DNA of 58,165 nt, from assembly GCA_947175425.1 (NCBI GenBank), contig CAMWMR010000016.1:1-58165 (forward strand). The letters are read 5' to 3'. Origin of the DNA: an uncultured Porphyromonadaceae bacterium (GTDB lineage: Bacteria; Bacteroidota; Bacteroidia; Bacteroidales; Muribaculaceae). Under the pieces are notes generated by a model, which saw only the letters and a list, made by a program, of their open reading frames with translations, ran no database searches and was not told the DNA's origin. The position numbers and the translations under genes are program-made. Shown in pieces: positions 1 to 58,165 of this stretch (the stretch's first letter is position 1; every line of letters begins with the position of its first letter).

Positions 1-42
1 GCCGAAGAAATCTGCAAATAACTTGGTGTAGAACTCGGCAAA

Positions 43-888
43 ATGAAAATCGAACACTTTGCCGACGGCGAGTTTGAAGTCTCTTTCGAGGAATCAGTCC
101 GCGGCTGCGAGGTGTACCTTGTGCAAAGCACATTCCCCAACTGCGACAACCTCATGGAACTTTTGCTGATGATTGACGCTGCCAAGCGCGCTTCAGCCAA
201 ATCGGTTATTGCCGTAATGCCCTACTTCGGATGGGCACGACAGGACCGCAAGGACAAACCTCGCGTTTCTATCGCTGCAAAACTCGTCAGCGACATGCTC
301 ACCGCAGCCGGCGTCGACCGCGTAATTACAATGGACCTGCACGCCGACCAGATTCAGGGATTCTTCAATGTTCCCGTCGACCACCTCTACGCCTCCTCCG
401 TATTCATTCCCTACATCCAGAGCCTCAAGCTCGAGGACATGGTTATAGCGACCCCTGACGTGGGCGGTGCAAAACGCGCCAACAGCTACGCCAAGTATCT
501 TGATGTTCCTTTGGTTCTGTGTCACAAACAGCGCGCAAAGGCAAACGTTGTGGCTAAAATGACCGTCATAGGCGACGTTCAGGACAAGAACGTTATCCTC
601 GTGGACGACATGGTGGACACTGCCGGCACAATCACAAAAGCCGCAAACCTGATGATGGAAAACGGCGCCAAGTCCGTTCGCGCCCTGTGCTCGCACGCCA
701 TTATGAGCGACCCGGCCTCGGAACGTGTACAGGAATGCGCTCTCACCGAAATGATTTTCACAAACTCCATTCCTTTCACAAAGGATTGCCCCAAAGCCAC
801 TATTATTTCGGTGGCACGACTCTTTGCCGACACAATACGTCGCGTTCACTGCAACCAGTCCATCTCGTCGCAGTACCTCATCAAATAA
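43..888 (+). CDS. prs: Ribose-phosphate pyrophosphokinase, 5' end disrupted
   Basis: Makes PRPP from ribose-5-phosphate and ATP in the cytosol, feeding purine, pyrimidine, His and Trp synthesis. The 281 residues read from ATG 43 match the family from the HFADGE strand onward. They include the ARQDRKDKPR nucleotide-binding loop, the MDLHADQIQGFF segment and the PRPP-binding loop VDDMVDTAGT near residue 190. The family is normally about 310-317 aa. Codons 1-42 read in the same frame as AEEICK-stop-LGVELGK, which is clearly Prs N-terminal sequence interrupted by TAA at 19-21. Either translation restarts at 43 or the stop is an error or mutation (TCA Ser to TAA would explain it). The true 5' end lies outside the window. 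Identity is certain; integrity is not. Confidence 0.9.
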   Translation: MKIEHFADGEFEVSFEESVRGCEVYLVQSTFPNCDNLMELLLMIDAAKRASAKSVIAVMPYFGWARQDRKDKPRVSIAAKLVSDMLTAAGVDRVITMDLHADQIQGFFNVPVDHLYASSVFIPYIQSLKLEDMVIATPDVGGAKRANSYAKYLDVPLVLCHKQRAKANVVAKMTVIGDVQDKNVILVDDMVDTAGTITKAANLMMENGAKSVRALCSHAIMSDPASERVQECALTEMIFTNSIPFTKDCPKATIISVARLFADTIRRVHCNQSISSQYLIK

Positions 889-907
889 AAATCTCTAATC
901 CCCGATA

Positions 908-944
908 ATTCCCGGCACGGACTGCCGTGCCGGGAATATTTTTT
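908..944 (+). terminator. Intrinsic terminator of prs
   Basis: A perfect 13-bp stem (908-920 with 925-937) with a 4-nt loop is followed by a T-run at 939-944. It ends directly before the ATG of the next gene at 945, so that gene has almost no leader of its own behind the hairpin. Confidence 0.9.
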
Positions 945-1910
945 ATGACAAATCCCAAAATAGTATGCCTTGACGGCGCTTCCATATATCCTGTAAACGA
1001 CAGCCATTGGGAAGCCTTTAAACGTGCAGGCAATTTTATAATTTACGAGCGTACGGCTCCCGATGAAATAACAGCACGCTGCGCCGACGCCGAAATAGTA
1101 CTTACCAATAAGGTACCTTTCAACAAAGCGACAATACAGTCGCTACCCAAGCTCCGCTACATAGGAGTACTTGCCACAGGTTTCAACATTATTGACATTC
1201 AGGCGGCAAAAGACGCGGGAATAACCGTTACCAACATTCCGGCCTACAGCACCGAGTCCGTAGCCCAGCACACTATTGCCCTGCTGCTTGCCATTACAAA
1301 CCGCGTTGAGGACTACTCCGCTGCCGTTGCCGGAGGCAAATGGTGCAAGTGCCCCGATTTCACATTCCGCCACCGCGAGTGGCGCGAGCTTGCCGGCAAA
1401 CGGTTCGGAATAGTAGGATTCGGAAATATCGGCAAAGCCGTTGCCGGAATTGCAAAGGCGCTGGGTATGCGCGTTGCGCTGTACACATCCAAAGAGCAGA
1501 ACGAACTCCCCGCCGGTTTTGAAAAAATGGAGCTTGACGAGCTTTTTCAAAAATGCGATGTCGTGAGCCTCCACTGCCCGCTTAACGAACATACCCGTCA
1601 CATTGCCGATGCGCGCCGACTGGCTCTTATGAAAAACGACGCCATACTCCTCAACACTGCCCGCGGCCCTCTCGTCGATGAAGACGCATTGGCGGCAGCC
1701 CTCAAAAACGGACGGATATATGCAGCCGGTCTTGACGTCCTCTCTAATGAACCTCCAAAAGCCGATTGCCCTCTCATTGGCGTTTCCAATTGTTTTATCA
1801 CACCTCACATAGCCTGGGCTTCTACCGAAGCCCGCGACCGTTTGTTCGACATTGCCCTCGATAATGTGCAATGCTTTATAAACGGCAATTCTAAAAACGT
1901 AATCAACTGA
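945..1910 (+). CDS. D-2-hydroxyacid dehydrogenase (glycerate dehydrogenase-like)
   Basis: NAD(P)-dependent reduction of a 2-keto acid to the D-2-hydroxy acid, or the reverse; the substrate cannot be told from sequence, hydroxypyruvate/glycerate being the usual annotation. The 321-aa protein has the family architecture: substrate domain, Rossmann motif GFGNIG (residues 158-163), then catalytic Arg240 (NTARGPL), Glu269 (SNEPP) and His288 (TPHIAW). An upstream ATG at 927 lies inside the prs terminator stem, so I take ATG 945. The FadL-like gene follows after 6 bp, which suggests cotranscription. The promoter is not evident, so transcription may depend on readthrough from prs. Confidence 0.88.
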   Translation: MTNPKIVCLDGASIYPVNDSHWEAFKRAGNFIIYERTAPDEITARCADAEIVLTNKVPFNKATIQSLPKLRYIGVLATGFNIIDIQAAKDAGITVTNIPAYSTESVAQHTIALLLAITNRVEDYSAAVAGGKWCKCPDFTFRHREWRELAGKRFGIVGFGNIGKAVAGIAKALGMRVALYTSKEQNELPAGFEKMELDELFQKCDVVSLHCPLNEHTRHIADARRLALMKNDAILLNTARGPLVDEDALAAALKNGRIYAAGLDVLSNEPPKADCPLIGVSNCFITPHIAWASTEARDRLFDIALDNVQCFINGNSKNVIN

Positions 1911-1916
1911 TTTATT

Positions 1917-3239
1917 ATGACACATTTCAGAAAAGCAATGGCTGTTGCAGCCATTGCCGCAATTCCTTTCGGCGCTGCTGCCGAAGGCTACCAGGTCAAC
2001 ACCCTCAGCGCACGCCAGAACGGTATGGGACATACCGGAACTGCAATGCACCTTGGAGCCGAGAGCATGATTTTCAACCCTGCCGGCCTCGGATTCCTCA
2101 ACAAGACTCTTGAATTCCAAGGCTCGGTAACAGGTATCTTCGCAACCGCACACGCAACTGTCGACGGTGTAAAATACACAACATCCAACACTCCGTCAAC
2201 CCCAATGGCATTTAACCTCGGCATGAAAGTTTACGATAACTTCAAAGCCGGTGTAAGCTTCTACACACCCTACGGAAGCGGTATCAACTGGGGCGACAAC
2301 TGGCCCGGAGCAGTACTCAACCAAAGCGTGACACTCCGCGCATTCACAGTACAGCCCACCTTGGCATGGGAAATCATCCCCGGCCTGTCGGTAGGCGCAG
2401 GAGCAATGGTGAGCTTTGGAACCGTCGACCTCAACAAAGGCCTTGTGTCACCCGAATCCATGAACACCATTCTGGAAATGAGCGGCAGCGATTACCGCTT
2501 CACCGACACTCCGGCATCCATAAATCTGCAGGGACGCACCGCAACCACCGTAGGTGTCAACCTTGGCGCAATGTGGGACATAAACGAAAAAATTACCGTG
2601 GGCGTATCGTGGCGCAGCAAAATGAATCTCACCGTAAAATGCGGCGACGCTTCTTTGCGCTATGCAAACGAAATTGCACGCAATCTGCTGCAAGACAAAC
2701 TTAACGTATTGGACCAGGCTAATTTCAAAGCTACAATGCCCGCCGTTTCGGTACTCAACTTCGGCGTCTCCTACAAGCCTGTAAAACGACTCATCCTCGC
2801 CTTCGATGCCCAGCTGTCGGGATGGGGCGCTTATAAAAACCTTGATATCGAGTTCCTGAGCGAACAGCTTTCACCCTACAACCAGCACCTGGAAAAGAAC
2901 TACAAAAACTCATGGACATTACACCTTGGCGCTCAGTACGATATCACAAAGCGTTTCCAGGGTCGTCTTGGTCTTATGGCCGACTTCTCGCCCGTAAACC
3001 AAAACTACTATAATCCCGAAACTCCGGGTATGACTAAAATAGAGCCTTCAATCGGTTTCAGTTTCTCGCCCGTAAAATACTTTGCCATTGATGCATCGCT
3101 CATGTACGTAGCAGGATTGGGCAAGGACAACGCAAGCTGCACCTACACAGACCTCCTTCTCAAAATGGACAAAACATTCACAGCCAACTACAGCACCTAC
3201 TCCTGGTGCCCCTCCATCGGCTTCCGCGTCAACTTCTGA
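1917..3239 (+). CDS. OmpP1/FadL family outer-membrane transporter
   Basis: A 440-aa beta-barrel protein of the FadL/TodX family, which carries hydrophobic molecules such as fatty acids across the outer membrane. A signal peptide (about residues 1-22, ending AAA) precedes the characteristic N-terminal hatch region with the NPAGL motif (near residue 55). Amphipathic strands follow throughout and the protein ends with an aromatic residue (RVNF), the usual barrel insertion signal. Bacteroidales homologues are often annotated as hemin receptors, which is not supported here. It lies 6 bp after the dehydrogenase gene and ends before a strong terminator. Confidence 0.88.
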   Translation: MTHFRKAMAVAAIAAIPFGAAAEGYQVNTLSARQNGMGHTGTAMHLGAESMIFNPAGLGFLNKTLEFQGSVTGIFATAHATVDGVKYTTSNTPSTPMAFNLGMKVYDNFKAGVSFYTPYGSGINWGDNWPGAVLNQSVTLRAFTVQPTLAWEIIPGLSVGAGAMVSFGTVDLNKGLVSPESMNTILEMSGSDYRFTDTPASINLQGRTATTVGVNLGAMWDINEKITVGVSWRSKMNLTVKCGDASLRYANEIARNLLQDKLNVLDQANFKATMPAVSVLNFGVSYKPVKRLILAFDAQLSGWGAYKNLDIEFLSEQLSPYNQHLEKNYKNSWTLHLGAQYDITKRFQGRLGLMADFSPVNQNYYNPETPGMTKIEPSIGFSFSPVKYFAIDASLMYVAGLGKDNASCTYTDLLLKMDKTFTANYSTYSWCPSIGFRVNF

Positions 3240-3258
3240 TACAATACTAAAAATTCGC

Positions 3259-3298
3259 GAGGCTGTGTCGTAAACTTTACGGCACAGCCTCTTTTTTT
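3259..3298 (+). terminator. Intrinsic terminator after the FadL-like gene
   Basis: A 15-bp stem with one wobble pair (3259-3273 with 3277-3291), a 3-nt loop and seven T at 3292-3298. It also insulates the upstream genes from the leftward promoter in the neighbouring invertible segment. Confidence 0.92.
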
Positions 3299-3315
3299 GT
3301 TTAGCAATCATCCAA

Positions 3316-3332
3316 ATCTCTTAGTAGGAGAT
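3316..3332. repeat. Left inverted repeat of the invertible segment
   Basis: A 17-bp repeat whose exact reverse complement is at 3502-3518. The bases immediately outside and inside the pair do not match, so 17 bp is its full perfect extent. Confidence 0.9.
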
Positions 3333-3501
3333 GCTTAAAATTTTTTGCAAAGTTACTAAAAACTTTTGATATAAAGAACATCAACAATAATTTTTCCGTC
3401 TTCATTCCATCTGTTTGTCGCATTAAAAATGAGATCTGTTTAGGAAAACAGGAACTTCATAAATGCAACAAGTTGATAATTAGCTTAAAAGCCGAATCAC
3501 A

Positions 3502-3518
3502 ATCTCCTACTAAGAGAT
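3502..3518. repeat. Right inverted repeat of the invertible segment
   Basis: Exact reverse complement of 3316-3332. It lies 251 bp before the first pilus gene's ATG. Confidence 0.9.
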
Positions 3519-3769
3519 ACTTGAAGTTAAACCTAACCAACTCTTCATCAAATGGATAATCATTGTAAATTTACCACTATAATATTGCAGCTTGCATTAT
3601 TCTGCTGCCTGTTTACGGCATATGGCCTGTTGGTTGAATTAGATTTTACTAATAATCTGCAAATTGAGTGACTTTTTCACTTATAAATATTTAGAATTTT
3701 AATTCAATCAACTATATATACCGCATTATCATTTCTCATCAAGCGGCTGTAGCAACTATTCCCTCCAAT
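3519..3769 (+). other. Promoterless leader of the pilus operon
   Basis: AT-rich 251 bp between the right inverted repeat and the DUF3575 gene. I find no TTTG/TAnnTTTG promoter in it. The nearest match, TAATATTG at 3580-3587, has one mismatch and no correctly spaced -33 element. No open reading frame of note. Confidence 0.5.
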
Positions 3770-4354
3770 ATGAAATTCAGACATCTGCTCATCGTTCTTG
3801 GCCTGCTATCCTCCACCGCGCCGGCAGTGCACGCACAGGAGGTGGCGATAAAGTCCAATCTCATCTACGATGCACTACTCTCTCCCAACCTCGGCGTTGA
3901 AGTTGGCATTGCTCCAAAATGGACTGCCGAACTGTCGGGCACAGTCAACAACTGGGCTATCAACAACCGGCAATGGAAGCAATGGAATGTGCAGCCCGAG
4001 ATACGCTATTGGATTTGTCGCCGTTTCAGCGGACATTTCTTCGCCGCCCATATAATTGGCGGACAGTACAATTTCGGCAATCTCAAAAACAACATCAAGT
4101 TTCTCGGTACGGATTTCTCCGACCTGACCGACCACCGCTATCAGGGATGGATGGCCGGAGCCGGACTGGCATATGGCTATTCATGGATTTTGAGCCGACA
4201 CTGGAACCTGGAGGCCGAGCTCGGACTGGGTTGGATCTACACACGCTCCGATGTCTACAGATGTGCTAACTGCGGCAAGAAAATACGCAGCAATGTACCT
4301 CACAATTATGCAGGTCCCACAAAAGCGGCACTGAATATCGTTTATTCATTCTAA
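3770..4354 (+). CDS. DUF3575 family protein, first gene of the pilus operon
   Basis: A 194-aa exported protein with a signal peptide (residues 1-22, ending VHAQ) and a run of alternating amphipathic strands with many aromatic residues, finishing in YSF. This suggests a small outer-membrane barrel. It resembles the DUF3575 proteins that commonly stand at the head of Bacteroidales fimbrial loci beside a DUF3868 protein. Their precise role is not established; export or assembly of pilins at the outer membrane is an inference from position. Two cysteines (CANC, near residue 165) could form a disulfide. The next gene starts 7 bp downstream. Confidence 0.75.
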   Translation: MKFRHLLIVLGLLSSTAPAVHAQEVAIKSNLIYDALLSPNLGVEVGIAPKWTAELSGTVNNWAINNRQWKQWNVQPEIRYWICRRFSGHFFAAHIIGGQYNFGNLKNNIKFLGTDFSDLTDHRYQGWMAGAGLAYGYSWILSRHWNLEAELGLGWIYTRSDVYRCANCGKKIRSNVPHNYAGPTKAALNIVYSF

Positions 4355-4361
4355 AACGGCC

Positions 4362-5876
4362 ATGTCAATAATGAAACGCAACTTATCAACAATAGCAGCC
4401 TGCACGATATGCGCCGCCGGTGCATTGGCCGCAACTCCTGCCTTAAAAATATACGACATCAACGTAAATGTCGACGAGGCAACCCGGAAGCTCGATGTAG
4501 ACATCGACATGAAAATGGACGAGATAAAACTCGGCAGCAACCGGGAAGTGATATATACTCCCATCATTATTGCAGCCAACGGCACCGACAGCCTCGAACT
4601 CGACCCCGTGACAGTATGCGGCCGCAACAGCTGGTATGCCTACCTCCGTTCGGGCGCCCTCGACAGCGGCGACAGCAATATTTTCCGCAGCGGCACCAAA
4701 GTCACCGCGCACATAACGCAGAGTATCCCCTTTGAAGATTGGATGGGACACTCGACTGTAGAAATGCGACAGCAGGAGACCTCATGCTGCAGCCCGCTGA
4801 AACTCATCCAAGGTCCGTCGGCACACGGAAACGTTGAGCTTGCACAGATTAACACCGCACGCCCCACACTTGTGCTCGACTTTGTGTACTCTCCTCCGGT
4901 CGATGACAAGCCCGTAGAGAAAAACATCGAAGGAAAAGCGTTTGTGTCGTTCGTGGTTAACCGCACAGAGCTCAAGCCCGACTACATGGTCAACCGTCGG
5001 GAGATTGCCAAGATTCTCAACTCTATTGACTACGTGCGGCAGGACAGCGATGCCGTCATTACAGGTGTGCACATCAAAGGTTTTGCGTCGCCCGAAGGAT
5101 CCTACACCAACAACACTCGCCTGGCAAAAGGCCGTACAGCCACCCTTGCCGGATATGTGCGCGAGCAGTATCACTTCCCCGACGGAATGATAACAACATC
5201 GTACGACCCCGAGGATTGGGCAGGCCTGCGCAACTATCTCACCGACTCGCTCGACTACAACATCGCCAACCGTGCCGAGATAATAGACATTATCGACGGT
5301 CCTTTGGGCTTCGATGCGAAGGACATGGCGATTAAGACGCGTTTCCCGCAAGACTATCAAGTGATTCTCAAAGAGATATACCCCTGGCTGCGACACTCCG
5401 ACTACACGGTGAAATACCGCATAAAGGTCTACACCGACCTTGCGGAAATCTTGAGAGCATACAACAGCGACCCCTCGCGACTGCGCCCTGTCGACTTCTA
5501 CACCATCGCACAGCAGCACGACGAAGGCAGCCCCGAATATAACAAAGTGATGCAGACCGCCGTCAAGGTCTATCCCGATGACCCCATGCTCAACCTCAAT
5601 GCCGCCAACACCGCGCTTAAGAACGGCTATCTTACATCCGCACAGGAATATCTCAACAAGGCCGGCAACTCGCCCGAGGCCAATTTCGCCCGAGGCATAC
5701 TTGCCGCCATGCTCGGCAGCCTCAACGAAGCAACGCAACGATTCCAAGAAGCACGTGCGTGCGGAATAACAAAGGCCGACGCTTACCTCCGGCAGATTCA
5801 GGAACTGCGCGACTTCAACCCGGTAACCATAACCGTCGAAACCACGCGCTCCGAAGATCAAGAAGGCCAACAATAA
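4362..5876 (+). CDS. DUF3868 family pilus-locus protein with OmpA-like segment
   Basis: A 504-aa exported protein (signal peptide about residues 1-24; an alternative start is Met4). The N-terminal 180 residues are beta-rich and fit DUF3868. Residues about 195-275 resemble an OmpA C-terminal peptidoglycan-binding fold (GFASPEGSYTNN...LAKGRTATL). The last 130 residues are helical with TPR-like repeats. Such proteins pair with DUF3575 in fimbrial loci and may anchor a pilus-related outer-membrane structure to the cell wall. That function is inferred from domains and context. Genes on either side are 7 bp and 42 bp away on the same strand. Confidence 0.75.
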   Translation: MSIMKRNLSTIAACTICAAGALAATPALKIYDINVNVDEATRKLDVDIDMKMDEIKLGSNREVIYTPIIIAANGTDSLELDPVTVCGRNSWYAYLRSGALDSGDSNIFRSGTKVTAHITQSIPFEDWMGHSTVEMRQQETSCCSPLKLIQGPSAHGNVELAQINTARPTLVLDFVYSPPVDDKPVEKNIEGKAFVSFVVNRTELKPDYMVNRREIAKILNSIDYVRQDSDAVITGVHIKGFASPEGSYTNNTRLAKGRTATLAGYVREQYHFPDGMITTSYDPEDWAGLRNYLTDSLDYNIANRAEIIDIIDGPLGFDAKDMAIKTRFPQDYQVILKEIYPWLRHSDYTVKYRIKVYTDLAEILRAYNSDPSRLRPVDFYTIAQQHDEGSPEYNKVMQTAVKVYPDDPMLNLNAANTALKNGYLTSAQEYLNKAGNSPEANFARGILAAMLGSLNEATQRFQEARACGITKADAYLRQIQELRDFNPVTITVETTRSEDQEGQQ

Positions 5877-5918
5877 CAAACCGAAACAAACAAATCATTT
5901 ATCAATATCATCTCTTTT

Positions 5919-7727
5919 ATGAAAAATCTTTCAAAAGTACTCCTCGGGCTCGCAGTTGCCTCCATGGCATCCTGCTCGAACGACGAGCCCACACCCGTCA
6001 CTCCCGATATCAACGGTGATGGAACAACCTTCTACCTGAATGTCAACATCCAGAGCGCGTTGACTTCGCGTGCTCAGGCCGATGAAACATTCGAGTCCGG
6101 TACAGCCGACGAACACACCGTAAGCAATGCCTGGTTCCTCTTCTACGACAAAGACGGCAACTACCGCTTCCGCTCCAATGGCTTTGTTCCCTCCGATGAC
6201 AGCAACATGCCCAACGTTGAATACATGGGACGAAACACTATTGTGCTCAACAACATCAAGGACAACAACAAACCCGCCTACCTCATCACCATTCTCAACG
6301 CATCGCAGGCCACAGTCGACGAAATCGAGAACCGTGCCCTCAGCATGGAGGATACACGCAAGCTCCTTCTCGACATCCGTGTAGGCGACAGCGGCCTCTT
6401 CACAATGACTACCTCAAGCTTCATTCCTGAAGCCGATGACCCCGACTACGATGCCAAGTACTACTACGCCAACAAACTCGACGACAGCTACTTCATGACA
6501 GAGCCAAAAACTGAAGTCGCTCCCGGCGACCCTGTTGTCAACATTTATGTCGAACGTCTTGCCGTGAAATTCTCTATCTCGGGGCTCGATACCAACAACG
6601 TTTTCCCTGTAACCGCCACTATCGCCGGTCTTGACAACGGCAACATCGACGGCACAAACCAGGATGCTACCAAGCTCTATGTGAAGATTCTCGGCTACGG
6701 ACTCACCGGACAGGAAAAGAATTCGTACTTCTCGAAAAACATCGACGGCTTCGACACTGCACAACCCTGGCCCGACAACGTCGGCAGCGGTGAATGGAAT
6801 ACTCCCGTGTGGCGACGCAGCTTCTGGGCAAAGAGTGTTGGCTATGATTCTGAAGCCGACCTCACCTATACGGCTTTCAAGGACGCTCAAAACACAGTTT
6901 CGAAACCCATCTACGGCCACGAAACAACCAACACACTCGACTACATCACAACCGATAACGGTTCTCTTCGCCTCAGCAGCGTGACAAACGTCATCTTCAC
7001 CGCTCAGGTATATTCCGACGAAGACTGCACCATGCCTGTTGACTTTGTTCAGTACGGCGGTCTTTACTACACCTACGACTACTTCAAGACCTTTGTGCTC
7101 GCACGCCTCAACGCCACCGGCGACCTCAACTACTACACCCGCGAAACACTACCCGACACAGGTACCGGCGAAGAAAACGATCCTATTGTACATCACTACA
7201 AATACACTCAGGTTTCGGCCGACAACTTCGCTTTCCGCAAAAAGAACGACGGCAAGACAGCCACTATTGAAGTATACTGCACTCTCGATGACAACACCGA
7301 ACTCTACAGTAAAAACAGCGGAATTAGCGACAGCGACGACACCGATAAAAACTGGTCTCTCATCGACAACGGTGTGGCTAATGTCAACACTCAGATAGCC
7401 GGCTTCATCGGCGATACCAAGCTCACCGCATCGACCAACGGCGCGACATTCTACAGTGTGCCTATCGAACACCAGCTCGGCAAAGGCCAGACTACAAACT
7501 ACACCGTCACCGAACTCGGCGAATATGGCGTAGTGCGCAACCACTGGTATCAGCTCGAAATCGGCAAAGTGTTCCGCCTCGGTTCTGCCGTGTTTATCCC
7601 CGAAGAAGACGAAGGTCAGACTCCCGAACCCATTATCCCCGAAGATCCCTCGGAAGATACATATGCTCTCGCAGCCCAAATCAACATCCTCTCGTGGAAG
7701 GTACTGACTCAGAACGTCGACCTCTGA
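5919..7727 (+). CDS. Mfa1/FimA-type major fimbrillin
   Basis: Probable shaft subunit of a type V pilus, 602 aa. It is made as a lipoprotein precursor with lipobox MASC (Cys19), and an Arg-Ala site (TSRA, Arg51) sits about 32 residues later. In Porphyromonas pilins an Arg-specific protease cuts at such a site to release the donor strand for polymerization. The N-terminal domain is followed by a long beta-rich domain, and the C-terminus (INILSWKVLTQNVDL) has the conserved fimbrillin ending. A hairpin and a 219-bp gap follow, compatible with higher expression than the downstream minor subunits. It is larger than FimA (about 380 aa), closer to Mfa1 in size. Confidence 0.85.
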   Translation: MKNLSKVLLGLAVASMASCSNDEPTPVTPDINGDGTTFYLNVNIQSALTSRAQADETFESGTADEHTVSNAWFLFYDKDGNYRFRSNGFVPSDDSNMPNVEYMGRNTIVLNNIKDNNKPAYLITILNASQATVDEIENRALSMEDTRKLLLDIRVGDSGLFTMTTSSFIPEADDPDYDAKYYYANKLDDSYFMTEPKTEVAPGDPVVNIYVERLAVKFSISGLDTNNVFPVTATIAGLDNGNIDGTNQDATKLYVKILGYGLTGQEKNSYFSKNIDGFDTAQPWPDNVGSGEWNTPVWRRSFWAKSVGYDSEADLTYTAFKDAQNTVSKPIYGHETTNTLDYITTDNGSLRLSSVTNVIFTAQVYSDEDCTMPVDFVQYGGLYYTYDYFKTFVLARLNATGDLNYYTRETLPDTGTGEENDPIVHHYKYTQVSADNFAFRKKNDGKTATIEVYCTLDDNTELYSKNSGISDSDDTDKNWSLIDNGVANVNTQIAGFIGDTKLTASTNGATFYSVPIEHQLGKGQTTNYTVTELGEYGVVRNHWYQLEIGKVFRLGSAVFIPEEDEGQTPEPIIPEDPSEDTYALAAQINILSWKVLTQNVDL

Positions 7728-7755
7728 TAAATATTATTTTTACAAACTGAAAGCT

Positions 7756-7782
7756 CCCTCCGGTAACCCTGTTCCCGGAGGG
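7756..7782 (+). terminator. Hairpin after the major fimbrillin gene (partial terminator or stabilizer)
   Basis: An 8-bp GC-rich stem (CCCTCCGG at 7756-7763 with 7775-7782) lies 28 bp after the stop codon, with only a short T-run (CTTTCC) behind it. It is too weak for full termination; attenuation or 3'-end protection of the major-subunit mRNA would fit. Confidence 0.5.
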
Positions 7783-7946
7783 CTTTCCTAAAACTCTCAT
7801 CTCAGCGGCGATTTCAGCCGCTACGTTCTCTCCTCCGCGGTACAAAACCGCACTTTCACAGCAAACTCATTCCGGAAAAGACTCTTTCTCCTCATTTTTA
7901 AACCGACAACAAAGAGAGCCTCTGCGGCTCCTCAACATACAGCACA

Positions 7947-9008
7947 ATGAACCTCTCAAAAAAAATCACACGCTTTGCAATGACACTGCTCGCCGCCTCT
8001 GCCACAGCTCTGTGCGGTTGCAGCGACAGCTTCATCTTCGACTACGAAGGCGACTGCGATCCCAAATATCGTGTGAGACTGCACTACAACTATCACCTGA
8101 AGCAGGCCGATGCCTTCCCTTATGAGGTGAAGCACGTGACACTCAATGTCATCGACGAAGCAGGGCGCATTGTGCACACTCTGCACGAAAGCGGCGACGC
8201 TCTCGCCGACCCTGCGTACGAGATAGTGCTCGACAACATGCTACCTCCCGGAAATTATCGTCTTCAGGCCTGGTGCGGCGAGGGCGCAATGCCCGGAAGC
8301 ACATCTTTCGCCATACACGACGCCGAATACCTCGAAGATCTCCGCTGCACACTCCTCCCCGACAACCCGGCACGCACCACTCCGGCTGCCGGAGCCGAAG
8401 GCACGCACGTGAGCCGTGAGATTAAGCCTCTGTTCCACGGGCTTACATCGTCGCTCGAATTCAAAGCGGACGAAGGTGTGCATTACTTCGACGTTGACCT
8501 CACAAAAAACACCAACACCATGGTGGTGAACCTCTCGCAGCTCTCGGCATCGCCCATGGATCCCGAGGCCTTCGATTTCGTGATTGTGGTCGACAATGCC
8601 CGAATGGAGCATGACAACACTATTATTCCCGCCGAGGTTGTCACCTACCACGCCCACCATTCGTGGGGCGGCAACATTGACCTCGGTACCGATGCCGTCG
8701 AAGGCGACGTCATAGGTGTCTACAACTCCGTACAGGCCGAATTCTGCATTGGCCGACTTATGGAAGACTCCGGTGCTCGACTTGAAGTGTACCGACGCGA
8801 AGACAGCCGACGCGTGCTGTCGCTCGACATCGTGCAGTATGCCGACAAAGTCCGCTCGATGAGCAACGGCTCGATGCCTCTTCAGGAATACCTCGACCGT
8901 CAGGACGAGTATGTGTGGACTTTCTTCCTCGATTCCGGCTACCGCTGGATCAACACATTCATCTATATCAACTCCTGGAAGATTATAGTTCAGGACGCCG
9001 ATCTCTGA
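7947..9008 (+). CDS. FimB/Mfa2-family pilus anchor lipoprotein
   Basis: A 353-aa lipoprotein (lipobox LCGC, Cys25) resembling FimB/Mfa2, the subunit that stays lipidated at the outer membrane and anchors or terminates the pilus. As expected for an anchor, no Arg-Ala processing site follows the lipid cysteine, unlike the other three fimbrial subunits here. Cys-Asp-Pro after the N-terminus and the RLHYNYHLKQADAF stretch match the family. The C-terminus, INSWKIIVQDADL, parallels that of the major fimbrillin. The next gene starts after 7 bp. Confidence 0.85.
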   Translation: MNLSKKITRFAMTLLAASATALCGCSDSFIFDYEGDCDPKYRVRLHYNYHLKQADAFPYEVKHVTLNVIDEAGRIVHTLHESGDALADPAYEIVLDNMLPPGNYRLQAWCGEGAMPGSTSFAIHDAEYLEDLRCTLLPDNPARTTPAAGAEGTHVSREIKPLFHGLTSSLEFKADEGVHYFDVDLTKNTNTMVVNLSQLSASPMDPEAFDFVIVVDNARMEHDNTIIPAEVVTYHAHHSWGGNIDLGTDAVEGDVIGVYNSVQAEFCIGRLMEDSGARLEVYRREDSRRVLSLDIVQYADKVRSMSNGSMPLQEYLDRQDEYVWTFFLDSGYRWINTFIYINSWKIIVQDADL

Positions 9009-9015
9009 TATATTA

Positions 9016-10167
9016 ATGAAATCTCTGCCAAAAAATATATACCTGTCTGTCATCGCGGCGCTTGCAGCGGCATGCGCGTCTACCTCAGACGCCCCTGTAG
9101 AGCCGGAAGGAGGCGACAAGCCGCTTGCCATGGGTCTGTATGTCACCGTCAGCGACGAGTTACCGTCGCGGGCTACCCCCGAGGGCGATTACAACCGTGG
9201 CGAAGGCAACGAGAACTACATCGACCTCACCATGGGCAACCCCGATGTCAGAGTCCTGGTCTATGACACAGACAACCGCCTTGTGCTGGACATCGACAAC
9301 CCGCTTGTAACTCCTTACGAAAGCTATGCCGGCTCAAAGACCTATCTGCTCCAATTCGAGGTAGACAACGATTTCCGCGAGGCCTTCGAAGGTAAGTCGT
9401 TCAAACTTGTTATGATGGCAAACTTCCGCCACAGCTACAACGTTGCCGCCAATCTGAGCAATCTCTCCGTCGAAACAGGTGTACGCGCTCTCTATTCCGG
9501 CCCTCCGACTCCCCTTGTCGATACTTCCGAACCCATAATGATGTATGGCGTGAGCAGCTTCGGCAACATAACCTTCGAGAAAAACATGCTCAACATAATG
9601 GGCACGCTTCATCTGCTGAGAGCCATGGCAAAAATCGAGGTTTTCGACGCACCGTCGTCACTGCCCGTGAAAAAGGTGACTCTCACACGGCACAACTCCG
9701 AATTTTACCCCGTGCCGGCCAATGTGACGCATCAGGACGACTATGTGAAAGGCAACTACGACGATGACTACACCCTCAGGCCTACCACCGGCCCCACCGA
9801 CGAGCCTTTTAGATACGAAAGTGCCGAGCCGACAGTGCTCAACAGTATCAAAGACAGCAACGGCCTCAGTCATTATATAATATACGTGCCTGAATATGCC
9901 AACCTCGGCGTAGACGGCAACCCGCGCCTCGAAGATAAAAGAGCGCGACTTCAGCTCGATTACGAAACCGGAACCTTCTTCATCGACTTCAAATACTACG
10001 GCGGTACCAACGCCGGACGCCATTTCAACATAATGCGCAACTGGTGGTACCGTTTTGAAGTCAACGTAGGAGAATCTTCGCCCGAGGTAACCGTTGATGT
10101 AATACCTTACGCCGCCGTCGACCTCGACCCATCGTTCGGCATATGCACCGACGAATGCCACCATTAA
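9016..10167 (+). CDS. Minor (tip-type) fimbrillin lipoprotein
   Basis: A 383-aa lipoprotein precursor (lipobox AAAC, Cys20) with an Arg-Ala site (PSRA, Arg52) placed as in the major fimbrillin. It is therefore probably processed and incorporated into the pilus rather than acting as the anchor. The motif IMRNWWYRFEVNVG near the end is the conserved fimbrillin pattern. Its place after the anchor gene and before the large DUF4906-type gene resembles the accessory tip subunits (FimC/FimD or Mfa3/Mfa4 equivalents), but which one cannot be decided from sequence alone. Confidence 0.72.
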   Translation: MKSLPKNIYLSVIAALAAACASTSDAPVEPEGGDKPLAMGLYVTVSDELPSRATPEGDYNRGEGNENYIDLTMGNPDVRVLVYDTDNRLVLDIDNPLVTPYESYAGSKTYLLQFEVDNDFREAFEGKSFKLVMMANFRHSYNVAANLSNLSVETGVRALYSGPPTPLVDTSEPIMMYGVSSFGNITFEKNMLNIMGTLHLLRAMAKIEVFDAPSSLPVKKVTLTRHNSEFYPVPANVTHQDDYVKGNYDDDYTLRPTTGPTDEPFRYESAEPTVLNSIKDSNGLSHYIIYVPEYANLGVDGNPRLEDKRARLQLDYETGTFFIDFKYYGGTNAGRHFNIMRNWWYRFEVNVGESSPEVTVDVIPYAAVDLDPSFGICTDECHH

Positions 10168-10202
10168 AAGGATAATCTTTAAAGGAGAAAACAACACAAG
10201 TC

Positions 10203-13200
10203 ATGACTCGCATAATATCATATACAGGTGCCCTGCTCGGCCTCCTTGCGGCGGCTCTGTCGATGACGCTCAGCTCTTGCGAAGACAGATTCGACTTCGG
10301 TGTCGGCGAAATTGAAGAGGGCGTCAGCACTGTAAGCGTACAGCTCGGTTTCAAGGCCTTCACTCCGGCTCTGACATCGCGTGCCCCCGGCGACGCCATT
10401 AAAAACATAAACACTCTTTGGGTTGTGATATACGACCGCGAGAGCAACTTCATGGAGAAACGTCAGATTACAGATTTCTCTACCGAGAAGCTCGTAAACA
10501 ACTCGCGCCCCGACGGCCTCCTCTCAAGCGAAACGGCAACCGGGCACGTGAGCTTCAACCTCACTCTGCACAACGGATACTACCGCATCTACGCCGTGGC
10601 CAACCACGACCTCGCCGCTGTCGACAACGACTATATAAGCACAATTCCTGCTCTCAAGGCCCTCGACCTGACGTGGAAAGACGGCGATGCCGCTGCCAAC
10701 GCGCAGATGTTCGGCTGGTTTGTGAACGGCGACAAGGACACTGACCACGGAGCCGACGCTCCCGTCGTGACAATCCGCGACAATTCATCTTCGCTGCACG
10801 CGTGGGTGCACCGCGCCGCTTCAAAAGTGACAATAGCCTTCGACACCGACAAGCTCAGCGAGGACGTGCGCATCTATCTCCACTCGGTTACAATCAAAGA
10901 CATTCCCACACATTGCTACCTGCACGACGAGAATGCCCCCGGCGACGACAGCTATACTCTCGACTCCGAGCTCACGCAGGGCGAAACAATATACTTTGGC
11001 GACGCAAAGCCCGGACAGACCGGCAAGGACGACCACCGGAGCTGGGCACGCATTCACTCGGGCGACTCGGTTTACGGCCTTTACAGCGACACTCACGGCT
11101 TGCCCGACGCGGGCATGAGCATTGCCGCCCGGCTCGCCCGAGAGCACTCCGACGAGGCTCCTGCACTCTATTTCTATGAAAATTTGCAGGGCTCGGGTAC
11201 TATTGGCACAGAGTCGGACAAGCGTCAGGACGTTTCAGGGAACAATGCCCAGGTAAGCTATCCCGACGGCGTTGATGAAGGCGACAAGGCATGGAAAGAC
11301 GCCAAACCATTCGGGACGTACATCGAAGTAAAAGGCTACTACGAGAACACAGGCCTCGCTTCGCCCGGCAAAGGCGACATAATCTACCGCTTCATGCTCG
11401 GAAAAGACATCACCACCGACTACAACGCCGAGCGTAACTACCATTACCGCCTCACCATGCGCTTCCACGGCAATGCCAACGACATCGATTTCCACATTGA
11501 CTACCGCGAGGAGGACAAGCCCGGCCTGTATGTGCAGGACACGACATATGTGTCGTATCTCTACAACCAGCCGTCACACACTGTGGTGCGTGCCACTCCA
11601 AAGCCCGGCTACGATCTGCTGAGCCTCGAGGCCTATATCCTCGACAATGAATGGCGCCCCTACTCCGAAATTCAGGACGACGCCGCCGGCATCGACGACC
11701 CCACACTCACACCACTCTACAACAAAAAAGCGTGGGACAGCCAACGCGCGCCCGACTCGAGACTATACCCTGCCACAGCAGGCGGATACACACGCCCCGA
11801 CTATAAAGTTGAATGGACCGATGACGCAGGCACCAAACATTCCGAAGCTTCGGCAAGAAACACAGAATTCGGCTTTCTATCGCTGCGCACCACATCGGTA
11901 CAGCTGTACGAGCTTCAGGGCAGTGGTGACAAAATGTCATTTCTTGCCCGTATGCGACGGCTCTATTTTCTTGGCGACAAGAACGGCAACGGCACAAAGG
12001 AGAAGAACTCGCGCGGCTACCGCAACTACGGTGACATGCCCACCGCGGACGGCACTACTACCGGCGGCGATGAAGAGAACGGATATTACACTATAACCCG
12101 CACTACGGGGCGTGTTGCCGCCACATCTGACTATGTTATGGAAATACCGTTATATACACGTGCACGAAGTATCGACTCCTGGGCTGTATATTCCGGTGCC
12201 AATCCTTTCTACCGCCATTACCGCTATGCGCGTGTGGCATTTTTGGCGACATACAAGAAATCGGCGTCCAACACCGACGCTTCGGCGCCCGCGCAGTATC
12301 AGGAAGTTGCCCAAACACACGTGCTTCAGGCTCGACGCATCGACAATCCACGAACCATTTACCGCCGTTACGACAACAAAGACCCGTTCTTCGTACAACT
12401 GTGCTACAACACTCTAACAGCCAAGGAACAGCTGGAGAACTTCATTTCCAACGATGCTGTGATATATCAGCCCATCATTTCGCGCGGCCCGTGGACGGCC
12501 ACAATCGAGCGCGATCCTCATGGCCTTGTCACTATCACTGCCAACGGACAGTCGGCCAAAGGCGAGGGCGCTTCCATCACGGGCAGGAACAATACTCCCA
12601 TTCAGTTCACCTACACGCCATCGGCATTCCCGTCCCAAAACGACTCGTACGGCGCCATAATTCTCGTTACCTACCATGGCAACAGTTGCACTCACAAAAT
12701 TATAGTGCGCCAAGGCTATGCGGCGCACACCATCGGCGGGGGCACTGCAAAATGGTCGGCGTTCAATGTGTACGACAGCGGCAACCTCACAAAATCGCCG
12801 CTATCCGTAGGCAGTATCTTCAGACGACACAGCGACCTCAGCTACCCCATAGCCGAAGAAAACAACTTCCGCACGGGCTATGGAGTGCTCCAGACTCCAT
12901 CCGGAACATTTAAAATCCTAAACAAATCACAGGAATCCACATGGAATGCCATTCCGGCAGTCACCGAAGCTTCCGACAACGACTTTAAAAGCATGAGCCT
13001 CTTCAGTCCGCACCTGCAAAAGAAGGCCACATACCGCATACCATCCTACACCGAGCTTCCGGACATCGGCATATATTCCGACAAGACATCCGATACTCCG
13101 CCCGCAACCGAAAAGAAGAAAGTGGAAGATATAGGCATGGCTTTCGGCATCGCATATGCCGACGGAGCAACCCGCACCCTCTACACGAAAGAAGCCTACA

Positions 13201-13589
13201 CCTACTCCGACATCGACAACACCGGCTCCGACTCCAAAAAGGGCGTACGTGGCGTAGCTGTTTACAGTCTTTCCAAAGGCGACAACGTATTCTTCCCTTT
13301 CGGCAGCTTTGGCAATCCCAGGCGCAGAAACGGAGGCATGCTGCAATATGCGTCCATTAACTTTAAACTTGACAGAGACAACAACTCCGACGACTACCGC
13401 CCCATGGCCTACGACCTCACGACTCACATCGGCGGCGTCTACTGGATTACAGCCAGCGATTCAAAACGTCATGTGGCAATCGACTACAACGGTGGCAACT
13501 ACATGTCAAGTTATCTGAACACCGACGACGTGTTTCAAACCGCAGGAGCTGCCGACGCAGCTCCCATCAAACCCATTCTCAACGAATAG
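10203..13589 (+). CDS. Large DUF4906-type fimbrial tip/adhesin-like lipoprotein
   Basis: A 1128-aa exported lipoprotein (lipobox LSSC, Cys26) with a TSRA Arg-Ala site near residue 60. The first third looks like a fimbrillin fold: a conserved N-terminal domain, GHVSFNLTLHNGYYRIYAVANH, and YHYRLTMRFHGN near 420. A long beta-rich C-terminal region follows, unlike the other subunits but consistent with the DUF4906 proteins that close Bacteroidales fimbrial loci. A tip adhesin or terminal subunit is the natural reading; the ligand is unknown. An AAAGGAG sequence about 15 bp before the ATG is Shine-Dalgarno-like. It is the last pilus gene and converges with the HU-like gene. Confidence 0.72.
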   Translation: MTRIISYTGALLGLLAAALSMTLSSCEDRFDFGVGEIEEGVSTVSVQLGFKAFTPALTSRAPGDAIKNINTLWVVIYDRESNFMEKRQITDFSTEKLVNNSRPDGLLSSETATGHVSFNLTLHNGYYRIYAVANHDLAAVDNDYISTIPALKALDLTWKDGDAAANAQMFGWFVNGDKDTDHGADAPVVTIRDNSSSLHAWVHRAASKVTIAFDTDKLSEDVRIYLHSVTIKDIPTHCYLHDENAPGDDSYTLDSELTQGETIYFGDAKPGQTGKDDHRSWARIHSGDSVYGLYSDTHGLPDAGMSIAARLAREHSDEAPALYFYENLQGSGTIGTESDKRQDVSGNNAQVSYPDGVDEGDKAWKDAKPFGTYIEVKGYYENTGLASPGKGDIIYRFMLGKDITTDYNAERNYHYRLTMRFHGNANDIDFHIDYREEDKPGLYVQDTTYVSYLYNQPSHTVVRATPKPGYDLLSLEAYILDNEWRPYSEIQDDAAGIDDPTLTPLYNKKAWDSQRAPDSRLYPATAGGYTRPDYKVEWTDDAGTKHSEASARNTEFGFLSLRTTSVQLYELQGSGDKMSFLARMRRLYFLGDKNGNGTKEKNSRGYRNYGDMPTADGTTTGGDEENGYYTITRTTGRVAATSDYVMEIPLYTRARSIDSWAVYSGANPFYRHYRYARVAFLATYKKSASNTDASAPAQYQEVAQTHVLQARRIDNPRTIYRRYDNKDPFFVQLCYNTLTAKEQLENFISNDAVIYQPIISRGPWTATIERDPHGLVTITANGQSAKGEGASITGRNNTPIQFTYTPSAFPSQNDSYGAIILVTYHGNSCTHKIIVRQGYAAHTIGGGTAKWSAFNVYDSGNLTKSPLSVGSIFRRHSDLSYPIAEENNFRTGYGVLQTPSGTFKILNKSQESTWNAIPAVTEASDNDFKSMSLFSPHLQKKATYRIPSYTELPDIGIYSDKTSDTPPATEKKKVEDIGMAFGIAYADGATRTLYTKEAYTYSDIDNTGSDSKKGVRGVAVYSLSKGDNVFFPFGSFGNPRRRNGGMLQYASINFKLDRDNNSDDYRPMAYDLTTHIGGVYWITASDSKRHVAIDYNGGNYMSSYLNTDDVFQTAGAADAAPIKPILNE

Positions 13590-13621
13590 TTCCTCAACAA
13601 TATTTCTCGGACGGCGATGGC

Positions 13622-13912
13622 TTAAATCATTTCCTGCGGAGGGGTGAGGCGTTTTGCCAGAGCGCCGGCAGGGACGAATTTAACGGAGATTTCCGGGGGC
13701 AGGAGCATTTTGCGGCCGGTGGACAGGTCGGTGCGTATTTCTTCGTCATGCTTTTCGGGCACAAATGTACCGAAAGTGGGCACGGCCACACTGTCGAGTT
13801 CCGAGCCGCTCTGACGCAGGGCCACCGACAGGCCTTCGACGAGGGCGTCGACATCGGCAGTGCTGCGACCGGTAAGCTCGGCTATGCGTTTGCGAAATTG
13901 TTTATAGTCCAT
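13622..13912 (-). CDS. Divergent HU/IHF-family DNA-binding protein
   Basis: A 96-aa protein with the HU/IHF fold layout: helices at about 4-45 ([31 protein letters not shown]), then the beta-arm region beginning [15 protein letters not shown] and a short C-terminal helix (GALAKRLT). It lacks the classic GFGxF and arm sequence, so it is a divergent member. The start overlaps the end of umuC by 11 bp, indicating translational coupling. Why a DNA-bending protein is tied to an error-prone polymerase is unknown; a role in the damage response is speculation from position. Confidence 0.78.
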
Positions 13913-15188
13913 ATGTGGTATTCACTTTAATTATATCATCTAAACGGGTTGAATATTCGGGCGAGCGTTTTTCGCAGCGCACACATGTTTCCAAAGGCAT
14001 GTACGATGCAATGTGCACGCAATCGTGAGTGGGCGATGCCGAATTTATAGTATCCAGCACTTTCATCAAGCGTCCGCGACGCTCACGATCTACAGGATTC
14101 TCGAAAAGCGAGGGCTGCACATAACGCTCATCCACAAGTTCGGGAATGATTATGCCGGCGCGCTTATAGCCGAATCCTTTGCGGAATATCCTGCGCAATG
14201 CCTCTTGAGCTGCGGCAGCTACTGCAGATGTATCGGCAGTTGCTTCGGGCAGCGACACGGAGGCCGTGTTGGAATACTGCGGCAGGTCCTCGCGGTGACT
14301 GTTGGTGTGCAGAAAAACCGATACCGAAACGGCTGCCAGTCCATGACGCCGCATTTTCCGCGTAATAATCGTTGCAAAAATTGCAAAAGCGTCCTCCAGT
14401 CTCGATAGTTCGTAAATATCGGAAGCAAAGGAGCGGGAGCACACCGTTTGCTTTGGCAACGAATCGCAGGTTTCAATGTCAACGCACGAAATGCCGTTAA
14501 GTTCGCGCCATGTGCGCATTCCGGTGAGGTCAAGAATTTTTTCGAGGTCGCTCTGCGGCATATCGGCAAGGTGCGCGGCGGTGGAAATTCCATAGGGAGC
14601 GAGGCGTTTTACAAGTCGCCGCCCTATTCCCCACACATCGCCCACGGGTGTAAGCTCAAGCGCCCGGCGCCGGCGCATTTCATTATCGATTGCGCACACG
14701 CAGCGGTAGGCGGGATATTTTTTGGCAAAGTGCGATGCTATTTTTGCAAGAGTTTTTGTGGATGAAAGCCCGAGCGATGTAGGGATTCCTACATTACGGC
14801 GGATTCGCCTCACAAGTTCGCGCCCCATTTTCTCTGCCTCGGCGTAATTATCGGTATCTATGGAGATAAAGGCTTCGTCTATGGAATAAACGGCAATATC
14901 ATCCACAAGCGAGGCGATTGTGTTCATTACCCGCGAGGAAATATCGCCGTACAGCCTGTGGTTTCCCGAAAGAACCGCCACATTGTTGGCCTCGCACAAA
15001 CTCTTTACTTTAAAAAACGGATTGCCGCGCCTAAGTCCCAGGGCTTTTGCCTCGTTGGACAATGCGACTATGCAGCCGTCGTTATTGCTTAGGACTACCA
15101 CGGGGACATTGCGCAGACGCGGAGCGAAAACACGCTCGCACGAAACAAAAAAGTTGTTGCAGTCGATAAGCCCCGTCATGGCAGTCAA
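13902..15188 (-). CDS. umuC: Y-family DNA polymerase V catalytic subunit
   Basis: Translesion polymerase active in SOS mutagenesis with UmuD'. The 428-aa protein has the Y-family signatures: [15 protein letters not shown] at the N-terminus with the first catalytic Asp, [11 protein letters not shown], and the catalytic acidic pair in [11 protein letters not shown] near residue 105. A helix-hairpin-helix region follows ([15 protein letters not shown], about 185-200), then the little-finger domain and a basic C-terminus. The ATG overlaps the umuD stop as ATGA, and the 3' end overlaps the HU-like gene. An alternative start is Met4. Confidence 0.93.
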
Positions 15189-15655
15189 TTGCGCGAAGCC
15201 CTGCGACGACGAGGCCTGCGGTTATTCTTTATTGTGTGCGTAACGACTCCCCACACCTCAAAACGGTTTTCGGGAGTGACAAGAATAGGGTCGAAGCTCT
15301 CGTTGGAGGGGATGAGCCATACGGCACCGGGGCGGAGGCGTATGCGCTTGAGTGTAAATTCGCCGTCGAGGCAGCATACTGTCAAATCGCCGTCCTCGGG
15401 TTCAAGCGAACGGTCGATTACGAGCAAATCGCCGGGTTCTATACCCTCCTCTATCATTGAATCGCCGCTTACGCGCCCGTAAAAAGTTGAAGAGGGATGC
15501 CTCACAATCATTGTATTGAGGTCGATGGATTCACTGATATAGTCCTGTGCGGGCGACGGGAATCCGGCCTGAATGCCGGCATCGGCATAAGGCAATGGCA
15601 TGCTCGTGGACATATCCGGAGTAAATATTTCCAATGATATATTTAACTTGGACAT
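15185..15655 (-). CDS. umuD: UmuD-type S24 self-cleaving mutagenesis protein
   Basis: A LexA-fold serine protease that trims itself, stimulated by RecA filaments, to the form that partners UmuC. The 156-aa protein carries the cleavage site Ala30-Gly31 ([11 protein letters not shown]), the nucleophile Ser66 (GDSMIE) and the general base Lys103 (FTLKRI). The C-terminus has an unusually basic tail ([11 protein letters not shown]). No LexA-box-like palindrome or own promoter is evident in the 24 bp between the glycosyltransferase gene and this ATG, so it may be transcribed with proS. Confidence 0.92.
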
Positions 15656-15679
15656 ACGCTGTGGAGAGATTTGCCGGAA

Positions 15680-16672
15680 TCAGTCGAGCAAACGGTCCTT
15701 TATGGCATAACGGGGACGCCGCTTGACTTCCGTAAAGATTTTTCCTATGTATTCGCCTATGATTCCCAGCGAAATAAGTACAAGGCTGCCCAGGAACCAC
15801 ACAGAAACCATTAGAGATGACCAGCCGGAAATGGCGCTGCCGTTGAAATGCGATACAAGTACCCATATTCCCACTGCTATATCGGCCAACAGCAGAATAA
15901 GCCCCACCAAAAAGATGAGACGCATGGGCTGTGCCGTAAAGGAGGTTATGCCGTCGATACTTACCGAGAGGAGTTTGAAAAACGAATATTTTGTTGTTCC
16001 TGCAGCTCGGGCATTACGGGCATAATGTACCGTGGCATAGTTGAGCCCTATGTGAGGCATTAGTCCACGCAGGAAAAGATTACGCTCGCCGTACTCCGAC
16101 AGCATTTCGAGCGAACGGCGGCTCATAAGCCGGAACTCGGAGTGATCGTAGAAAGTCTCGAGCCCCATATTTCGCTGCAGTCTGTAGAAAGCACGCGCCG
16201 AAGTACGCTTGAACCACGAATCGCTTGAGCGGGAGTTGCGAATGCCGTAAACGATATCGGCACCCTCGCGGAATTTGCGCACCATTTCGTAAATGGCGTC
16301 GGGCGAATCCTGCAAGTCGGCATCCACGGTAATTGCGGCGTCGCACAAAGGCATTGCCGTCATTAGCCCGGCAAGCATGGCATTTTGCTGTCCGCGGTTG
16401 TGAGCCAGCGAAATGGCTTTGAAACGTTTGTCGGCCGCATGCTGTGCTTCAATAACAGCAAAGGTAGCATCCTTGCTGCCGTCGTCGACGCACAGTATAA
16501 AACTTTGTGGAGAGGCAATTTTTTCGGCCGCCATAGTGTCCAGAATGCCCAACAGCACCGGAGCACTTATAGGCAGCATTGCCTCCTCGTTGTAACACGG
16601 CACCACAAGAGCAATTACAGGAAGCTCGCGGCTTTCTGCAATTGCCTTGCTTGTGTTGTCGGTAGTGTTCAT
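15680..16672 (-). CDS. GtrB/ArnC-like family 2 glycosyltransferase with two membrane helices
   Basis: Transfers a sugar from a nucleotide sugar to a polyprenyl phosphate at the inner membrane (DPM1/GtrB/ArnC group). The 330-aa protein shows VVPCYNEEAML at the N-terminus, CVDDGSKD, the metal-binding VDADLQDSPD, and RGLMPHIG. Two C-terminal membrane segments (about residues 240-268 and 280-305) precede a basic end. A longer reading to 16831 exists, but ATG 16672 shares its A with the proS stop codon (TGATG) and leaves the conserved core near the N-terminus. The sugar is unknown; lipid-linked glycans or surface modification are likely. Confidence 0.85.
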   Translation of the reverse strand: MNTTDNTSKAIAESRELPVIALVVPCYNEEAMLPISAPVLLGILDTMAAEKIASPQSFILCVDDGSKDATFAVIEAQHAADKRFKAISLAHNRGQQNAMLAGLMTAMPLCDAAITVDADLQDSPDAIYEMVRKFREGADIVYGIRNSRSSDSWFKRTSARAFYRLQRNMGLETFYDHSEFRLMSRRSLEMLSEYGERNLFLRGLMPHIGLNYATVHYARNARAAGTTKYSFFKLLSVSIDGITSFTAQPMRLIFLVGLILLLADIAVGIWVLVSHFNGSAISGWSSLMVSVWFLGSLVLISLGIIGEYIGKIFTEVKRRPRYAIKDRLLD

Positions 16673-18153
16673 CAATAGTTGCGTGCAATGATTACGCGGC
16701 GCTTGGAAGGCTTGCCTGTAACCATACATACGCCGGGGGTATCGTCGCCGTCCAAAGGTATGCAACGGATTGTTGCTTTGGTATCGGCTTTGATTTGTTC
16801 TTCGGTTTCGGTTGTTCCGTCCCAGTGGCAAAGGAAGAAGCCGCCGTCCTCGATACGTTCCTTGAATTCATCGTAGGAATCGCATACATAGGTCTTGGCC
16901 TGACGCATATCCACTGCCTTGCGGTAGATATTTTCCTGAATTTCTTCAAGCAGGGTGTTGACATAGTCGGCGATACCTGCCAAAGGTGCGGAATGTTTTT
17001 CGAGAGTGTCGCGACGCATAACTTCCACGGTACCGTTTTCAATATCGCGGGCACCGAGGACAAGACGCACGGGAACACCTTTAAGCTCGTAGTCGGCGAA
17101 CTTGAAGCCGGGACGTTTGTTTTCGGCGTCGTCGTATTTCACGGATATGCCGAGCTGACCGAGACGTTCCACAATGGGCATAACTTTTTCGGTGATTGCG
17201 GCAAGCTGTTCGGCATTCTTATATATAGGTATAATAACAACCTGTATGGGGGCGAGATGCGGAGGCAGTACCAAACCGTTGTCGTCGGAGTGAGTCATGA
17301 TGAGCGCACCCATAAGACGAGTGGATACACCCCACGAGTTTGCCCATACATATTCGGGCTGGTTGTCGCGGTTGGCGAAAGTAACATCGAAGGCCTTGGC
17401 GAAATTCTGGCCGAGGTTGTGCGATGTACCTGCCTGCAAAGCCTTGCCGTCCTGCATCATGGCCTCGATGGTGTAGGTATTGAGAGCTCCGGCAAAACGT
17501 TCGTTTGCAGTTTTCACGCCAATCTGCACGGGCATTGCCATGTACTTTTCGGCAAATTCGGCGTAGAGTTTAATCATCTGCACGGTACGTGCTTCCGATT
17601 CCTCGGCGGTTGCATGGGCACAGTGGCCTTCCTGCCAAAGGAATTCCGAGGTACGCAGGAACATGCGGGTACGCATTTCCCAACGCATTACGTTGGCCCA
17701 CTGGTTGCACAGCACGGGCAGGTCGCGCCAGCTGTGAATCCAGTTCTTGTAGGTACCCCAAATAATAGTTTCCGAAGTGGGACGAACAATGAGTTCTTCT
17801 TCCAGACGTGCTTCGGGATCTACAATAACACCGGTACCATTGGGGTCGTTTTTAAGACGATAGTGTGTTACCACGGCGCATTCCTTTGCAAAGCCTTCCA
17901 CATGTTCGGCTTCGCGGCAAAGGAATGATTTGGGGATAAGCAGGGGGAAATATGCGTTCTGCACACCGGTTTCCTTGAACATGCGGTCGAGTGTCTGCTG
18001 CATTTTTTCCCATATAGCGTAACCGTAGGGTTTGATAACCATACAGCCGCGTACCGCCGACTGTTCGGCGAGGTCGGCCTTGACAACCAACTCGTTGTAC
18101 CACTGTGAGTAGTTGTCACCGCGCTTAGTGAGGTTTTTGAGTTCTATTGCCAT
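16672..18153 (-). CDS. proS: Prolyl-tRNA synthetase (archaeal/eukaryotic-type ProS)
   Basis: Charges tRNA-Pro with proline. The 493-aa length, lack of an editing insertion domain and the C-terminal zinc-type extension match the ProS type 3 form common in Bacteroidota. Class II motifs are visible: [19 protein letters not shown] followed by [28 protein letters not shown] (motif 2 region) and the [16 protein letters not shown] segment. An anticodon-binding domain starts near residue 285. It lies 15 bp after the DUF3127 gene and overlaps the glycosyltransferase start by one base. Confidence 0.96.
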
Positions 18154-18168
18154 ATCTTGCAGTTAAGC

Positions 18169-18534
18169 TTAGAAAGGAAATTCATCTTCTTGTGCCGCAG
18201 GCATTACGGGAGGCACAACACCTCCGGTGCCGGGGCCGGAAACAGGACCGGCTGCGGCTTCGGGAGCTTCCACATCGGCACGCCAGCAGCGTACTTCGGT
18301 GTACCAGCGTCCGTTGTATTCGCGCGATTCGAGATCGAAATGCATAGTCACACGCTGACCGGGAGTGAGTTGTATGCGGTCGGCATTCTCGCCGAAGCAG
18401 GTGAAGCAAATCTTGCGGGGGAACTGACCCTCCGTGTTTTCAAGTACATATTCACGCTTTTTCCATGCGTTGCCGGCTTTAGAGATACCCGACTGTTCGG
18501 GAAGTGCCTGAATGATAGTTCCTTTTATTTCCAT
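18169..18534 (-). CDS. DUF3127 domain protein (OB-fold-like)
   Basis: A 121-aa protein of the DUF3127 family. The core (MEIKGTIIQALPEQSG, WKKREYVLENTEGQFPRKICF, VTMHFDLESREYNGRWYTEVRCWR) alternates beta strands like a small OB-fold, and the disordered Gly/Pro/Ala tail ends in DEFPF, an acidic-hydrophobic tip like those of single-strand-binding proteins. A nucleic-acid role is suggested by this but is not established. I chose Met at 18534 rather than the ATG at 18582 because the promoter's -7 element is at 18577-18570, which puts transcription start at about 18562. Confidence 0.8.
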   Translation of the reverse strand: MEIKGTIIQALPEQSGISKAGNAWKKREYVLENTEGQFPRKICFTCFGENADRIQLTPGQRVTMHFDLESREYNGRWYTEVRCWRADVEAPEAAAGPVSGPGTGGVVPPVMPAAQEDEFPF

Positions 18535-18569
18535 TGAGCTTATATATATGTTTCTTTTTTTCGTAGCTA

Positions 18570-18600
18570 CAAAGGTACACATTTTTTTATTCCTTCACAA
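18570..18600 (-). promoter_or_regulatory. Promoter of the DUF3127-proS-umuDC run
   Basis: Minus-strand TTG (18600-18598), a 20-bp spacer and TACCTTTG (18577-18570) match the Bacteroidota TTTG/TAnnTTTG form. It is the only clear promoter I find upstream of six tightly spaced genes down to 13622. Confidence 0.7.
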
Positions 18601-18646
18601 GTATACTTTTCAAAATTTTTTCAGCGCTCATTTACTAAATTTTACT

Positions 18647-18654
18647 TAACTTTG
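18647..18654 (+). promoter_or_regulatory. -7 element upstream of the small unknown gene
   Basis: TAACTTTG on the plus strand, divergent from the DUF3127 promoter. No good -33 element 19-21 bp upstream. It would give a leader of about 150 nt for the gene at 18810. Confidence 0.5.
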
Positions 18655-18728
18655 CAAAGTCTATACAGAGGTATTACAACCCTGTGACAATCGCAAAAAG
18701 TTTGAAATTAATTCAATTTTAGTCAACA

Positions 18729-18748
18729 AAACCCGCTCTGACGGGTTT
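18729..18748 (+). promoter_or_regulatory. Leader hairpin upstream of the small unknown gene
   Basis: A 7-bp stem AAACCCG/CGGGTTT with a 6-nt loop lies in the untranslated leader. It is followed by TATATTG rather than a T-run, so it may be an attenuator or a stability element. Function unknown. Confidence 0.35.
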
Positions 18749-18809
18749 ATATTGCATAACGAGTGCCGGAAGGGCCGGATAATAAATTTTAACCCACCAC
18801 GACATAGCA

Positions 18810-19166
18810 ATGATTACAAGGAAAGTCATTCAAACTTTATATAAAAAATACCGCAAGCTGCCCGAGAGTCCCGACTTTCTGGACATGCCGCTTCTTTTCG
18901 ACTATGCGGCAAAACACCACAACGTGACAATCGACATGGACGGCCCGGTCGATTCTCTTGTCATCCCGAGCATAAATCCGGCCTCGCCTTTCCACCGCAT
19001 TCAGCTGGAACGCATACACGCAATAGTACCTTTCGAGGAATGGGTGGCAATAGTGCTGCACTCGTCCATAATCTTCCTCAGCCGCAACTCATCAAGGGTT
19101 AGTGTGCATGTACATACCGATCCGCCTTCGCTGTGGGAGCGCATTAAAGGCTGGTTCGGAAAATAA
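18810..19166 (+). CDS. Small conserved-looking protein of unknown function
   Basis: An 118-aa soluble protein that I do not recognise. It is helix-rich at the start (basic RKVIQTLYKKYRK), has a mixed middle (VTIDMDGPVDSLVIPSINPASPFHRIQLERI), a hydrophobic stretch (AIVLHSSIIFLS, about 86-97) too short and polar for a sure membrane helix, and an aromatic C-terminus ERIKGWFGK. There is no signal peptide. It has its own promoter-like -7 element and a terminator, so it is probably monocistronic and real. Confidence 0.6.
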   Translation: MITRKVIQTLYKKYRKLPESPDFLDMPLLFDYAAKHHNVTIDMDGPVDSLVIPSINPASPFHRIQLERIHAIVPFEEWVAIVLHSSIIFLSRNSSRVSVHVHTDPPSLWERIKGWFGK

Positions 19167-19191
19167 TCAGTATATCGGCAAAACGACGCAT

Positions 19192-19218
19192 CGGCTTCAC
19201 TCAAAGAGGCCGTTTTTT
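19192..19218 (+). terminator. Terminator after the small unknown gene
   Basis: A 7-bp stem with one wobble pair (CGGCTTC at 19192-19198 with GAGGCCG at 19206-19212), then six T at 19213-19218. Confidence 0.8.
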
Positions 19219-19257
19219 ATATCCCTGCGCCAACACATATATTCCCGGCCTGAACGC

Positions 19258-19285
19258 TTGGTTTAAAATATTTGTTGTATTTTTG
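19258..19285 (+). promoter_or_regulatory. Promoter of the BrkB-family gene
   Basis: TTG (19258-19260), a 17-bp spacer (short) and TATTTTTG (19278-19285). Transcription would begin near 19292, which rules out the ATG at 19283 as the start of the next gene. Confidence 0.5.
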
Positions 19286-19300
19286 CATTCAACAAAGTTT

Positions 19301-20677
19301 ATGAGTTCACAAAACAAAAATACAAAGTTCTCGAAGCTTCTCCAAAAACTCACGGCAACGTACGAATACGTTACAACCGGAGTTTGGAGCGACCCCCGGC
19401 GCACGTGGTGGCGAAACATTCTGCGCACTGTAAACCTGTCGGTGAATTCATTTCTCAACCGCGATATCCAGACACAGGCCTGCGCCATGACCTACCGCAC
19501 AATGCTTGCTGTAGTTCCGGCTCTGGCTCTCCTGCTGGCAATAGGACGCGGATTCGGAATGCAGCAGGTGCTACAGGATGAGCTTTTTCACATGTTCCCG
19601 GCTCAAAAAACCGCCATTGCATACTGCATGAACTTCGTCGACTCATACATGCAACAGACATCCGAAGGCATCTTCGTCGGCGTAGGCATTGTATTTCTTC
19701 TCTACACCCTCATATCACTGTTAATCAACGTAGAGGATACATTCAACTACATATGGGGGCAAAAGGAAGGCCGCAGCATATGGCGCAAAATAAGCGACTA
19801 CACGGCCATGCTGCTCATATTGCCCATTCTCATGCTGTGCGCAAGCGGCATTTCGCTGCTACTGAGCAGCACTCTCAACGCAATTTTCCACTTTGCTTTC
19901 ATGACGCCCGTTATATCGCTTCTACTCGAAGGCGCGCAGGTGCTCATGACATTCCTGTTCTTTACGGCAGTGTATATGTTCATTCCAAACACCCGGGTAA
20001 AATTCTCCAATGCATTCCTCTCGGGTGTAATAGCCGGCACAGGCTTTATGGTGCTCCAGTGGCTGTTTGTAACAGGGACACTGTACGTTACCCGATACAA
20101 CGCAATATACGGCAGTTTCGCATTTCTGCCGCTGCTCCTGCTGTGGATGCAGCTCGTGTGGGTGATATGCCTGGCAGGGGCAGTTATATGCTATTCGTCG
20201 CAAAACGTTTTCGCATTCGACCTCGACCGCGAAGTAAGCTCAATATCCGAGAATTACCGCGACAAAGTTACGCTTGCAATAACAGCCGTCATTACACTGC
20301 GGTTTATTAACGGGATGCCGCCGGCAACCGCCCGCGACCTCATGAACGAATACTCCATTCCGGCACGACTTGTAACTTCCATAACCGACCGCCTTTGCGC
20401 TGCCGGAGTATGCAGCCGCGCACTTCTGCCGGGCGACAAGGAAGTTTACGGGTTCCAGCTTGCTCTCGATCCCGGAAAACTGACAGTAGGCATGCTGATG
20501 AAAAAAATGTACAGTCTCGGAACGGCCGGCTTCATAAACGATTTCAACACAAACTTTGAACCCGTAAACGAAGCCTACAACAAAATTGCCGACGCCGTCG
20601 CAAGCGTTGCCGACGACTGCCTCATTTCCTCTCTGCCCATTAATATAACCGACAATTCCACAAACAAACCTCTATAA
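19301..20677 (+). CDS. YihY/BrkB family inner-membrane protein
   Basis: A 458-aa polytopic membrane protein of the YihY/BrkB (formerly tRNA-processing RNase BN) family. After a polar N-terminal segment it shows the family pattern [27 protein letters not shown] and at least six membrane helices between about residues 65 and 300. The conserved [22 protein letters not shown] sits in the last part. The final 150 residues form a cytoplasmic winged-helix-like domain. The transported substrate or function of the family is unsettled. The start at 19301 is chosen over 19283 from the promoter position. Confidence 0.86.
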
Positions 20678-20681
20678 CACA

Positions 20682-21056
20682 ATGAAAAAAGCAATCGCAA
20701 CAACCGCCGCTCCCGGCGCTATCGGACCCTACAGCCAGGCTATCGACACAGGCTCATTCGTTTTTGTTTCCGGCCAGATTCCCGTCGACCCCGAAACCGG
20801 TGAAATCCCCGAAGGAATTTCCGCTCAGGCAGCCCGCTCGCTCAAAAATCTCAAAGCAATATTGGAAGCCGCAGGCCTCACCACCGACAATGTTGTGAAA
20901 ACAACCGTATTCCTGGCCGATATGGCTCACTTCGCCCTTATGAACGAACAATATGCCATGGCTTTCAACGAACCATTCCCCGCTCGCTCGGCTGTTGCCG
21001 TAAAAGATTTACCAAAAGGCGTTCTTGTTGAAATTGAAGCCATTGCAGTGCGTTAA
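20682..21056 (+). CDS. ridA: RidA family enamine/imine deaminase
   Basis: Hydrolyses reactive enamines and imines (for example 2-aminoacrylate) released by PLP enzymes. The 124-aa length is typical. Signature features are [10 protein letters not shown] at the N-terminus, [13 protein letters not shown], the active-site Arg in FPARSAVAV near residue 105, and the C-terminal VEIEAIAV with the conserved Glu. It lies 4 bp after the BrkB-family gene, probably in the same transcript. Confidence 0.93.
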
Positions 21057-21077
21057 ACCATTTCTTTGAATACTCCG

Positions 21078-21109
21078 TTTGGATTGCTGACGTTTTTTTG
21101 CTAATTTTG
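21078..21109 (+). promoter_or_regulatory. Promoter of purL
   Basis: TTTG (21078-21081), a 20-bp spacer and TAATTTTG (21102-21109) match the Bacteroidota consensus. Transcription would start near 21117, about 18 nt before the ATG. Confidence 0.85.
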
Positions 21110-21134
21110 CGCAAAAATCAACGTTTCCTTCCCG

Positions 21135-24100
21135 ATGGTAATATTTTTCCGCAGCGGTGATTCCACAGCATACGCAGTCGACACCGACCACGTTTTTAAT
21201 TCTAACGAACTTGAACGTCTATCGTGGCTTTTCGGCCGCGCCGAAGCTCTACCCGCAGGGCAAACCCTGACCGGTAAATTCATAGGGCCTCGAAAAGAAA
21301 TGATTTCGCCCTGGAGCACAAATGCCGTTGAGATTACTCAGAATATGGGACTCACCGGCATTTCTCGTATTGAAAAGCTATGTGCCGCTCCGGCCGATGC
21401 CGAATACGACCCCATGTTGCAACGCATTTACGAAGACCCCGCATCCGACATTTTCGAAACAGATGCAAAAGCTGAACCGGCTCGCAACATCGAAAATATC
21501 CATGAGTACAACATCGCCGAAGGGCTCGCATTGAGCCAAGAAGAGGAAGAGTACCTCGAAGGCCTGGCTAAACGCCTCGGCCGACCGCTCACCGACAGCG
21601 AAGTATTCGGATTCTCGCAAGTAAACTCGGAACACTGCCGTCACAAAATTTTCAACGGCACATTCATAATCGACGGCGTGGAAAAACCCTCCACACTGTT
21701 CAAACTCATTAAAGAAACCAGCAAGGCAAGTCCCGCCCGGCTCGTTTCGGCCTACAAGGACAACGTGGCTTTCATGGCCGGCCCCGACATCTGGCAGTTC
21801 GCGCCCGAAGAAGCCGACAAACCCTCTTTCTTCAATCTCAAACTTATACCCTCCGTCCTTTCGCTGAAAGCGGAAACCCACAACTTCCCCACAACCGTAG
21901 AACCTTTCAACGGCGCCGCTACCGGCAGTGGCGGTGAAATCCGCGACCGCCTCGGCGGAGGACGTGCAAGCCTCCCCATTGCCGGCACTGCCGTATACAT
22001 GACGTCGTACCCCCGCCTCGCGCCTCACACATGGGGCGATGCCGTGCAGGAACGCAAATGGCTGTACCACTCCCCTGCCGACATTCTTGTAAAAGCCTCA
22101 AACGGAGCAAGCGATTTCGGAAACAAATTCGGCCAACCGCTCATCTGCGGTTCTCTGCTCACCTTCGAGCACAACGAGAACAATGAAACATGGGGTTACG
22201 ACAAGGTTATTATGCTTGCAGGCGGCGTTGGCTATGCAAACGCCAAGCACGCAATCAAAGAAGAACCAAAACCCGGTCAGGCCGTTGCTCTTGCCGGAGG
22301 CGACAACTACCGAATCGGAATGGGCGGTGGCGCAGTTTCTTCGGTTGATACCGGCCGCTATGCAGGCGCTATCGAACTCAACGCCGTACAGCGCGCAAAT
22401 CCCGAAATGCAAAAACGCGTGGCGAATCTTGTCCGCGCTCTTGCCGAAAGCGACAACAACCCCATTGTTTCAATCCACGACCATGGCGCAGGAGGACACC
22501 TCAACGCATTGAGCGAGCTCATTGAAACCACAGGCGGTAAAATAAACATCGATGCACTCCCTATAGGCGACCCCACACTTTCCGACCGTGAAATAATTGG
22601 CAACGAAAGTCAGGAACGCATGGGCTTCCTCATAGCACCCGAGGACATTCCACTGGTGGAACGAATCGCACAACGCGAACGCGCACCCCTATATATAGTA
22701 GGTGAAACAACCGACGATCATCGCCTTAATTTCGCCCGCAAAGAAGGCACTGCGGCAATAGACCTCGCCGTTGATGACATGCTCGGCAATCCGCCCAAAA
22801 CTATTATTCGCGACAACACCGAAGAAACCGCCTTCAGCGCTCCCGAATACTCGCAGGAAGCAATTCCTCAATACATATCCGATGTTCTTTCGCTGGAAGC
22901 CGTAGCCTGCAAGGACTGGCTCACAAACAAAGTGGACCGCAGCGTAACCGGACGCGTGGCACAACAGCAGTGCGTTGGCAAACTCCAGCTGCCGTTGAGC
23001 GACTGCGGCATCGTAGCACTCGATTATCAGGGACATCGCGGCATTGCAACATCAATCGGCCACGCACCGACGGTTGCCATGAGCAATCCTGCGGCAGCCT
23101 CGCGCCTTGCAATTGCCGAAGCTCTTACAAACCTTGCAGGTGCAAATCTGCGCAAAGGAATGTCATCCATAGCCCTCAGCGCAAACTGGATGTGGCCGTG
23201 CAAGAATCCCGGACAGGACGCCGCACTGTATTCGGCCGTTGAAGCCTGCTCCGAATTTGCCATTGCCCTCAACCTCAAAATACCCACCGGCAAGGACAGC
23301 CTTTCGATGACTCAAAAATACTCCGACGGCACAAAAGTAACCGCTCCCGGCACCGTAATTATATCGGCATCCGGCGAAGTGGACGATATTCGCGCCACCG
23401 TTGAACCCGTAGTCATCAACACATCGCGCTCGTCGCTTTACTACATCGACTTCAGCAACATGCCAATGGCTCTCGGCGGCTCGGCTCTTGCACAGACATT
23501 GGGCAAAGTCGGAGGTGCAACTCCCGATGTAGAACCCAAATACTTTGGCAAAGCATTTGCCACTGTGCAGAAACTTGTAGCCGACGGCCTGCTCCTGTCG
23601 ATGCACGATGTAAGCGCCGGAGGTCTTGTCACCACAATGCTCGAAATGTGTTTCTCCAACACCAAAGGTGGCCTTAATTTCTACACCGACGGGTTCAAAC
23701 TCATCAACGAAACCGACCTTGTTAAAATTCTCTTTGCCGAGAATCCGGCCGTTGTGGTACAGATTGACGACACAAAGATTCGCCGCGCCGAACGCATCCT
23801 CAACGATGCCGGCTTGCGTTACTTCCCCATCGCTTCGCCTTCACGCGAAAACGTGCTCACAATTTCGCACAACGATACCGTGCATCTCGTTTCCGTTCCG
23901 GCCATGAGGAAAGTATGGTTCGAACCGTCGTACCTGCTCGATACCATGCAGACCGCTCCCGAATGTGCACAAGCGCGCCGCGACAATCTGGGCGAGCAGC
24001 CTCTTGTCTACAAATTCCGCCGCAACTACGACGGCTCATACGCATCGCGCGGACTGCGCATGGTGCGCCGACGCCGCTCGGGAATTACTGCCGCCATTAT

Positions 24101-24857
24101 CCGCGAAAAAGGCGTGAACGGCGACCGCGAAATGGCATTCTCGCTGCATCTTGCAGGATTCGATGTTAAGGACGTTCACATGACCGACCTCACCTCGGGA
24201 CGTGAAACTCTCGACGACGTGAACATGATTGTATTCTGCGGCGGATTCTCCAACAGCGACGTTCTCGGCTCGGCCAAAGGCTGGGCAGGCGGATTCAAAT
24301 GGAACGAAACCGCAGCCGAAACTTTGCGTCGCTTCTACGCCCGTCCCGACACCATGAGCCTCGGCGTGTGCAACGGTTGCCAGCTTATGATTGAGCTCAA
24401 CCTGCTGGGAGCCGAACCTTGCGAGGACGGCACTCCGGCTGTAGAAATGAGGCACAATCTTTCGGGCAAATTCGAAAGCGAATTTGTCGGCATGGCCGTA
24501 CCTTCAAACAAAAGCGTTATGTTCGGTCCTCTGTCGCGCACACAGGGCGGTATATGGGTGGCACACGGCGAAGGACGCTTCCACTTTAACCGTCCGCTCG
24601 AGGAAACCGGCCTGCAGGTAGTGGCACGCTACGCCTACGACAGCTACCCGGCAAATCCCAACGGAAGCCCCAAAGCCATTGCCGGTCTTGCCTCGGCCGA
24701 CGGACGTCATCTCGCAATAATGCCGCACCTGGAACGAGCCATATTCCCCTGGCAATGGGCATGGTATCCCATGAACCGCCGCACCGACGAAGTTGCCATG
24801 TGGCTCGATGCTTTTGTGAATGCACGCAAATGGATTGCACGCAATATAAAAGGCTGA
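21135..24857 (+). CDS. purL: Phosphoribosylformylglycinamidine synthase (large, single-chain)
   Basis: Fourth step of purine synthesis: FGAR + Gln + ATP to FGAM. At 1240 aa it is the long form that fuses PurS-like, synthetase and glutaminase parts. The synthetase domains show VNSEHCRHKIFNG near residue 170, ETHNFPTTVEPFNGAATGSGGEIRD, and the second-half repeat GKDSLSMT and MHDVSAGGL. The glutaminase domain carries nucleophile Cys1079 (VCNGCQLM) and the His-Glu pair in MPHLER near the end. It has its own consensus promoter. I saw no purine riboswitch in the short leader. Confidence 0.97.
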   Translation: MVIFFRSGDSTAYAVDTDHVFNSNELERLSWLFGRAEALPAGQTLTGKFIGPRKEMISPWSTNAVEITQNMGLTGISRIEKLCAAPADAEYDPMLQRIYEDPASDIFETDAKAEPARNIENIHEYNIAEGLALSQEEEEYLEGLAKRLGRPLTDSEVFGFSQVNSEHCRHKIFNGTFIIDGVEKPSTLFKLIKETSKASPARLVSAYKDNVAFMAGPDIWQFAPEEADKPSFFNLKLIPSVLSLKAETHNFPTTVEPFNGAATGSGGEIRDRLGGGRASLPIAGTAVYMTSYPRLAPHTWGDAVQERKWLYHSPADILVKASNGASDFGNKFGQPLICGSLLTFEHNENNETWGYDKVIMLAGGVGYANAKHAIKEEPKPGQAVALAGGDNYRIGMGGGAVSSVDTGRYAGAIELNAVQRANPEMQKRVANLVRALAESDNNPIVSIHDHGAGGHLNALSELIETTGGKINIDALPIGDPTLSDREIIGNESQERMGFLIAPEDIPLVERIAQRERAPLYIVGETTDDHRLNFARKEGTAAIDLAVDDMLGNPPKTIIRDNTEETAFSAPEYSQEAIPQYISDVLSLEAVACKDWLTNKVDRSVTGRVAQQQCVGKLQLPLSDCGIVALDYQGHRGIATSIGHAPTVAMSNPAAASRLAIAEALTNLAGANLRKGMSSIALSANWMWPCKNPGQDAALYSAVEACSEFAIALNLKIPTGKDSLSMTQKYSDGTKVTAPGTVIISASGEVDDIRATVEPVVINTSRSSLYYIDFSNMPMALGGSALAQTLGKVGGATPDVEPKYFGKAFATVQKLVADGLLLSMHDVSAGGLVTTMLEMCFSNTKGGLNFYTDGFKLINETDLVKILFAENPAVVVQIDDTKIRRAERILNDAGLRYFPIASPSRENVLTISHNDTVHLVSVPAMRKVWFEPSYLLDTMQTAPECAQARRDNLGEQPLVYKFRRNYDGSYASRGLRMVRRRRSGITAAIIREKGVNGDREMAFSLHLAGFDVKDVHMTDLTSGRETLDDVNMIVFCGGFSNSDVLGSAKGWAGGFKWNETAAETLRRFYARPDTMSLGVCNGCQLMIELNLLGAEPCEDGTPAVEMRHNLSGKFESEFVGMAVPSNKSVMFGPLSRTQGGIWVAHGEGRFHFNRPLEETGLQVVARYAYDSYPANPNGSPKAIAGLASADGRHLAIMPHLERAIFPWQWAWYPMNRRTDEVAMWLDAFVNARKWIARNIKG

Positions 24858-24916
24858 CACCCGCAGGCTTTAATAAGAAATTTTAACGCATAAGCAAGCC
24901 TTCCGCAATACAATTG

Positions 24917-24948
24917 TTTGATTATCTGTAAAAAAATAATTACTTTTG
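24917..24948 (+). promoter_or_regulatory. Promoter of the etfBA-acyl-CoA dehydrogenase operon
   Basis: TTTG (24917-24920), exactly 20 bp, then TACTTTTG (24941-24948). Confidence 0.85.
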
Positions 24949-24996
24949 CGGTCTTGAATCAGAAATATATTTTAATAATTATAAAATAACGTATTT

Positions 24997-25869
24997 ATGA
25001 GTTTGAACATCATTGTGCTTGCCAAGCAGGTTCCCGACACCCGCAACGTAGGCAAGGATGCCATGAAGGAAGACGGCACTATAAATCGTGCCGCCCTGCC
25101 TGCGATATTCAATCCCGAGGACCTAAATGCCCTTGAGCAGGCTCTCAGGCTCAAAGAAACTCATCCCGGCACTACCGTAACCATGCTCACCATGGGACTT
25201 CCGCGAGCTGCCGAAGTTATCCGCGAGGCTATCTACCGCGGTGCCGACGGCGGCATCGTTCTCACCGACCGTGCTCTTGGCGGTGCCGACACACTGGCAA
25301 CCTCCTACTCCTTGGCACAGGCCGTTAAAAAATTCGGTAAAGTGGATCTTATTCTCGGCGGCCGTCAGGCTATCGACGGCGACACCGCTCAGGTAGGTCC
25401 CCAGATTGCCGAAAAACTCGGCATTCCCCAGGTTACTTATGCCGAAGAAATTCTTGGTGTGGAAAACGGACGCATAACCGTTAAACGTCGCCTCGAACAC
25501 GGCGTGGAAAAAGTTGTTGCTCCGCTTCCCTGCGTTGTTACAGTTAACGGCAGCGCTGCCGAATGCCGTCCCCGTAACGCAAAACGTGTTATGAAGTACA
25601 AACGCGCACTCTCCACTTCGGAAGCCGCAAAACTCGACGAAGCCGCAGCTGCACTGTACGCTGCCAAGCCCGAGCTCAACATTGCCGAATGGAGTGCCGC
25701 TTTTGTGGAAGCCGACCCCGAACAGATTGGTCTTGCCGGCTCGCCCACAAAAGTAAAAGCTATCGAAAACGTTGTGTTCACAGCCAAGGAAAGCCGCAAG
25801 CTCGAAAACAACGACGCTCAGATTGAAGAACTCGTTAAAGAACTTATTGCCAACCACACTATCGGCTAA
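24997..25869 (+). CDS. etfB: Electron transfer flavoprotein, beta subunit
   Basis: The small subunit of the heterodimeric electron carrier that accepts electrons from acyl-CoA dehydrogenase. The 290-aa protein begins with the family's IIVLAKQVPDT and contains FNPEDLNALEQALRLKE, the nucleotide-binding GADGGIVLTDRALGGADTLATSYSLA, and GRQAIDGDTAQVGPQIAE. The AMP-binding region then leads into ECRPRNAKRVMKYKRA. It is slightly longer than the roughly 255-aa housekeeping form. etfA and an acyl-CoA dehydrogenase gene follow, so all three should work as one redox unit. Confidence 0.95.
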   Translation: MSLNIIVLAKQVPDTRNVGKDAMKEDGTINRAALPAIFNPEDLNALEQALRLKETHPGTTVTMLTMGLPRAAEVIREAIYRGADGGIVLTDRALGGADTLATSYSLAQAVKKFGKVDLILGGRQAIDGDTAQVGPQIAEKLGIPQVTYAEEILGVENGRITVKRRLEHGVEKVVAPLPCVVTVNGSAAECRPRNAKRVMKYKRALSTSEAAKLDEAAAALYAAKPELNIAEWSAAFVEADPEQIGLAGSPTKVKAIENVVFTAKESRKLENNDAQIEELVKELIANHTIG

Positions 25870-25905
25870 TGCAGCCCCTTCACCTTTTTATTCTCGAAAA
25901 CAGCT

Positions 25906-26934
25906 ATGGCAGATAAAAACAACCTCATAGTATACTGCGAATTCGACGAAGGCCGCATTGCCGACGTCAGCCTCGAACTCCTCACCAAAGGACGCGTTCT
26001 TGCCAACCGTCTCGGTGTGAAACTCGAAGCTATCGCCATAGGCGACAAGCTCGACGGAGTGGAAGACCAGGTATTCCCCTACGGTGTCGACACTCTTTAC
26101 AAAGTTGCCGACGAACGTCTGTTTCCCTATACTTCCAACCCCCACGCAGCAATCCTTATAAAGCTTTTCCGCGAAATCGAACCTCAGGTATGCCTCATGG
26201 GCGCCACCTGCATCGGTCGTGACCTCGGTCCCCGCGTCAGCTCGTGCCTCCACAGCGGCCTTACCGCCGACTGTACAGCCCTCGAAATCGGCGACCACAA
26301 GGACCCCAAAACCGGAAAAGAATACACCGACCTTCTTTATCAGATTCGCCCCGCTTTTGGCGGTAACATCGTTGCGACAATCGTTAACCCCGACTGCCGC
26401 CCCCAGATGGCAACCGTACGCGAAGGCGTTATGAAAAAAGAAATTTTCGACGAAAACCACAAAGGCGAAATTATTGAACTCGACGCAAAAAAATATGTCG
26501 ACGACACCGATTTCGTTGTTGAAATAATCGACCGCCACATCGAAAAATCAAAAGTCAACATCAAAAACTCCCCCATTATCGTTGCAGGAGGTTACGGCGT
26601 TGGCTCTAAAGAAAACTTCCAGCTTCTCTTCGACCTCGCCAATACCCTTGGCGGCGAAGTAGGCGCTTCCCGTGCCGCTGTCGATGCCGGTTTCATTGAA
26701 CACGAACGCCAAATCGGTCAGACAGGCGTTACCGTTCGTCCCAAGCTCTATATCGCTTGCGGTATTTCGGGTCAGATCCAGCACATTGCCGGTATGCAGG
26801 AGAGCTCTATTATCATCTCCATCAACAACGACCCCAACGCACCCATCAACACCATCGCCGACTATGTAATTACCGGCGACATGGAAGAAGTGGTGCCCAA
26901 ACTCATAAAATATTACAAGAAAAACTCCAAGTAA
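25906..26934 (+). CDS. etfA: Electron transfer flavoprotein, alpha subunit
   Basis: FAD-binding partner of EtfB, 342 aa. The N-terminal domain is followed by the C-terminal FAD domain with the signature GGYGVGSKENFQLLFDLANTLG, GASRAAVDAGFIEHERQIGQTG, VRPKLYIACGISGQIQH and SINNDPNAPI. It begins 36 bp after etfB and ends 12 bp before the acyl-CoA dehydrogenase gene. No extra ferredoxin domain is present that would mark a bifurcating or quinone-linked form, so the electron sink cannot be told from here. Confidence 0.95.
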   Translation: MADKNNLIVYCEFDEGRIADVSLELLTKGRVLANRLGVKLEAIAIGDKLDGVEDQVFPYGVDTLYKVADERLFPYTSNPHAAILIKLFREIEPQVCLMGATCIGRDLGPRVSSCLHSGLTADCTALEIGDHKDPKTGKEYTDLLYQIRPAFGGNIVATIVNPDCRPQMATVREGVMKKEIFDENHKGEIIELDAKKYVDDTDFVVEIIDRHIEKSKVNIKNSPIIVAGGYGVGSKENFQLLFDLANTLGGEVGASRAAVDAGFIEHERQIGQTGVTVRPKLYIACGISGQIQHIAGMQESSIIISINNDPNAPINTIADYVITGDMEEVVPKLIKYYKKNSK

Positions 26935-26946
26935 GCCCCTACTATC

Positions 26947-28647
26947 ATGGCTAATTTCTATACGGACAATCCCGACCTGAAGCATCACCTCAACCATCCT
27001 CTCATGAAGAAGATTGTTGAGCTCAAGGAAAGAAACTACACCGACGCCGAAAAGTTCGACTACGCTCCCGTTGACTTTGCCGACGCTATGGACAACTACG
27101 ACAAGGTTCTTGAAATCGTCGGCGAAATCTGCGGAACTACCATCGCCGAAAACGCCGAAGCCGTAGATCATCAGGGAGCTTCCTGCTCCGACGGCCACGC
27201 ACACTACGCCGACGGTACCGTTGAAAATCTTGACGTTTGCCGCAAGGCCGGTCTCATGGGTATGGCAATGCCCCGCCGTTTCGGTGGTCTCAACTTCCCC
27301 ATTACCCCCTACATCATGGCTGCTGAAATTGTAAGCCGTGCCGATACCGGTTTCGAAAACCTGTGGGGACTTCAGGACTGCGCCGAAACACTTTACGAAT
27401 TCGGCAGCGAAGAACAGCGTGCAAAATACATCCCCCGCGTTTGCGAAGGTGAAACAATGTCCATGGATCTCACCGAACCCGACGCAGGCTCCGACCTCCA
27501 GAGTGTAATGCTCAAAGCAACACAAAAAGAAGACGGCACCTGGGTACTCAACGGTGTTAAACGATTCATCACCAACGGCGACAGCGACATCCACCTCGTA
27601 CTCGCCCGCTCCGAAGAAGGAACAAAGGACGGCCGAGGCCTCTCCATGTTCATCTACGACAAGCGTAACGGTGGCGTTACAGTGCGCCGAATCGAAAACA
27701 AAATGGGTATCAAAGGTTCTCCCACCTGCGAACTCGTTTACAAAAACGCTCCCGCCGAACTTTGCGGTTCTCGCCGCATGGGCCTCATCAAGTACGTAAT
27801 GGCTCTTATGAACGGTGCCCGCCTCGGTATCGCCGCTCAAAGCGTAGGTGTTAGCGAAGTAGCATACCGCGAAGCTTACCAGTACGCTCTGGAACGCAAA
27901 CAGTTTGGCAAAGCAATTATCGAATTCCCCGCTGTTGCCGAAATGCTTGCAGTAATGAAAGCCAAAACCGACGCTTCCCGTTGCCTCCTCTACGAGACAG
28001 CTCGCTTTGTGGACATGTACAAAGTTTACGAAGACATCGCCCGCGAACGCAAGCTCAACGAGGAAGAACGCGCCGAAATGAAGCACTACAGCCGCCTGGC
28101 CGACGCTCTTACTCCCCTTGCCAAAGGCCTCGGCAGCGAATACTGCAACCAGAACGCTTACGACAGCATTCAGATTCACGGCGGTTCCGGCTTCATGAAG
28201 GACTATGCCTGCGAACGCGTATACCGCGATGCACGCATCACTTCAATTTACGAAGGAACTACACAGCTTCAGGTTGTGGCTGCAATCCGCCACGTAACCA
28301 CCGGCACCTACCGTACTCTCATCGAAAGCTACGCCAACGAAGAATTCACCGGTGAACTTGCACCCATTGCCGAAAAACTCAAGGCTCTTACAGCTCTCTA
28401 CGACGAAGCCGTTGCCAAAGTAACCGAAGCAAACAACCCTGTACTGCTCGACTTCATGGCACGTCGCCTTGTGGAAATGGCCGGTGACATTATCATGGCA
28501 TACCTGCTGCTCCTCTCGGCAAAGGTTGACGAACGCTTCCTTGCCACCACAACAGTGTACACAAAACTCGCTCAGGCCGATGTTGACAAACACATCGGAT
28601 TCATCCGCGACTTCGAGCCCGAACAGCTCAAAGCATACGGAATCTGA
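26947..28647 (+). CDS. Acyl-CoA dehydrogenase, long form
   Basis: FAD enzyme oxidising an acyl-CoA to the 2-enoyl-CoA and passing electrons to EtfAB encoded just upstream. The 566 residues include the flavin and substrate motifs MSMDLTEPDAGSDLQS and KRFITNGD. The conserved region GARLGIAAQSVGVSEVAYREAYQYALERKQFGK and IQIHGGSGFMKDY follow, with the usual catalytic Glu in IYEGTTQLQ near residue 440. A C-terminal helical extension of about 110 aa distinguishes it from 380-aa short-chain enzymes. The substrate is unknown; short- or branched-chain acyl-CoA is plausible in an anaerobe. Confidence 0.93.
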   Translation: MANFYTDNPDLKHHLNHPLMKKIVELKERNYTDAEKFDYAPVDFADAMDNYDKVLEIVGEICGTTIAENAEAVDHQGASCSDGHAHYADGTVENLDVCRKAGLMGMAMPRRFGGLNFPITPYIMAAEIVSRADTGFENLWGLQDCAETLYEFGSEEQRAKYIPRVCEGETMSMDLTEPDAGSDLQSVMLKATQKEDGTWVLNGVKRFITNGDSDIHLVLARSEEGTKDGRGLSMFIYDKRNGGVTVRRIENKMGIKGSPTCELVYKNAPAELCGSRRMGLIKYVMALMNGARLGIAAQSVGVSEVAYREAYQYALERKQFGKAIIEFPAVAEMLAVMKAKTDASRCLLYETARFVDMYKVYEDIARERKLNEEERAEMKHYSRLADALTPLAKGLGSEYCNQNAYDSIQIHGGSGFMKDYACERVYRDARITSIYEGTTQLQVVAAIRHVTTGTYRTLIESYANEEFTGELAPIAEKLKALTALYDEAVAKVTEANNPVLLDFMARRLVEMAGDIIMAYLLLLSAKVDERFLATTTVYTKLAQADVDKHIGFIRDFEPEQLKAYGI

Positions 28648-28667
28648 TTCCTTCCATTGCAATTATC

Positions 28668-28696
28668 ACGACCTCCGGAATCTTTCCGGGGGTCGT
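28668..28696 (+). terminator. Hairpin after the acyl-CoA dehydrogenase gene
   Basis: An 11-bp stem with one wobble (28668-28678 with 28686-28696), with a weak T-run (TTCATTTG) that runs into the next gene's -33 element. Confidence 0.7.
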
Positions 28697-28699
28697 TCA

Positions 28700-28731
28700 T
28701 TTGCCGGTAAACTTTAATCTTATCATATTTG
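28700..28731 (+). promoter_or_regulatory. Promoter of nhaA
   Basis: TTTG (28700-28703), a 20-bp spacer and CATATTTG (28724-28731, one mismatch to TAnnTTTG). Its position excludes the in-frame ATG at 28729. Confidence 0.65.
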
Positions 28732-28785
28732 TTTCCAATTTATTATATTACGAACCGGCACGATAAAACAGCAAATACTCACATT

Positions 28786-30222
28786 ATGGTTAAACAACAA
28801 AGCACAGCCAAAAGCCGCAATAACTGGAGCGACGAAGAAAAATCCGTCTTCTCCAAAGGCATTTTCTTTTCGGCGCGGCAGGCTATCCGACGACACGCTT
28901 CCGGCGGCAACATTCTAATCGCTGCCACAGTACTCGCCCTCATCGTTGCAAACATACCTGCTATAAACAACTACTATTTCGAATTCTGGGATCGCGAAGT
29001 ACGACTCCAGCTCGGCGAATTCAACATTTTCAGCCACAGCGGCGAACACATGAGCCTGCTTGCATTCATCAACGATGCGCTCATGGCCGTGTTCTTCTTT
29101 TCGATTGGCCTTGAAATAAAACGCGAAGTCCTCGTCGGCGAACTCTCATCTTTCAAACAAGCCCTGCTCCCCATTATCGGTGCGGTCGGTGGCATGGTAG
29201 TCCCCGTGCTCATCTATTGGATGCTGAGCAAAGGAACCGATTTCAGCGGCGGTGCCGCAATACCAATGGCAACCGACATTGCATTCTCGCTCGGTGTGCT
29301 TGCAATGCTTGGCAAACGCGTGCCTCTTTCTCTTAAAATATTCCTTACAACTCTTGCCGTTGTCGACGACATCGGCGGCATTATCGTCATTGCGGCATTC
29401 TACTCCACACACATCGAGTACATGCTCCTCATTTACGCTGCAGCACTTTTCGGAGTTCTCCTCCTGGGACAGACTCTCCGCATAAAAAGCAAAGCGTTCT
29501 ATCTCGGCATAGGCGGTGTCATATGGTTCCTCTTCCTCAACTCGGGTATCCACCCCACTATTGCCGGTGTACTCGTTGCCTTCTGCGTTCCCGCCACTCC
29601 CGTATTTGCTCCTATTAAATACATTTCGAACATACGTAGAAGCATTGCACACTTCCGTGCCGAGGATGACGAAGCTCTCGAAAAACGCACAATCCTAAGC
29701 CACGAACAGCTTAACTGGCTAAAGCAGATTGAAAGTGCATCCGACAAAGTTATATCTCCTCTTCAGGATCTTGAGGACACACTCCACCCGGTTGTAAACT
29801 ACTTTATCCTGCCACTTTTCGCTTTTGCCAACGCCGGCATATTCCTGCTCGACATGGAACCCGCATCGGTTTTCGAAGGCATTTCACTGGCAATCATCTG
29901 CGGCCTTGTAATCGGTAAGTTCCTCGGCATTCTCCTGTTCTCGTGGCTTACAGTAAAACTGCGCCTCGCACCAATGCCCGCCCACTCCAACTGGAACATG
30001 ATGGCATCCATTTCAATGTTAGGCGGTATAGGATTCACCGTTTCCATATTCATTGCAACACTAACATTCAATCAGGCCATACCCGCACAAGCCAACCTGC
30101 TGGCTCATGCCAAACTCGGTATTGTTGTCGGTTCGCTCCTTTCGGGTATAATAGCATTCCTATGGCTGCATCTCACTCTGCCTAAAGGCATTGCCCCCGA
30201 CGCCGGCGAAGAAAACGATTGA
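28786..30222 (+). CDS. nhaA: Na+/H+ antiporter NhaA
   Basis: Exchanges cytosolic Na+ for external H+ at the inner membrane for sodium and pH homeostasis. The 478-aa protein has the expected polytopic pattern. Hallmark motifs are VFFFSIGLEIKREVLVGELS, PMATDIAFSLGVLA and the ion-binding Asp pair in LAVVDDIGGIIVIA, with unwound-helix sequences such as GIGGVIW and SMLGGIGFTVSIFIATL. The start at 28786 rather than 28729 follows from the promoter. About 70 extra residues sit in the central cytoplasmic loop (about residues 275-340), typical of the longer Bacteroidota NhaA. Confidence 0.94.
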   Translation: MVKQQSTAKSRNNWSDEEKSVFSKGIFFSARQAIRRHASGGNILIAATVLALIVANIPAINNYYFEFWDREVRLQLGEFNIFSHSGEHMSLLAFINDALMAVFFFSIGLEIKREVLVGELSSFKQALLPIIGAVGGMVVPVLIYWMLSKGTDFSGGAAIPMATDIAFSLGVLAMLGKRVPLSLKIFLTTLAVVDDIGGIIVIAAFYSTHIEYMLLIYAAALFGVLLLGQTLRIKSKAFYLGIGGVIWFLFLNSGIHPTIAGVLVAFCVPATPVFAPIKYISNIRRSIAHFRAEDDEALEKRTILSHEQLNWLKQIESASDKVISPLQDLEDTLHPVVNYFILPLFAFANAGIFLLDMEPASVFEGISLAIICGLVIGKFLGILLFSWLTVKLRLAPMPAHSNWNMMASISMLGGIGFTVSIFIATLTFNQAIPAQANLLAHAKLGIVVGSLLSGIIAFLWLHLTLPKGIAPDAGEEND

Positions 30223-30249
30223 TATTTTTACCCGCATACCCCTCATTTC

Positions 30250-30280
30250 AATAATCCTCTCTTCAAAAGGGAGGATTATT
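30250..30280 (+). terminator. Terminator of nhaA
   Basis: A 14-bp stem with one wobble (30250-30263 with 30267-30280), a 3-nt loop and a T-rich tail (TTATTTAT). Confidence 0.85.
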
Positions 30281-30343
30281 TTATTTATATACTATTGATT
30301 GTCAACGCATTAAAATTAAATATTGCTAAAACAGAAAATTTCG

Positions 30344-30375
30344 CTTGCAGTATTCACATTAATTTGTTAATTTTG
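30344..30375 (+). promoter_or_regulatory. Promoter of rprX-rprY
   Basis: CTTG (30344-30347), a 20-bp spacer and TAATTTTG (30368-30375). It gives a leader of roughly 130 nt before rprX, in which I see no strong hairpin. Confidence 0.75.
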
Positions 30376-30515
30376 ACGCGAAATGTTAAAAGCATTCCGA
30401 ACCATAAATTTTAACTTTTACACTTTCCAATCTAACTTTAAAGAGTTTTAATTGTTAACAAAACATAGGTTAATTTAAACGGAGTACCTTTCTCCCCAAC
30501 TCTCCTACACTCAAA

Positions 30516-32042
30516 ATGAAGAAACATACAATCTGGATTCTCACCATTCTCATGGCTGTAGCCTTTATAGGCCTCCTTTTTGTACAGGTGTTCTACATGC
30601 GCAACATCGTTCAGATTCGCTACGAGCAATTCGCTCAAGGCGTTCGACAGAGCCTTGTTGCAGTAACAGCACACCTCGAACAGGACGAAGCAAGGCACTA
30701 CCTCGAGGACGATGTGCGTCAGGTACAGACATCAACACTAATGCCTCAGTATCTCGACGAACAATCCCGCCGCCCCGACGGCATAAAATACTCCTTCACC
30801 ACAAAAACAGGCTTGACAGCTAACCTCACCATCGAAGGTAACGCAAACGAAATAAACAAACTGCAGACAGGCAGCAACATCGACGCCCACTACCGCAGCG
30901 TACAGGATGCTTACCGAAACCGATACAAGTATCAAAAAGAAATGCTCGACGAGGTTATCCTCAACATCATTTCCAAAGCTTCCTCACGCCCGATTATAGA
31001 ACGTGCCGACTCGTCGCGCGTAAAAACTTACCTGCGACGCGAACTCGACACTTTGGGAATACGCATGCCTTTTGAATTCGCCCTGGTGAATCATGCAGGA
31101 ACAATACTGTACAAATCGCCCGATTTCCGCACCGCACCTCCGGTTAGAGACAACATGTTCATCCAAACTCTCTTTCCCAACGACGGAAACGGCCCCCACA
31201 GTTACCTCAAAGTATACTTCCCCGCAACACACGACTATATATTCTCCTCCATATCCTTTATGGTGCCTGCATTCGTGTTCACATTCATTCTGTTAATAAT
31301 TTTCGTTTACACAATCATTGTGGCATTCCGGCAAAAGAAACTCACCGAAATGAAGAACGATTTCATTAACAACATGACACACGAGTTCAAAACACCCATA
31401 TCGTCGATTTCGCTCGCAGCACAAATGCTCAACGACCAGAGCGTGAGGAAATCTCCCGCAATGCTGCAACAGATTTCAAACGTAATAACCGACGAGACAA
31501 AGCGCCTGCGATTTCAGGTTGAAAAAGTTCTTCAATTGTCGCTCTTCGACCGCCAAAGGACCTTCAAGCTCGATGATGTGGACGCAAACGCAGCTATATT
31601 CAACATTGTAAACACTTTCAAACTCAAAGTTGAAAAATACGGAGGCTCTATCAGCGCCAACCTCGACGCAATGGACGCAATTGTAAACGTGGACGAAATG
31701 CACTTTACAAACGTTATTTTCAACCTCCTCGACAACGCCGTTAAATATCGAAGCGAAGAACGGCTCCTAACCCTGCGGCTCAGCTCGCGCGACCTTTCCG
31801 ACGAACGTCTCGAAATTTGCATCGAGGACAACGGTATTGGAATCCGTCGCGACGATCTCAAAAAGATTTTTGAAAAATTCTATCGCGTAAGCACCGGTAA
31901 CCTCCACAACGTTAAAGGTTTCGGACTCGGACTCGCTTACGTTAAAAAAATAATCGACGAGTTCGGCGGACAAATTTCCGTCGAAAGCGAACTCGGACAC
32001 GGAACAAAATTTATAATAATACTACCACTCTCTAAACAATGA
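30516..32042 (+). CDS. rprX: RprX-type sensor histidine kinase
   Basis: Membrane sensor of a two-component pair, 508 aa. Membrane helices lie at about 5-27 and 248-271, bounding a periplasmic sensor of about 220 residues. The H-box MTHEFKTPISSIS follows with phospho-acceptor His289. The ATP-binding domain has the N-box (NLLDNAVKY, about 403-411), the G1 box EDNGIGI (438-443) and the G2 region KGFGLGLAYVKKI. Sequence and gene order match RprX/RprY described in Bacteroides fragilis. The signal is unknown. The stop overlaps the rprY start as ATGA. Confidence 0.9.
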   Translation: MKKHTIWILTILMAVAFIGLLFVQVFYMRNIVQIRYEQFAQGVRQSLVAVTAHLEQDEARHYLEDDVRQVQTSTLMPQYLDEQSRRPDGIKYSFTTKTGLTANLTIEGNANEINKLQTGSNIDAHYRSVQDAYRNRYKYQKEMLDEVILNIISKASSRPIIERADSSRVKTYLRRELDTLGIRMPFEFALVNHAGTILYKSPDFRTAPPVRDNMFIQTLFPNDGNGPHSYLKVYFPATHDYIFSSISFMVPAFVFTFILLIIFVYTIIVAFRQKKLTEMKNDFINNMTHEFKTPISSISLAAQMLNDQSVRKSPAMLQQISNVITDETKRLRFQVEKVLQLSLFDRQRTFKLDDVDANAAIFNIVNTFKLKVEKYGGSISANLDAMDAIVNVDEMHFTNVIFNLLDNAVKYRSEERLLTLRLSSRDLSDERLEICIEDNGIGIRRDDLKKIFEKFYRVSTGNLHNVKGFGLGLAYVKKIIDEFGGQISVESELGHGTKFIIILPLSKQ

Positions 32043-32752
32043 AAATTATGGAAGACCGAATGAGAATTCTTCTGTGCGAAGACGACGAAAACCTCGGAAT
32101 GCTCCTCCGCGAGTATCTCCAGGCTAAAGGTTACAACGCCGACCTGTTTGTTGACGGCGACAGCGGCTACAAGGCATTCCTTAAAGGAAAATACGATATT
32201 TGCGTGCTAGATGTGATGATGCCCAAAAAGGACGGCTTCACTCTCGCTCAGGAAATTCGCACCGTAAACGCCGAAGTTCCCATCATTTTCCTCACTGCCA
32301 AATCGCTTAAGGACGATATACTCGAAGGCTTCAAAATCGGTGCCGACGACTATATCACCAAACCCTTCTCGATGGAAGAACTTGTATTCCGTATCGAAGC
32401 AATTCTGCGCCGCGTAAAAGGCAAAAAAGGCAAAGAAATTACAATGTACAAAATCGGTAATTTCACTTTCGATACACAGAAACAGGTGCTCATGATTGGC
32501 GACAAAATCACCAAACTAACCACCAAGGAATCGGAACTGCTCAGCCTCCTCTGCGCACACGTTAACGAAATCCTCGAACGTAACTACGCCCTCAAGACTA
32601 TTTGGATCGACGACAACTACTTCAACGCTCGCTCCATGGACGTATACATCACCAAACTCCGCAAGCACCTCAAGGACGACCCCTCTATCGAAATCATCAA
32701 CATTCACGGAAAGGGATACAAACTCATCGCTCCCGAACCCGAGAACAAATAA
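32039..32752 (+). CDS. rprY: RprY-type OmpR-family response regulator
   Basis: DNA-binding partner of the kinase just upstream, 237 aa. The receiver domain (about 8-125) has the acidic pair in CEDDEN, phospho-acceptor Asp58 (CVLDVMMPKKDGF), the conserved Thr86 (FLTAKS) and Lys108 (ITKPF). The C-terminal winged helix (about 140-232) ends in the DNA-recognition region SMDVYITKLRKHLKDDPSIEIINIHGKGYKL. The ATGA overlap with rprX supports the first ATG; Met4 is an alternative. Confidence 0.92.
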   Translation: MKIMEDRMRILLCEDDENLGMLLREYLQAKGYNADLFVDGDSGYKAFLKGKYDICVLDVMMPKKDGFTLAQEIRTVNAEVPIIFLTAKSLKDDILEGFKIGADDYITKPFSMEELVFRIEAILRRVKGKKGKEITMYKIGNFTFDTQKQVLMIGDKITKLTTKESELLSLLCAHVNEILERNYALKTIWIDDNYFNARSMDVYITKLRKHLKDDPSIEIINIHGKGYKLIAPEPENK

Positions 32753-32766
32753 TCGTCCGCTACTAA

Positions 32767-32808
32767 ACAATACAGGCCGGATTTCAATCGAAATCCGGCC
32801 TGTATTGT
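32767..32808. terminator. Bidirectional hairpin between rprY and maf
   Basis: A perfect 19-bp stem (32767-32785 with 32790-32808) with a 4-nt loop between two convergent genes. T-runs are poor on both sides, so it may act by RNA stability or as a shared terminator. Confidence 0.75.
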
Positions 32809-32818
32809 ATATATCTGT

Positions 32819-33478
32819 TCAATAAAAATCGCGCAAACGACGGTACAGCGCATGCAGCGGCAAGCCCATCACATTGTAGAAGCAACCGTCAATGCCCGCA
32901 ATGGCAGCCGCTCCTATCCATTCCTGGATACCATAGGCGCCGGCCTTGTCCAACGGTCGGTAGCGCTCAACATAGCATTCTATCTCAGCGCGCGAAAGCT
33001 CCCCGAAACAAACCTCGGTACTCTCCGAAAAAGTAAGAGCTCGCCCGGCCGATGACCGCAAAGTAACACCGGTAACAACCGTGTGTCTGCGTCCGGCAAG
33101 GCTCAATAGCATTTCGCAAGCCTCTTCCGGCGAGTTCGGCTTTCCAAGAATCGCACCGTCCGAAATTACCACCGTATCGGCTGTAATAAGCAGCGAACCG
33201 GCTTCCATATCATCGGCATAAGCATCGCTTTTCACCCGGGAAAGGAACGCGGGAACCTCAGCGGGAGCAAGCTCGGCGGGATATGACTCATCCACTTCAC
33301 GCCCGGCTGCTATTTCAAATTCCGGCAGAATCATCGACAGCAATTCACGTCGTCGCGGCGAATTGCTTGCCAGAAATACCTTTACATTTTCAAATGCCTT
33401 CGAGGGATAAGGCGGGCAAGCGGTCGACGCATGACGCTCGCAATGACCCTCTGTAAACTCTATGTGATGCTGTTCCAT
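32819..33478 (-). CDS. maf: Maf-family nucleotide pyrophosphatase
   Basis: Hydrolyses non-canonical or methylated nucleoside triphosphates (dTTP/UTP or m7GTP subfamilies) to monophosphates. The family core starts at ASNSPRRRELL and continues with VDESYP, the metal and base region ITADTVVISDGAILGKP, GRRHTVVTGV and DKAGAYGIQEWIGAAAIAGIDG. The protein of 219 aa carries about 30 extra N-terminal residues before the core, because no later Met, Val-GTG or TTG start is available. The ATG shares its A with the stop codon of the phosphatase gene upstream (TAATG). Confidence 0.9.
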   Translation of the reverse strand: MEQHHIEFTEGHCERHASTACPPYPSKAFENVKVFLASNSPRRRELLSMILPEFEIAAGREVDESYPAELAPAEVPAFLSRVKSDAYADDMEAGSLLITADTVVISDGAILGKPNSPEEACEMLLSLAGRRHTVVTGVTLRSSAGRALTFSESTEVCFGELSRAEIECYVERYRPLDKAGAYGIQEWIGAAAIAGIDGCFYNVMGLPLHALYRRLRDFY

Positions 33479-34002
33479 TACCAACCGAAAGCTGTCATAT
33501 CGCTCATCCACGTTCCCTGAGCACGCATAACCTCCTCAATAAGCTCACGCGCAACCCCATAGCCTCCGGCTGCACCGGTTATAAATCCGGCTGCCGACTT
33601 AACCTCCGGAGCGGCATCCCGCGGGGCAACTCCAAGTCCTGCACGCTGCAGACAAGGTAAATCGGGAATATCATCGCCTGCATAAGCTATCTCTTCAGGA
33701 TACAATCCATTTGCAGCCATCCATTCCTCAAGCACCGGCAGCTTCTGCTTGATACCAAGGTATATATCTTTTACCCCTATTATAGAAAACCTGCCGCGGA
33801 TACTCTCCACATCAGCTCCGGAAATAATTGCGAGTATCAATCCCTTTTTAACCGCATGCTGCATGGCATAACCATCCTTAAGGTTAGCCATACGCACCGG
33901 TATACCGGTATCCGACATCGGTACTGTCGATGGCGAAAGAACTCCGTCAACATCAAAAACTATTGCACGGATTTTTGTTAAATCGTAATCAATTCTGCTC
34001 AT
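33478..34002 (-). CDS. KdsC-like HAD phosphatase
   Basis: A 174-aa HAD phosphatase without a cap domain, like KdsC (KDO-8-phosphate phosphatase of lipopolysaccharide synthesis). Motif I is FDVDGVLSP with Asp17 and Asp19, followed by NLKDGYAMQHAVKKG, IISGADVESIRGRF and AYAGDDIPDLPCL as motif IV. The substrate is inferred from family resemblance only, and no other KDO genes are nearby. ATG 34002 overlaps the DUF2520 gene by 14 bp and starts the conserved fold; a longer reading to 34080 is unlikely. Confidence 0.82.
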   Translation of the reverse strand: MSRIDYDLTKIRAIVFDVDGVLSPSTVPMSDTGIPVRMANLKDGYAMQHAVKKGLILAIISGADVESIRGRFSIIGVKDIYLGIKQKLPVLEEWMAANGLYPEEIAYAGDDIPDLPCLQRAGLGVAPRDAAPEVKSAAGFITGAAGGYGVARELIEEVMRAQGTWMSDMTAFGW

Positions 34003-34768
34003 GCGATTTAAGGATATAATTGGATAGTAGCGAGTATATTTCGGCCTCGGCAGGCTCAAGCATGGCCGTATGGCTTTCAATCACCTTTCTGTCGCCGCGA
34101 CGGGCGGGGCCGGTCTGTGCCGAATGCGCTCCAAGAGCAAAAGCCTTGGCTACTGTCGCCTCCACAAGAGGCTTGACTGTATCGGCCGGATAACCTGCCT
34201 GACGAAGAATATTCTCGGCAATCTCAAGCATTATATTGGGGAAATTCGATGAAAAAACACCGGCTACATGCAGCAGCTTACGTTGTTCTGGACAGGTATC
34301 GTGAACTTTGGCCGACATCGAAAGGGCAACTGCGCGAACAAGCGGTAAATCCTCAGCACGCTCGGCCTCTATAAAAAACGGTACTTCGGCAAGCTCCACT
34401 TTCGCATCCTTGGAAAAAGATTGCAACGGATAAAGAATGCCCGTGCGAGGCGATATTTTCGAAAGTGACTCGCGGGGAACAGTGCCCGATGTATGCACAA
34501 CAAGCGGTTTGGACGCAACCGGTCCTATAGCCGCAACTACCTCATCAACAGCACTGTCGGCCACACTAACAATTATTATATCCGCACCTGTTTCACCGAG
34601 AGGCAGCGACAGATCACCCGAAACCGGAACTCCGCATTCTTCGGCAAGAGCCTGTGCATGAGCCGGATTACGCGAAATTACGGCCGCCACGCGCGGAGCA
34701 AGTGCGCGACATAGATGAGTGGCCACATTCCCGCTGCCTGCTATTACAATATCGCGCCCCGACATCAT
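33989..34768 (-). CDS. DUF2520 / Rossmann-fold oxidoreductase-like protein
   Basis: A 259-aa protein with an N-terminal NAD(P)-binding fold (DIVIAGSGNVATHLCRAL, GxGxxA type) and the family stretches VSVADSAVDEVV, LVVHTSGTVP, GILYPLQSFSK and a helical C-terminal half (AGVFSSNFPNIM, EATVAKAFALG). This matches the DUF2520 group of ketopantoate- or pyrroline-reductase-like proteins, whose substrate is unknown. Its ATG overlaps the nitroreductase stop, and it overlaps the KdsC-like gene, so four genes are translationally linked. Confidence 0.8.
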   Translation of the reverse strand: MMSGRDIVIAGSGNVATHLCRALAPRVAAVISRNPAHAQALAEECGVPVSGDLSLPLGETGADIIIVSVADSAVDEVVAAIGPVASKPLVVHTSGTVPRESLSKISPRTGILYPLQSFSKDAKVELAEVPFFIEAERAEDLPLVRAVALSMSAKVHDTCPEQRKLLHVAGVFSSNFPNIMLEIAENILRQAGYPADTVKPLVEATVAKAFALGAHSAQTGPARRGDRKVIESHTAMLEPAEAEIYSLLSNYILKSHEQN

Positions 34769-35310
34769 TCCCCGTCGTCGATTCGCCAGGTTCCCAAATG
34801 TACTTTTTCCCACAAAAGCTTGTCGGGATCCACAGGACGGCGTTCTTCATCGGGATAACCGAAAGTTACAATACATTCAACAACCATATTGGAAGGAATG
34901 GAAAGTATATCGCGAACTATATCTTCCGACGGCTCCCCGTCAACAGCTTCACGCCCGCGAACCTGCACCCAGCACGAGCCAATGCCGAGAGCGGCTGCCT
35001 GCAGCTGCATAAATACCGCCGCAATGGAAGCATCTTCAATATAAGCGCCCGATATTTCCGGCGATACGGTTACGGCAACGGCAAGACGGGCATTTTTCAG
35101 CGGCAGCGTGCCCGACGGACGGCAATCGGCAAGCTGCTGCATGGTCTCGCGGTTCTCTATAACTACGAATTGCCACGAGCGGCAACCCTTCGAACTCGGC
35201 GCAAGCAACGCGGCCTCAAGAATGGTGCGTACTGCCTCGGGGTCTATGGGAGTATCTTTATAACGCCGTATGCTATGGCGTTTTAATAGCATTTCGTGTA
35301 AATTTTCCAT
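34765..35310 (-). CDS. Nitroreductase-family flavoprotein
   Basis: An FMN enzyme of 181 aa that reduces nitro compounds or other substrates with NAD(P)H. The N-terminal FMN-binding signature KRHSIRRYKDTPID is clear, followed by LLAPSSKGCRSWQFVVI, the dimer core IEDASIAAVFMQLQAAALGIGSCWVQ and the C-terminal IVTFGYPDEERRP. The physiological substrate is unknown. It is the first gene of a tight minus-strand run with DUF2520, KdsC-like and Maf genes. No consensus promoter is evident in the 160 bp upstream. Confidence 0.88.
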   Translation of the reverse strand: MENLHEMLLKRHSIRRYKDTPIDPEAVRTILEAALLAPSSKGCRSWQFVVIENRETMQQLADCRPSGTLPLKNARLAVAVTVSPEISGAYIEDASIAAVFMQLQAAALGIGSCWVQVRGREAVDGEPSEDIVRDILSIPSNMVVECIVTFGYPDEERRPVDPDKLLWEKVHLGTWRIDDGE

Positions 35311-35469
35311 TTGTTGGCGTGCTGTATAAATGGATGATTATATTAGACTTATACTGATGTGTGAAACCGTTTTTTGTACCCGCTTGGAGAAAGCAAAAAA
35401 CGTCGGGAATTTCCGGAATAACTAAATCCCTGCTCCTGAAAAACGAAGATATCGCCCAGTCGGTTCGGC

Positions 35470-36414
35470 TTATCGACTGCAAATCCACGCAGTCGGGAAA
35501 CGCGACGTGTGCGACGACTCGCGCGACACTCGAACAAGTTCTTCGTAACTATCGGAAGTATGGGAATATACGCGGTAACGCCCGTCCTTTTCAAGTACTT
35601 GCGAAGCTATACCATGGGCGCCGGCATACTTGTCGGCCTCGGCACGCGTGGCAAGGGAGGCAACTACAAGACAGTAACGTGCGGGCGATACATACTCTTC
35701 TACGGGCTCTACATCACAAACTCCGTCGGCAGGGGTATTCAACACAAGCACCAACGGGGCTTCATCATCGCCCGTACCAAACCCGAAAACATCTTCCGCA
35801 GGGAGGCGCAGCTGCTCGAATCCTATCGAAGCCATCTGAGGCTCACGCGAATTGGACCGGGGAAGCTGTGAGAATATAAACGCTATAAAGGCAAATATAG
35901 CTATTGCGGCTGCACTCGATGCCGTGCGGCGTAACGAGCGCATAAACACTTCGTTGTCCATTCGTGCCGCTACTTCTCCGGCCTCGGATTCCGACGATAC
36001 GGGTTCCGATGCAACGGCGGCTGTCTCAACAGGAGCAAGCCACGGATTGCTTACAAAACTTTCGGCGGCAACAAATTCTATCACCCCGGAATTCGACACA
36101 AGCCTGCCGGCATTGCCAATAACCGAAAAACCGTCGTTTTGCAACTCGCTGCGGATAGCTTCAACATCGCCGGCAATAATCTGCATCGCTGTGTCGGTGT
36201 CAACCGAACAAGCTCGCGAAATGGACGCCGCCAAAGCATTGTCGCCCGCAACACAGCCGTATGTATCAAAACTTACGGCTCGGCCAGGCGGATATATAAT
36301 ACCGTCCTCAATACGGGCCGCTCTATGGCGCGACGAGAATACTCCAAGCCCGGGCACGGCGGCAATGCCCTGCCATTCAAGCAATCGAATTATATGTAAC
36401 TTGGTAGTATTCAT
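35470..36414 (-). CDS. HU-CCDC81 and SPOR domain membrane protein
   Basis: A 314-aa single-pass protein. Residues about 1-120 match the paired HU-like (HU-CCDC81_bac) domains of Bacteroidota, starting IIRLLEWQGIAAVPGLGVFSS. A membrane helix lies at about 166-183 (AAAIAIFAFIAFIFSQ). A C-terminal SPOR domain (about 244-311, YCLVVASLATRAEADKYAG) would bind denuded peptidoglycan glycans at division sites. The topology puts HU-like domains in the cytoplasm and SPOR in the periplasm, so it could link an internal partner to the septum. That link is inferred. Confidence 0.82.
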   Translation of the reverse strand: MNTTKLHIIRLLEWQGIAAVPGLGVFSSRHRAARIEDGIIYPPGRAVSFDTYGCVAGDNALAASISRACSVDTDTAMQIIAGDVEAIRSELQNDGFSVIGNAGRLVSNSGVIEFVAAESFVSNPWLAPVETAAVASEPVSSESEAGEVAARMDNEVFMRSLRRTASSAAAIAIFAFIAFIFSQLPRSNSREPQMASIGFEQLRLPAEDVFGFGTGDDEAPLVLVLNTPADGVCDVEPVEEYVSPARYCLVVASLATRAEADKYAGAHGIASQVLEKDGRYRVYSHTSDSYEELVRVSRESSHTSRFPTAWICSR

Positions 36415-36458
36415 TATAAAATATTAAAACAATACGCGCAGACGCTGCTTTGCAACCA

Positions 36459-36491
36459 CAAAGTTAAGAAATAATTTTTGTTCCGTTGCAA
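36459..36491 (-). promoter_or_regulatory. Promoter of the HU/SPOR gene
   Basis: Minus-strand TTG (36491-36489), a 22-bp spacer (slightly long) and TAACTTTG (36466-36459). Confidence 0.55.
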
Positions 36492-36567
36492 TTTTACACA
36501 AACATTATTTTTCACAACACGCATTTTGCAAAAAATGATTAAAGTACTGTAGTCTTATTCAACTATA

Positions 36568-36599
36568 CTTGAATTTAGCCCGAGATTTTAGTAACTTTG
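36568..36599 (+). promoter_or_regulatory. Promoter of the T9SS cargo-transglycosylase-uvrA operon
   Basis: CTTG (36568-36571), a 20-bp spacer and TAACTTTG (36592-36599). It lies so close to ATG 36601 that translation must begin further downstream. Confidence 0.75.
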
Positions 36600-36627
36600 T
36601 ATGTTTAACCAATCATCGGCGCCGATT

Positions 36628-37968
36628 ATGACCGCTTCACGCATCATCCTTCTTTTGCTTGCTTTAATCCCTTCCCTCTGCCGGGCAGTGGACTTCTCCG
36701 GAAACACGCTCCCGGCCATTGAAATAACCCCGGCGGCCTCTTCAGGTCTCGGCGCGGTTTATGTTCTCGATAATACTCAGGGTGTGAGCATGGTATACAA
36801 CAGCAATTACCACTATGTAACCGTATACAAATTCAGCAACCTCGGTGCGGCTTACGAAGAACGGATATACAGCATGGCGATTATTGGAACATCTCAGCAC
36901 AAAATCCCGCTCGAAAAAGGCGACATGGGCTACCACATAAAGGATCAGGGCGGCGACATATATATATGGATTACCGACTATTCCGCCCACCGGCTGTCAA
37001 TGGAAAGCATTTCGCCCGCTTTGGAACAGGATTGTGCCCGAACTCTTATAAACTTCAATGGATATGCAGCCGAAATTCCGTATTATTCAATAAACGGACG
37101 ACGCCTCACGCTTTCACGCGAACTCAATGTAAGCTACTCAACTCTCGAATTCGACGAAACAGCTTTTGCATTCTCTCTCGTCCAGGCTGACGAAACAATC
37201 GATGCAATCAACAACTCTTTCTCTGTCCCCGCACCGCTGTGCAACACAACTTTCACTTTGTCGGGCGACCGTTTTCTGCGTACTTGGGGAATGGCCGAAA
37301 GCATTGAATCCGGATATTTCAACAGCATTACCGTCGACGCTCAGACTCGCGCCACTCAGGACGCCGATTTGCCCGATAATCAGATAAAAGACAACAGCTC
37401 CGATGACGGGCTCGGTGGCTCGGCTCCCTGCACAATCGAATTTGAAGCCGCCGTCAGCGATGCTGGCATATACCACGAATGGCAAATTTCCCGATACCCC
37501 GATTTCGACGTCATCGACAACAGTTTCTCCGAACTTACATTCTCCTACACCTTCACCGAACAGGGTACAAGCTACGTTCGCCTTCTCGCCGATAACGCCG
37601 ATGCCACTTGCCCCTACGAAGGCATTGTTTATCAGGTTTTCCTCGGTGAATCCAAACTCGAAATTCCCAATGCCTTCTCCCCGCAAGGCTCTCCGGGTGT
37701 AAACGACGAATGGAAAGTAAGCTACAAATCTCTCGTAAATTACGAATGCCACATTTTCAACATTTGGGGTAAAGAACTGTTCCGCTCCACCGATCCCGCC
37801 CAGGGCTGGGACGGTAAAAGCGGTGGAAAATATGTTCCCGCAGGTGTATATTATTATGTAATCAAAGCCAGGGGCGCCGATGGCGTCGACTATAAACGTG
37901 CCGGCGATATAAACATCATAAACTACAACCCCGGCTCGGGAACATCGCAAAGCCCCGGCGATTATTGA
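36628..37968 (+). CDS. Secreted protein with T9SS type-B (gliding-motility-type) C-terminal domain
   Basis: A 446-aa exported protein with a signal peptide (about residues 1-21, ending CRA). The body is beta-rich and I do not recognise it in detail; residues about 270-345 look like a PKD/Ig-type domain (FEAAVSDAGIYHEWQIS, YTFTEQGTSYVRLLAD). The last 95 residues (from IPNAFSPQGSPGVNDEWKV to INIINYNP) are the CHU_C-like sorting domain that directs type IX secretion substrates to the surface. Start 36628 is chosen because the promoter sits at 36568-36599. The lytic transglycosylase gene follows after 32 bp. Confidence 0.82.
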   Translation: MTASRIILLLLALIPSLCRAVDFSGNTLPAIEITPAASSGLGAVYVLDNTQGVSMVYNSNYHYVTVYKFSNLGAAYEERIYSMAIIGTSQHKIPLEKGDMGYHIKDQGGDIYIWITDYSAHRLSMESISPALEQDCARTLINFNGYAAEIPYYSINGRRLTLSRELNVSYSTLEFDETAFAFSLVQADETIDAINNSFSVPAPLCNTTFTLSGDRFLRTWGMAESIESGYFNSITVDAQTRATQDADLPDNQIKDNSSDDGLGGSAPCTIEFEAAVSDAGIYHEWQISRYPDFDVIDNSFSELTFSYTFTEQGTSYVRLLADNADATCPYEGIVYQVFLGESKLEIPNAFSPQGSPGVNDEWKVSYKSLVNYECHIFNIWGKELFRSTDPAQGWDGKSGGKYVPAGVYYYVIKARGADGVDYKRAGDINIINYNPGSGTSQSPGDY

Positions 37969-38000
37969 ACTTTTTGCTCTTTCTACCATTAATAACAATA

Positions 38001-38927
38001 ATGAAACGACATATATTACCTTTTATGCTGCTCGCCTGCAGCTGCCTGGGTTCCTATGCCCAACAACCCGTTTTTTCTCGTGTTTACAACCCCGAAGTCC
38101 CTGCTAAGGTAACACTGTGCGGGAAAAGCATCGACCTCGACCGCGCCGACCTTTACGAACGGTTCGACCGCGAACTCACCTCAATCGTATACACTCACGG
38201 CACTACACTGCTCATGCTAAAACGGGCAAACCGATATTTCCCCGAAATGGCCGCAATTCTCGAAGCCAACGGAGTTCCCAAAGACCTCCTTTACCTCGCT
38301 TGCGTGGAAAGCTCGCTAAATCCCCGCGCATACTCCCCCGCAAAAGCCGCCGGTTTCTGGCAGTTCATCCCCTCGGCAGCTAAGGAATACGGGCTTGAGG
38401 TAAACGATGAAGTCGATGAACGGTACAACTTGGAAAAATCGACTGCCGCCGCTGCACGATACCTCAAAAAGAGCTATAACCGCTTCGGCGACTGGCCCTC
38501 GGCAATGGCGGCTTATAACGGTGGAAACGCACGCATAACAAAAGAACTCGACGCGCAGGGGGTCAACACTTCTCTCGACCTCTATCTTACCGAGGAAACT
38601 ACACGCTACCCTATTCGCATAATGGCCATGAAAACGCTCATGGAAAACCCTGCAGCATATGGGTTCATCCTGCGCGACGACCAGCTCTATCAGCCTCACA
38701 AGTATCGCATTGTCGAGGTTAACGGCCCTGTCGAAAGCTGGCCGCAATGGGCTAAAAAACAAGGTATAAACTATCAGATTCTACGCGAGGAAAATCCTTG
38801 GATACGAGCCAAGACTCTCACCAACAAAACCGGCAAAACTTATAAAGTGCGCATCCCGCTTGCCGAGAGTCTCAAACGAAGCACGGCCGGAAAAAGCACT
38901 TACAACCCGGCCTGGACTAAACGTTGA
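38001..38927 (+). CDS. SLT-fold lytic transglycosylase
   Basis: Cleaves peptidoglycan glycan strands in the periplasm with 1,6-anhydro product formation. The 308-aa protein has a signal peptide (about 1-20). The transglycosylase core shows the catalytic Glu in [12 protein letters not shown], then [37 protein letters not shown] and [12 protein letters not shown], the MltD-type arrangement. The C-terminal 90 residues lack an obvious LysM repeat, though the end ([14 protein letters not shown]) resembles a partial one. ATG 38001 gives a proper signal peptide; 37965 overlaps the previous gene. Confidence 0.88.
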
Positions 38928-38951
38928 TTTTTCCCGTACACATAGATACAA

Positions 38952-41816
38952 ATGGACAACTCTAAGGATAAAAACCTTAATATTGCCGACGACGGTACTA
39001 CCGGAAGCATTTCGGTGATTGGGGCGCGTGTAAACAACCTCAAGAACATCGATGTGGAAATTCCGCACAACAAGCTCACGGTTGTTACAGGACTCAGCGG
39101 AAGTGGAAAATCTTCTTTGGCTTTCGACACTATTTTTGCCGAAGGTCAACGCCGTTATATCGAAACTTTCTCTGCCTATGCCCGCGGTATGCTCGGCCGC
39201 CTCGAACGCCCCGAAGTCGACCACATCTCGGGCCTCTGCCCCGTCATCGCAATCGAACAGAAAACCGTAAACAAAAACCCGCGAAGTACAATCGGCACTA
39301 CCACCGAAATTTACGATTTTCTGCGTCTGCTCTATTCCCGAATCGGACATGCGCGAAGCTACATTTCCGGCCTCGACATGGTTAAGTACACCGACGAAAA
39401 AATTGTCGACCTCATCCTGGAAAAGTACAACGGCAAACGAATTTACCTACTCGCGCCTCTTGTAAAAAACCGTAAAGGTCACTATAAAGAACTTTTCGAG
39501 CAGCTCACTAAAAAAGGGTTCTTGAACGTGCGTGTCGACGGCGAGCTCACCGAAATCACTCCCGGAATGAAGCTCGACCGTTACAAAAACCACTCCGTCG
39601 AACTGGTTGTCGACAGGCTCAAGGTCTCCGACAAGGAACGCGAACGCCTCTCGGCCTCGGTCAACAGCGCCCTCCGTCAGGGCGATAAGGAAATGATGGT
39701 ATACGACACCGAAACCGAAACTCCGGCCTATTACAGCCAGGAACTCATGGACCCGCTTTCGGGAATTTCGTACCACGACCCCGCGCCTCACAATTTTTCG
39801 TTCAACTCCCCAAAAGGTGCTTGTCCGCGATGCAAGGGCTTGGGATATGTCAACATTCTCGACCGTGCAAAAATTGTTCCCGATGAATCTCTCTCAATCC
39901 ATGCCGGTGCGCTCGCCCCGCTCGGAAAATATCGCGATACCCTCATCTTCCTCCAGATTCGTGCTATACTCGAAAGTCACGGATATAACATTCGCACCCC
40001 TTTCAGCGAGCTCTCCGATGAAGTTGTCGACGAAATTTTCAACGGTACAACATCGGTTCCGCGATTGGCCGACAGCACGCAGTCGGGGTTCGATTTTTTC
40101 CGTACTTTCGACGGTATTGTAAAATACATCGAACAGCAAAACGACGACGATGCCGGATATCAGGCAAAAAAATGGAGCGGGCAGTTCATCTCTCGATGCA
40201 CCTGCCCCGAGTGCAACGGCGCACGTCTCAACAAAGAGGCGCTGCATTTCTTTGTGGACAACAAAAATATTGCCGAGCTTACCGCTTTGGACATCGACAT
40301 GCTCGCCGAATGGGCCGATACTGTCAGCTCTCGGCTGTCGGAACACGATGCTAAAATTGCTGCCGAAATTATCAAAGAAATTTCTTCGCGACTCCGGTTC
40401 CTCGTCGATGTCGGTCTCGGATATCTGCAGCTCGACCGCAATTCTTCCACGCTCTCCGGTGGTGAAAGCCAGCGAATCAGGCTCGCTACCCAAATAGGCT
40501 CCGAGCTCGTGAACGTGCTATATATCCTCGACGAACCGAGTATCGGTCTGCACCAGCGCGATAATCACCGTCTGATCAACTCCCTCAAGCGCCTCCGCGA
40601 TGCTTCTAACACAATAATCGTCGTCGAACACGACAAGGATATTATGCTTGAGGCCGACTATATTGTCGACATCGGCCCCGGTGCAGGGCGTAAAGGCGGA
40701 CAAGTGGTTTTTCAGGGTACGCCGGCGCAAATGCTCAAAACCGACACCGTTACGGCTTCGTATCTCAACGGTACCCGTACGCTGCCAACTCCCGCAAAAC
40801 GTCGCAAAGGAAACGGTAAAACGCTCGCTATAAAAGGATGCACAGGTCACAATCTTCACAATGTGGATCTCACGCTCGAACTCGGAACGCTAACTGTCGT
40901 GGCCGGCGTTTCGGGTAGTGGAAAATCTTCACTCGTCAACGGTACTCTTCAGCCCGTACTCAGTCGTAAGTTCTATAATTCCCTAACCGAGCCGCTCCCC
41001 TACACCGAGGTGGAAGGTATCGAAAATATCGATAAAGTCGTTACTGTCGACCAGTCGCCTTTAGGACGCACACCGCGCTCTAATCCTGCTACTTATACCG
41101 GCGTGTTCACCGACATCCGCAATCTTTTCGTGGCTCTCCCCGAGGCTAAAATTCGAGGATACAAGCCGGGACGATTCTCTTTCAACATCTCCGGCGGTCG
41201 TTGCGAAGCATGCAAAGGAAACGGTTACAAAACCATCGAAATGAACTTCCTCCCCGATGTGCTCATCCCCTGCGAGGAATGCGCCGGTAAACGGTACAAC
41301 CGCGAGACGCTCGAAGTGCGTTTCAAAGGCAAATCTATTGCCGACGTGCTCGACATGACTATTAACCGCGCCGTGGAGTTCTTTGCCAACATTCCCTCTA
41401 TTTACAAAAAACTCAAGGTGCTGCAGGACATAGGTCTCGGATATATCAAGCTCGGACAACCCTCCTCAACCCTCTCGGGAGGTGAAAACCAGCGCGTGAA
41501 ACTCGCTACGGAACTGGCTAAACGCGATACCGGCAAAACCCTCTTCATCCTCGACGAACCCACTACCGGACTGCATTTCGACGATATCAGAACCCTGATG
41601 GGAATTCTCGAAAAACTTGTCGACCGTGGAAACACGGTACTCGTTATCGAACACAATCTCGACGTTCTTCGAATGGCCGACCGCATAATCGATATGGGAC
41701 CCGAAGGCGGTCGTGGTGGTGGCCGAATCATCGCTCAAGGAACTCCCGAACAGATTGCCGCCGGCGATAGTCCATCTGCACCTTTCCTCCGCGACGAAGG
41801 TATAAAACCCGAATAA
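38952..41816 (+). CDS. uvrA: Excinuclease ABC subunit A
   Basis: Damage-recognition ATPase of nucleotide excision repair, 954 aa. Two ABC cassettes are visible: Walker [17 protein letters not shown] near the start and [17 protein letters not shown] around residue 655, with signatures LSGGESQRI and LSGGENQRV. Zinc-binding cysteine pairs occur at [17 protein letters not shown] and [19 protein letters not shown]. Length and order match standard UvrA. It lies 24 bp after the transglycosylase gene; no SOS-box-like palindrome is visible. Confidence 0.96.
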
Positions 41817-41878
41817 CCCGCAATGTCAATGTACTCTTGCTGCTTCACCCCAAAACGAGGTGCGGTGGCAGCTACCGC

Positions 41879-42002
41879 GGAGTGTGTCTGAATTTTGATA
41901 TTATCAAGATTTAGAATAAAATCAAGATTTAGAATGGATTTTCGAGAATGAAAGCTAAAAACAGGCCGAAAAGACTTCTAAAGATTGGCTCAAACACACT
42001 CC
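41879..42002. mobile_element. MITE-like palindromic element, copy A
   Basis: A 124-bp imperfect palindrome whose 13-bp ends (GGAGTGTGTCTGA and TCAAACACACTCC) are inverted repeats with one mismatch. Inside, AAGATTTAGAATGGATTTTC is mirrored by a CTAAAGATT arm. It shares ends and inner motifs (AAGATTTAGA, ACAGGCC-GAAA-GACT-CTAAAGATT) with copy B at 45988-46151. A 15-bp segment, ATCAAGATTTAGAAT, is tandemly duplicated (41903-41917, 41921-41935). It abuts the stop codon of the unknown gene at 42003. There is no coding capacity and no clear target-site duplication. Confidence 0.55.
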
Positions 42003-42656
42003 CTAACGGAGAAAAGCTCTGAGCCCTCGCTTCCGCTCGTAAACGCTTAGTTCAAACAAAATATCTTCCAAATACGGATCCTCATACCCGTTAACCTCCC
42101 AATACGCCTCCAAAAACTCCGGAGGCAAAGGAGGAGGCGAACTCATCGCACGCTTGCGCACCTTCGGCAGATAATCCTCTAACGGACGATAATAATCCGG
42201 CACCTGGTGACATGGACGTATCAGCTGAATAATAATCACGGCATTCTCTAAGTGAATAGCCTCGCAGGCCACTCGCAGCCAATAGAAATTCCACTCCGTG
42301 GTACGAATCCAAATAACATTGAACGTACCGCCACGACAGCCGTACAGGCTGCGTGGAGTCGAATATCGACACCGAAACCTTCTGCGACAATACTGCATCG
42401 CAGGATCCTTTAAATTGTCCGCAATCACGCACAAGTCAGCCCCGTTATATTGATTTATAACGCTCGGATACACATGTTTATACACATAGTTTAGATACTC
42501 GAGAATCGTTCGCGTATAATCCACCCCTTTTTTGGGTGCAATAACAATCCTCCCTCCTCCCGGACTCTTTCGCGCACGTTCTGCAGCGGTTATAAACTTG
42601 AGCTCCTGCTCATTAAGTTGTCGTCCCGGAATAAAATTTGAATATTTGCGGTTCAT
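42003..42656 (-). CDS. Protein of unknown function
   Basis: I do not recognise this protein. Read from ATG 42656 it has 217 aa; an in-frame ATG at 42740 would add 28 residues (NNYSNFKF) that loosely echo the following RKYSNFIP. It is soluble, basic and aromatic-rich, with four Cys (for example QYCRRRFRCRY and YGCRGG) and a Pro-rich linker (SSPPPLPPE) near residue 175 before an acidic end (YEDPYLEDILFELSVYERK). A minus-strand promoter at 42798-42768 and a palindromic leader support expression. The stop codon directly abuts MITE-like copy A, so the 3' end may have been remodelled. The isolated character suggests accessory gene content. Confidence 0.5.
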   Translation of the reverse strand: MNRKYSNFIPGRQLNEQELKFITAAERARKSPGGGRIVIAPKKGVDYTRTILEYLNYVYKHVYPSVINQYNGADLCVIADNLKDPAMQYCRRRFRCRYSTPRSLYGCRGGTFNVIWIRTTEWNFYWLRVACEAIHLENAVIIIQLIRPCHQVPDYYRPLEDYLPKVRKRAMSSPPPLPPEFLEAYWEVNGYEDPYLEDILFELSVYERKRGLRAFLR

Positions 42657-42741
42657 AATCATTGGAATTTGAATTAATGGATGAATGAATTTAAAATTTG
42701 AATAATTATTTAAGCCTCGGGGAAACTTAGCCCCATTCAAA

Positions 42742-42758
42742 AGTTGAACTCTTCAACT
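42742..42758. repeat. Palindrome in the leader of the unknown gene
   Basis: AGTTGAA-CTC-TTCAACT, a perfect 7-bp inverted repeat placed at the predicted transcription start. It could be an operator or a 5' mRNA hairpin. Confidence 0.5.
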
Positions 42759-42767
42759 CTCGCACTG

Positions 42768-42798
42768 CAAAGTTACAACATAAATTTGCGTTTGTCAA
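42768..42798 (-). promoter_or_regulatory. Promoter of the unknown gene
   Basis: Minus-strand TTG (42798-42796), a 20-bp spacer and TAACTTTG (42775-42768). Confidence 0.65.
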
Positions 42799-42887
42799 TA
42801 CCTGAGCGCAAAATTTTTGCATTTAACATTTCACATTCCGAGCCAAGCACCTCAAAACCAACGGTCTGGCCTCGTAAATTAACACAC

Positions 42888-42926
42888 GTTAAAAAAAGTC
42901 GTGCTCCTGTTACGGAACACGACTTT
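42888..42926 (-). terminator. Terminator of the L31 gene
   Basis: Arms 42895-42907 and 42914-42926 pair (AAAGTCGTG with CACGACTTT, plus TCC with GGA across one mismatch). On the minus strand the hairpin is followed by a run of seven T. Confidence 0.85.
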
Positions 42927-42979
42927 ATTTCTTTTTGCAAGCCTTGCGCAGTGGCTCGCAACTTGTTTTTTTTGCTTTC

Positions 42980-43231
42980 TTACTTTTTGCGTACAGCGTA
43001 GCGGCTCATGAACTTGTCAACACGACCTGCGGTGTCTACGAGTTTCTGCTTGCCGGTGAAGAAAGGATGGGAAGAGCTGGTGATTTCAAGCTTCACCAGA
43101 GGATAGGTTACGCCATCAACCTCAATTGTTTCGCGGGTAGCTACAGTGGAACGGGTGATGAAGATTTCCTCGTTCGACATATCTTTGAACACAACTTCGC
43201 GATAGTTGGAGGGATGAATGTCTTTTTTCAT
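42980..43231 (-). CDS. rpmE: 50S ribosomal protein L31, type B
   Basis: An 83-aa ribosomal protein of the large subunit. It starts [20 protein letters not shown] and ends with [22 protein letters not shown], the L31 signature. The paired zinc-ligand cysteines of type A are absent, so this is the zinc-free type B form. The start at 43231 rather than 43309 fits the family and the promoter position (-7 element at 43314-43307). It has its own promoter and terminator. Confidence 0.96.
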
Positions 43232-43306
43232 TTTAATTATCTCTTTAATACGTATTAATTCTTCATTATTAAACGCGCTGGTAAGGCGCCGCTTTGTAAT
43301 GGCCTG

Positions 43307-43338
43307 CAAATTTACGCATTTTTTATATCTCTTGCAAA
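43307..43338 (-). promoter_or_regulatory. Promoter of the L31 gene
   Basis: Minus-strand TTTG (43338-43335), exactly 20 bp, then TAAATTTG (43314-43307). Confidence 0.85.
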
Positions 43339-43351
43339 TTTTCTACCCCTC

Positions 43352-43386
43352 TTTGAACCCAAATTCCTCTTTTTTCTCTACTTTTG
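43352..43386 (+). promoter_or_regulatory. Promoter of the B3/B4-domain gene
   Basis: TTTG (43352-43355), a 23-bp spacer (longer than usual) and TACTTTTG (43379-43386), divergent from the L31 promoter. Confidence 0.5.
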
Positions 43387-43405
43387 CACATATTATAATA
43401 AGCTC

Positions 43406-44089
43406 ATGGAAATATTTTTCGAAAATATCATATCAAACGCCGCTCCCGAACTCATTACTCTGTTCATTCAGGCCGACGTCGCCAATCCTCCCACCTCCGA
43501 AGAGCTGTGGGGCGAAATCGAAAACGAATGTAACGATATTTCAAAGCGTTACGCTATGGAACAAATCCGTTTGCGCCCCGCTATCGATGCCGTCCGTCGC
43601 GTTTACAAGGCGCTCGGAAAAGATCCTAACCGATACCGTCCCAGCGCCGAAGCACTGTGTCGCAGAGCCGTTAAAGGCCTCGGCCTATACCGCACCGATA
43701 CCCTTATCGACCTCATTAACCTCGTCTCGCTACGCACCGGCCACTCTATCGGTGGTTTCGATGCCAATAAAATTTCAGGCGACACGCTCACTCTGGGCGC
43801 AGGACGCGAAGGTGAACCTTACGAAGCAATTGGACGCGGGCAGCTCAACATTGCCGGCCTGCCCGTATACCGCGACAATATCGGTGGTATCGGAACCCCA
43901 ACTTCCGACAACGAACGCACCAAACTTTCGCCGGAAACAACTCGTATCATCCTCACCGTCAACCTATACGGAAACAGCGAACTAACCCACGCTCAAACCG
44001 AGGCTCTCATTATTGATCTGCTCGAAAAATACGCCGCCGCTCACAATATTATAAAACGCTATTACCCTGTCAATAATGGAAATAATTGA
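43406..44089 (+). CDS. B3/B4 domain protein (PheT editing-domain-like)
   Basis: A 227-aa stand-alone protein with the B3/B4 fold found in the beta subunit of phenylalanyl-tRNA synthetase, where it clears mischarged tRNA. Recognisable parts are RRVYKALGKDPNRYRPSAEALCRRAVKG, DLINLVSLRTGHSIGGFDANKI and LTLGAGREGEPYEAIG. Free-standing members are thought to act on aminoacyl-tRNA or amino acids, though this is not settled. It overlaps the next gene, a tRNA-modification-type protein, by 14 bp, which fits a shared link to translation quality. Confidence 0.82.
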   Translation: MEIFFENIISNAAPELITLFIQADVANPPTSEELWGEIENECNDISKRYAMEQIRLRPAIDAVRRVYKALGKDPNRYRPSAEALCRRAVKGLGLYRTDTLIDLINLVSLRTGHSIGGFDANKISGDTLTLGAGREGEPYEAIGRGQLNIAGLPVYRDNIGGIGTPTSDNERTKLSPETTRIILTVNLYGNSELTHAQTEALIIDLLEKYAAAHNIIKRYYPVNNGNN

Positions 44090-44690
44090 AAACCGGGGCT
44101 CGAGTCCCGACAGCCGGATTGTGGAACGCGCCGTTGAAGCTCTCCGCAACGGAAAAGTAATAATCTACCCCACCGATACCCTCTACGCGCTCGGCTGTGA
44201 TGCCCTCAATGCACGCGCTATCGAAAAATTATGCCGCATAAAAGGCATTAATCCCGAAAAAAACGTGCTCTCGATAGTCTGCTCCGACCTCTCCCAAGCC
44301 GCCTCTTACGCACGAATTGACAACCGTATCTACCGACTCCTCAAAACTTATCTCCCCGGCCCGTTCACCTTCATCTTGCCCGCAAGCACAAGCCTCCCCA
44401 AAGTCTTTAAAGGACGTAAAAGCGTGGGTATAAGAATCCCCGACTGTGAAATGGCACGAGCCATTGCTCGCGAAATGGACGGTCCCATACTCAGTAGCTC
44501 TGTAGCCCTCGACTGCGAGGACGAAACAGTCAATCCACTCACATTAGCACTTGAGTACGAAGGTTTTAGCGATATTGAATTGACAATCGACTCGGGCAAT
44601 GGTTCCACAATCCCGAGCACCATAATCGACTGCACAAAAAACGGCAACCCCGAACTCATTCGTCAGGGCGCCGGTGTATTCGATGAATAA
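44076..44690 (+). CDS. Sua5/YciO/YrdC family L-threonylcarbamoyladenylate synthase-like protein
   Basis: A 204-aa protein of the family that makes threonylcarbamoyl-AMP for the t6A37 tRNA modification. The nucleotide and threonine-binding core is visible as VIIYPTDTLYALGCDA, RIKGINPEKNVLSIVCSD, YLPGPFTFILPA and GRKSVGIRIPD, with SSSVALDCEDETVN after it. It is short and lacks the Sua5 C-terminal domain. The YciO paralogue group is hard to exclude, and YciO is not proven to make t6A, so I give no symbol. It overlaps the B3/B4 gene by 14 bp. Confidence 0.85.
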   Translation: MEIIENRGSSPDSRIVERAVEALRNGKVIIYPTDTLYALGCDALNARAIEKLCRIKGINPEKNVLSIVCSDLSQAASYARIDNRIYRLLKTYLPGPFTFILPASTSLPKVFKGRKSVGIRIPDCEMARAIAREMDGPILSSSVALDCEDETVNPLTLALEYEGFSDIELTIDSGNGSTIPSTIIDCTKNGNPELIRQGAGVFDE

Positions 44691-44703
44691 GTCTCTTGTC
44701 TCC

Positions 44704-45951
44704 TTATACCGCCGGGGCGGCAGGCTCGGGGGTCTCGGCCTCGGCGCGCGCAATCTGCGCCTGACGCTGCTCTGCCGACAACATCAGCTCAAAAATCTGA
44801 CGCGAATCCTTGCACGATAGCTTGTAGTAAGCTCCCGTAAATTCTCCATTGTTGGCATGTAGGCGCTCCACAAGTTTCTCTATATCAGGCTCTCCAATAC
44901 CTGCCTCGCCGAAATTGCCCGGCATACGCAGTATTGCCTTGAAAAAAGCCTGGAACGACGCCACGGTCTCAATGGCTGCGGTACGGTCATCTTTCTCGTC
45001 AACACCGAAAATTCGACGTCCCAACATCGCAAGCTTCGACGGCTTGTGATGTGCCATAAAGCCCATCCACGCCGGTATTGTAATAGCAAGCGCCTCGCCA
45101 TGAGATATTTCGGGATACATCGCACATATCTCACGCACAATGGCATGACACGCGCCGTCCTCATTGCGGCCGCACCCTAAAACACCGTTCTGTGCAATAG
45201 TTCCGGCCCACTCGATATTTGCCCTTGCATGGTAGTCGGTCGGGTCGGCAAGCGCCTTGGGCGATTCCGACATAAGTGCCGACAAAACTCCCTCAATCAC
45301 ACGGTCGGTAAGCTCTACCCGCTGCGACGGTGAAAAATATCGTTCCAACGCATTTCCGGTCATATCCACCACACCCTCAGCCGTTTGACGTGCTGTAAGA
45401 GTAAAGGTCATTTCAGGATTTATAACAGCAAATCGCGGACGAAGAATACTGTCGGTTCGCAGATAAACTTTCCTGTTTTCTTCCGAAAAAGTAATTACGC
45501 AATTTCCCGAACCTTCACTCCCTGCCCCCGGAATTGTAAGCACAACGCCCACAGGCAGCGCCTCGGTAAGCTGTTTCTTGCCGGTGAAAAAGTCCTTGAA
45601 ATCACCTTTATAGGATACGCCCGCTGCAATGGCCTTGGCTGTATCTATAACAGAACCGCCGCCTACGGCCACCAGTCCGTCAATATGCGCAGCGCGGGCT
45701 TTCTTAATACCCTCATATATAAGTGTATCCGTCGGATTTGGCAGCACGCCGCCAAACTCCACGTAATCAATACCAATCGTATTCAACGAATTTTCTATCC
45801 TGTCTATTAGACCATTATTCTTCGCATAGCTCTTTCCGTAAACAATCATAACCTTGCCTGCGCCCGTAAGGAAAGTGAGCATGCCCGTTTTTTCCTCGGC
45901 TCCGCGGCCAAATTCAAACAATGTCGGTGAGTAGTAGCTGAAATTTTCCAT
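44704..45951 (-). CDS. Iron-containing alcohol dehydrogenase family protein lacking two metal ligands
   Basis: A 415-aa protein of the Fe-ADH/YqhD fold. The NAD(P)-binding VAVGGGSVIDTAKAI (about 94-108) and the PNPTD motif (71-75) are intact. Of the four metal ligands of the family, Asp196 (VDMTGNALERYF) and His284 (EISHGEAL) remain. The usual His of DxxxH is Asn200, and the usual His in the GHELxA helix is Arg273 (HAIVREICA). Metal binding is therefore doubtful, and the protein may use another chemistry or be inactive. The Ala/Glu/Pro-rich tail is not conserved. It stands alone, with MITE-like copy B 37 bp upstream of its ATG. Confidence 0.85.
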   Translation of the reverse strand: MENFSYYSPTLFEFGRGAEEKTGMLTFLTGAGKVMIVYGKSYAKNNGLIDRIENSLNTIGIDYVEFGGVLPNPTDTLIYEGIKKARAAHIDGLVAVGGGSVIDTAKAIAAGVSYKGDFKDFFTGKKQLTEALPVGVVLTIPGAGSEGSGNCVITFSEENRKVYLRTDSILRPRFAVINPEMTFTLTARQTAEGVVDMTGNALERYFSPSQRVELTDRVIEGVLSALMSESPKALADPTDYHARANIEWAGTIAQNGVLGCGRNEDGACHAIVREICAMYPEISHGEALAITIPAWMGFMAHHKPSKLAMLGRRIFGVDEKDDRTAAIETVASFQAFFKAILRMPGNFGEAGIGEPDIEKLVERLHANNGEFTGAYYKLSCKDSRQIFELMLSAEQRQAQIARAEAETPEPAAPAV

Positions 45952-45987
45952 AATGTAGTGAATAAGTAAGCTGAAAGAGAGACCTAG

Positions 45988-46151
45988 AGAGTATGTTTAC
46001 TTTTGACTTATGTTAAGATTTAGAGAGATTTTCAGAGATTGTATGGAAATTGAGTGAAGGAGTTTTGGGGTTCCATAACAACTGAACTAAATTTTCATAC
46101 AGGCCTGAAAGGACTCTAAAGATTTCATAATGTTAAAAGTAAACATACTCT
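45988..46151. mobile_element. MITE-like palindromic element, copy B
   Basis: A 164-bp element with perfect 17-bp terminal inverted repeats (45988-46004 and 46135-46151). Imperfect pairing continues almost to the middle: TTAAGATTTAGAG faces CTCTAAAGATTTCA, and TGTATGGAAATT faces AATTTTCATACA. Ends and inner motifs are shared with copy A (41879-42002). It encodes no protein. It lies between the Fe-ADH-like gene's start and the rpoZ terminator and could carry or disrupt regulatory signals for the former. No target duplication is evident. Confidence 0.65.
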
Positions 46152-46190
46152 TACAACGCTCCCGACACCCAAAAGTTCGCAAACCCCAAT

Positions 46191-46223
46191 AAAAAAAAGC
46201 CCGGAACCTTATCGGTCCCGGGC
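46191..46223 (-). terminator. Terminator of bamD-rpoZ
   Basis: A 10-bp stem (46199-46208 with 46214-46223), with one pair that is a G-U wobble only in the minus-strand RNA, then eight T on that strand. Confidence 0.88.
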
Positions 46224-46247
46224 CTAATTTTTTAACTTTTACGTCTC

Positions 46248-46571
46248 TTACTGAGGACGATTCGATTTGCGGAAGAAAAGCTTCTTGTCGATGTACTCCT
46301 GTGCGGCTATCAGCGTGGGCTTGGGAAGACGTTCGTAGTAGCGCGAAATCTCAATCTGCTCACGGTTTTCGCTAACTTCCTCAAGGTTATCGTTGTAAGG
46401 CGCGAACTCCTGAAGTTTCTTTTCAAGGTCGCTTTTCATCTGGGCGGCGATTTGGTTCGCACGCTTGGCAATGATGCAAACGGTTTCGTATACGTTACCG
46501 GTATCCTGCGACATTTCAATCATATCGCGGGTAACCGTTGTAAGGGGTGTGTTTGTTTTCTTGAAATCCAT
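46248..46571 (-). CDS. rpoZ: RNA polymerase omega subunit (Bacteroidota type)
   Basis: A 107-aa small subunit that aids assembly of the RNA polymerase core. The Rpb6/omega region is TTVTRDMIEMSQDTGNVYETVCIIAKRANQIAAQMKSDLEKKL, followed by a Bacteroidota-type tail with PKPTLIAAQEYIDKKLFFR. It lies 59 bp after bamD on the same strand, and a strong terminator closes the pair. Confidence 0.88.
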   Translation of the reverse strand: MDFKKTNTPLTTVTRDMIEMSQDTGNVYETVCIIAKRANQIAAQMKSDLEKKLQEFAPYNDNLEEVSENREQIEISRYYERLPKPTLIAAQEYIDKKLFFRKSNRPQ

Positions 46572-46630
46572 TCTCGGTATATCTATATGGAATTTAATTT
46601 TTTAAAACGCGGTGGAGAGATGGCAGCCTG

Positions 46631-47431
46631 TCATTCGCTTACGTAGCGCCGGGCTATCTTTAGGATATTCTCGGCCTCTTCGCGATTTTTGCTGTCGGGG
46701 TAGTTGTTCACAAAGGAATAGTACTCGTCGATAACGTCACGAAAACGTTCGGCTTTTCGTTCTTCAATTGAGTTGGCCGCTTCCTGATAGCGGGCTTTGA
46801 GAACCAGCATTTCAAGGTCCTCTTTGTATTTTGAATAGGGATAATCCTTTATTGCATTCTTCGCCACAATCACAGCACTCTCATAGTTGTTACCCATGTA
46901 GTTGCCAAGATTGTAATAGAGCATCGCATTCTGCAACTGCTTGAGTGTCAGTTTGTCCTGTAACTCAAAAATAGCATTCTGGGCAATCGAGACTTTGTCG
47001 CTGCGGGGGAAATAATCCAAAAATCCCTGTAACTCCTCTATGGCTTTCATAGTTTCCGACTGGTCAAGCTGAGGATCGGGAGAATCAAGATAATAACCGT
47101 AACCGGCAAAGAAACGTGCCGATTCCGCAAATTTGCCTTTGGGATAGCGTGCGTAATAATTCTTGAAATAAACGCCCGCTGTGGCGTAATCCTTATTCTC
47201 GTAGTTGCTCATTCCGAGCAGATAAAGCGATTCTTCCGCCTTGTCGGAGCCTTTGAAAACATTTATACAGTCCTGCAGCAAGGTTGCCGCCTGAACATAT
47301 TTTTTCTCTTCGTAGGCACGCTTGGCGTACTCGAACTTCAAATTATAGTCATCGCTCTTCTGAACCCGCTGGTATTCACCGCACGAGCTCAAAGTGAGCA
47401 GGCATAGTAATATTATTAGATACTGTCTCAT
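46631..47431 (-). CDS. bamD: Outer-membrane assembly lipoprotein BamD
   Basis: An essential TPR lipoprotein of the BAM complex that inserts beta-barrel proteins. The 266-aa precursor has a lipobox LSSC (Cys17) and five TPR-like repeats, for example YAKRAYEEKKYVQAATLLQDCIN, ESLYLLGMSNYENKDYATAGVYFKNYYARYP and RFRDVIDEYYSFVNNYPDSKNREEAENIL. ATG 47431 gives the correct signal peptide; the longer reading to 47614 overlaps lptG and the promoter. rpoZ follows. Confidence 0.93.
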   Translation of the reverse strand: MRQYLIILLCLLTLSSCGEYQRVQKSDDYNLKFEYAKRAYEEKKYVQAATLLQDCINVFKGSDKAEESLYLLGMSNYENKDYATAGVYFKNYYARYPKGKFAESARFFAGYGYYLDSPDPQLDQSETMKAIEELQGFLDYFPRSDKVSIAQNAIFELQDKLTLKQLQNAMLYYNLGNYMGNNYESAVIVAKNAIKDYPYSKYKEDLEMLVLKARYQEAANSIEERKAERFRDVIDEYYSFVNNYPDSKNREEAENILKIARRYVSE

Positions 47432-47464
47432 AATCCGGAAACCGGGCGTGGAGGTTTTGATTGG

Positions 47465-47494
47465 CAAAATTACAAAAAATTCCGCCAACTCAAT
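47465..47494 (-). promoter_or_regulatory. Promoter of bamD-rpoZ
   Basis: Minus-strand ATTG (47494-47491), an 18-bp spacer and TAATTTTG (47472-47465). Confidence 0.6.
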
Positions 47495-47547
47495 GCACAT
47501 CAAGGCTGTTTTTAGCCCTATTTGCCAATAATTAACACTTGAAGCCC

Positions 47548-48624
47548 TTATCCGTGCGAGGCGCGACGGTAAAGAACCACGGCTATAACGGCATAAATAA
47601 GGTTCGGAATCCACATCGCAACAAAGGCCGAGGTCAAGCCCGATATCGCAAATGTCTGGGTAATAGTCATAAAAAGTATATAACTGAAACTCAGCACAAG
47701 TCCAACGCCTATGTTAAGTCCCATGCCGCCCTTCACTTTTTTAACCGAAAGTGTCATCCCTATCACTGTCAGGATAAAAGCCGCCGCCGTCATAGCAATT
47801 CTGCGTTCACGCTCAACTTCAAAGCTCTGAATATTGGCTACTCCGCGGTTCTTCTGCCTGCGTATATATTCGTTAAGCTCGGGAGTAGTCATTTTTTCGT
47901 GATCGAGCGACGATATAAGGAAATCGCGCGGTTCAAAAGGAATTATAGTGTCCAGCGAACTGCCCTTCTCTATTATCTCCCTGCCGTCCACAAAATCACG
48001 CTTCACATAATCCTGAACCTTCCAGCTGTACAGCGTATCCCACTTGATACTTTGGGCTGTAAGACGCGATACAAGCCGCTTCTGATCGTCGAACGACTCC
48101 AGCGAAAAACGGTAACCGGTCTTGCTTATATTGTCGTATCGGTTCATATATGCTATCTCGCCGGGAGCTACCATAAGCATGATATTTGCCCCGTAATCAA
48201 CACGTTTGTTCTTTACATACGTGTTGGTATACTCTATTCGCTTCACATTCGCCGGCGGAATAACATACGCGCTCAGCACATATGTAGCACCCGCAATTAT
48301 TGCCGCAGCAAACATATACGGACACAGCAAGCGCTTGAAACTCATGCCCGTAGAGAACATGGCTATAAACTCGCTGTCGCCCGCAAGCTTGGAGGTAAAG
48401 AATATAACCGCTATAAACGTGAACAGCGGCGAGAACTGATTCGCGAAATATGGCAAAAAGTTCAGGAAATAATCCACTATCGTCGACTGAAGCGGTGCCT
48501 TGACAAACGAATCGAATTTCTCGTTTATATCGAACATAACAACAATTGCCAATAACAGAATTATGGCAAAAATGTATGTCCCGAGGAACTTTCGTATTAT
48601 GTATTTGTCAAGAATTTTGAACAC
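47548..48624 (-). CDS. lptG: LptF/LptG family lipopolysaccharide export permease
   Basis: Inner-membrane subunit of the LptB2FG transporter that extracts lipopolysaccharide, 358 aa. Membrane helices lie at about 12-32, 58-78 and 98-120 at the N-terminal end. A periplasmic beta-jellyroll (about 130-265) follows, then three C-terminal helices (about 277-345). Signature stretches are LDKYIIRKFLGTYIFA, FFTSKLAGDSEFIAMFSTGMSFKRLL and MTAAAFILTVIGMTLSVKK. Bacteroidota carry this family next to tgt, as here (3 bp apart). LptF cannot be excluded. Confidence 0.85.
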   Translation of the reverse strand: MFKILDKYIIRKFLGTYIFAIILLLAIVVMFDINEKFDSFVKAPLQSTIVDYFLNFLPYFANQFSPLFTFIAVIFFTSKLAGDSEFIAMFSTGMSFKRLLCPYMFAAAIIAGATYVLSAYVIPPANVKRIEYTNTYVKNKRVDYGANIMLMVAPGEIAYMNRYDNISKTGYRFSLESFDDQKRLVSRLTAQSIKWDTLYSWKVQDYVKRDFVDGREIIEKGSSLDTIIPFEPRDFLISSLDHEKMTTPELNEYIRRQKNRGVANIQSFEVERERRIAMTAAAFILTVIGMTLSVKKVKGGMGLNIGVGLVLSFSYILFMTITQTFAISGLTSAFVAMWIPNLIYAVIAVVLYRRASHG

Positions 48625-48627
48625 TCT

Positions 48628-49758
48628 CTACAGCCTCCTGTTCAGCTTTTCAACCATTCCGGTTTTCCACGCGTGGAAATCGCCGGCAATAATATGCTTG
48701 CGTGCCTCCCCTACAAGCCACAGATAGAATGCAAGGTTATGAATCGACGCTATTTGCATGGCCAGCAATTCATTGGCCACAAACAGATGCCGCACATAAG
48801 CCTTTGTATAAACGCGGTCCACAAGCGCAGGGCCGTCCTCCCACAGCGGTGAAAAATCGTCGGCCCACTTGAGGTTACGCATGTTCATCGTGCCCTCGGG
48901 AGTGAAAAGCATGCCGTTGCGGCCGTTGCGCGTGGGCATAACACAGTCCATCATGTCAACGCCTCGGTCAATGGCCTCAAGTATATTGACAGGTGTTCCA
49001 ACCCCCATAAGATAGCGAGGGCGATCCTTAGGCAGAACCTCGTTAACAACATCAATCATGTCGTACATAACCTCGGCAGGCTCACCTACGGCAAGACCGC
49101 CAATGGCATAGCCGTCGGCTCCGAGCGATGCGGCATGCTCGGCCGCCTCACGCCTGAGGTCGGGATAGGTACAACCCTGCACAATAGGGAAATACGACTG
49201 ATAATGTCCGTACAGAGGCTCCGTTTCCTTATAATGCTTCCAGCCGCGCTCAAGCCAGCGCTTGGTAAGGTCGAGCGAACGGCGTGTATAGGCGCGATCC
49301 GATGTTCCGGGAGCACACTCGTCAAGAGCCATCATAATATCCGACCCTATAGTACGCTGAATATCAACAACATTCTCAGGCGTAAAAATATGCTTGCTGC
49401 CGTCGATATGGCTGCGGAAAGTGGCGCCCTCCTCCGTAAGCTTGCGCATGGAGCTTAAGGAAAACACCTGGAAACCGCCGCTGTCGGTGAGGATAGGACG
49501 GTCCCAGCCGTTGAATTTATGCAAACCGCCGGCACGGCCTATAATATCCATGCCGGGGCGTAGATAAAGATGATATGTATTTCCTAAAATTATTTGTGCT
49601 TTGACTTCCTCGCGCAGTTCGTGCATATGCACGCCCTTGACGGTTCCCACTGTGCCTACAGGCATAAAAATGGGAGTTTCTATAATTCCGTGGTCGGTTT
49701 CTATCCTACCGGCGCGAGCATTGCAGTCGGCGCACGAATATTCAGGGGTAAACTTCAT
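48628..49758 (-). CDS. tgt: tRNA-guanine transglycosylase lacking the zinc-site cysteines
   Basis: Exchanges guanine 34 for a 7-deazaguanine in tRNAs with GUN anticodons, on the way to queuosine. The 376-aa protein has the active-site Asp92 (LTDSGGFQVFS), the nucleophile Asp271 (MMDCVMPTRNGRNG) and the substrate loop GGLAVGEP. The usual CxCxxC zinc ligands before the TRAYLRHL-type segment are replaced by residues 306-317 (WEDGPALVDRVY), although His340 (IASIHNLAFYL) remains. The gene sits between a nucleotidyltransferase gene (9 bp upstream) and lptG (3 bp downstream). Confidence 0.94.
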   Translation of the reverse strand: MKFTPEYSCADCNARAGRIETDHGIIETPIFMPVGTVGTVKGVHMHELREEVKAQIILGNTYHLYLRPGMDIIGRAGGLHKFNGWDRPILTDSGGFQVFSLSSMRKLTEEGATFRSHIDGSKHIFTPENVVDIQRTIGSDIMMALDECAPGTSDRAYTRRSLDLTKRWLERGWKHYKETEPLYGHYQSYFPIVQGCTYPDLRREAAEHAASLGADGYAIGGLAVGEPAEVMYDMIDVVNEVLPKDRPRYLMGVGTPVNILEAIDRGVDMMDCVMPTRNGRNGMLFTPEGTMNMRNLKWADDFSPLWEDGPALVDRVYTKAYVRHLFVANELLAMQIASIHNLAFYLWLVGEARKHIIAGDFHAWKTGMVEKLNRRL

Positions 49759-49767
49759 ATATTGCTG

Positions 49768-50673
49768 TTAAAATAATTTTTCGGGGTACTCGCCTGCGGC
49801 ATGCAGAGCGGCAAGTTTTTCCACAACAGTGGCGCGGTCTTCGGGGTAAGTCACTCCGAACCAGCGCGATGTGGTTGTAAGAACATCAACTGTAGCCTCG
49901 CCGTTCTTCACAAGCTTGTCCACTACCGAAGGAATAAAGAATTCACTCTTGGGCTGTTCGCCGTATTTGGTGAGGAACTTGCGGAACTCGCGTTCGCTGT
50001 AATCGAAATAATCGGGAGTAAAGCCCCACAGATTCATCGACACGGGAGTTTCGGCAGCAAGGTGTGCGGGAGTGCCGTCGGCATCGGTATAGGTAATATC
50101 GTGATTTTCATCGAATGAAATGGCGGTACGTTCCACAACATCGGCAAGCTTGCCGTCAGCGTCTACAGTACATACGCCGCGGCTTACCGAACCGTTCTCG
50201 GTCATGGTATTTCCAAGGCAGAAAGCCACCATGCAGTACTTGCCTTTTTCATTGCCGAGTTTGCCAAGATAATCGGCCATAACACGGAAAGCATCGCGTC
50301 CGTAATAGTCATCGGCATTGATAACCGCAAAAGGCTCGGAAATAACGGAGCTGCCCATCATAATGGCATGATTGGTTCCCCACGGCTTTGTGCGGTCGGC
50401 GGGAGCGCTAAAGCCCTCGGGAAGAGCGTCTACAGCCTGGAATACAACTTCCACAGGCACATGACCCTCATATTTGCTTATAATTTTTTCTCTGAAATCG
50501 TTTTCAAAATCTTTGCGTATAACGAACACCACTTTGCCGAAGCCGGCCTGCAGTGCGTCGTAGATTGAATAGTCCATAATGGTTTGACCCTGAGGACCAA
50601 CACCGTCAAGTTGCTTGAGGCCCCCATAGCGGCTGCCCATTCCGGCAGCGAGTACGAATAACGTAGGTTTCAT
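49768..50673 (-). CDS. Sugar-phosphate nucleotidyltransferase family protein
   Basis: A 301-aa NTP-transferase: FVLAAGMGSRYGGLKQLDGVG is the nucleotide-binding loop, TKPWGTNHAIMMG and the metal-binding INADDYYGRDAF follow. A C-terminal part (FIPSVVDKLVKNGEATVDVLTT, WFGVTYPEDRATVVEKL) is typical of Bacteroidota proteins of this group. The sugar and nucleotide are unknown. It begins a likely operon with tgt and lptG under the promoter at 50729-50699. Confidence 0.86.
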   Translation of the reverse strand: MKPTLFVLAAGMGSRYGGLKQLDGVGPQGQTIMDYSIYDALQAGFGKVVFVIRKDFENDFREKIISKYEGHVPVEVVFQAVDALPEGFSAPADRTKPWGTNHAIMMGSSVISEPFAVINADDYYGRDAFRVMADYLGKLGNEKGKYCMVAFCLGNTMTENGSVSRGVCTVDADGKLADVVERTAISFDENHDITYTDADGTPAHLAAETPVSMNLWGFTPDYFDYSEREFRKFLTKYGEQPKSEFFIPSVVDKLVKNGEATVDVLTTTSRWFGVTYPEDRATVVEKLAALHAAGEYPEKLF

Positions 50674-50698
50674 CTATTTACATTTAAATTTTGGCGCA

Positions 50699-50729
50699 CA
50701 AAAGTACTACAAAATCACGAAACGGCCAA
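50699..50729 (-). promoter_or_regulatory. Promoter of the nucleotidyltransferase-tgt-lptG operon
   Basis: Minus-strand TTG (50729-50727), a 20-bp spacer and TACTTTTG (50706-50699). Confidence 0.7.
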
Positions 50730-50755
50730 TTAAAACTGCCATTTCACCATATATG

Positions 50756-52375
50756 TCACGATTGTTGTTCGGCTTTTTTCTTTTCAAGGAATTCGTTTAT
50801 ACCGCACAGGTGCTCACGTACACGGCCGTCGCCGAATTCGTACACTTTGGTTACGAGTCCGTCAAGGAAGTCGCGGTCGTGGCTCACAACAATGAGCGTG
50901 CCGTCGAAATCGTTAAGCGCCTGCTTCAGGATATCCTTGGTTTTAAGGTCGAGGTGGTTGGTGGGTTCGTCCAGAATAAGGAGGTTTACGGGTTCGAGGA
51001 GCAGTTTTATCATGCAAAGGCGCACACGCTCGCCGCCCGAAAGCACTTTAACTTTTTTCTGACCTTCCTCGCCGCCGAACATGAATGCACCCAGGAGGTC
51101 GCGGATTTTGAGGCGCACATCACCCACGGCAATATCGTCGATTGTCTGGAACACGGTGAGTTCCTCGTCGAGGAGTGCCGCGCTGTTCTGCGCAAAATAC
51201 CCTATGCGGACATTGTGCCCCAGCTTGAGCGTTCCGTCATGGCTTATTTCGTTCATAATGGCTTTCACCATTGTGGATTTACCCTCGCCGTTACGCCCTG
51301 CAAAAGCCACTTTGTCGCCTCGCTCAATCATGAACGATGCGTTTGAGAACACCGGTTGCCCGTCATAGCTTTTGCCTACACCGTCGGCTGTTACGGGATA
51401 CGAGCCGCTGCGCGGACACGGCGGGAATTTGAGACGGAGCGCGGATGTATCCTCTTCGTCAACTTCCACAATTTCCAGTTTTTCAAGCCATTTCACCTTG
51501 CTCTGCACCTGATAGGTCTTGGAGTATGTTCCTTTGAAACGTTCAATAAACTCGCGAGCCTCGGCAATTTGTTTCTGCTGGTCGTCGAACTGCTTCTGCT
51601 GTTGCTGACGGCGTTCCTTGCGCAGTTCGAGGTAGTGGCTGTAGCGGGCTTTGTAATCGTATATGCGCCCGAGAGTCACCTCTATTGTGCGGGTTGTGAT
51701 GTTGTCGATGAACCGGCGGTCGTGGCTTATCACCACAACTGCCATGGGGCTGTTTATAATAAAATCCTCAAGCCATCCGATAGACTCTATATCAAGATGA
51801 TTGGTAGGCTCGTCGAGGAGCAGCACATCGGGGTTCTGCAGAAGCAGTTTTGCAAGTTCTATGCGCATTCGCCAGCCTCCCGAGAATTCCGAGGTGGGAC
51901 GGGAAAAGTCCTCGCGTTTGAAACCGAGCCCGAGTAGCGCTTTTTCAACATCCTCCTCAAAATGAGTCATGTCAATGGCATAGAACTTTTCGCTTACGGT
52001 GGCCACTTTTTCAATGAGCGCCATGTAGGAATCGCTCTCGTAGTCGGTTCTTGTGGCGAGCTCGTTGTTCATGGCATCTATTTCGGCTTCCATTTCTTTG
52101 AGATGCGCGAAAGCCTGCGAAGCCTCTTCGAAAACGGTACGGCCGTCGTGGGTCATCATATGCTGGGGAAGATAGCACACTGTACAGTCCTTGGGCACCG
52201 ACACGGCACCGCGTGTGGGCTGGCGCACTCCGGCAAGAATTTTCAGGAGAGTGCTCTTTCCGGCACCGTTCTTGCCCATGAGGGCTATGCGGTCCTTGGG
52301 ATTGATTACAAATGATACATCTTTAAAAAGGGTTGTTCCCCCGAATTCTACTGTTAGTCCGTCGACAGAAACCAT
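50756..52375 (-). CDS. ABC-F family ATPase (ribosome-associated type)
   Basis: A soluble 539-aa protein with two ATP cassettes and no membrane domain. The first has Walker A GKNGAGKSTLLKIL and signature FSGGWRMRIELA, the second GRNGEGKSTMVKAI and LSGGERVRLCM. Between them is a long charged linker (about 235-300, RKERRQQQQKQFDDQQKQ) that in ABC-F proteins reaches into the ribosomal tRNA site. ABC-F members act in translation (EttA/Uup/YbiT-like) or antibiotic protection; the subgroup is not decidable here. Its promoter lies within the neighbouring gene's 3' end. Confidence 0.9.
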   Translation of the reverse strand: MVSVDGLTVEFGGTTLFKDVSFVINPKDRIALMGKNGAGKSTLLKILAGVRQPTRGAVSVPKDCTVCYLPQHMMTHDGRTVFEEASQAFAHLKEMEAEIDAMNNELATRTDYESDSYMALIEKVATVSEKFYAIDMTHFEEDVEKALLGLGFKREDFSRPTSEFSGGWRMRIELAKLLLQNPDVLLLDEPTNHLDIESIGWLEDFIINSPMAVVVISHDRRFIDNITTRTIEVTLGRIYDYKARYSHYLELRKERRQQQQKQFDDQQKQIAEAREFIERFKGTYSKTYQVQSKVKWLEKLEIVEVDEEDTSALRLKFPPCPRSGSYPVTADGVGKSYDGQPVFSNASFMIERGDKVAFAGRNGEGKSTMVKAIMNEISHDGTLKLGHNVRIGYFAQNSAALLDEELTVFQTIDDIAVGDVRLKIRDLLGAFMFGGEEGQKKVKVLSGGERVRLCMIKLLLEPVNLLILDEPTNHLDLKTKDILKQALNDFDGTLIVVSHDRDFLDGLVTKVYEFGDGRVREHLCGINEFLEKKKAEQQS

Positions 52376-52409
52376 AAACGATAATGAGTGGATATTGCAA
52401 AATTGAGTG

Positions 52410-52441
52410 CAAAACTACTAAATACCCGTCATATGTGCAAA
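52410..52441 (-). promoter_or_regulatory. Promoter of the ABC-F gene
   Basis: Minus-strand TTTG (52441-52438), exactly 20 bp, then TAGTTTTG (52417-52410). The -33 part lies inside the last codons of the surface lipoprotein gene ending at 52429. Confidence 0.8.
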
Positions 52442-53616
52442 TCGGCGGCTTTGCTCAGTTCGGTGGAAGTTTCGCCCAGCCAACCGCAACACTGGTTCAC
52501 CCCGGTGTACACCCTTATAAAGTCGGCTCCGGGTAATTCAACGGGCGTTCCGTCGGCGCCCACTGCATTGGAAATATCAAAAGAGTTAAGTTCCTCAAAT
52601 TCGTTGGGATGATTGTCGACATAGCCCCACGCATAGCTGAGCAGCGAGTAGTATGTTCCGTTTCCGCTCAGGTCGCGGGCATTGGGAGCAAGCAGCGTGC
52701 CACTGAAACTCAGTGTGTTATCGCTTATCCATGCCGGGAAATAATTTTGCGGGTGAAAGCGGTTTTTGGGTATATATCCTTCGGCGCCGGTGTTGTCGGT
52801 CCATCGGATATAATAACAGTCGTCTATCGAAGCTGAATTATCGGGCACCGGCACTCTGTCGGGGTCGGGCGTATGGTAGCAAATGGAATATCCTTTTGTC
52901 GTGAGCGGCGAGTTGTATTCGCTTCCCGCCAGTTCGTACCAGGGGTCGTCGGGGATACCGTTGCAGTTTGCATCGAAGCTCACCATTACAATTCCCGGCT
53001 CGGCCGAACCGGAGGCTTGTCCCGGCATGAGCATATCGTAGAAACAGTTTCCCCAAATGCGAAAATCGTTCTGCCCGGGCTCGTTCACAACAGTATGGTC
53101 GAACCCGAAAGTAACGTATCCGCCGTACCCTCCAAGAGTAATCATAACATCGTTAGTACCTGATATACACTCGCCTGCCTTTCGTATCATATCGTCGGCA
53201 GAATCTCCGTTTTCATATGGCGGCAGCTCGTTTACGAATTGCCCGGGCGCAGGACAGTACTCGTATACCCGCTCAATATAGGGGCTGTACTCCACTTCCT
53301 CGTGCATGACATTCACCTTGAACTCGTGCGAATAAGGAGTGTTTTCATCTATTATTTCAAAGCGCAGAGAATAAGTACCCTCGCGAGCCGCAAGGAAAAT
53401 GTATTCATGGTCGGTACTCACGGTCTGTCCTTCGACAGTCCAGCGATACGCATTTCCCGTAAGAGCCGGCCGCAGCTGCAGTTTCTTCATTCGCGGAATA
53501 CGGTACACATCGTCCAGCCCGAGATTTTGCATGGGAATATCGTTGCTGCAAGATGCAAGCAACAAGGCAATTAAAAACGGTAGCGCCGATTTGGATTTTA
53601 TTTTTCGAGAAAGCAT
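52429..53616 (-). CDS. PKD-like surface lipoprotein of the cobalamin operon
   Basis: A 395-aa lipoprotein (lipobox LASC, Cys23). An N-terminal PKD/Ig-like domain (about 35-110, YRWTVEGQTVSTDHEYIFLAA) is followed by a larger domain with FDANCNGIPDDPWYELAGSEY and YIRWTDNTGAEGYIPKNRFH, as in cell-surface proteins of Bacteroides B12 loci. Position behind btuG and the riboswitch suggests capture of cobalamin or cobalamin-protein complexes at the surface; no direct binding evidence exists in the sequence. ATG 53616 overlaps btuG by 19 bp; a start at 53652 is possible. Confidence 0.72.
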   Translation of the reverse strand: MLSRKIKSKSALPFLIALLLASCSNDIPMQNLGLDDVYRIPRMKKLQLRPALTGNAYRWTVEGQTVSTDHEYIFLAAREGTYSLRFEIIDENTPYSHEFKVNVMHEEVEYSPYIERVYEYCPAPGQFVNELPPYENGDSADDMIRKAGECISGTNDVMITLGGYGGYVTFGFDHTVVNEPGQNDFRIWGNCFYDMLMPGQASGSAEPGIVMVSFDANCNGIPDDPWYELAGSEYNSPLTTKGYSICYHTPDPDRVPVPDNSASIDDCYYIRWTDNTGAEGYIPKNRFHPQNYFPAWISDNTLSFSGTLLAPNARDLSGNGTYYSLLSYAWGYVDNHPNEFEELNSFDISNAVGADGTPVELPGADFIRVYTGVNQCCGWLGETSTELSKAADLHI

Positions 53617-54752
53617 ATATGTGCGGGAATATCGCCGGTACGCACGCTCCATTTCTTTTTGCCTTGCTGACTGAAGCAGTACAGAGTTCCCGACGAAACA
53701 TAGTTTTTTGCATCGGTAATAAAAATATCGCCTGTTTCGGGATGCACGGCAATTCCATAGGGAACGGCTATTTCTTTTTCCGAACCGTCGGTAATAAAGG
53801 AGCTTGCTACAAGCTTTTTTGTTTTTGTATCAATAATGCCGTAAGTCACTGTATTGGAGGATGTATATTCGCTCCATTCGGTAGCGAAAAAATACATATT
53901 GTCGCCAAAGAAAGCCATGTCGGAACATGCCAGCGGAATTGTATCGCTTACCGTCATCTGATTGTAGCCCGGCTTTTTATCCAGCACATATAGCCGTGAG
54001 GGAATGGACTTATAGTCGCCCCGCGAAGTTACCCAAAGTTTGCCGTAGGAATCTTTTTTCAGCCGGTGCAGATTTATTCCCACCGGAATTTGCCGAACCT
54101 GCTTGAAATCAATCATCTGAATAACGGAAACGGTGTTGTCGTACAGCGGAGCGCGATAGCCTCCTGAATTTGCCACATACATGTAATCGTCCACAATTTC
54201 CATTTCTTCGGGCTGATAGCCCACGCTTACTTTGCGTGTAATTGCAAGACTTGCCGTATCCACTTCAAAAACCGCACCCTTAGGGGCTTCGGGATCTATG
54301 AGGACAGGCCCTACATATGAGCTTACATAAGCTTTGCCACGGTAGAAGCGCACATAGCGGCAGTTGGGAATATCTATTTGTCCGATTCGTTTTCCCGAAC
54401 GGGCGTCGAGAACCTCCACCTTGTGCGAGCAATTAACTACAACATAGAGTTTTGAACCGTAAATGCCGATATCGTTTCCCACATCGCCAAGTTCCTTTAT
54501 AACTTCGGGATTCCGTTCGGGGTATATATTGCGGGCATACAGGCCGGTGAAGTAATCGAAGAAATCAAGAGTGCATTTGTTTGAGCCCATATTGCCTTCG
54601 TTAACAAGGTAGAAGCCTCTTATTCGGGTATCGGGAGCCGGAATTTCCGTAACGATATCGTACTCTGCAGGCACCACAAGCTCGTCCTCACGACAGCTTG
54701 TGGCACCGATGAGTATCTGCAGAAAATATATAATTATGAAAAACTGTTTCAT
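53598..54752 (-). CDS. btuG: BtuG-type cobalamin-binding surface lipoprotein (beta-propeller)
   Basis: A surface lipoprotein that in Bacteroides captures vitamin B12 with very high affinity and hands it to the TonB-dependent BtuB channel. The 384-aa precursor has a lipobox GATSC near residue 20 and a YncE-like seven-bladed propeller built of repeats such as FYLVNEGNMGSNKCTLDFFD, YGSKLYVVVNCSHKVEVLD, GKAYVSSYVGPVLIDP and IAVHPETGDIFITDAKNY. The riboswitch directly upstream supports a B12 role. No btuB gene is in this operon. ATG 54764 is an alternative start. Confidence 0.85.
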   Translation of the reverse strand: MKQFFIIIYFLQILIGATSCREDELVVPAEYDIVTEIPAPDTRIRGFYLVNEGNMGSNKCTLDFFDYFTGLYARNIYPERNPEVIKELGDVGNDIGIYGSKLYVVVNCSHKVEVLDARSGKRIGQIDIPNCRYVRFYRGKAYVSSYVGPVLIDPEAPKGAVFEVDTASLAITRKVSVGYQPEEMEIVDDYMYVANSGGYRAPLYDNTVSVIQMIDFKQVRQIPVGINLHRLKKDSYGKLWVTSRGDYKSIPSRLYVLDKKPGYNQMTVSDTIPLACSDMAFFGDNMYFFATEWSEYTSSNTVTYGIIDTKTKKLVASSFITDGSEKEIAVPYGIAVHPETGDIFITDAKNYVSSGTLYCFSQQGKKKWSVRTGDIPAHICFLEK

Positions 54753-54834
54753 TTTCAGACGCATCAATAAAGCCCGCTTCCACACACCGGTGTACAAGCG
54801 AGGGAAAAATAATCTGAAAACGAAAACGAAGGAA

Positions 54835-54852
54835 TCCGGCACCGATGCCGGA
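54835..54852 (-). terminator. Candidate expression-platform terminator of the cobalamin riboswitch
   Basis: A 7-bp GC-rich stem (54846-54852 with 54835-54841) and 4-nt loop, followed on the minus strand by a U-rich stretch (TTCCTTCGTTTTCGTTTTC). It lies between the B12 box and the btuG start, where a ligand-controlled terminator would be expected. Confidence 0.6.
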
Positions 54853-54904
54853 AAAGTTTCAAGAATCAGATTTTAAGCCCATATTCCCGCAGGCCTGAAA
54901 CCGG

Positions 54905-55070
54905 AAATGCAGCTATGGCAGGTCTTCTGACTCGTCCCCGAAAAAGCCGTCTTCTCGGAGAACACATCTCCAATGACATACAGGCTAATCGTTATACAGG
55001 ACTCACAGCAGCGGGTACTGTTCCGGATTCACACCGGATTCCCTTTTTATGCCCTTGCCGGGCAACCATA
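54905..55070 (-). promoter_or_regulatory. Cobalamin (B12) riboswitch
   Basis: On the minus strand the leader contains GGGAATCCGGTGTGAATCC, then ACAGTACCCGC-GCTGTGAGT and the B12 box AGTCAGAAGACCTGCC (54932-54917), the conserved core of the cobalamin riboswitch in the right order. It follows a perfect promoter and precedes btuG, so high cobalamin should repress the operon. Confidence 0.95.
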
Positions 55071-55076
55071 ACGCCG

Positions 55077-55108
55077 CAAAGTTAGCAAATAGAAAACATC
55101 TTTCCAAA
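55077..55108 (-). promoter_or_regulatory. Promoter of the riboswitch-btuG operon
   Basis: Minus-strand TTTG (55108-55105), exactly 20 bp, then TAACTTTG (55084-55077). Transcription would start near 55070, at the 5' edge of the riboswitch. Confidence 0.88.
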
Positions 55109-55129
55109 AAAAATTACAAGCTTGAATGA

Positions 55130-55387
55130 GTGACACCGGGCTGCCAAGGACTGCCTGTTTATGCAACTTGCGCACTGTTTTTTGCTGTAAACATATCGTT
55201 TACAGGTTACTATCAAAGTATTGAAAAAGCTTTCAAAGCAATGATTTTAACACTGTTGCGCGGCGTGGTGCTTCATGTACCTTTATTCTATATACTCCCC
55301 GCCTTACTTCCCGGCACTGGAACATGGGCAGCCATACCCGCATCGGAGGCTCTCACCCTTATCATTATTCTGCTATCCAAAAGATAA
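55130..55387 (+). pseudogene. C-terminal remnant of a MATE-family efflux transporter
   Basis: The 85 codons resemble only the last part of a MATE/DinF-type transporter: LPVYATCALFFAVNISFTGYYQSIEKAFKAM, then two hydrophobic helices (LLRGVVLHVPLFYILPALL and AAIPASEALTLIIILL). Family members are about 440 aa, so roughly four fifths are missing. The remnant starts right behind the divergent riboswitch promoter and has its own terminator, suggesting that the 5' part was deleted or replaced. A truncated product is unlikely to function. Confidence 0.75.
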
Positions 55388-55426
55388 ACGAGTTAAAGGC
55401 AAGAACCAAGCAAGAATTACAGCATA

Positions 55427-55454
55427 AAAAAAGAGGTCCGTTGACCTCTTTTTT
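55427..55454 (+). terminator. Terminator after the MATE remnant
   Basis: A perfect 12-bp stem AAAAAAGAGGTC with GACCTCTTTTTT, a 4-nt loop, and a symmetric A/T-run so that it may work in both directions. Confidence 0.88.
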
Positions 55455-55531
55455 GTTACTGTATGCTGTCGCAATTATAAATCGTGCTGTATAAGCTTGA
55501 TTGTTAAGCAGCCGTATTTATTATTGATTTT

Positions 55532-55867
55532 TTAGAAGCACAGACCCGGAACATTAACAAGGGTCACAGGATAAGTTACCCCGGCCTTTAGATTACCGAA
55601 ATGGTCATTTAAGTTAACCATACCGGAACCGTTATTTAGACTTACTGTTATATCCCTACGCTGATTTCCGCATTGAACCAAAATTCTAACTTGCGTTACT
55701 TGTCTGTCACTAACGGTTATATGAACCCAAGCTGCATTTCCGTTTTGGGATTTAGGCGTGACGCTTGATTCCTGAAGTGTAACTCGGACGTTGTCGTAAT
55801 TGCAAGTATTTGCATATGCGCAAATTGAGCAGATACATACAACCATGAACATTAGAAATTTTTTCAT
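55532..55867 (-). CDS. Small secreted cysteine-containing protein of unknown function
   Basis: A 111-aa precursor with a clear signal peptide (about residues 1-19, MFMVVCICSICAYAN). The mature part is about 90 residues, beta-rich (VRVTLQESSV, WVHITVSDRQVTQVRILVQC, RRDITVSLNNGSG, YPVTLVNV) with three Cys (TCNYDN, VQCGNQ, GLCF); the last is the penultimate residue. I do not recognise a family. A single Ig-like or lectin-like sheet is a reasonable guess. An unusually long structured leader lies upstream. Confidence 0.65.
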   Translation of the reverse strand: MKKFLMFMVVCICSICAYANTCNYDNVRVTLQESSVTPKSQNGNAAWVHITVSDRQVTQVRILVQCGNQRRDITVSLNNGSGMVNLNDHFGNLKAGVTYPVTLVNVPGLCF

Positions 55868-55945
55868 GTGTATTAATGATTTGGTAGCCGTTCAGTCCTG
55901 TAGGCCGGTTCTCAGATACAAAAGCGTGGACTGCATTGCCACACC

Positions 55946-56070
55946 TGCTGTTGATGGTCCTGAGAAAACCTTGTATGCAAAGGTATGAAACGAGTAGCCC
56001 ACGCTATAGCGTGAGAATCGCCTTGTTACCTTCTTGCATACTTAGAAAATTTCTCAGGTTTTCAACAGCA
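55946..56070. repeat. 125-bp imperfect palindrome in the leader of the small secreted protein gene
   Basis: Centred on the perfect 14-bp palindrome CACGCTATAGCGTG (56000-56013). The arms pair outward through AAGGTA/TACCTT (55980-55985, 56027-56032), GTATGCAA/TTGCATAC (55973-55980, 56034-56041), CCTGAGAAA/TTTCTCAGG (55959-55967, 56050-56058) and TGCTGTTGA/TCAACAGCA (55946-55954, 56062-56070). Interruptions are unpaired bulges, like a structured RNA rather than a recent duplication. With the promoter at 56159-56129 it lies in a leader of about 255 nt. Confidence 0.7.
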
Positions 56071-56128
56071 AGATAAGCAAAACGCTTCTTCTTTAATTAA
56101 TATGTCGTGTCATTCCGGATTGACGTGG

Positions 56129-56159
56129 CAAATATACGAAATTTTTTCTTACATACAAA
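56129..56159 (-). promoter_or_regulatory. Promoter of the structured leader and small secreted protein
   Basis: Minus-strand TTTG (56159-56156), a 19-bp spacer and TATATTTG (56136-56129). Confidence 0.7.
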
Positions 56160-56306
56160 AATTATATTATGGTCTACAATATACTTTATGATTTGTTTCT
56201 GCATCGGGAGCCTAAAATGAATCGGCAAAAACCAATAAAATTTGATAATAACGCAATAACCAACAAATTAGCCGATGTTTTTTCCGATGCAGGGAGTTGG
56301 CGGAGC

Positions 56307-57386
56307 TTATTGTGCCGGCATGTATTTGCTGAAGAAAGCGGCAATGCTGTCGAAGGGAATTTTTTCGGCGTTGTCGTAGAGGTCGCAATGGCTTGCTCCG
56401 GGCACAATGAGCAATTCCTTGTTGTTACCCTGCAGTTTTGAGAACGCTGTTTTTCCCATATATAGCGAATGCGCGTTCTCGCCGTGAAGCACCATTACGG
56501 CATTACGGATTTCCGAGGCCCGGCTCAGCAAGGGGAAATTTACAAAAGGCAAGTTGGAAGTAGTATTCCAGCCGTCGTTGGAATTTCCGCTGCGGGGGTG
56601 ATAGCCTCGGGGAGTCTTGTAGTAATCGTAATAGTCTTTTACAAACTGCGGCACATCCTCGGGAAGAGGGTCTACAACGCCGCCGGCACGCGCGTAGCTG
56701 CCTTGGCGGTAATCGGCGGTACGTCTTTCGGCCAAAGTCTGCAACATCTTGTATCGGGAATCGGGGTTGTCGTCGGCATCAAAATAACCGTTCGATGTGC
56801 AGCGGCTTATATCGTACATTGTAGATGCAACCGTGGCCTTTATGCGGGGGTCGTTGGCGGCTGCATTAATGGCAAAGCCACCGAATCCGCAAATACCCAA
56901 AATGCCTATGCGGTTCTCATCGGACTCGGGAAGCGTGGAGAGGAAATCGACGGCTGCCGAAAAGTCCTCGGTGTTTATGTCGGGCGACGCCACACGGCGT
57001 GGCATCCCGCCGCTTTCGCCGGTAAACGAGGGGTCGAAAACAAGTGTTATGAATCCGCGTTCGGCAAGATTTTGTCCGTAGAAACCGCTCGACTGCTCTT
57101 TTACGGCTCCGAAAGGCCCGCTTATTGCAATTGCCGGAGCGGGAACGTCAAGCTTTTGGGGCATATACAAATCGGCGGCCAGCGTAATGCCGTAGCGGTT
57201 CACGAATGTTACTTTGCAATGCTTTACAATGTCGCTTTTGGGAAATACCTTATCCCACTCGGTTGTAAGAGACAGTTGCTCGAGCGGAGCAAGCGAAGTG
57301 TCGGCAAATGTTTTTTCCATAATCTGAGAATTTGCAGTGGTTATGCCTGCGGCGAACAAAAGCAGCAAGGCGGTGAACTTGTTCAT
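56307..57386 (-). CDS. Exported alpha/beta hydrolase with cysteine nucleophile
   Basis: A 359-aa protein with a signal peptide (about 1-20) and the alpha/beta-hydrolase fold: AIAISGPFGAVKEQSSGFY as the oxyanion region, LVFDPSFTGESGG, the nucleophile elbow GICGFGG with Cys166 in place of Ser, and the catalytic His in PGASHCDLYD near the end. Cys at the elbow is the dienelactone-hydrolase pattern. Residues about 195-270 form an inserted helical cap. The substrate is unknown; a surface or periplasmic esterase is likely. ATG 57386 is chosen over 57470 for the signal peptide. Confidence 0.82.
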   Translation of the reverse strand: MNKFTALLLLFAAGITTANSQIMEKTFADTSLAPLEQLSLTTEWDKVFPKSDIVKHCKVTFVNRYGITLAADLYMPQKLDVPAPAIAISGPFGAVKEQSSGFYGQNLAERGFITLVFDPSFTGESGGMPRRVASPDINTEDFSAAVDFLSTLPESDENRIGILGICGFGGFAINAAANDPRIKATVASTMYDISRCTSNGYFDADDNPDSRYKMLQTLAERRTADYRQGSYARAGGVVDPLPEDVPQFVKDYYDYYKTPRGYHPRSGNSNDGWNTTSNLPFVNFPLLSRASEIRNAVMVLHGENAHSLYMGKTAFSKLQGNNKELLIVPGASHCDLYDNAEKIPFDSIAAFFSKYMPAQ

Positions 57387-57507
57387 AATTACTCTATTGT
57401 TATTTTCGCACTGCAAAATTATGGATAGAAAGGGCGGCAAAAAGCCCCGCGATGAATTAATACCAACCATAATTGCGGGTGATGTAGCAACGTGCCGTTT
57501 TTTATAT

Positions 57508-57515
57508 TAAATTTG
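57508..57515 (+). promoter_or_regulatory. -7 element at the start of the AraC-type regulator
   Basis: TAAATTTG lies only 4 bp before ATG 57520, with no good -33 element. If active, it would give an almost leaderless mRNA. Confidence 0.4.
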
Positions 57516-57519
57516 CGGC

Positions 57520-58165
57520 ATGAAACAGGAACAAGTCATTACAGTAAAGCTCGATACAATCGATGCGTACAATAAACTTTTCGGGCTCGAAACCCGTCAT
57601 CCGCTTGTGAGCGTAATCGACCTCAAAAAGGCTACGTGCAAGGTGGATCGCGTGCGTATGGACTACGGCGTATATGCTCTTTTCCTCAAAAACGGCACAA
57701 ACTGTATTTTGAAATACGGACGCCAGCCCTACGATTATCAGGAGGGCTCGATAGTGAGTTTTGCACCCGGCCAGGTTATAGATGTGGATGCAAGCAACGA
57801 GGAACTTGCTCCCGATGTTGTGGGACTAATGTTTCATCCCGACCTGCTGTACGGTACGCCTCTGGCAATCAAAATAAAGGATTACCGTTTTTTTGAATAC
57901 TCGCAGCGGGAGGCTCTGCATCTGTCGGAAGAGGAACGAAGCCTTTTTCTGGAGTGTCTCAACAATATAAGCCACGAAACCGAGCACCCCGTCGACAAGC
58001 ACAGCGCCGGTATTATTGCGAGCCACATACAGCTGCTGCTCGATTATATGGCACGTTTTTATGAGCGTCAGTTCATTACCCGGCACAAAGTGAACTCCAA
58101 TGTTGTGGCACGTTTTGAAAAAGGGCTTAAAGAGTACTATGCGAGCGGGAAAGGGAACGACGGCA
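57520..58165 (+). CDS. AraC-family-type transcriptional regulator, N-terminal part (cut by window end)
   Basis: The frame opens at ATG 57520 and runs to the window end without a stop (215 codons). It reads as the cupin-like sensor domain of Bacteroidota AraC regulators: YNKLFGLETRHPLVSVIDL, YGVYALFLKNG, YDYQEGSIVSFAPGQV, GLMFHPDLLYGTPLA and the linker helix YARFYERQFITRHK. The C-terminal double HTH domain would lie beyond 58165. It is divergent from the hydrolase gene and may control it, which is a common arrangement. Confidence 0.85.
   Translation, partial: MKQEQVITVKLDTIDAYNKLFGLETRHPLVSVIDLKKATCKVDRVRMDYGVYALFLKNGTNCILKYGRQPYDYQEGSIVSFAPGQVIDVDASNEELAPDVVGLMFHPDLLYGTPLAIKIKDYRFFEYSQREALHLSEEERSLFLECLNNISHETEHPVDKHSAGIIASHIQLLLDYMARFYERQFITRHKVNSNVVARFEKGLKEYYASGKGNDG

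Follow-up and report, generated by a model that had tools for sequence, protein, structure and literature searches.

The window, meaning here the whole stretch of 58,165 nucleotides that was analysed, is the entire contig C16 of a 2.5 Mb genome of an uncultured Muribaculaceae bacterium assembled in 64 contigs. Near its left end lies a six-gene pilus operon (3770-13589, plus strand), placed to the right of a pair of inverted repeats as an earlier note on this DNA had described. The operon codes for: a DUF3575 protein, its first gene (3770..4354; PF12099, E 1e-69); a DUF3868 protein (4362..5876; PF12984); an Mfa1-family major pilin with a Fimbrillin_C domain (5919..7727; PF15495 over the cut-off, NF038041 at 117 bits with a cut-off of 130); an Mfa2-family anchor pilin (7947..9008; PF08842, E 7e-43); a putative tip pilin or adhesin of 383 aa (9016..10167; weak FimD-like match to NF052322, 28.6 bits, cut-off 170); and a final protein of 1128 aa (10203..13589; sub-cut-off DUF4906 match). 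The combination of an Mfa1-type stalk pilin and an Mfa2-type anchor, with PF15495 and PF08842 both over their cut-offs, agrees with its designation as a type V pilus operon. To the left is a FadL-type gene, with 77 bp between its stop and the left repeat. An intrinsic terminator 3' of this gene (3259..3291, plus strand; 15-bp stem, 3-nt loop and T tract) would shield the repeats and what they enclose from its read-through. To the right a leader of 251 bp (3519..3769, plus strand) separates the repeats from the first pilus gene. It contains the end remnant of a mobile element (3633..3713), recognized by 68 bp that match an element present in many copies in relatives, with short terminal inverted repeats that were judged by eye only. 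This element is present in 11 near-identical copies at contig ends in genome G029.

The left repeat, ATCTCTTAGTAGGAGAT with the core AGT, occupies 3316..3332 on the plus strand, and the right repeat (3502..3518, minus strand) is its exact reverse complement: all 17 of 17 nucleotides are complementary, with 169 nt between the arms (3333..3501). The segment so bounded is short and intergenic, and the repeats, the promoter element within it and the behaviour of related sites suggest that it is invertible. The pair pattern has a single match in the window as against 0 in 100 dinucleotide shuffles. Both window sites have the form ATCTCTT-AGT-AGGAGAT. The earlier proposal of two inverted arms around an asymmetric core stands in outline, with different dimensions: the arms are 7 bp (ATCTCYT/ARGAGAT) and the free core is 3 bp, the arms of 5 bp and core of 7 bp first described having resulted from a mismatch between the 7-bp arms of the window pair. 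A scan of 3200-3800 against Rfam gave no match.

Within the segment there is just one exact copy of TAnnTTTG, as had been noted: the promoter -7 element TAACTTTG at 3348..3355 on the minus strand. It is close to one repeat only, 23 bp from the left one, and points left, away from the pilus operon. No good -33 TTTG is seen upstream of it. On the plus strand the region from 3333 to 3769 has no exact TAnnTTTG and six sites with one mismatch. One of these six, the weaker -7-like element TAATTTTT (3388..3395, plus strand), is preceded at 19 nt by an exact TTTG and faces right, in the direction of the operon. It may be a chance occurrence; sites of the TTTG-N19-TAATTTTT type arise on either strand in 11% of shuffles of the segment. 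The claim that the leader is devoid of a consensus promoter holds for the exact motif, and is qualified by one-mismatch sites at 3566, 3580 and 3640, none of which has a good -33. A scan for E. coli-type promoters found two sites as against 2.9 in shuffles. From the exact element we infer that the assembled state in the sequenced cells is OFF, as was first suggested; this state is perhaps not fully OFF, because the element at 3388, absent from the earlier account, faces the operon.

The same genome carries further sites of this kind. A search with up to three mismatches recovered a second inverted pair on contig C8 and a lone site on contig C47. At this stringency there are 6 and 5 matches to the site, as against 2 and 3 to the reversed-pattern control, and the former include one on C18 that is without a partner. 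The C8 pair, ATCTCTTTTTAAGAGAT/ATCTCTTAAAAAGAGAT (C8:62861-63060, repeats at 62861 and 63044, core TTT/AAA), contains TAACTTTG 21 bp from one repeat and adjoins the start of a gene for an UpxY antiterminator (NF033644, 113.8 bits, cut-off 100). In this second switch region (C8:62227-63060, equivalent to L009:7228-8061) the UpxY gene is on the minus strand, and the promoter is directed away from it, now facing an operon for Fe-S and aldo-keto reductase proteins 409 bp off. On C47 a tyrosine recombinase gene is interrupted by the contig end, and the lone site ATCTCTTATCAAGAGAT (C47:16366) follows its stop at ~75 bp. Contig C1 encodes an intact 401-aa copy of this enzyme with SAM_5 and Phage_integrase domains, 81% identical to the C47 copy over the shared part; no site of the family lies near it. 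There is no recombinase gene next to the switch in the window.

This last fact bears on the reading that the window pair is a frozen relic, i.e., once active and now either served by no recombinase or cut off from the pilus operon by the mobile-element remnant in the leader, such that the pilus is locked or otherwise driven. The truncation of the C47 copy by the contig end and the one-mismatch -7-like sequences of the segment and leader would suit it as well. An intact recombinase is nonetheless encoded on C1, the genome has another intact pair, and the window repeats are still complementary at all 17 positions, the free core among them, whereas a pair out of use should lose this match. We hence regard a relic as quite unlikely.

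By pattern match, the site family ATCTCYT-NNN-ARGAGAT occurs across Bacteroidales. Within the genus, 23 of 49 genomes contain the pattern ATCTCYTNNNARGAGAT (reversed-pattern control 0/49); in a sample of the family, strict pairs are found in 53 of 397 genomes and 11 of 30 genera (control 0/397); and named genomes contribute at least 119 stretches with a pair. The genera and MAG labels among the matches listed are Phocaeicola, Dysgonomonas, Parabacteroides, Bacteroides gallinarum, Alistipes, Prevotella and others. Also among the matches listed are five MAGs labelled outside Bacteroidales (L195, L211, L218, L259, L264), with the labels of L195 and L259 looking wrong because both are the same contigs as the genus member G019.

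The rules of the family were derived from 121 pairs in 87 assemblies, which were picked by a pattern that does not demand a match between cores, and which are not independent, many being paralogues or orthologues. The cores are complementary in 120 of the 121, where about 2 would be expected if they were random, and all 17 bp are complementary in 119; the one pair that breaks the core rule, L264, comes from a MAG with the label Flavobacteriaceae and is a direct repeat. At the same time the core itself is free to vary: 129 oriented segments contain 21 of the 32 possible core classes. The core is AGT in the pair of G135 and ACT in the orthologous pair of G160, indicating that both repeat copies changed together. 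Complementary cores that change jointly are what strand exchange via a matched overlap would produce. A TAnnTTTG element lies 17-26 bp from one repeat in 109 of the 121 pairs and from both repeats in none (200 letter shuffles: mean 1.8, maximum 5), and the window element at 23 bp is inside this range. A further 27 pairs come from the genus; in several, the nearby partner was admitted at up to three mismatches, and four (L126, L128, L130, L140) were found via a search beside recombinase genes. As such they are outside the counts of 120/121 and 109/121; some of the loci recur there via named records. These 27 are included in the 141 distinct segments considered below.

Nineteen assemblies carry more than one of the 121 pairs. 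The idea that each switch has a private 3-bp core barring cross-recombination is not supported: within assemblies, 47 of 67 comparisons pair identical cores (9/26 without three Phocaeicola genomes), as against 516 of 7193 between assemblies. Among the matches listed, Phocaeicola massiliensis has eight paralogous switches (L153, L154, L156, L202, L221, L256, L269) and P. faecalis five (L204, L222, L252, L261), in which the core is always AGT/ACT; such common cores would permit recombination between loci. Six of the eight P. massiliensis switches, again among the matches listed, are 78 bp before a gene for a 165-aa protein, which in L202, the one scanned, is of the AraC type; next to it comes a gene for a large putative surface protein. 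Three segments of P. vulgatus ATCC 8482 face genes that resemble, by eye, the L202 AraC-type gene and not upxY. No link was made to the inverted upxY promoter described for P. vulgatus CL10 (PMC13114119); the ATCC 8482 segments are without an HpaII site.

Homologues of the C1 recombinase are found within 700 bp of 32 of the 141 distinct segments, at a median distance of about 40 bp, and in all 32 cases the gene is convergent on the segment; with L126, L128, L130 and L140 dropped, the adjacency is 28 of 137. The convergence of an integrase-domain family on these segments supports the assignment of the repeat as a tyrosine-recombinase site, and the C1 copy places a member of this switch-adjoining family in the genome under study. 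A homologue of at least 60% identity, a threshold picked after the data were seen, is encoded by 19 of the 23 genus genomes with an exact site and by 10 of the 26 without (Fisher p = 0.003). The link between enzyme and site is thus a statistical one, because those ten genomes have a recombinase without an exact site, and 4 of the 23 with the site are without a homologue at this threshold. Three of the ten (G024, G046, G047) have degenerate pairs beside the recombinase. The 'DNA invertase cluster' model of NCBIfam matched none of ten proteins scanned.

Evidence for inversion comes from an all-against-all comparison of 188 loci followed by alignment of chosen pairs. The orthologous G135 and G160 loci have flanks in register, with identities of 83.2% and 77.5% over 400 bp each, and the intervening segment is 73.5% identical when inverted versus 51.4% when direct (shuffled 51.9%). 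A second orthologous pair, L199 and L237, gives a comparable picture (flanks 66.2% and 83.2%; segment 79.5% inverted versus 55.4% direct). A third pair, two loci within genome G383, has just one common flank, at 95%, and a segment at 91% inverted. The comparisons of L170 with L181, L244 and L351 are weak candidates (61-63% inverted, 55% direct). Across the screen an inverted segment was flagged in 27 of 236 homologous locus comparisons, many of the 27 being repeats of few loci or having one weak flank; the rest are in the same orientation and include several duplicate fetches of one locus. As read from these assemblies, the alignments show that members of the site family invert in nature in other species. 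Further, a contig end falls less than 100 bp from 10 of the 121 pairs, as against 1.2 expected, an excess that is as expected if both orientations are present, with other causes of contig ends possible.

Single sites of the family can extend into longer palindromes, the letters of which vary by locus (e.g., L162_6237, L187_6836, L105_5003). Of 263 distinct sites, 47 are palindromic at no fewer than 6 of 7 flank positions, where the control averages 1.3 and reaches 5 at most, and the flank palindrome is strongly orientation-dependent in 34 of 139 segments. A rule whereby the palindromic orientation equals ON or OFF was rejected: in the 23 of these segments for which a target could be called, that orientation is OFF in 13 and ON in 10. 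The palindromes invite the reading that the repeats never invert and instead serve as protein-binding or hairpin elements that attenuate or terminate transcription, the promoter between them staying fixed; earlier work described in PMC4747536, in which transcription in B. fragilis was lower with more repeats between promoter and gene, is in the same direction. At neither of the window's own two sites, however, does a palindrome extend beyond 17 bp; orthologous loci elsewhere have the segment inverted; and strand exchange requires matched cores such as are seen in 120 of 121 pairs. We therefore give very little credence to repeats that never recombine.

Orientation with respect to a target was called using a crude ORF finder, by which 83 of the 141 segments are callable, 57 as OFF and 26 as ON. 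Six switches face DUF3575 genes, and both orientations are represented: the window, L111 (from G044) and L166 are OFF; L117 (from G012), L200 and L220 are ON. In the five other than the window the switch faces the DUF3575 gene directly, at 42-125 bp. L220 has the recombinase, the switch and the DUF3575 gene in a row; L111 also has the DUF3868 gene; the L117 product is a longer, divergent DUF3575 protein; and L166, L200 and L220 were recognized by the first gene only, through similarity to the DUF3575 protein of the window. L111 has three sites (L111:3292-3549), with a duplicate of the right one at a distance of 34 bp, and they precede its DUF3575/DUF3868 operon. Thirty DUF3575 loci of the genus were fetched by similarity to the window gene, three of which (L277, L281, L301) have less than 750 bp of upstream DNA: a switch is upstream in just 2 of these 30, namely the window and G044, and a forward TAnnTTTG within about 600 bp in 12. 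Hence, switch control is not general for DUF3575 operons, and that of the window looks to have gained its switch.

These loci also help in judging whether the switch serves its left side, providing an antisense or small RNA against the FadL-type gene with the pilus not a target. The exact promoter element does point left, and the FadL-type stop is close to the left repeat. A strong terminator intervenes between the two, however; the 29 other DUF3575 loci of the genus did not show this FadL-type gene in the 1.5 kb ahead of them; and the five further switches of the family with a DUF3575 neighbour face that gene itself. A leftward function in place of control of the pilus is accordingly highly improbable.

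Several other gene neighbourhoods are associated with the family. Proteins combining a catalytically degenerate tyrosine-recombinase-like region with a C-terminal UpxY antiterminator are encoded beside switches at L100:5276-6751, L105:5373-6731, L182:108-1508, L183:6338-7999, L248:4050-5567, L257:1541-3166, L270:2916-4478 and L158:1880-3262, and in a cut form at L185:2-1516, the fusion being strongest in L100, L105, L183 and L257. These fusions may be a newer discovery than the pilus switch. In L101 (4953-9201) and L231 the switch precedes genes for a DUF4007 protein and a large protein weakly resembling STAND/AAA NTPases, possibly a phase-variable defence-like module. Two polysaccharide-export genes flank the switch at L109:4000-6200 and two TonB receptor-like genes that at L206:5873; with similar genes on both sides, inversion would select one or the other. 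At L106:1841-5254 the switch has on one side a gene that is close to one for polysaccharide biosynthesis and on the other a gene for a peptide-N-glycosidase F-like protein, and its promoter faces the latter.

The window switch belongs to an already known kind of element, the tyrosine-recombinase invertible promoter or inverton. Its likeness to the Bacteroides capsule promoters, raised at the outset, is borne out in layout and not in enzyme: the Mpi-controlled capsule promoters of B. fragilis are, like some of the switches reported here, invertible promoters upstream of UpxY-led operons, but Mpi is a serine recombinase, whereas the enzymes beside ATCTCYT-NNN-ARGAGAT sites carry a Phage_integrase domain and are of the Tsr kind. 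The repeat motif of Mpi is also not known to resemble ATCTCYT-NNN-ARGAGAT. Motifs of Bacteroidota invertons have reportedly been compiled by Jiang et al. in 2019. The present family may already be among the inverton groups of that study or of PMC11892184. The site motif was not found in the invertible-promoter literature searched; it may be published, the motif tables for invertons being figures and supplements.

Among characterized systems, the tyrosine recombinase Tsr19 (BF2766) of B. fragilis is described as inverting both a local promoter, beside its own gene, and a distant one (PMC4747536; PMC3090145). Its promoters have TAnnTTTG as in the window and its targets are surface polysaccharide and outer-membrane proteins; here, in contrast, the target is a pilus operon and the host is of another family, the two being likened by description and not by their repeats. 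With this layout in mind, we note that the C47 recombinase is beside a lone site and that the pairs are on C8 and C16. A phase-variable locus of B. fragilis encodes a protein matching a sequenced fimbrial protein (Weinacht et al., 2004, via PMC12632263); it is treated under type V pili in PMC12632263, according to which fimbriae could not be demonstrated there. It resembles the window, by description only, in that a tyrosine recombinase carries out an inversion for outer surface proteins. For a defined gut community it is reported that the regulatable neighbours of invertons are enriched in genes for fimbrillin, UpxY and TonB receptors, that FimB/Mfa2 genes were switched up on carriers, and that invertase genes adjoin Bacteroidota invertons out of the promoter's reach (PMC11892184); like the window, these invertons have an invertible promoter with the Bacteroidota -7 motif. 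For Muribaculaceae, a literature search on invertible DNA and phase variation found nothing beyond an assembler preprint.

Taking these lines together, we consider it very probable that 3316-3518 is a phase-variable invertible promoter of the six-gene type V pilus operon. This reading, already put forward in the earlier note, draws support from the second pair in its own genome, the site family, the convergent recombinases, the inverted orthologous segments and the occurrence of DUF3575-facing switches in both orientations. In the mechanism that we propose, a tyrosine recombinase of the switch-adjoining family would bind both inverted ATCTCTT-AGT-AGGAGAT sites, pair them through their identical cores and flip the 169-bp segment. 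As assembled, the promoter would fire left, towards the upstream gene's terminator region (OFF); once flipped, it would fire right, through the leader and into the DUF3575/Mfa1/Mfa2 operon (ON). The enzyme would be encoded elsewhere, on C1 or C47, and act in trans. For the window copy itself, we infer each of these steps: the inversion, the driving of the pilus by the flipped promoter and the action of a C1 or C47 enzyme in trans.

More tentatively, and with considerable doubt on our part, the pilus switch might be one output of an order-wide regulon, in which a class of trans-acting tyrosine recombinases reads ATCTCYT-NNN-ARGAGAT and flips pili, UpxY capsule-type operons, transporters and defence-like genes, several per cell; at some loci a catalytically dead recombinase-UpxY fusion would read the same DNA, thereby coupling orientation to elongation. 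The site rule, i.e., fixed 7-bp arms, a free matched 3-bp core and a -7 element some 21-23 bp inward of one repeat, makes it possible to list the switches of any Bacteroidales genome together with the state in which each is assembled, and the recombinase and site family constitute a defined enzyme-site pair for testing. To our knowledge, the pili of Muribaculaceae have received little study. Should the switch work, whether one of these bacteria adheres would be settled by chance and inherited by its descendants, and a capsule-type operon of the same genome would use the same kind of site.
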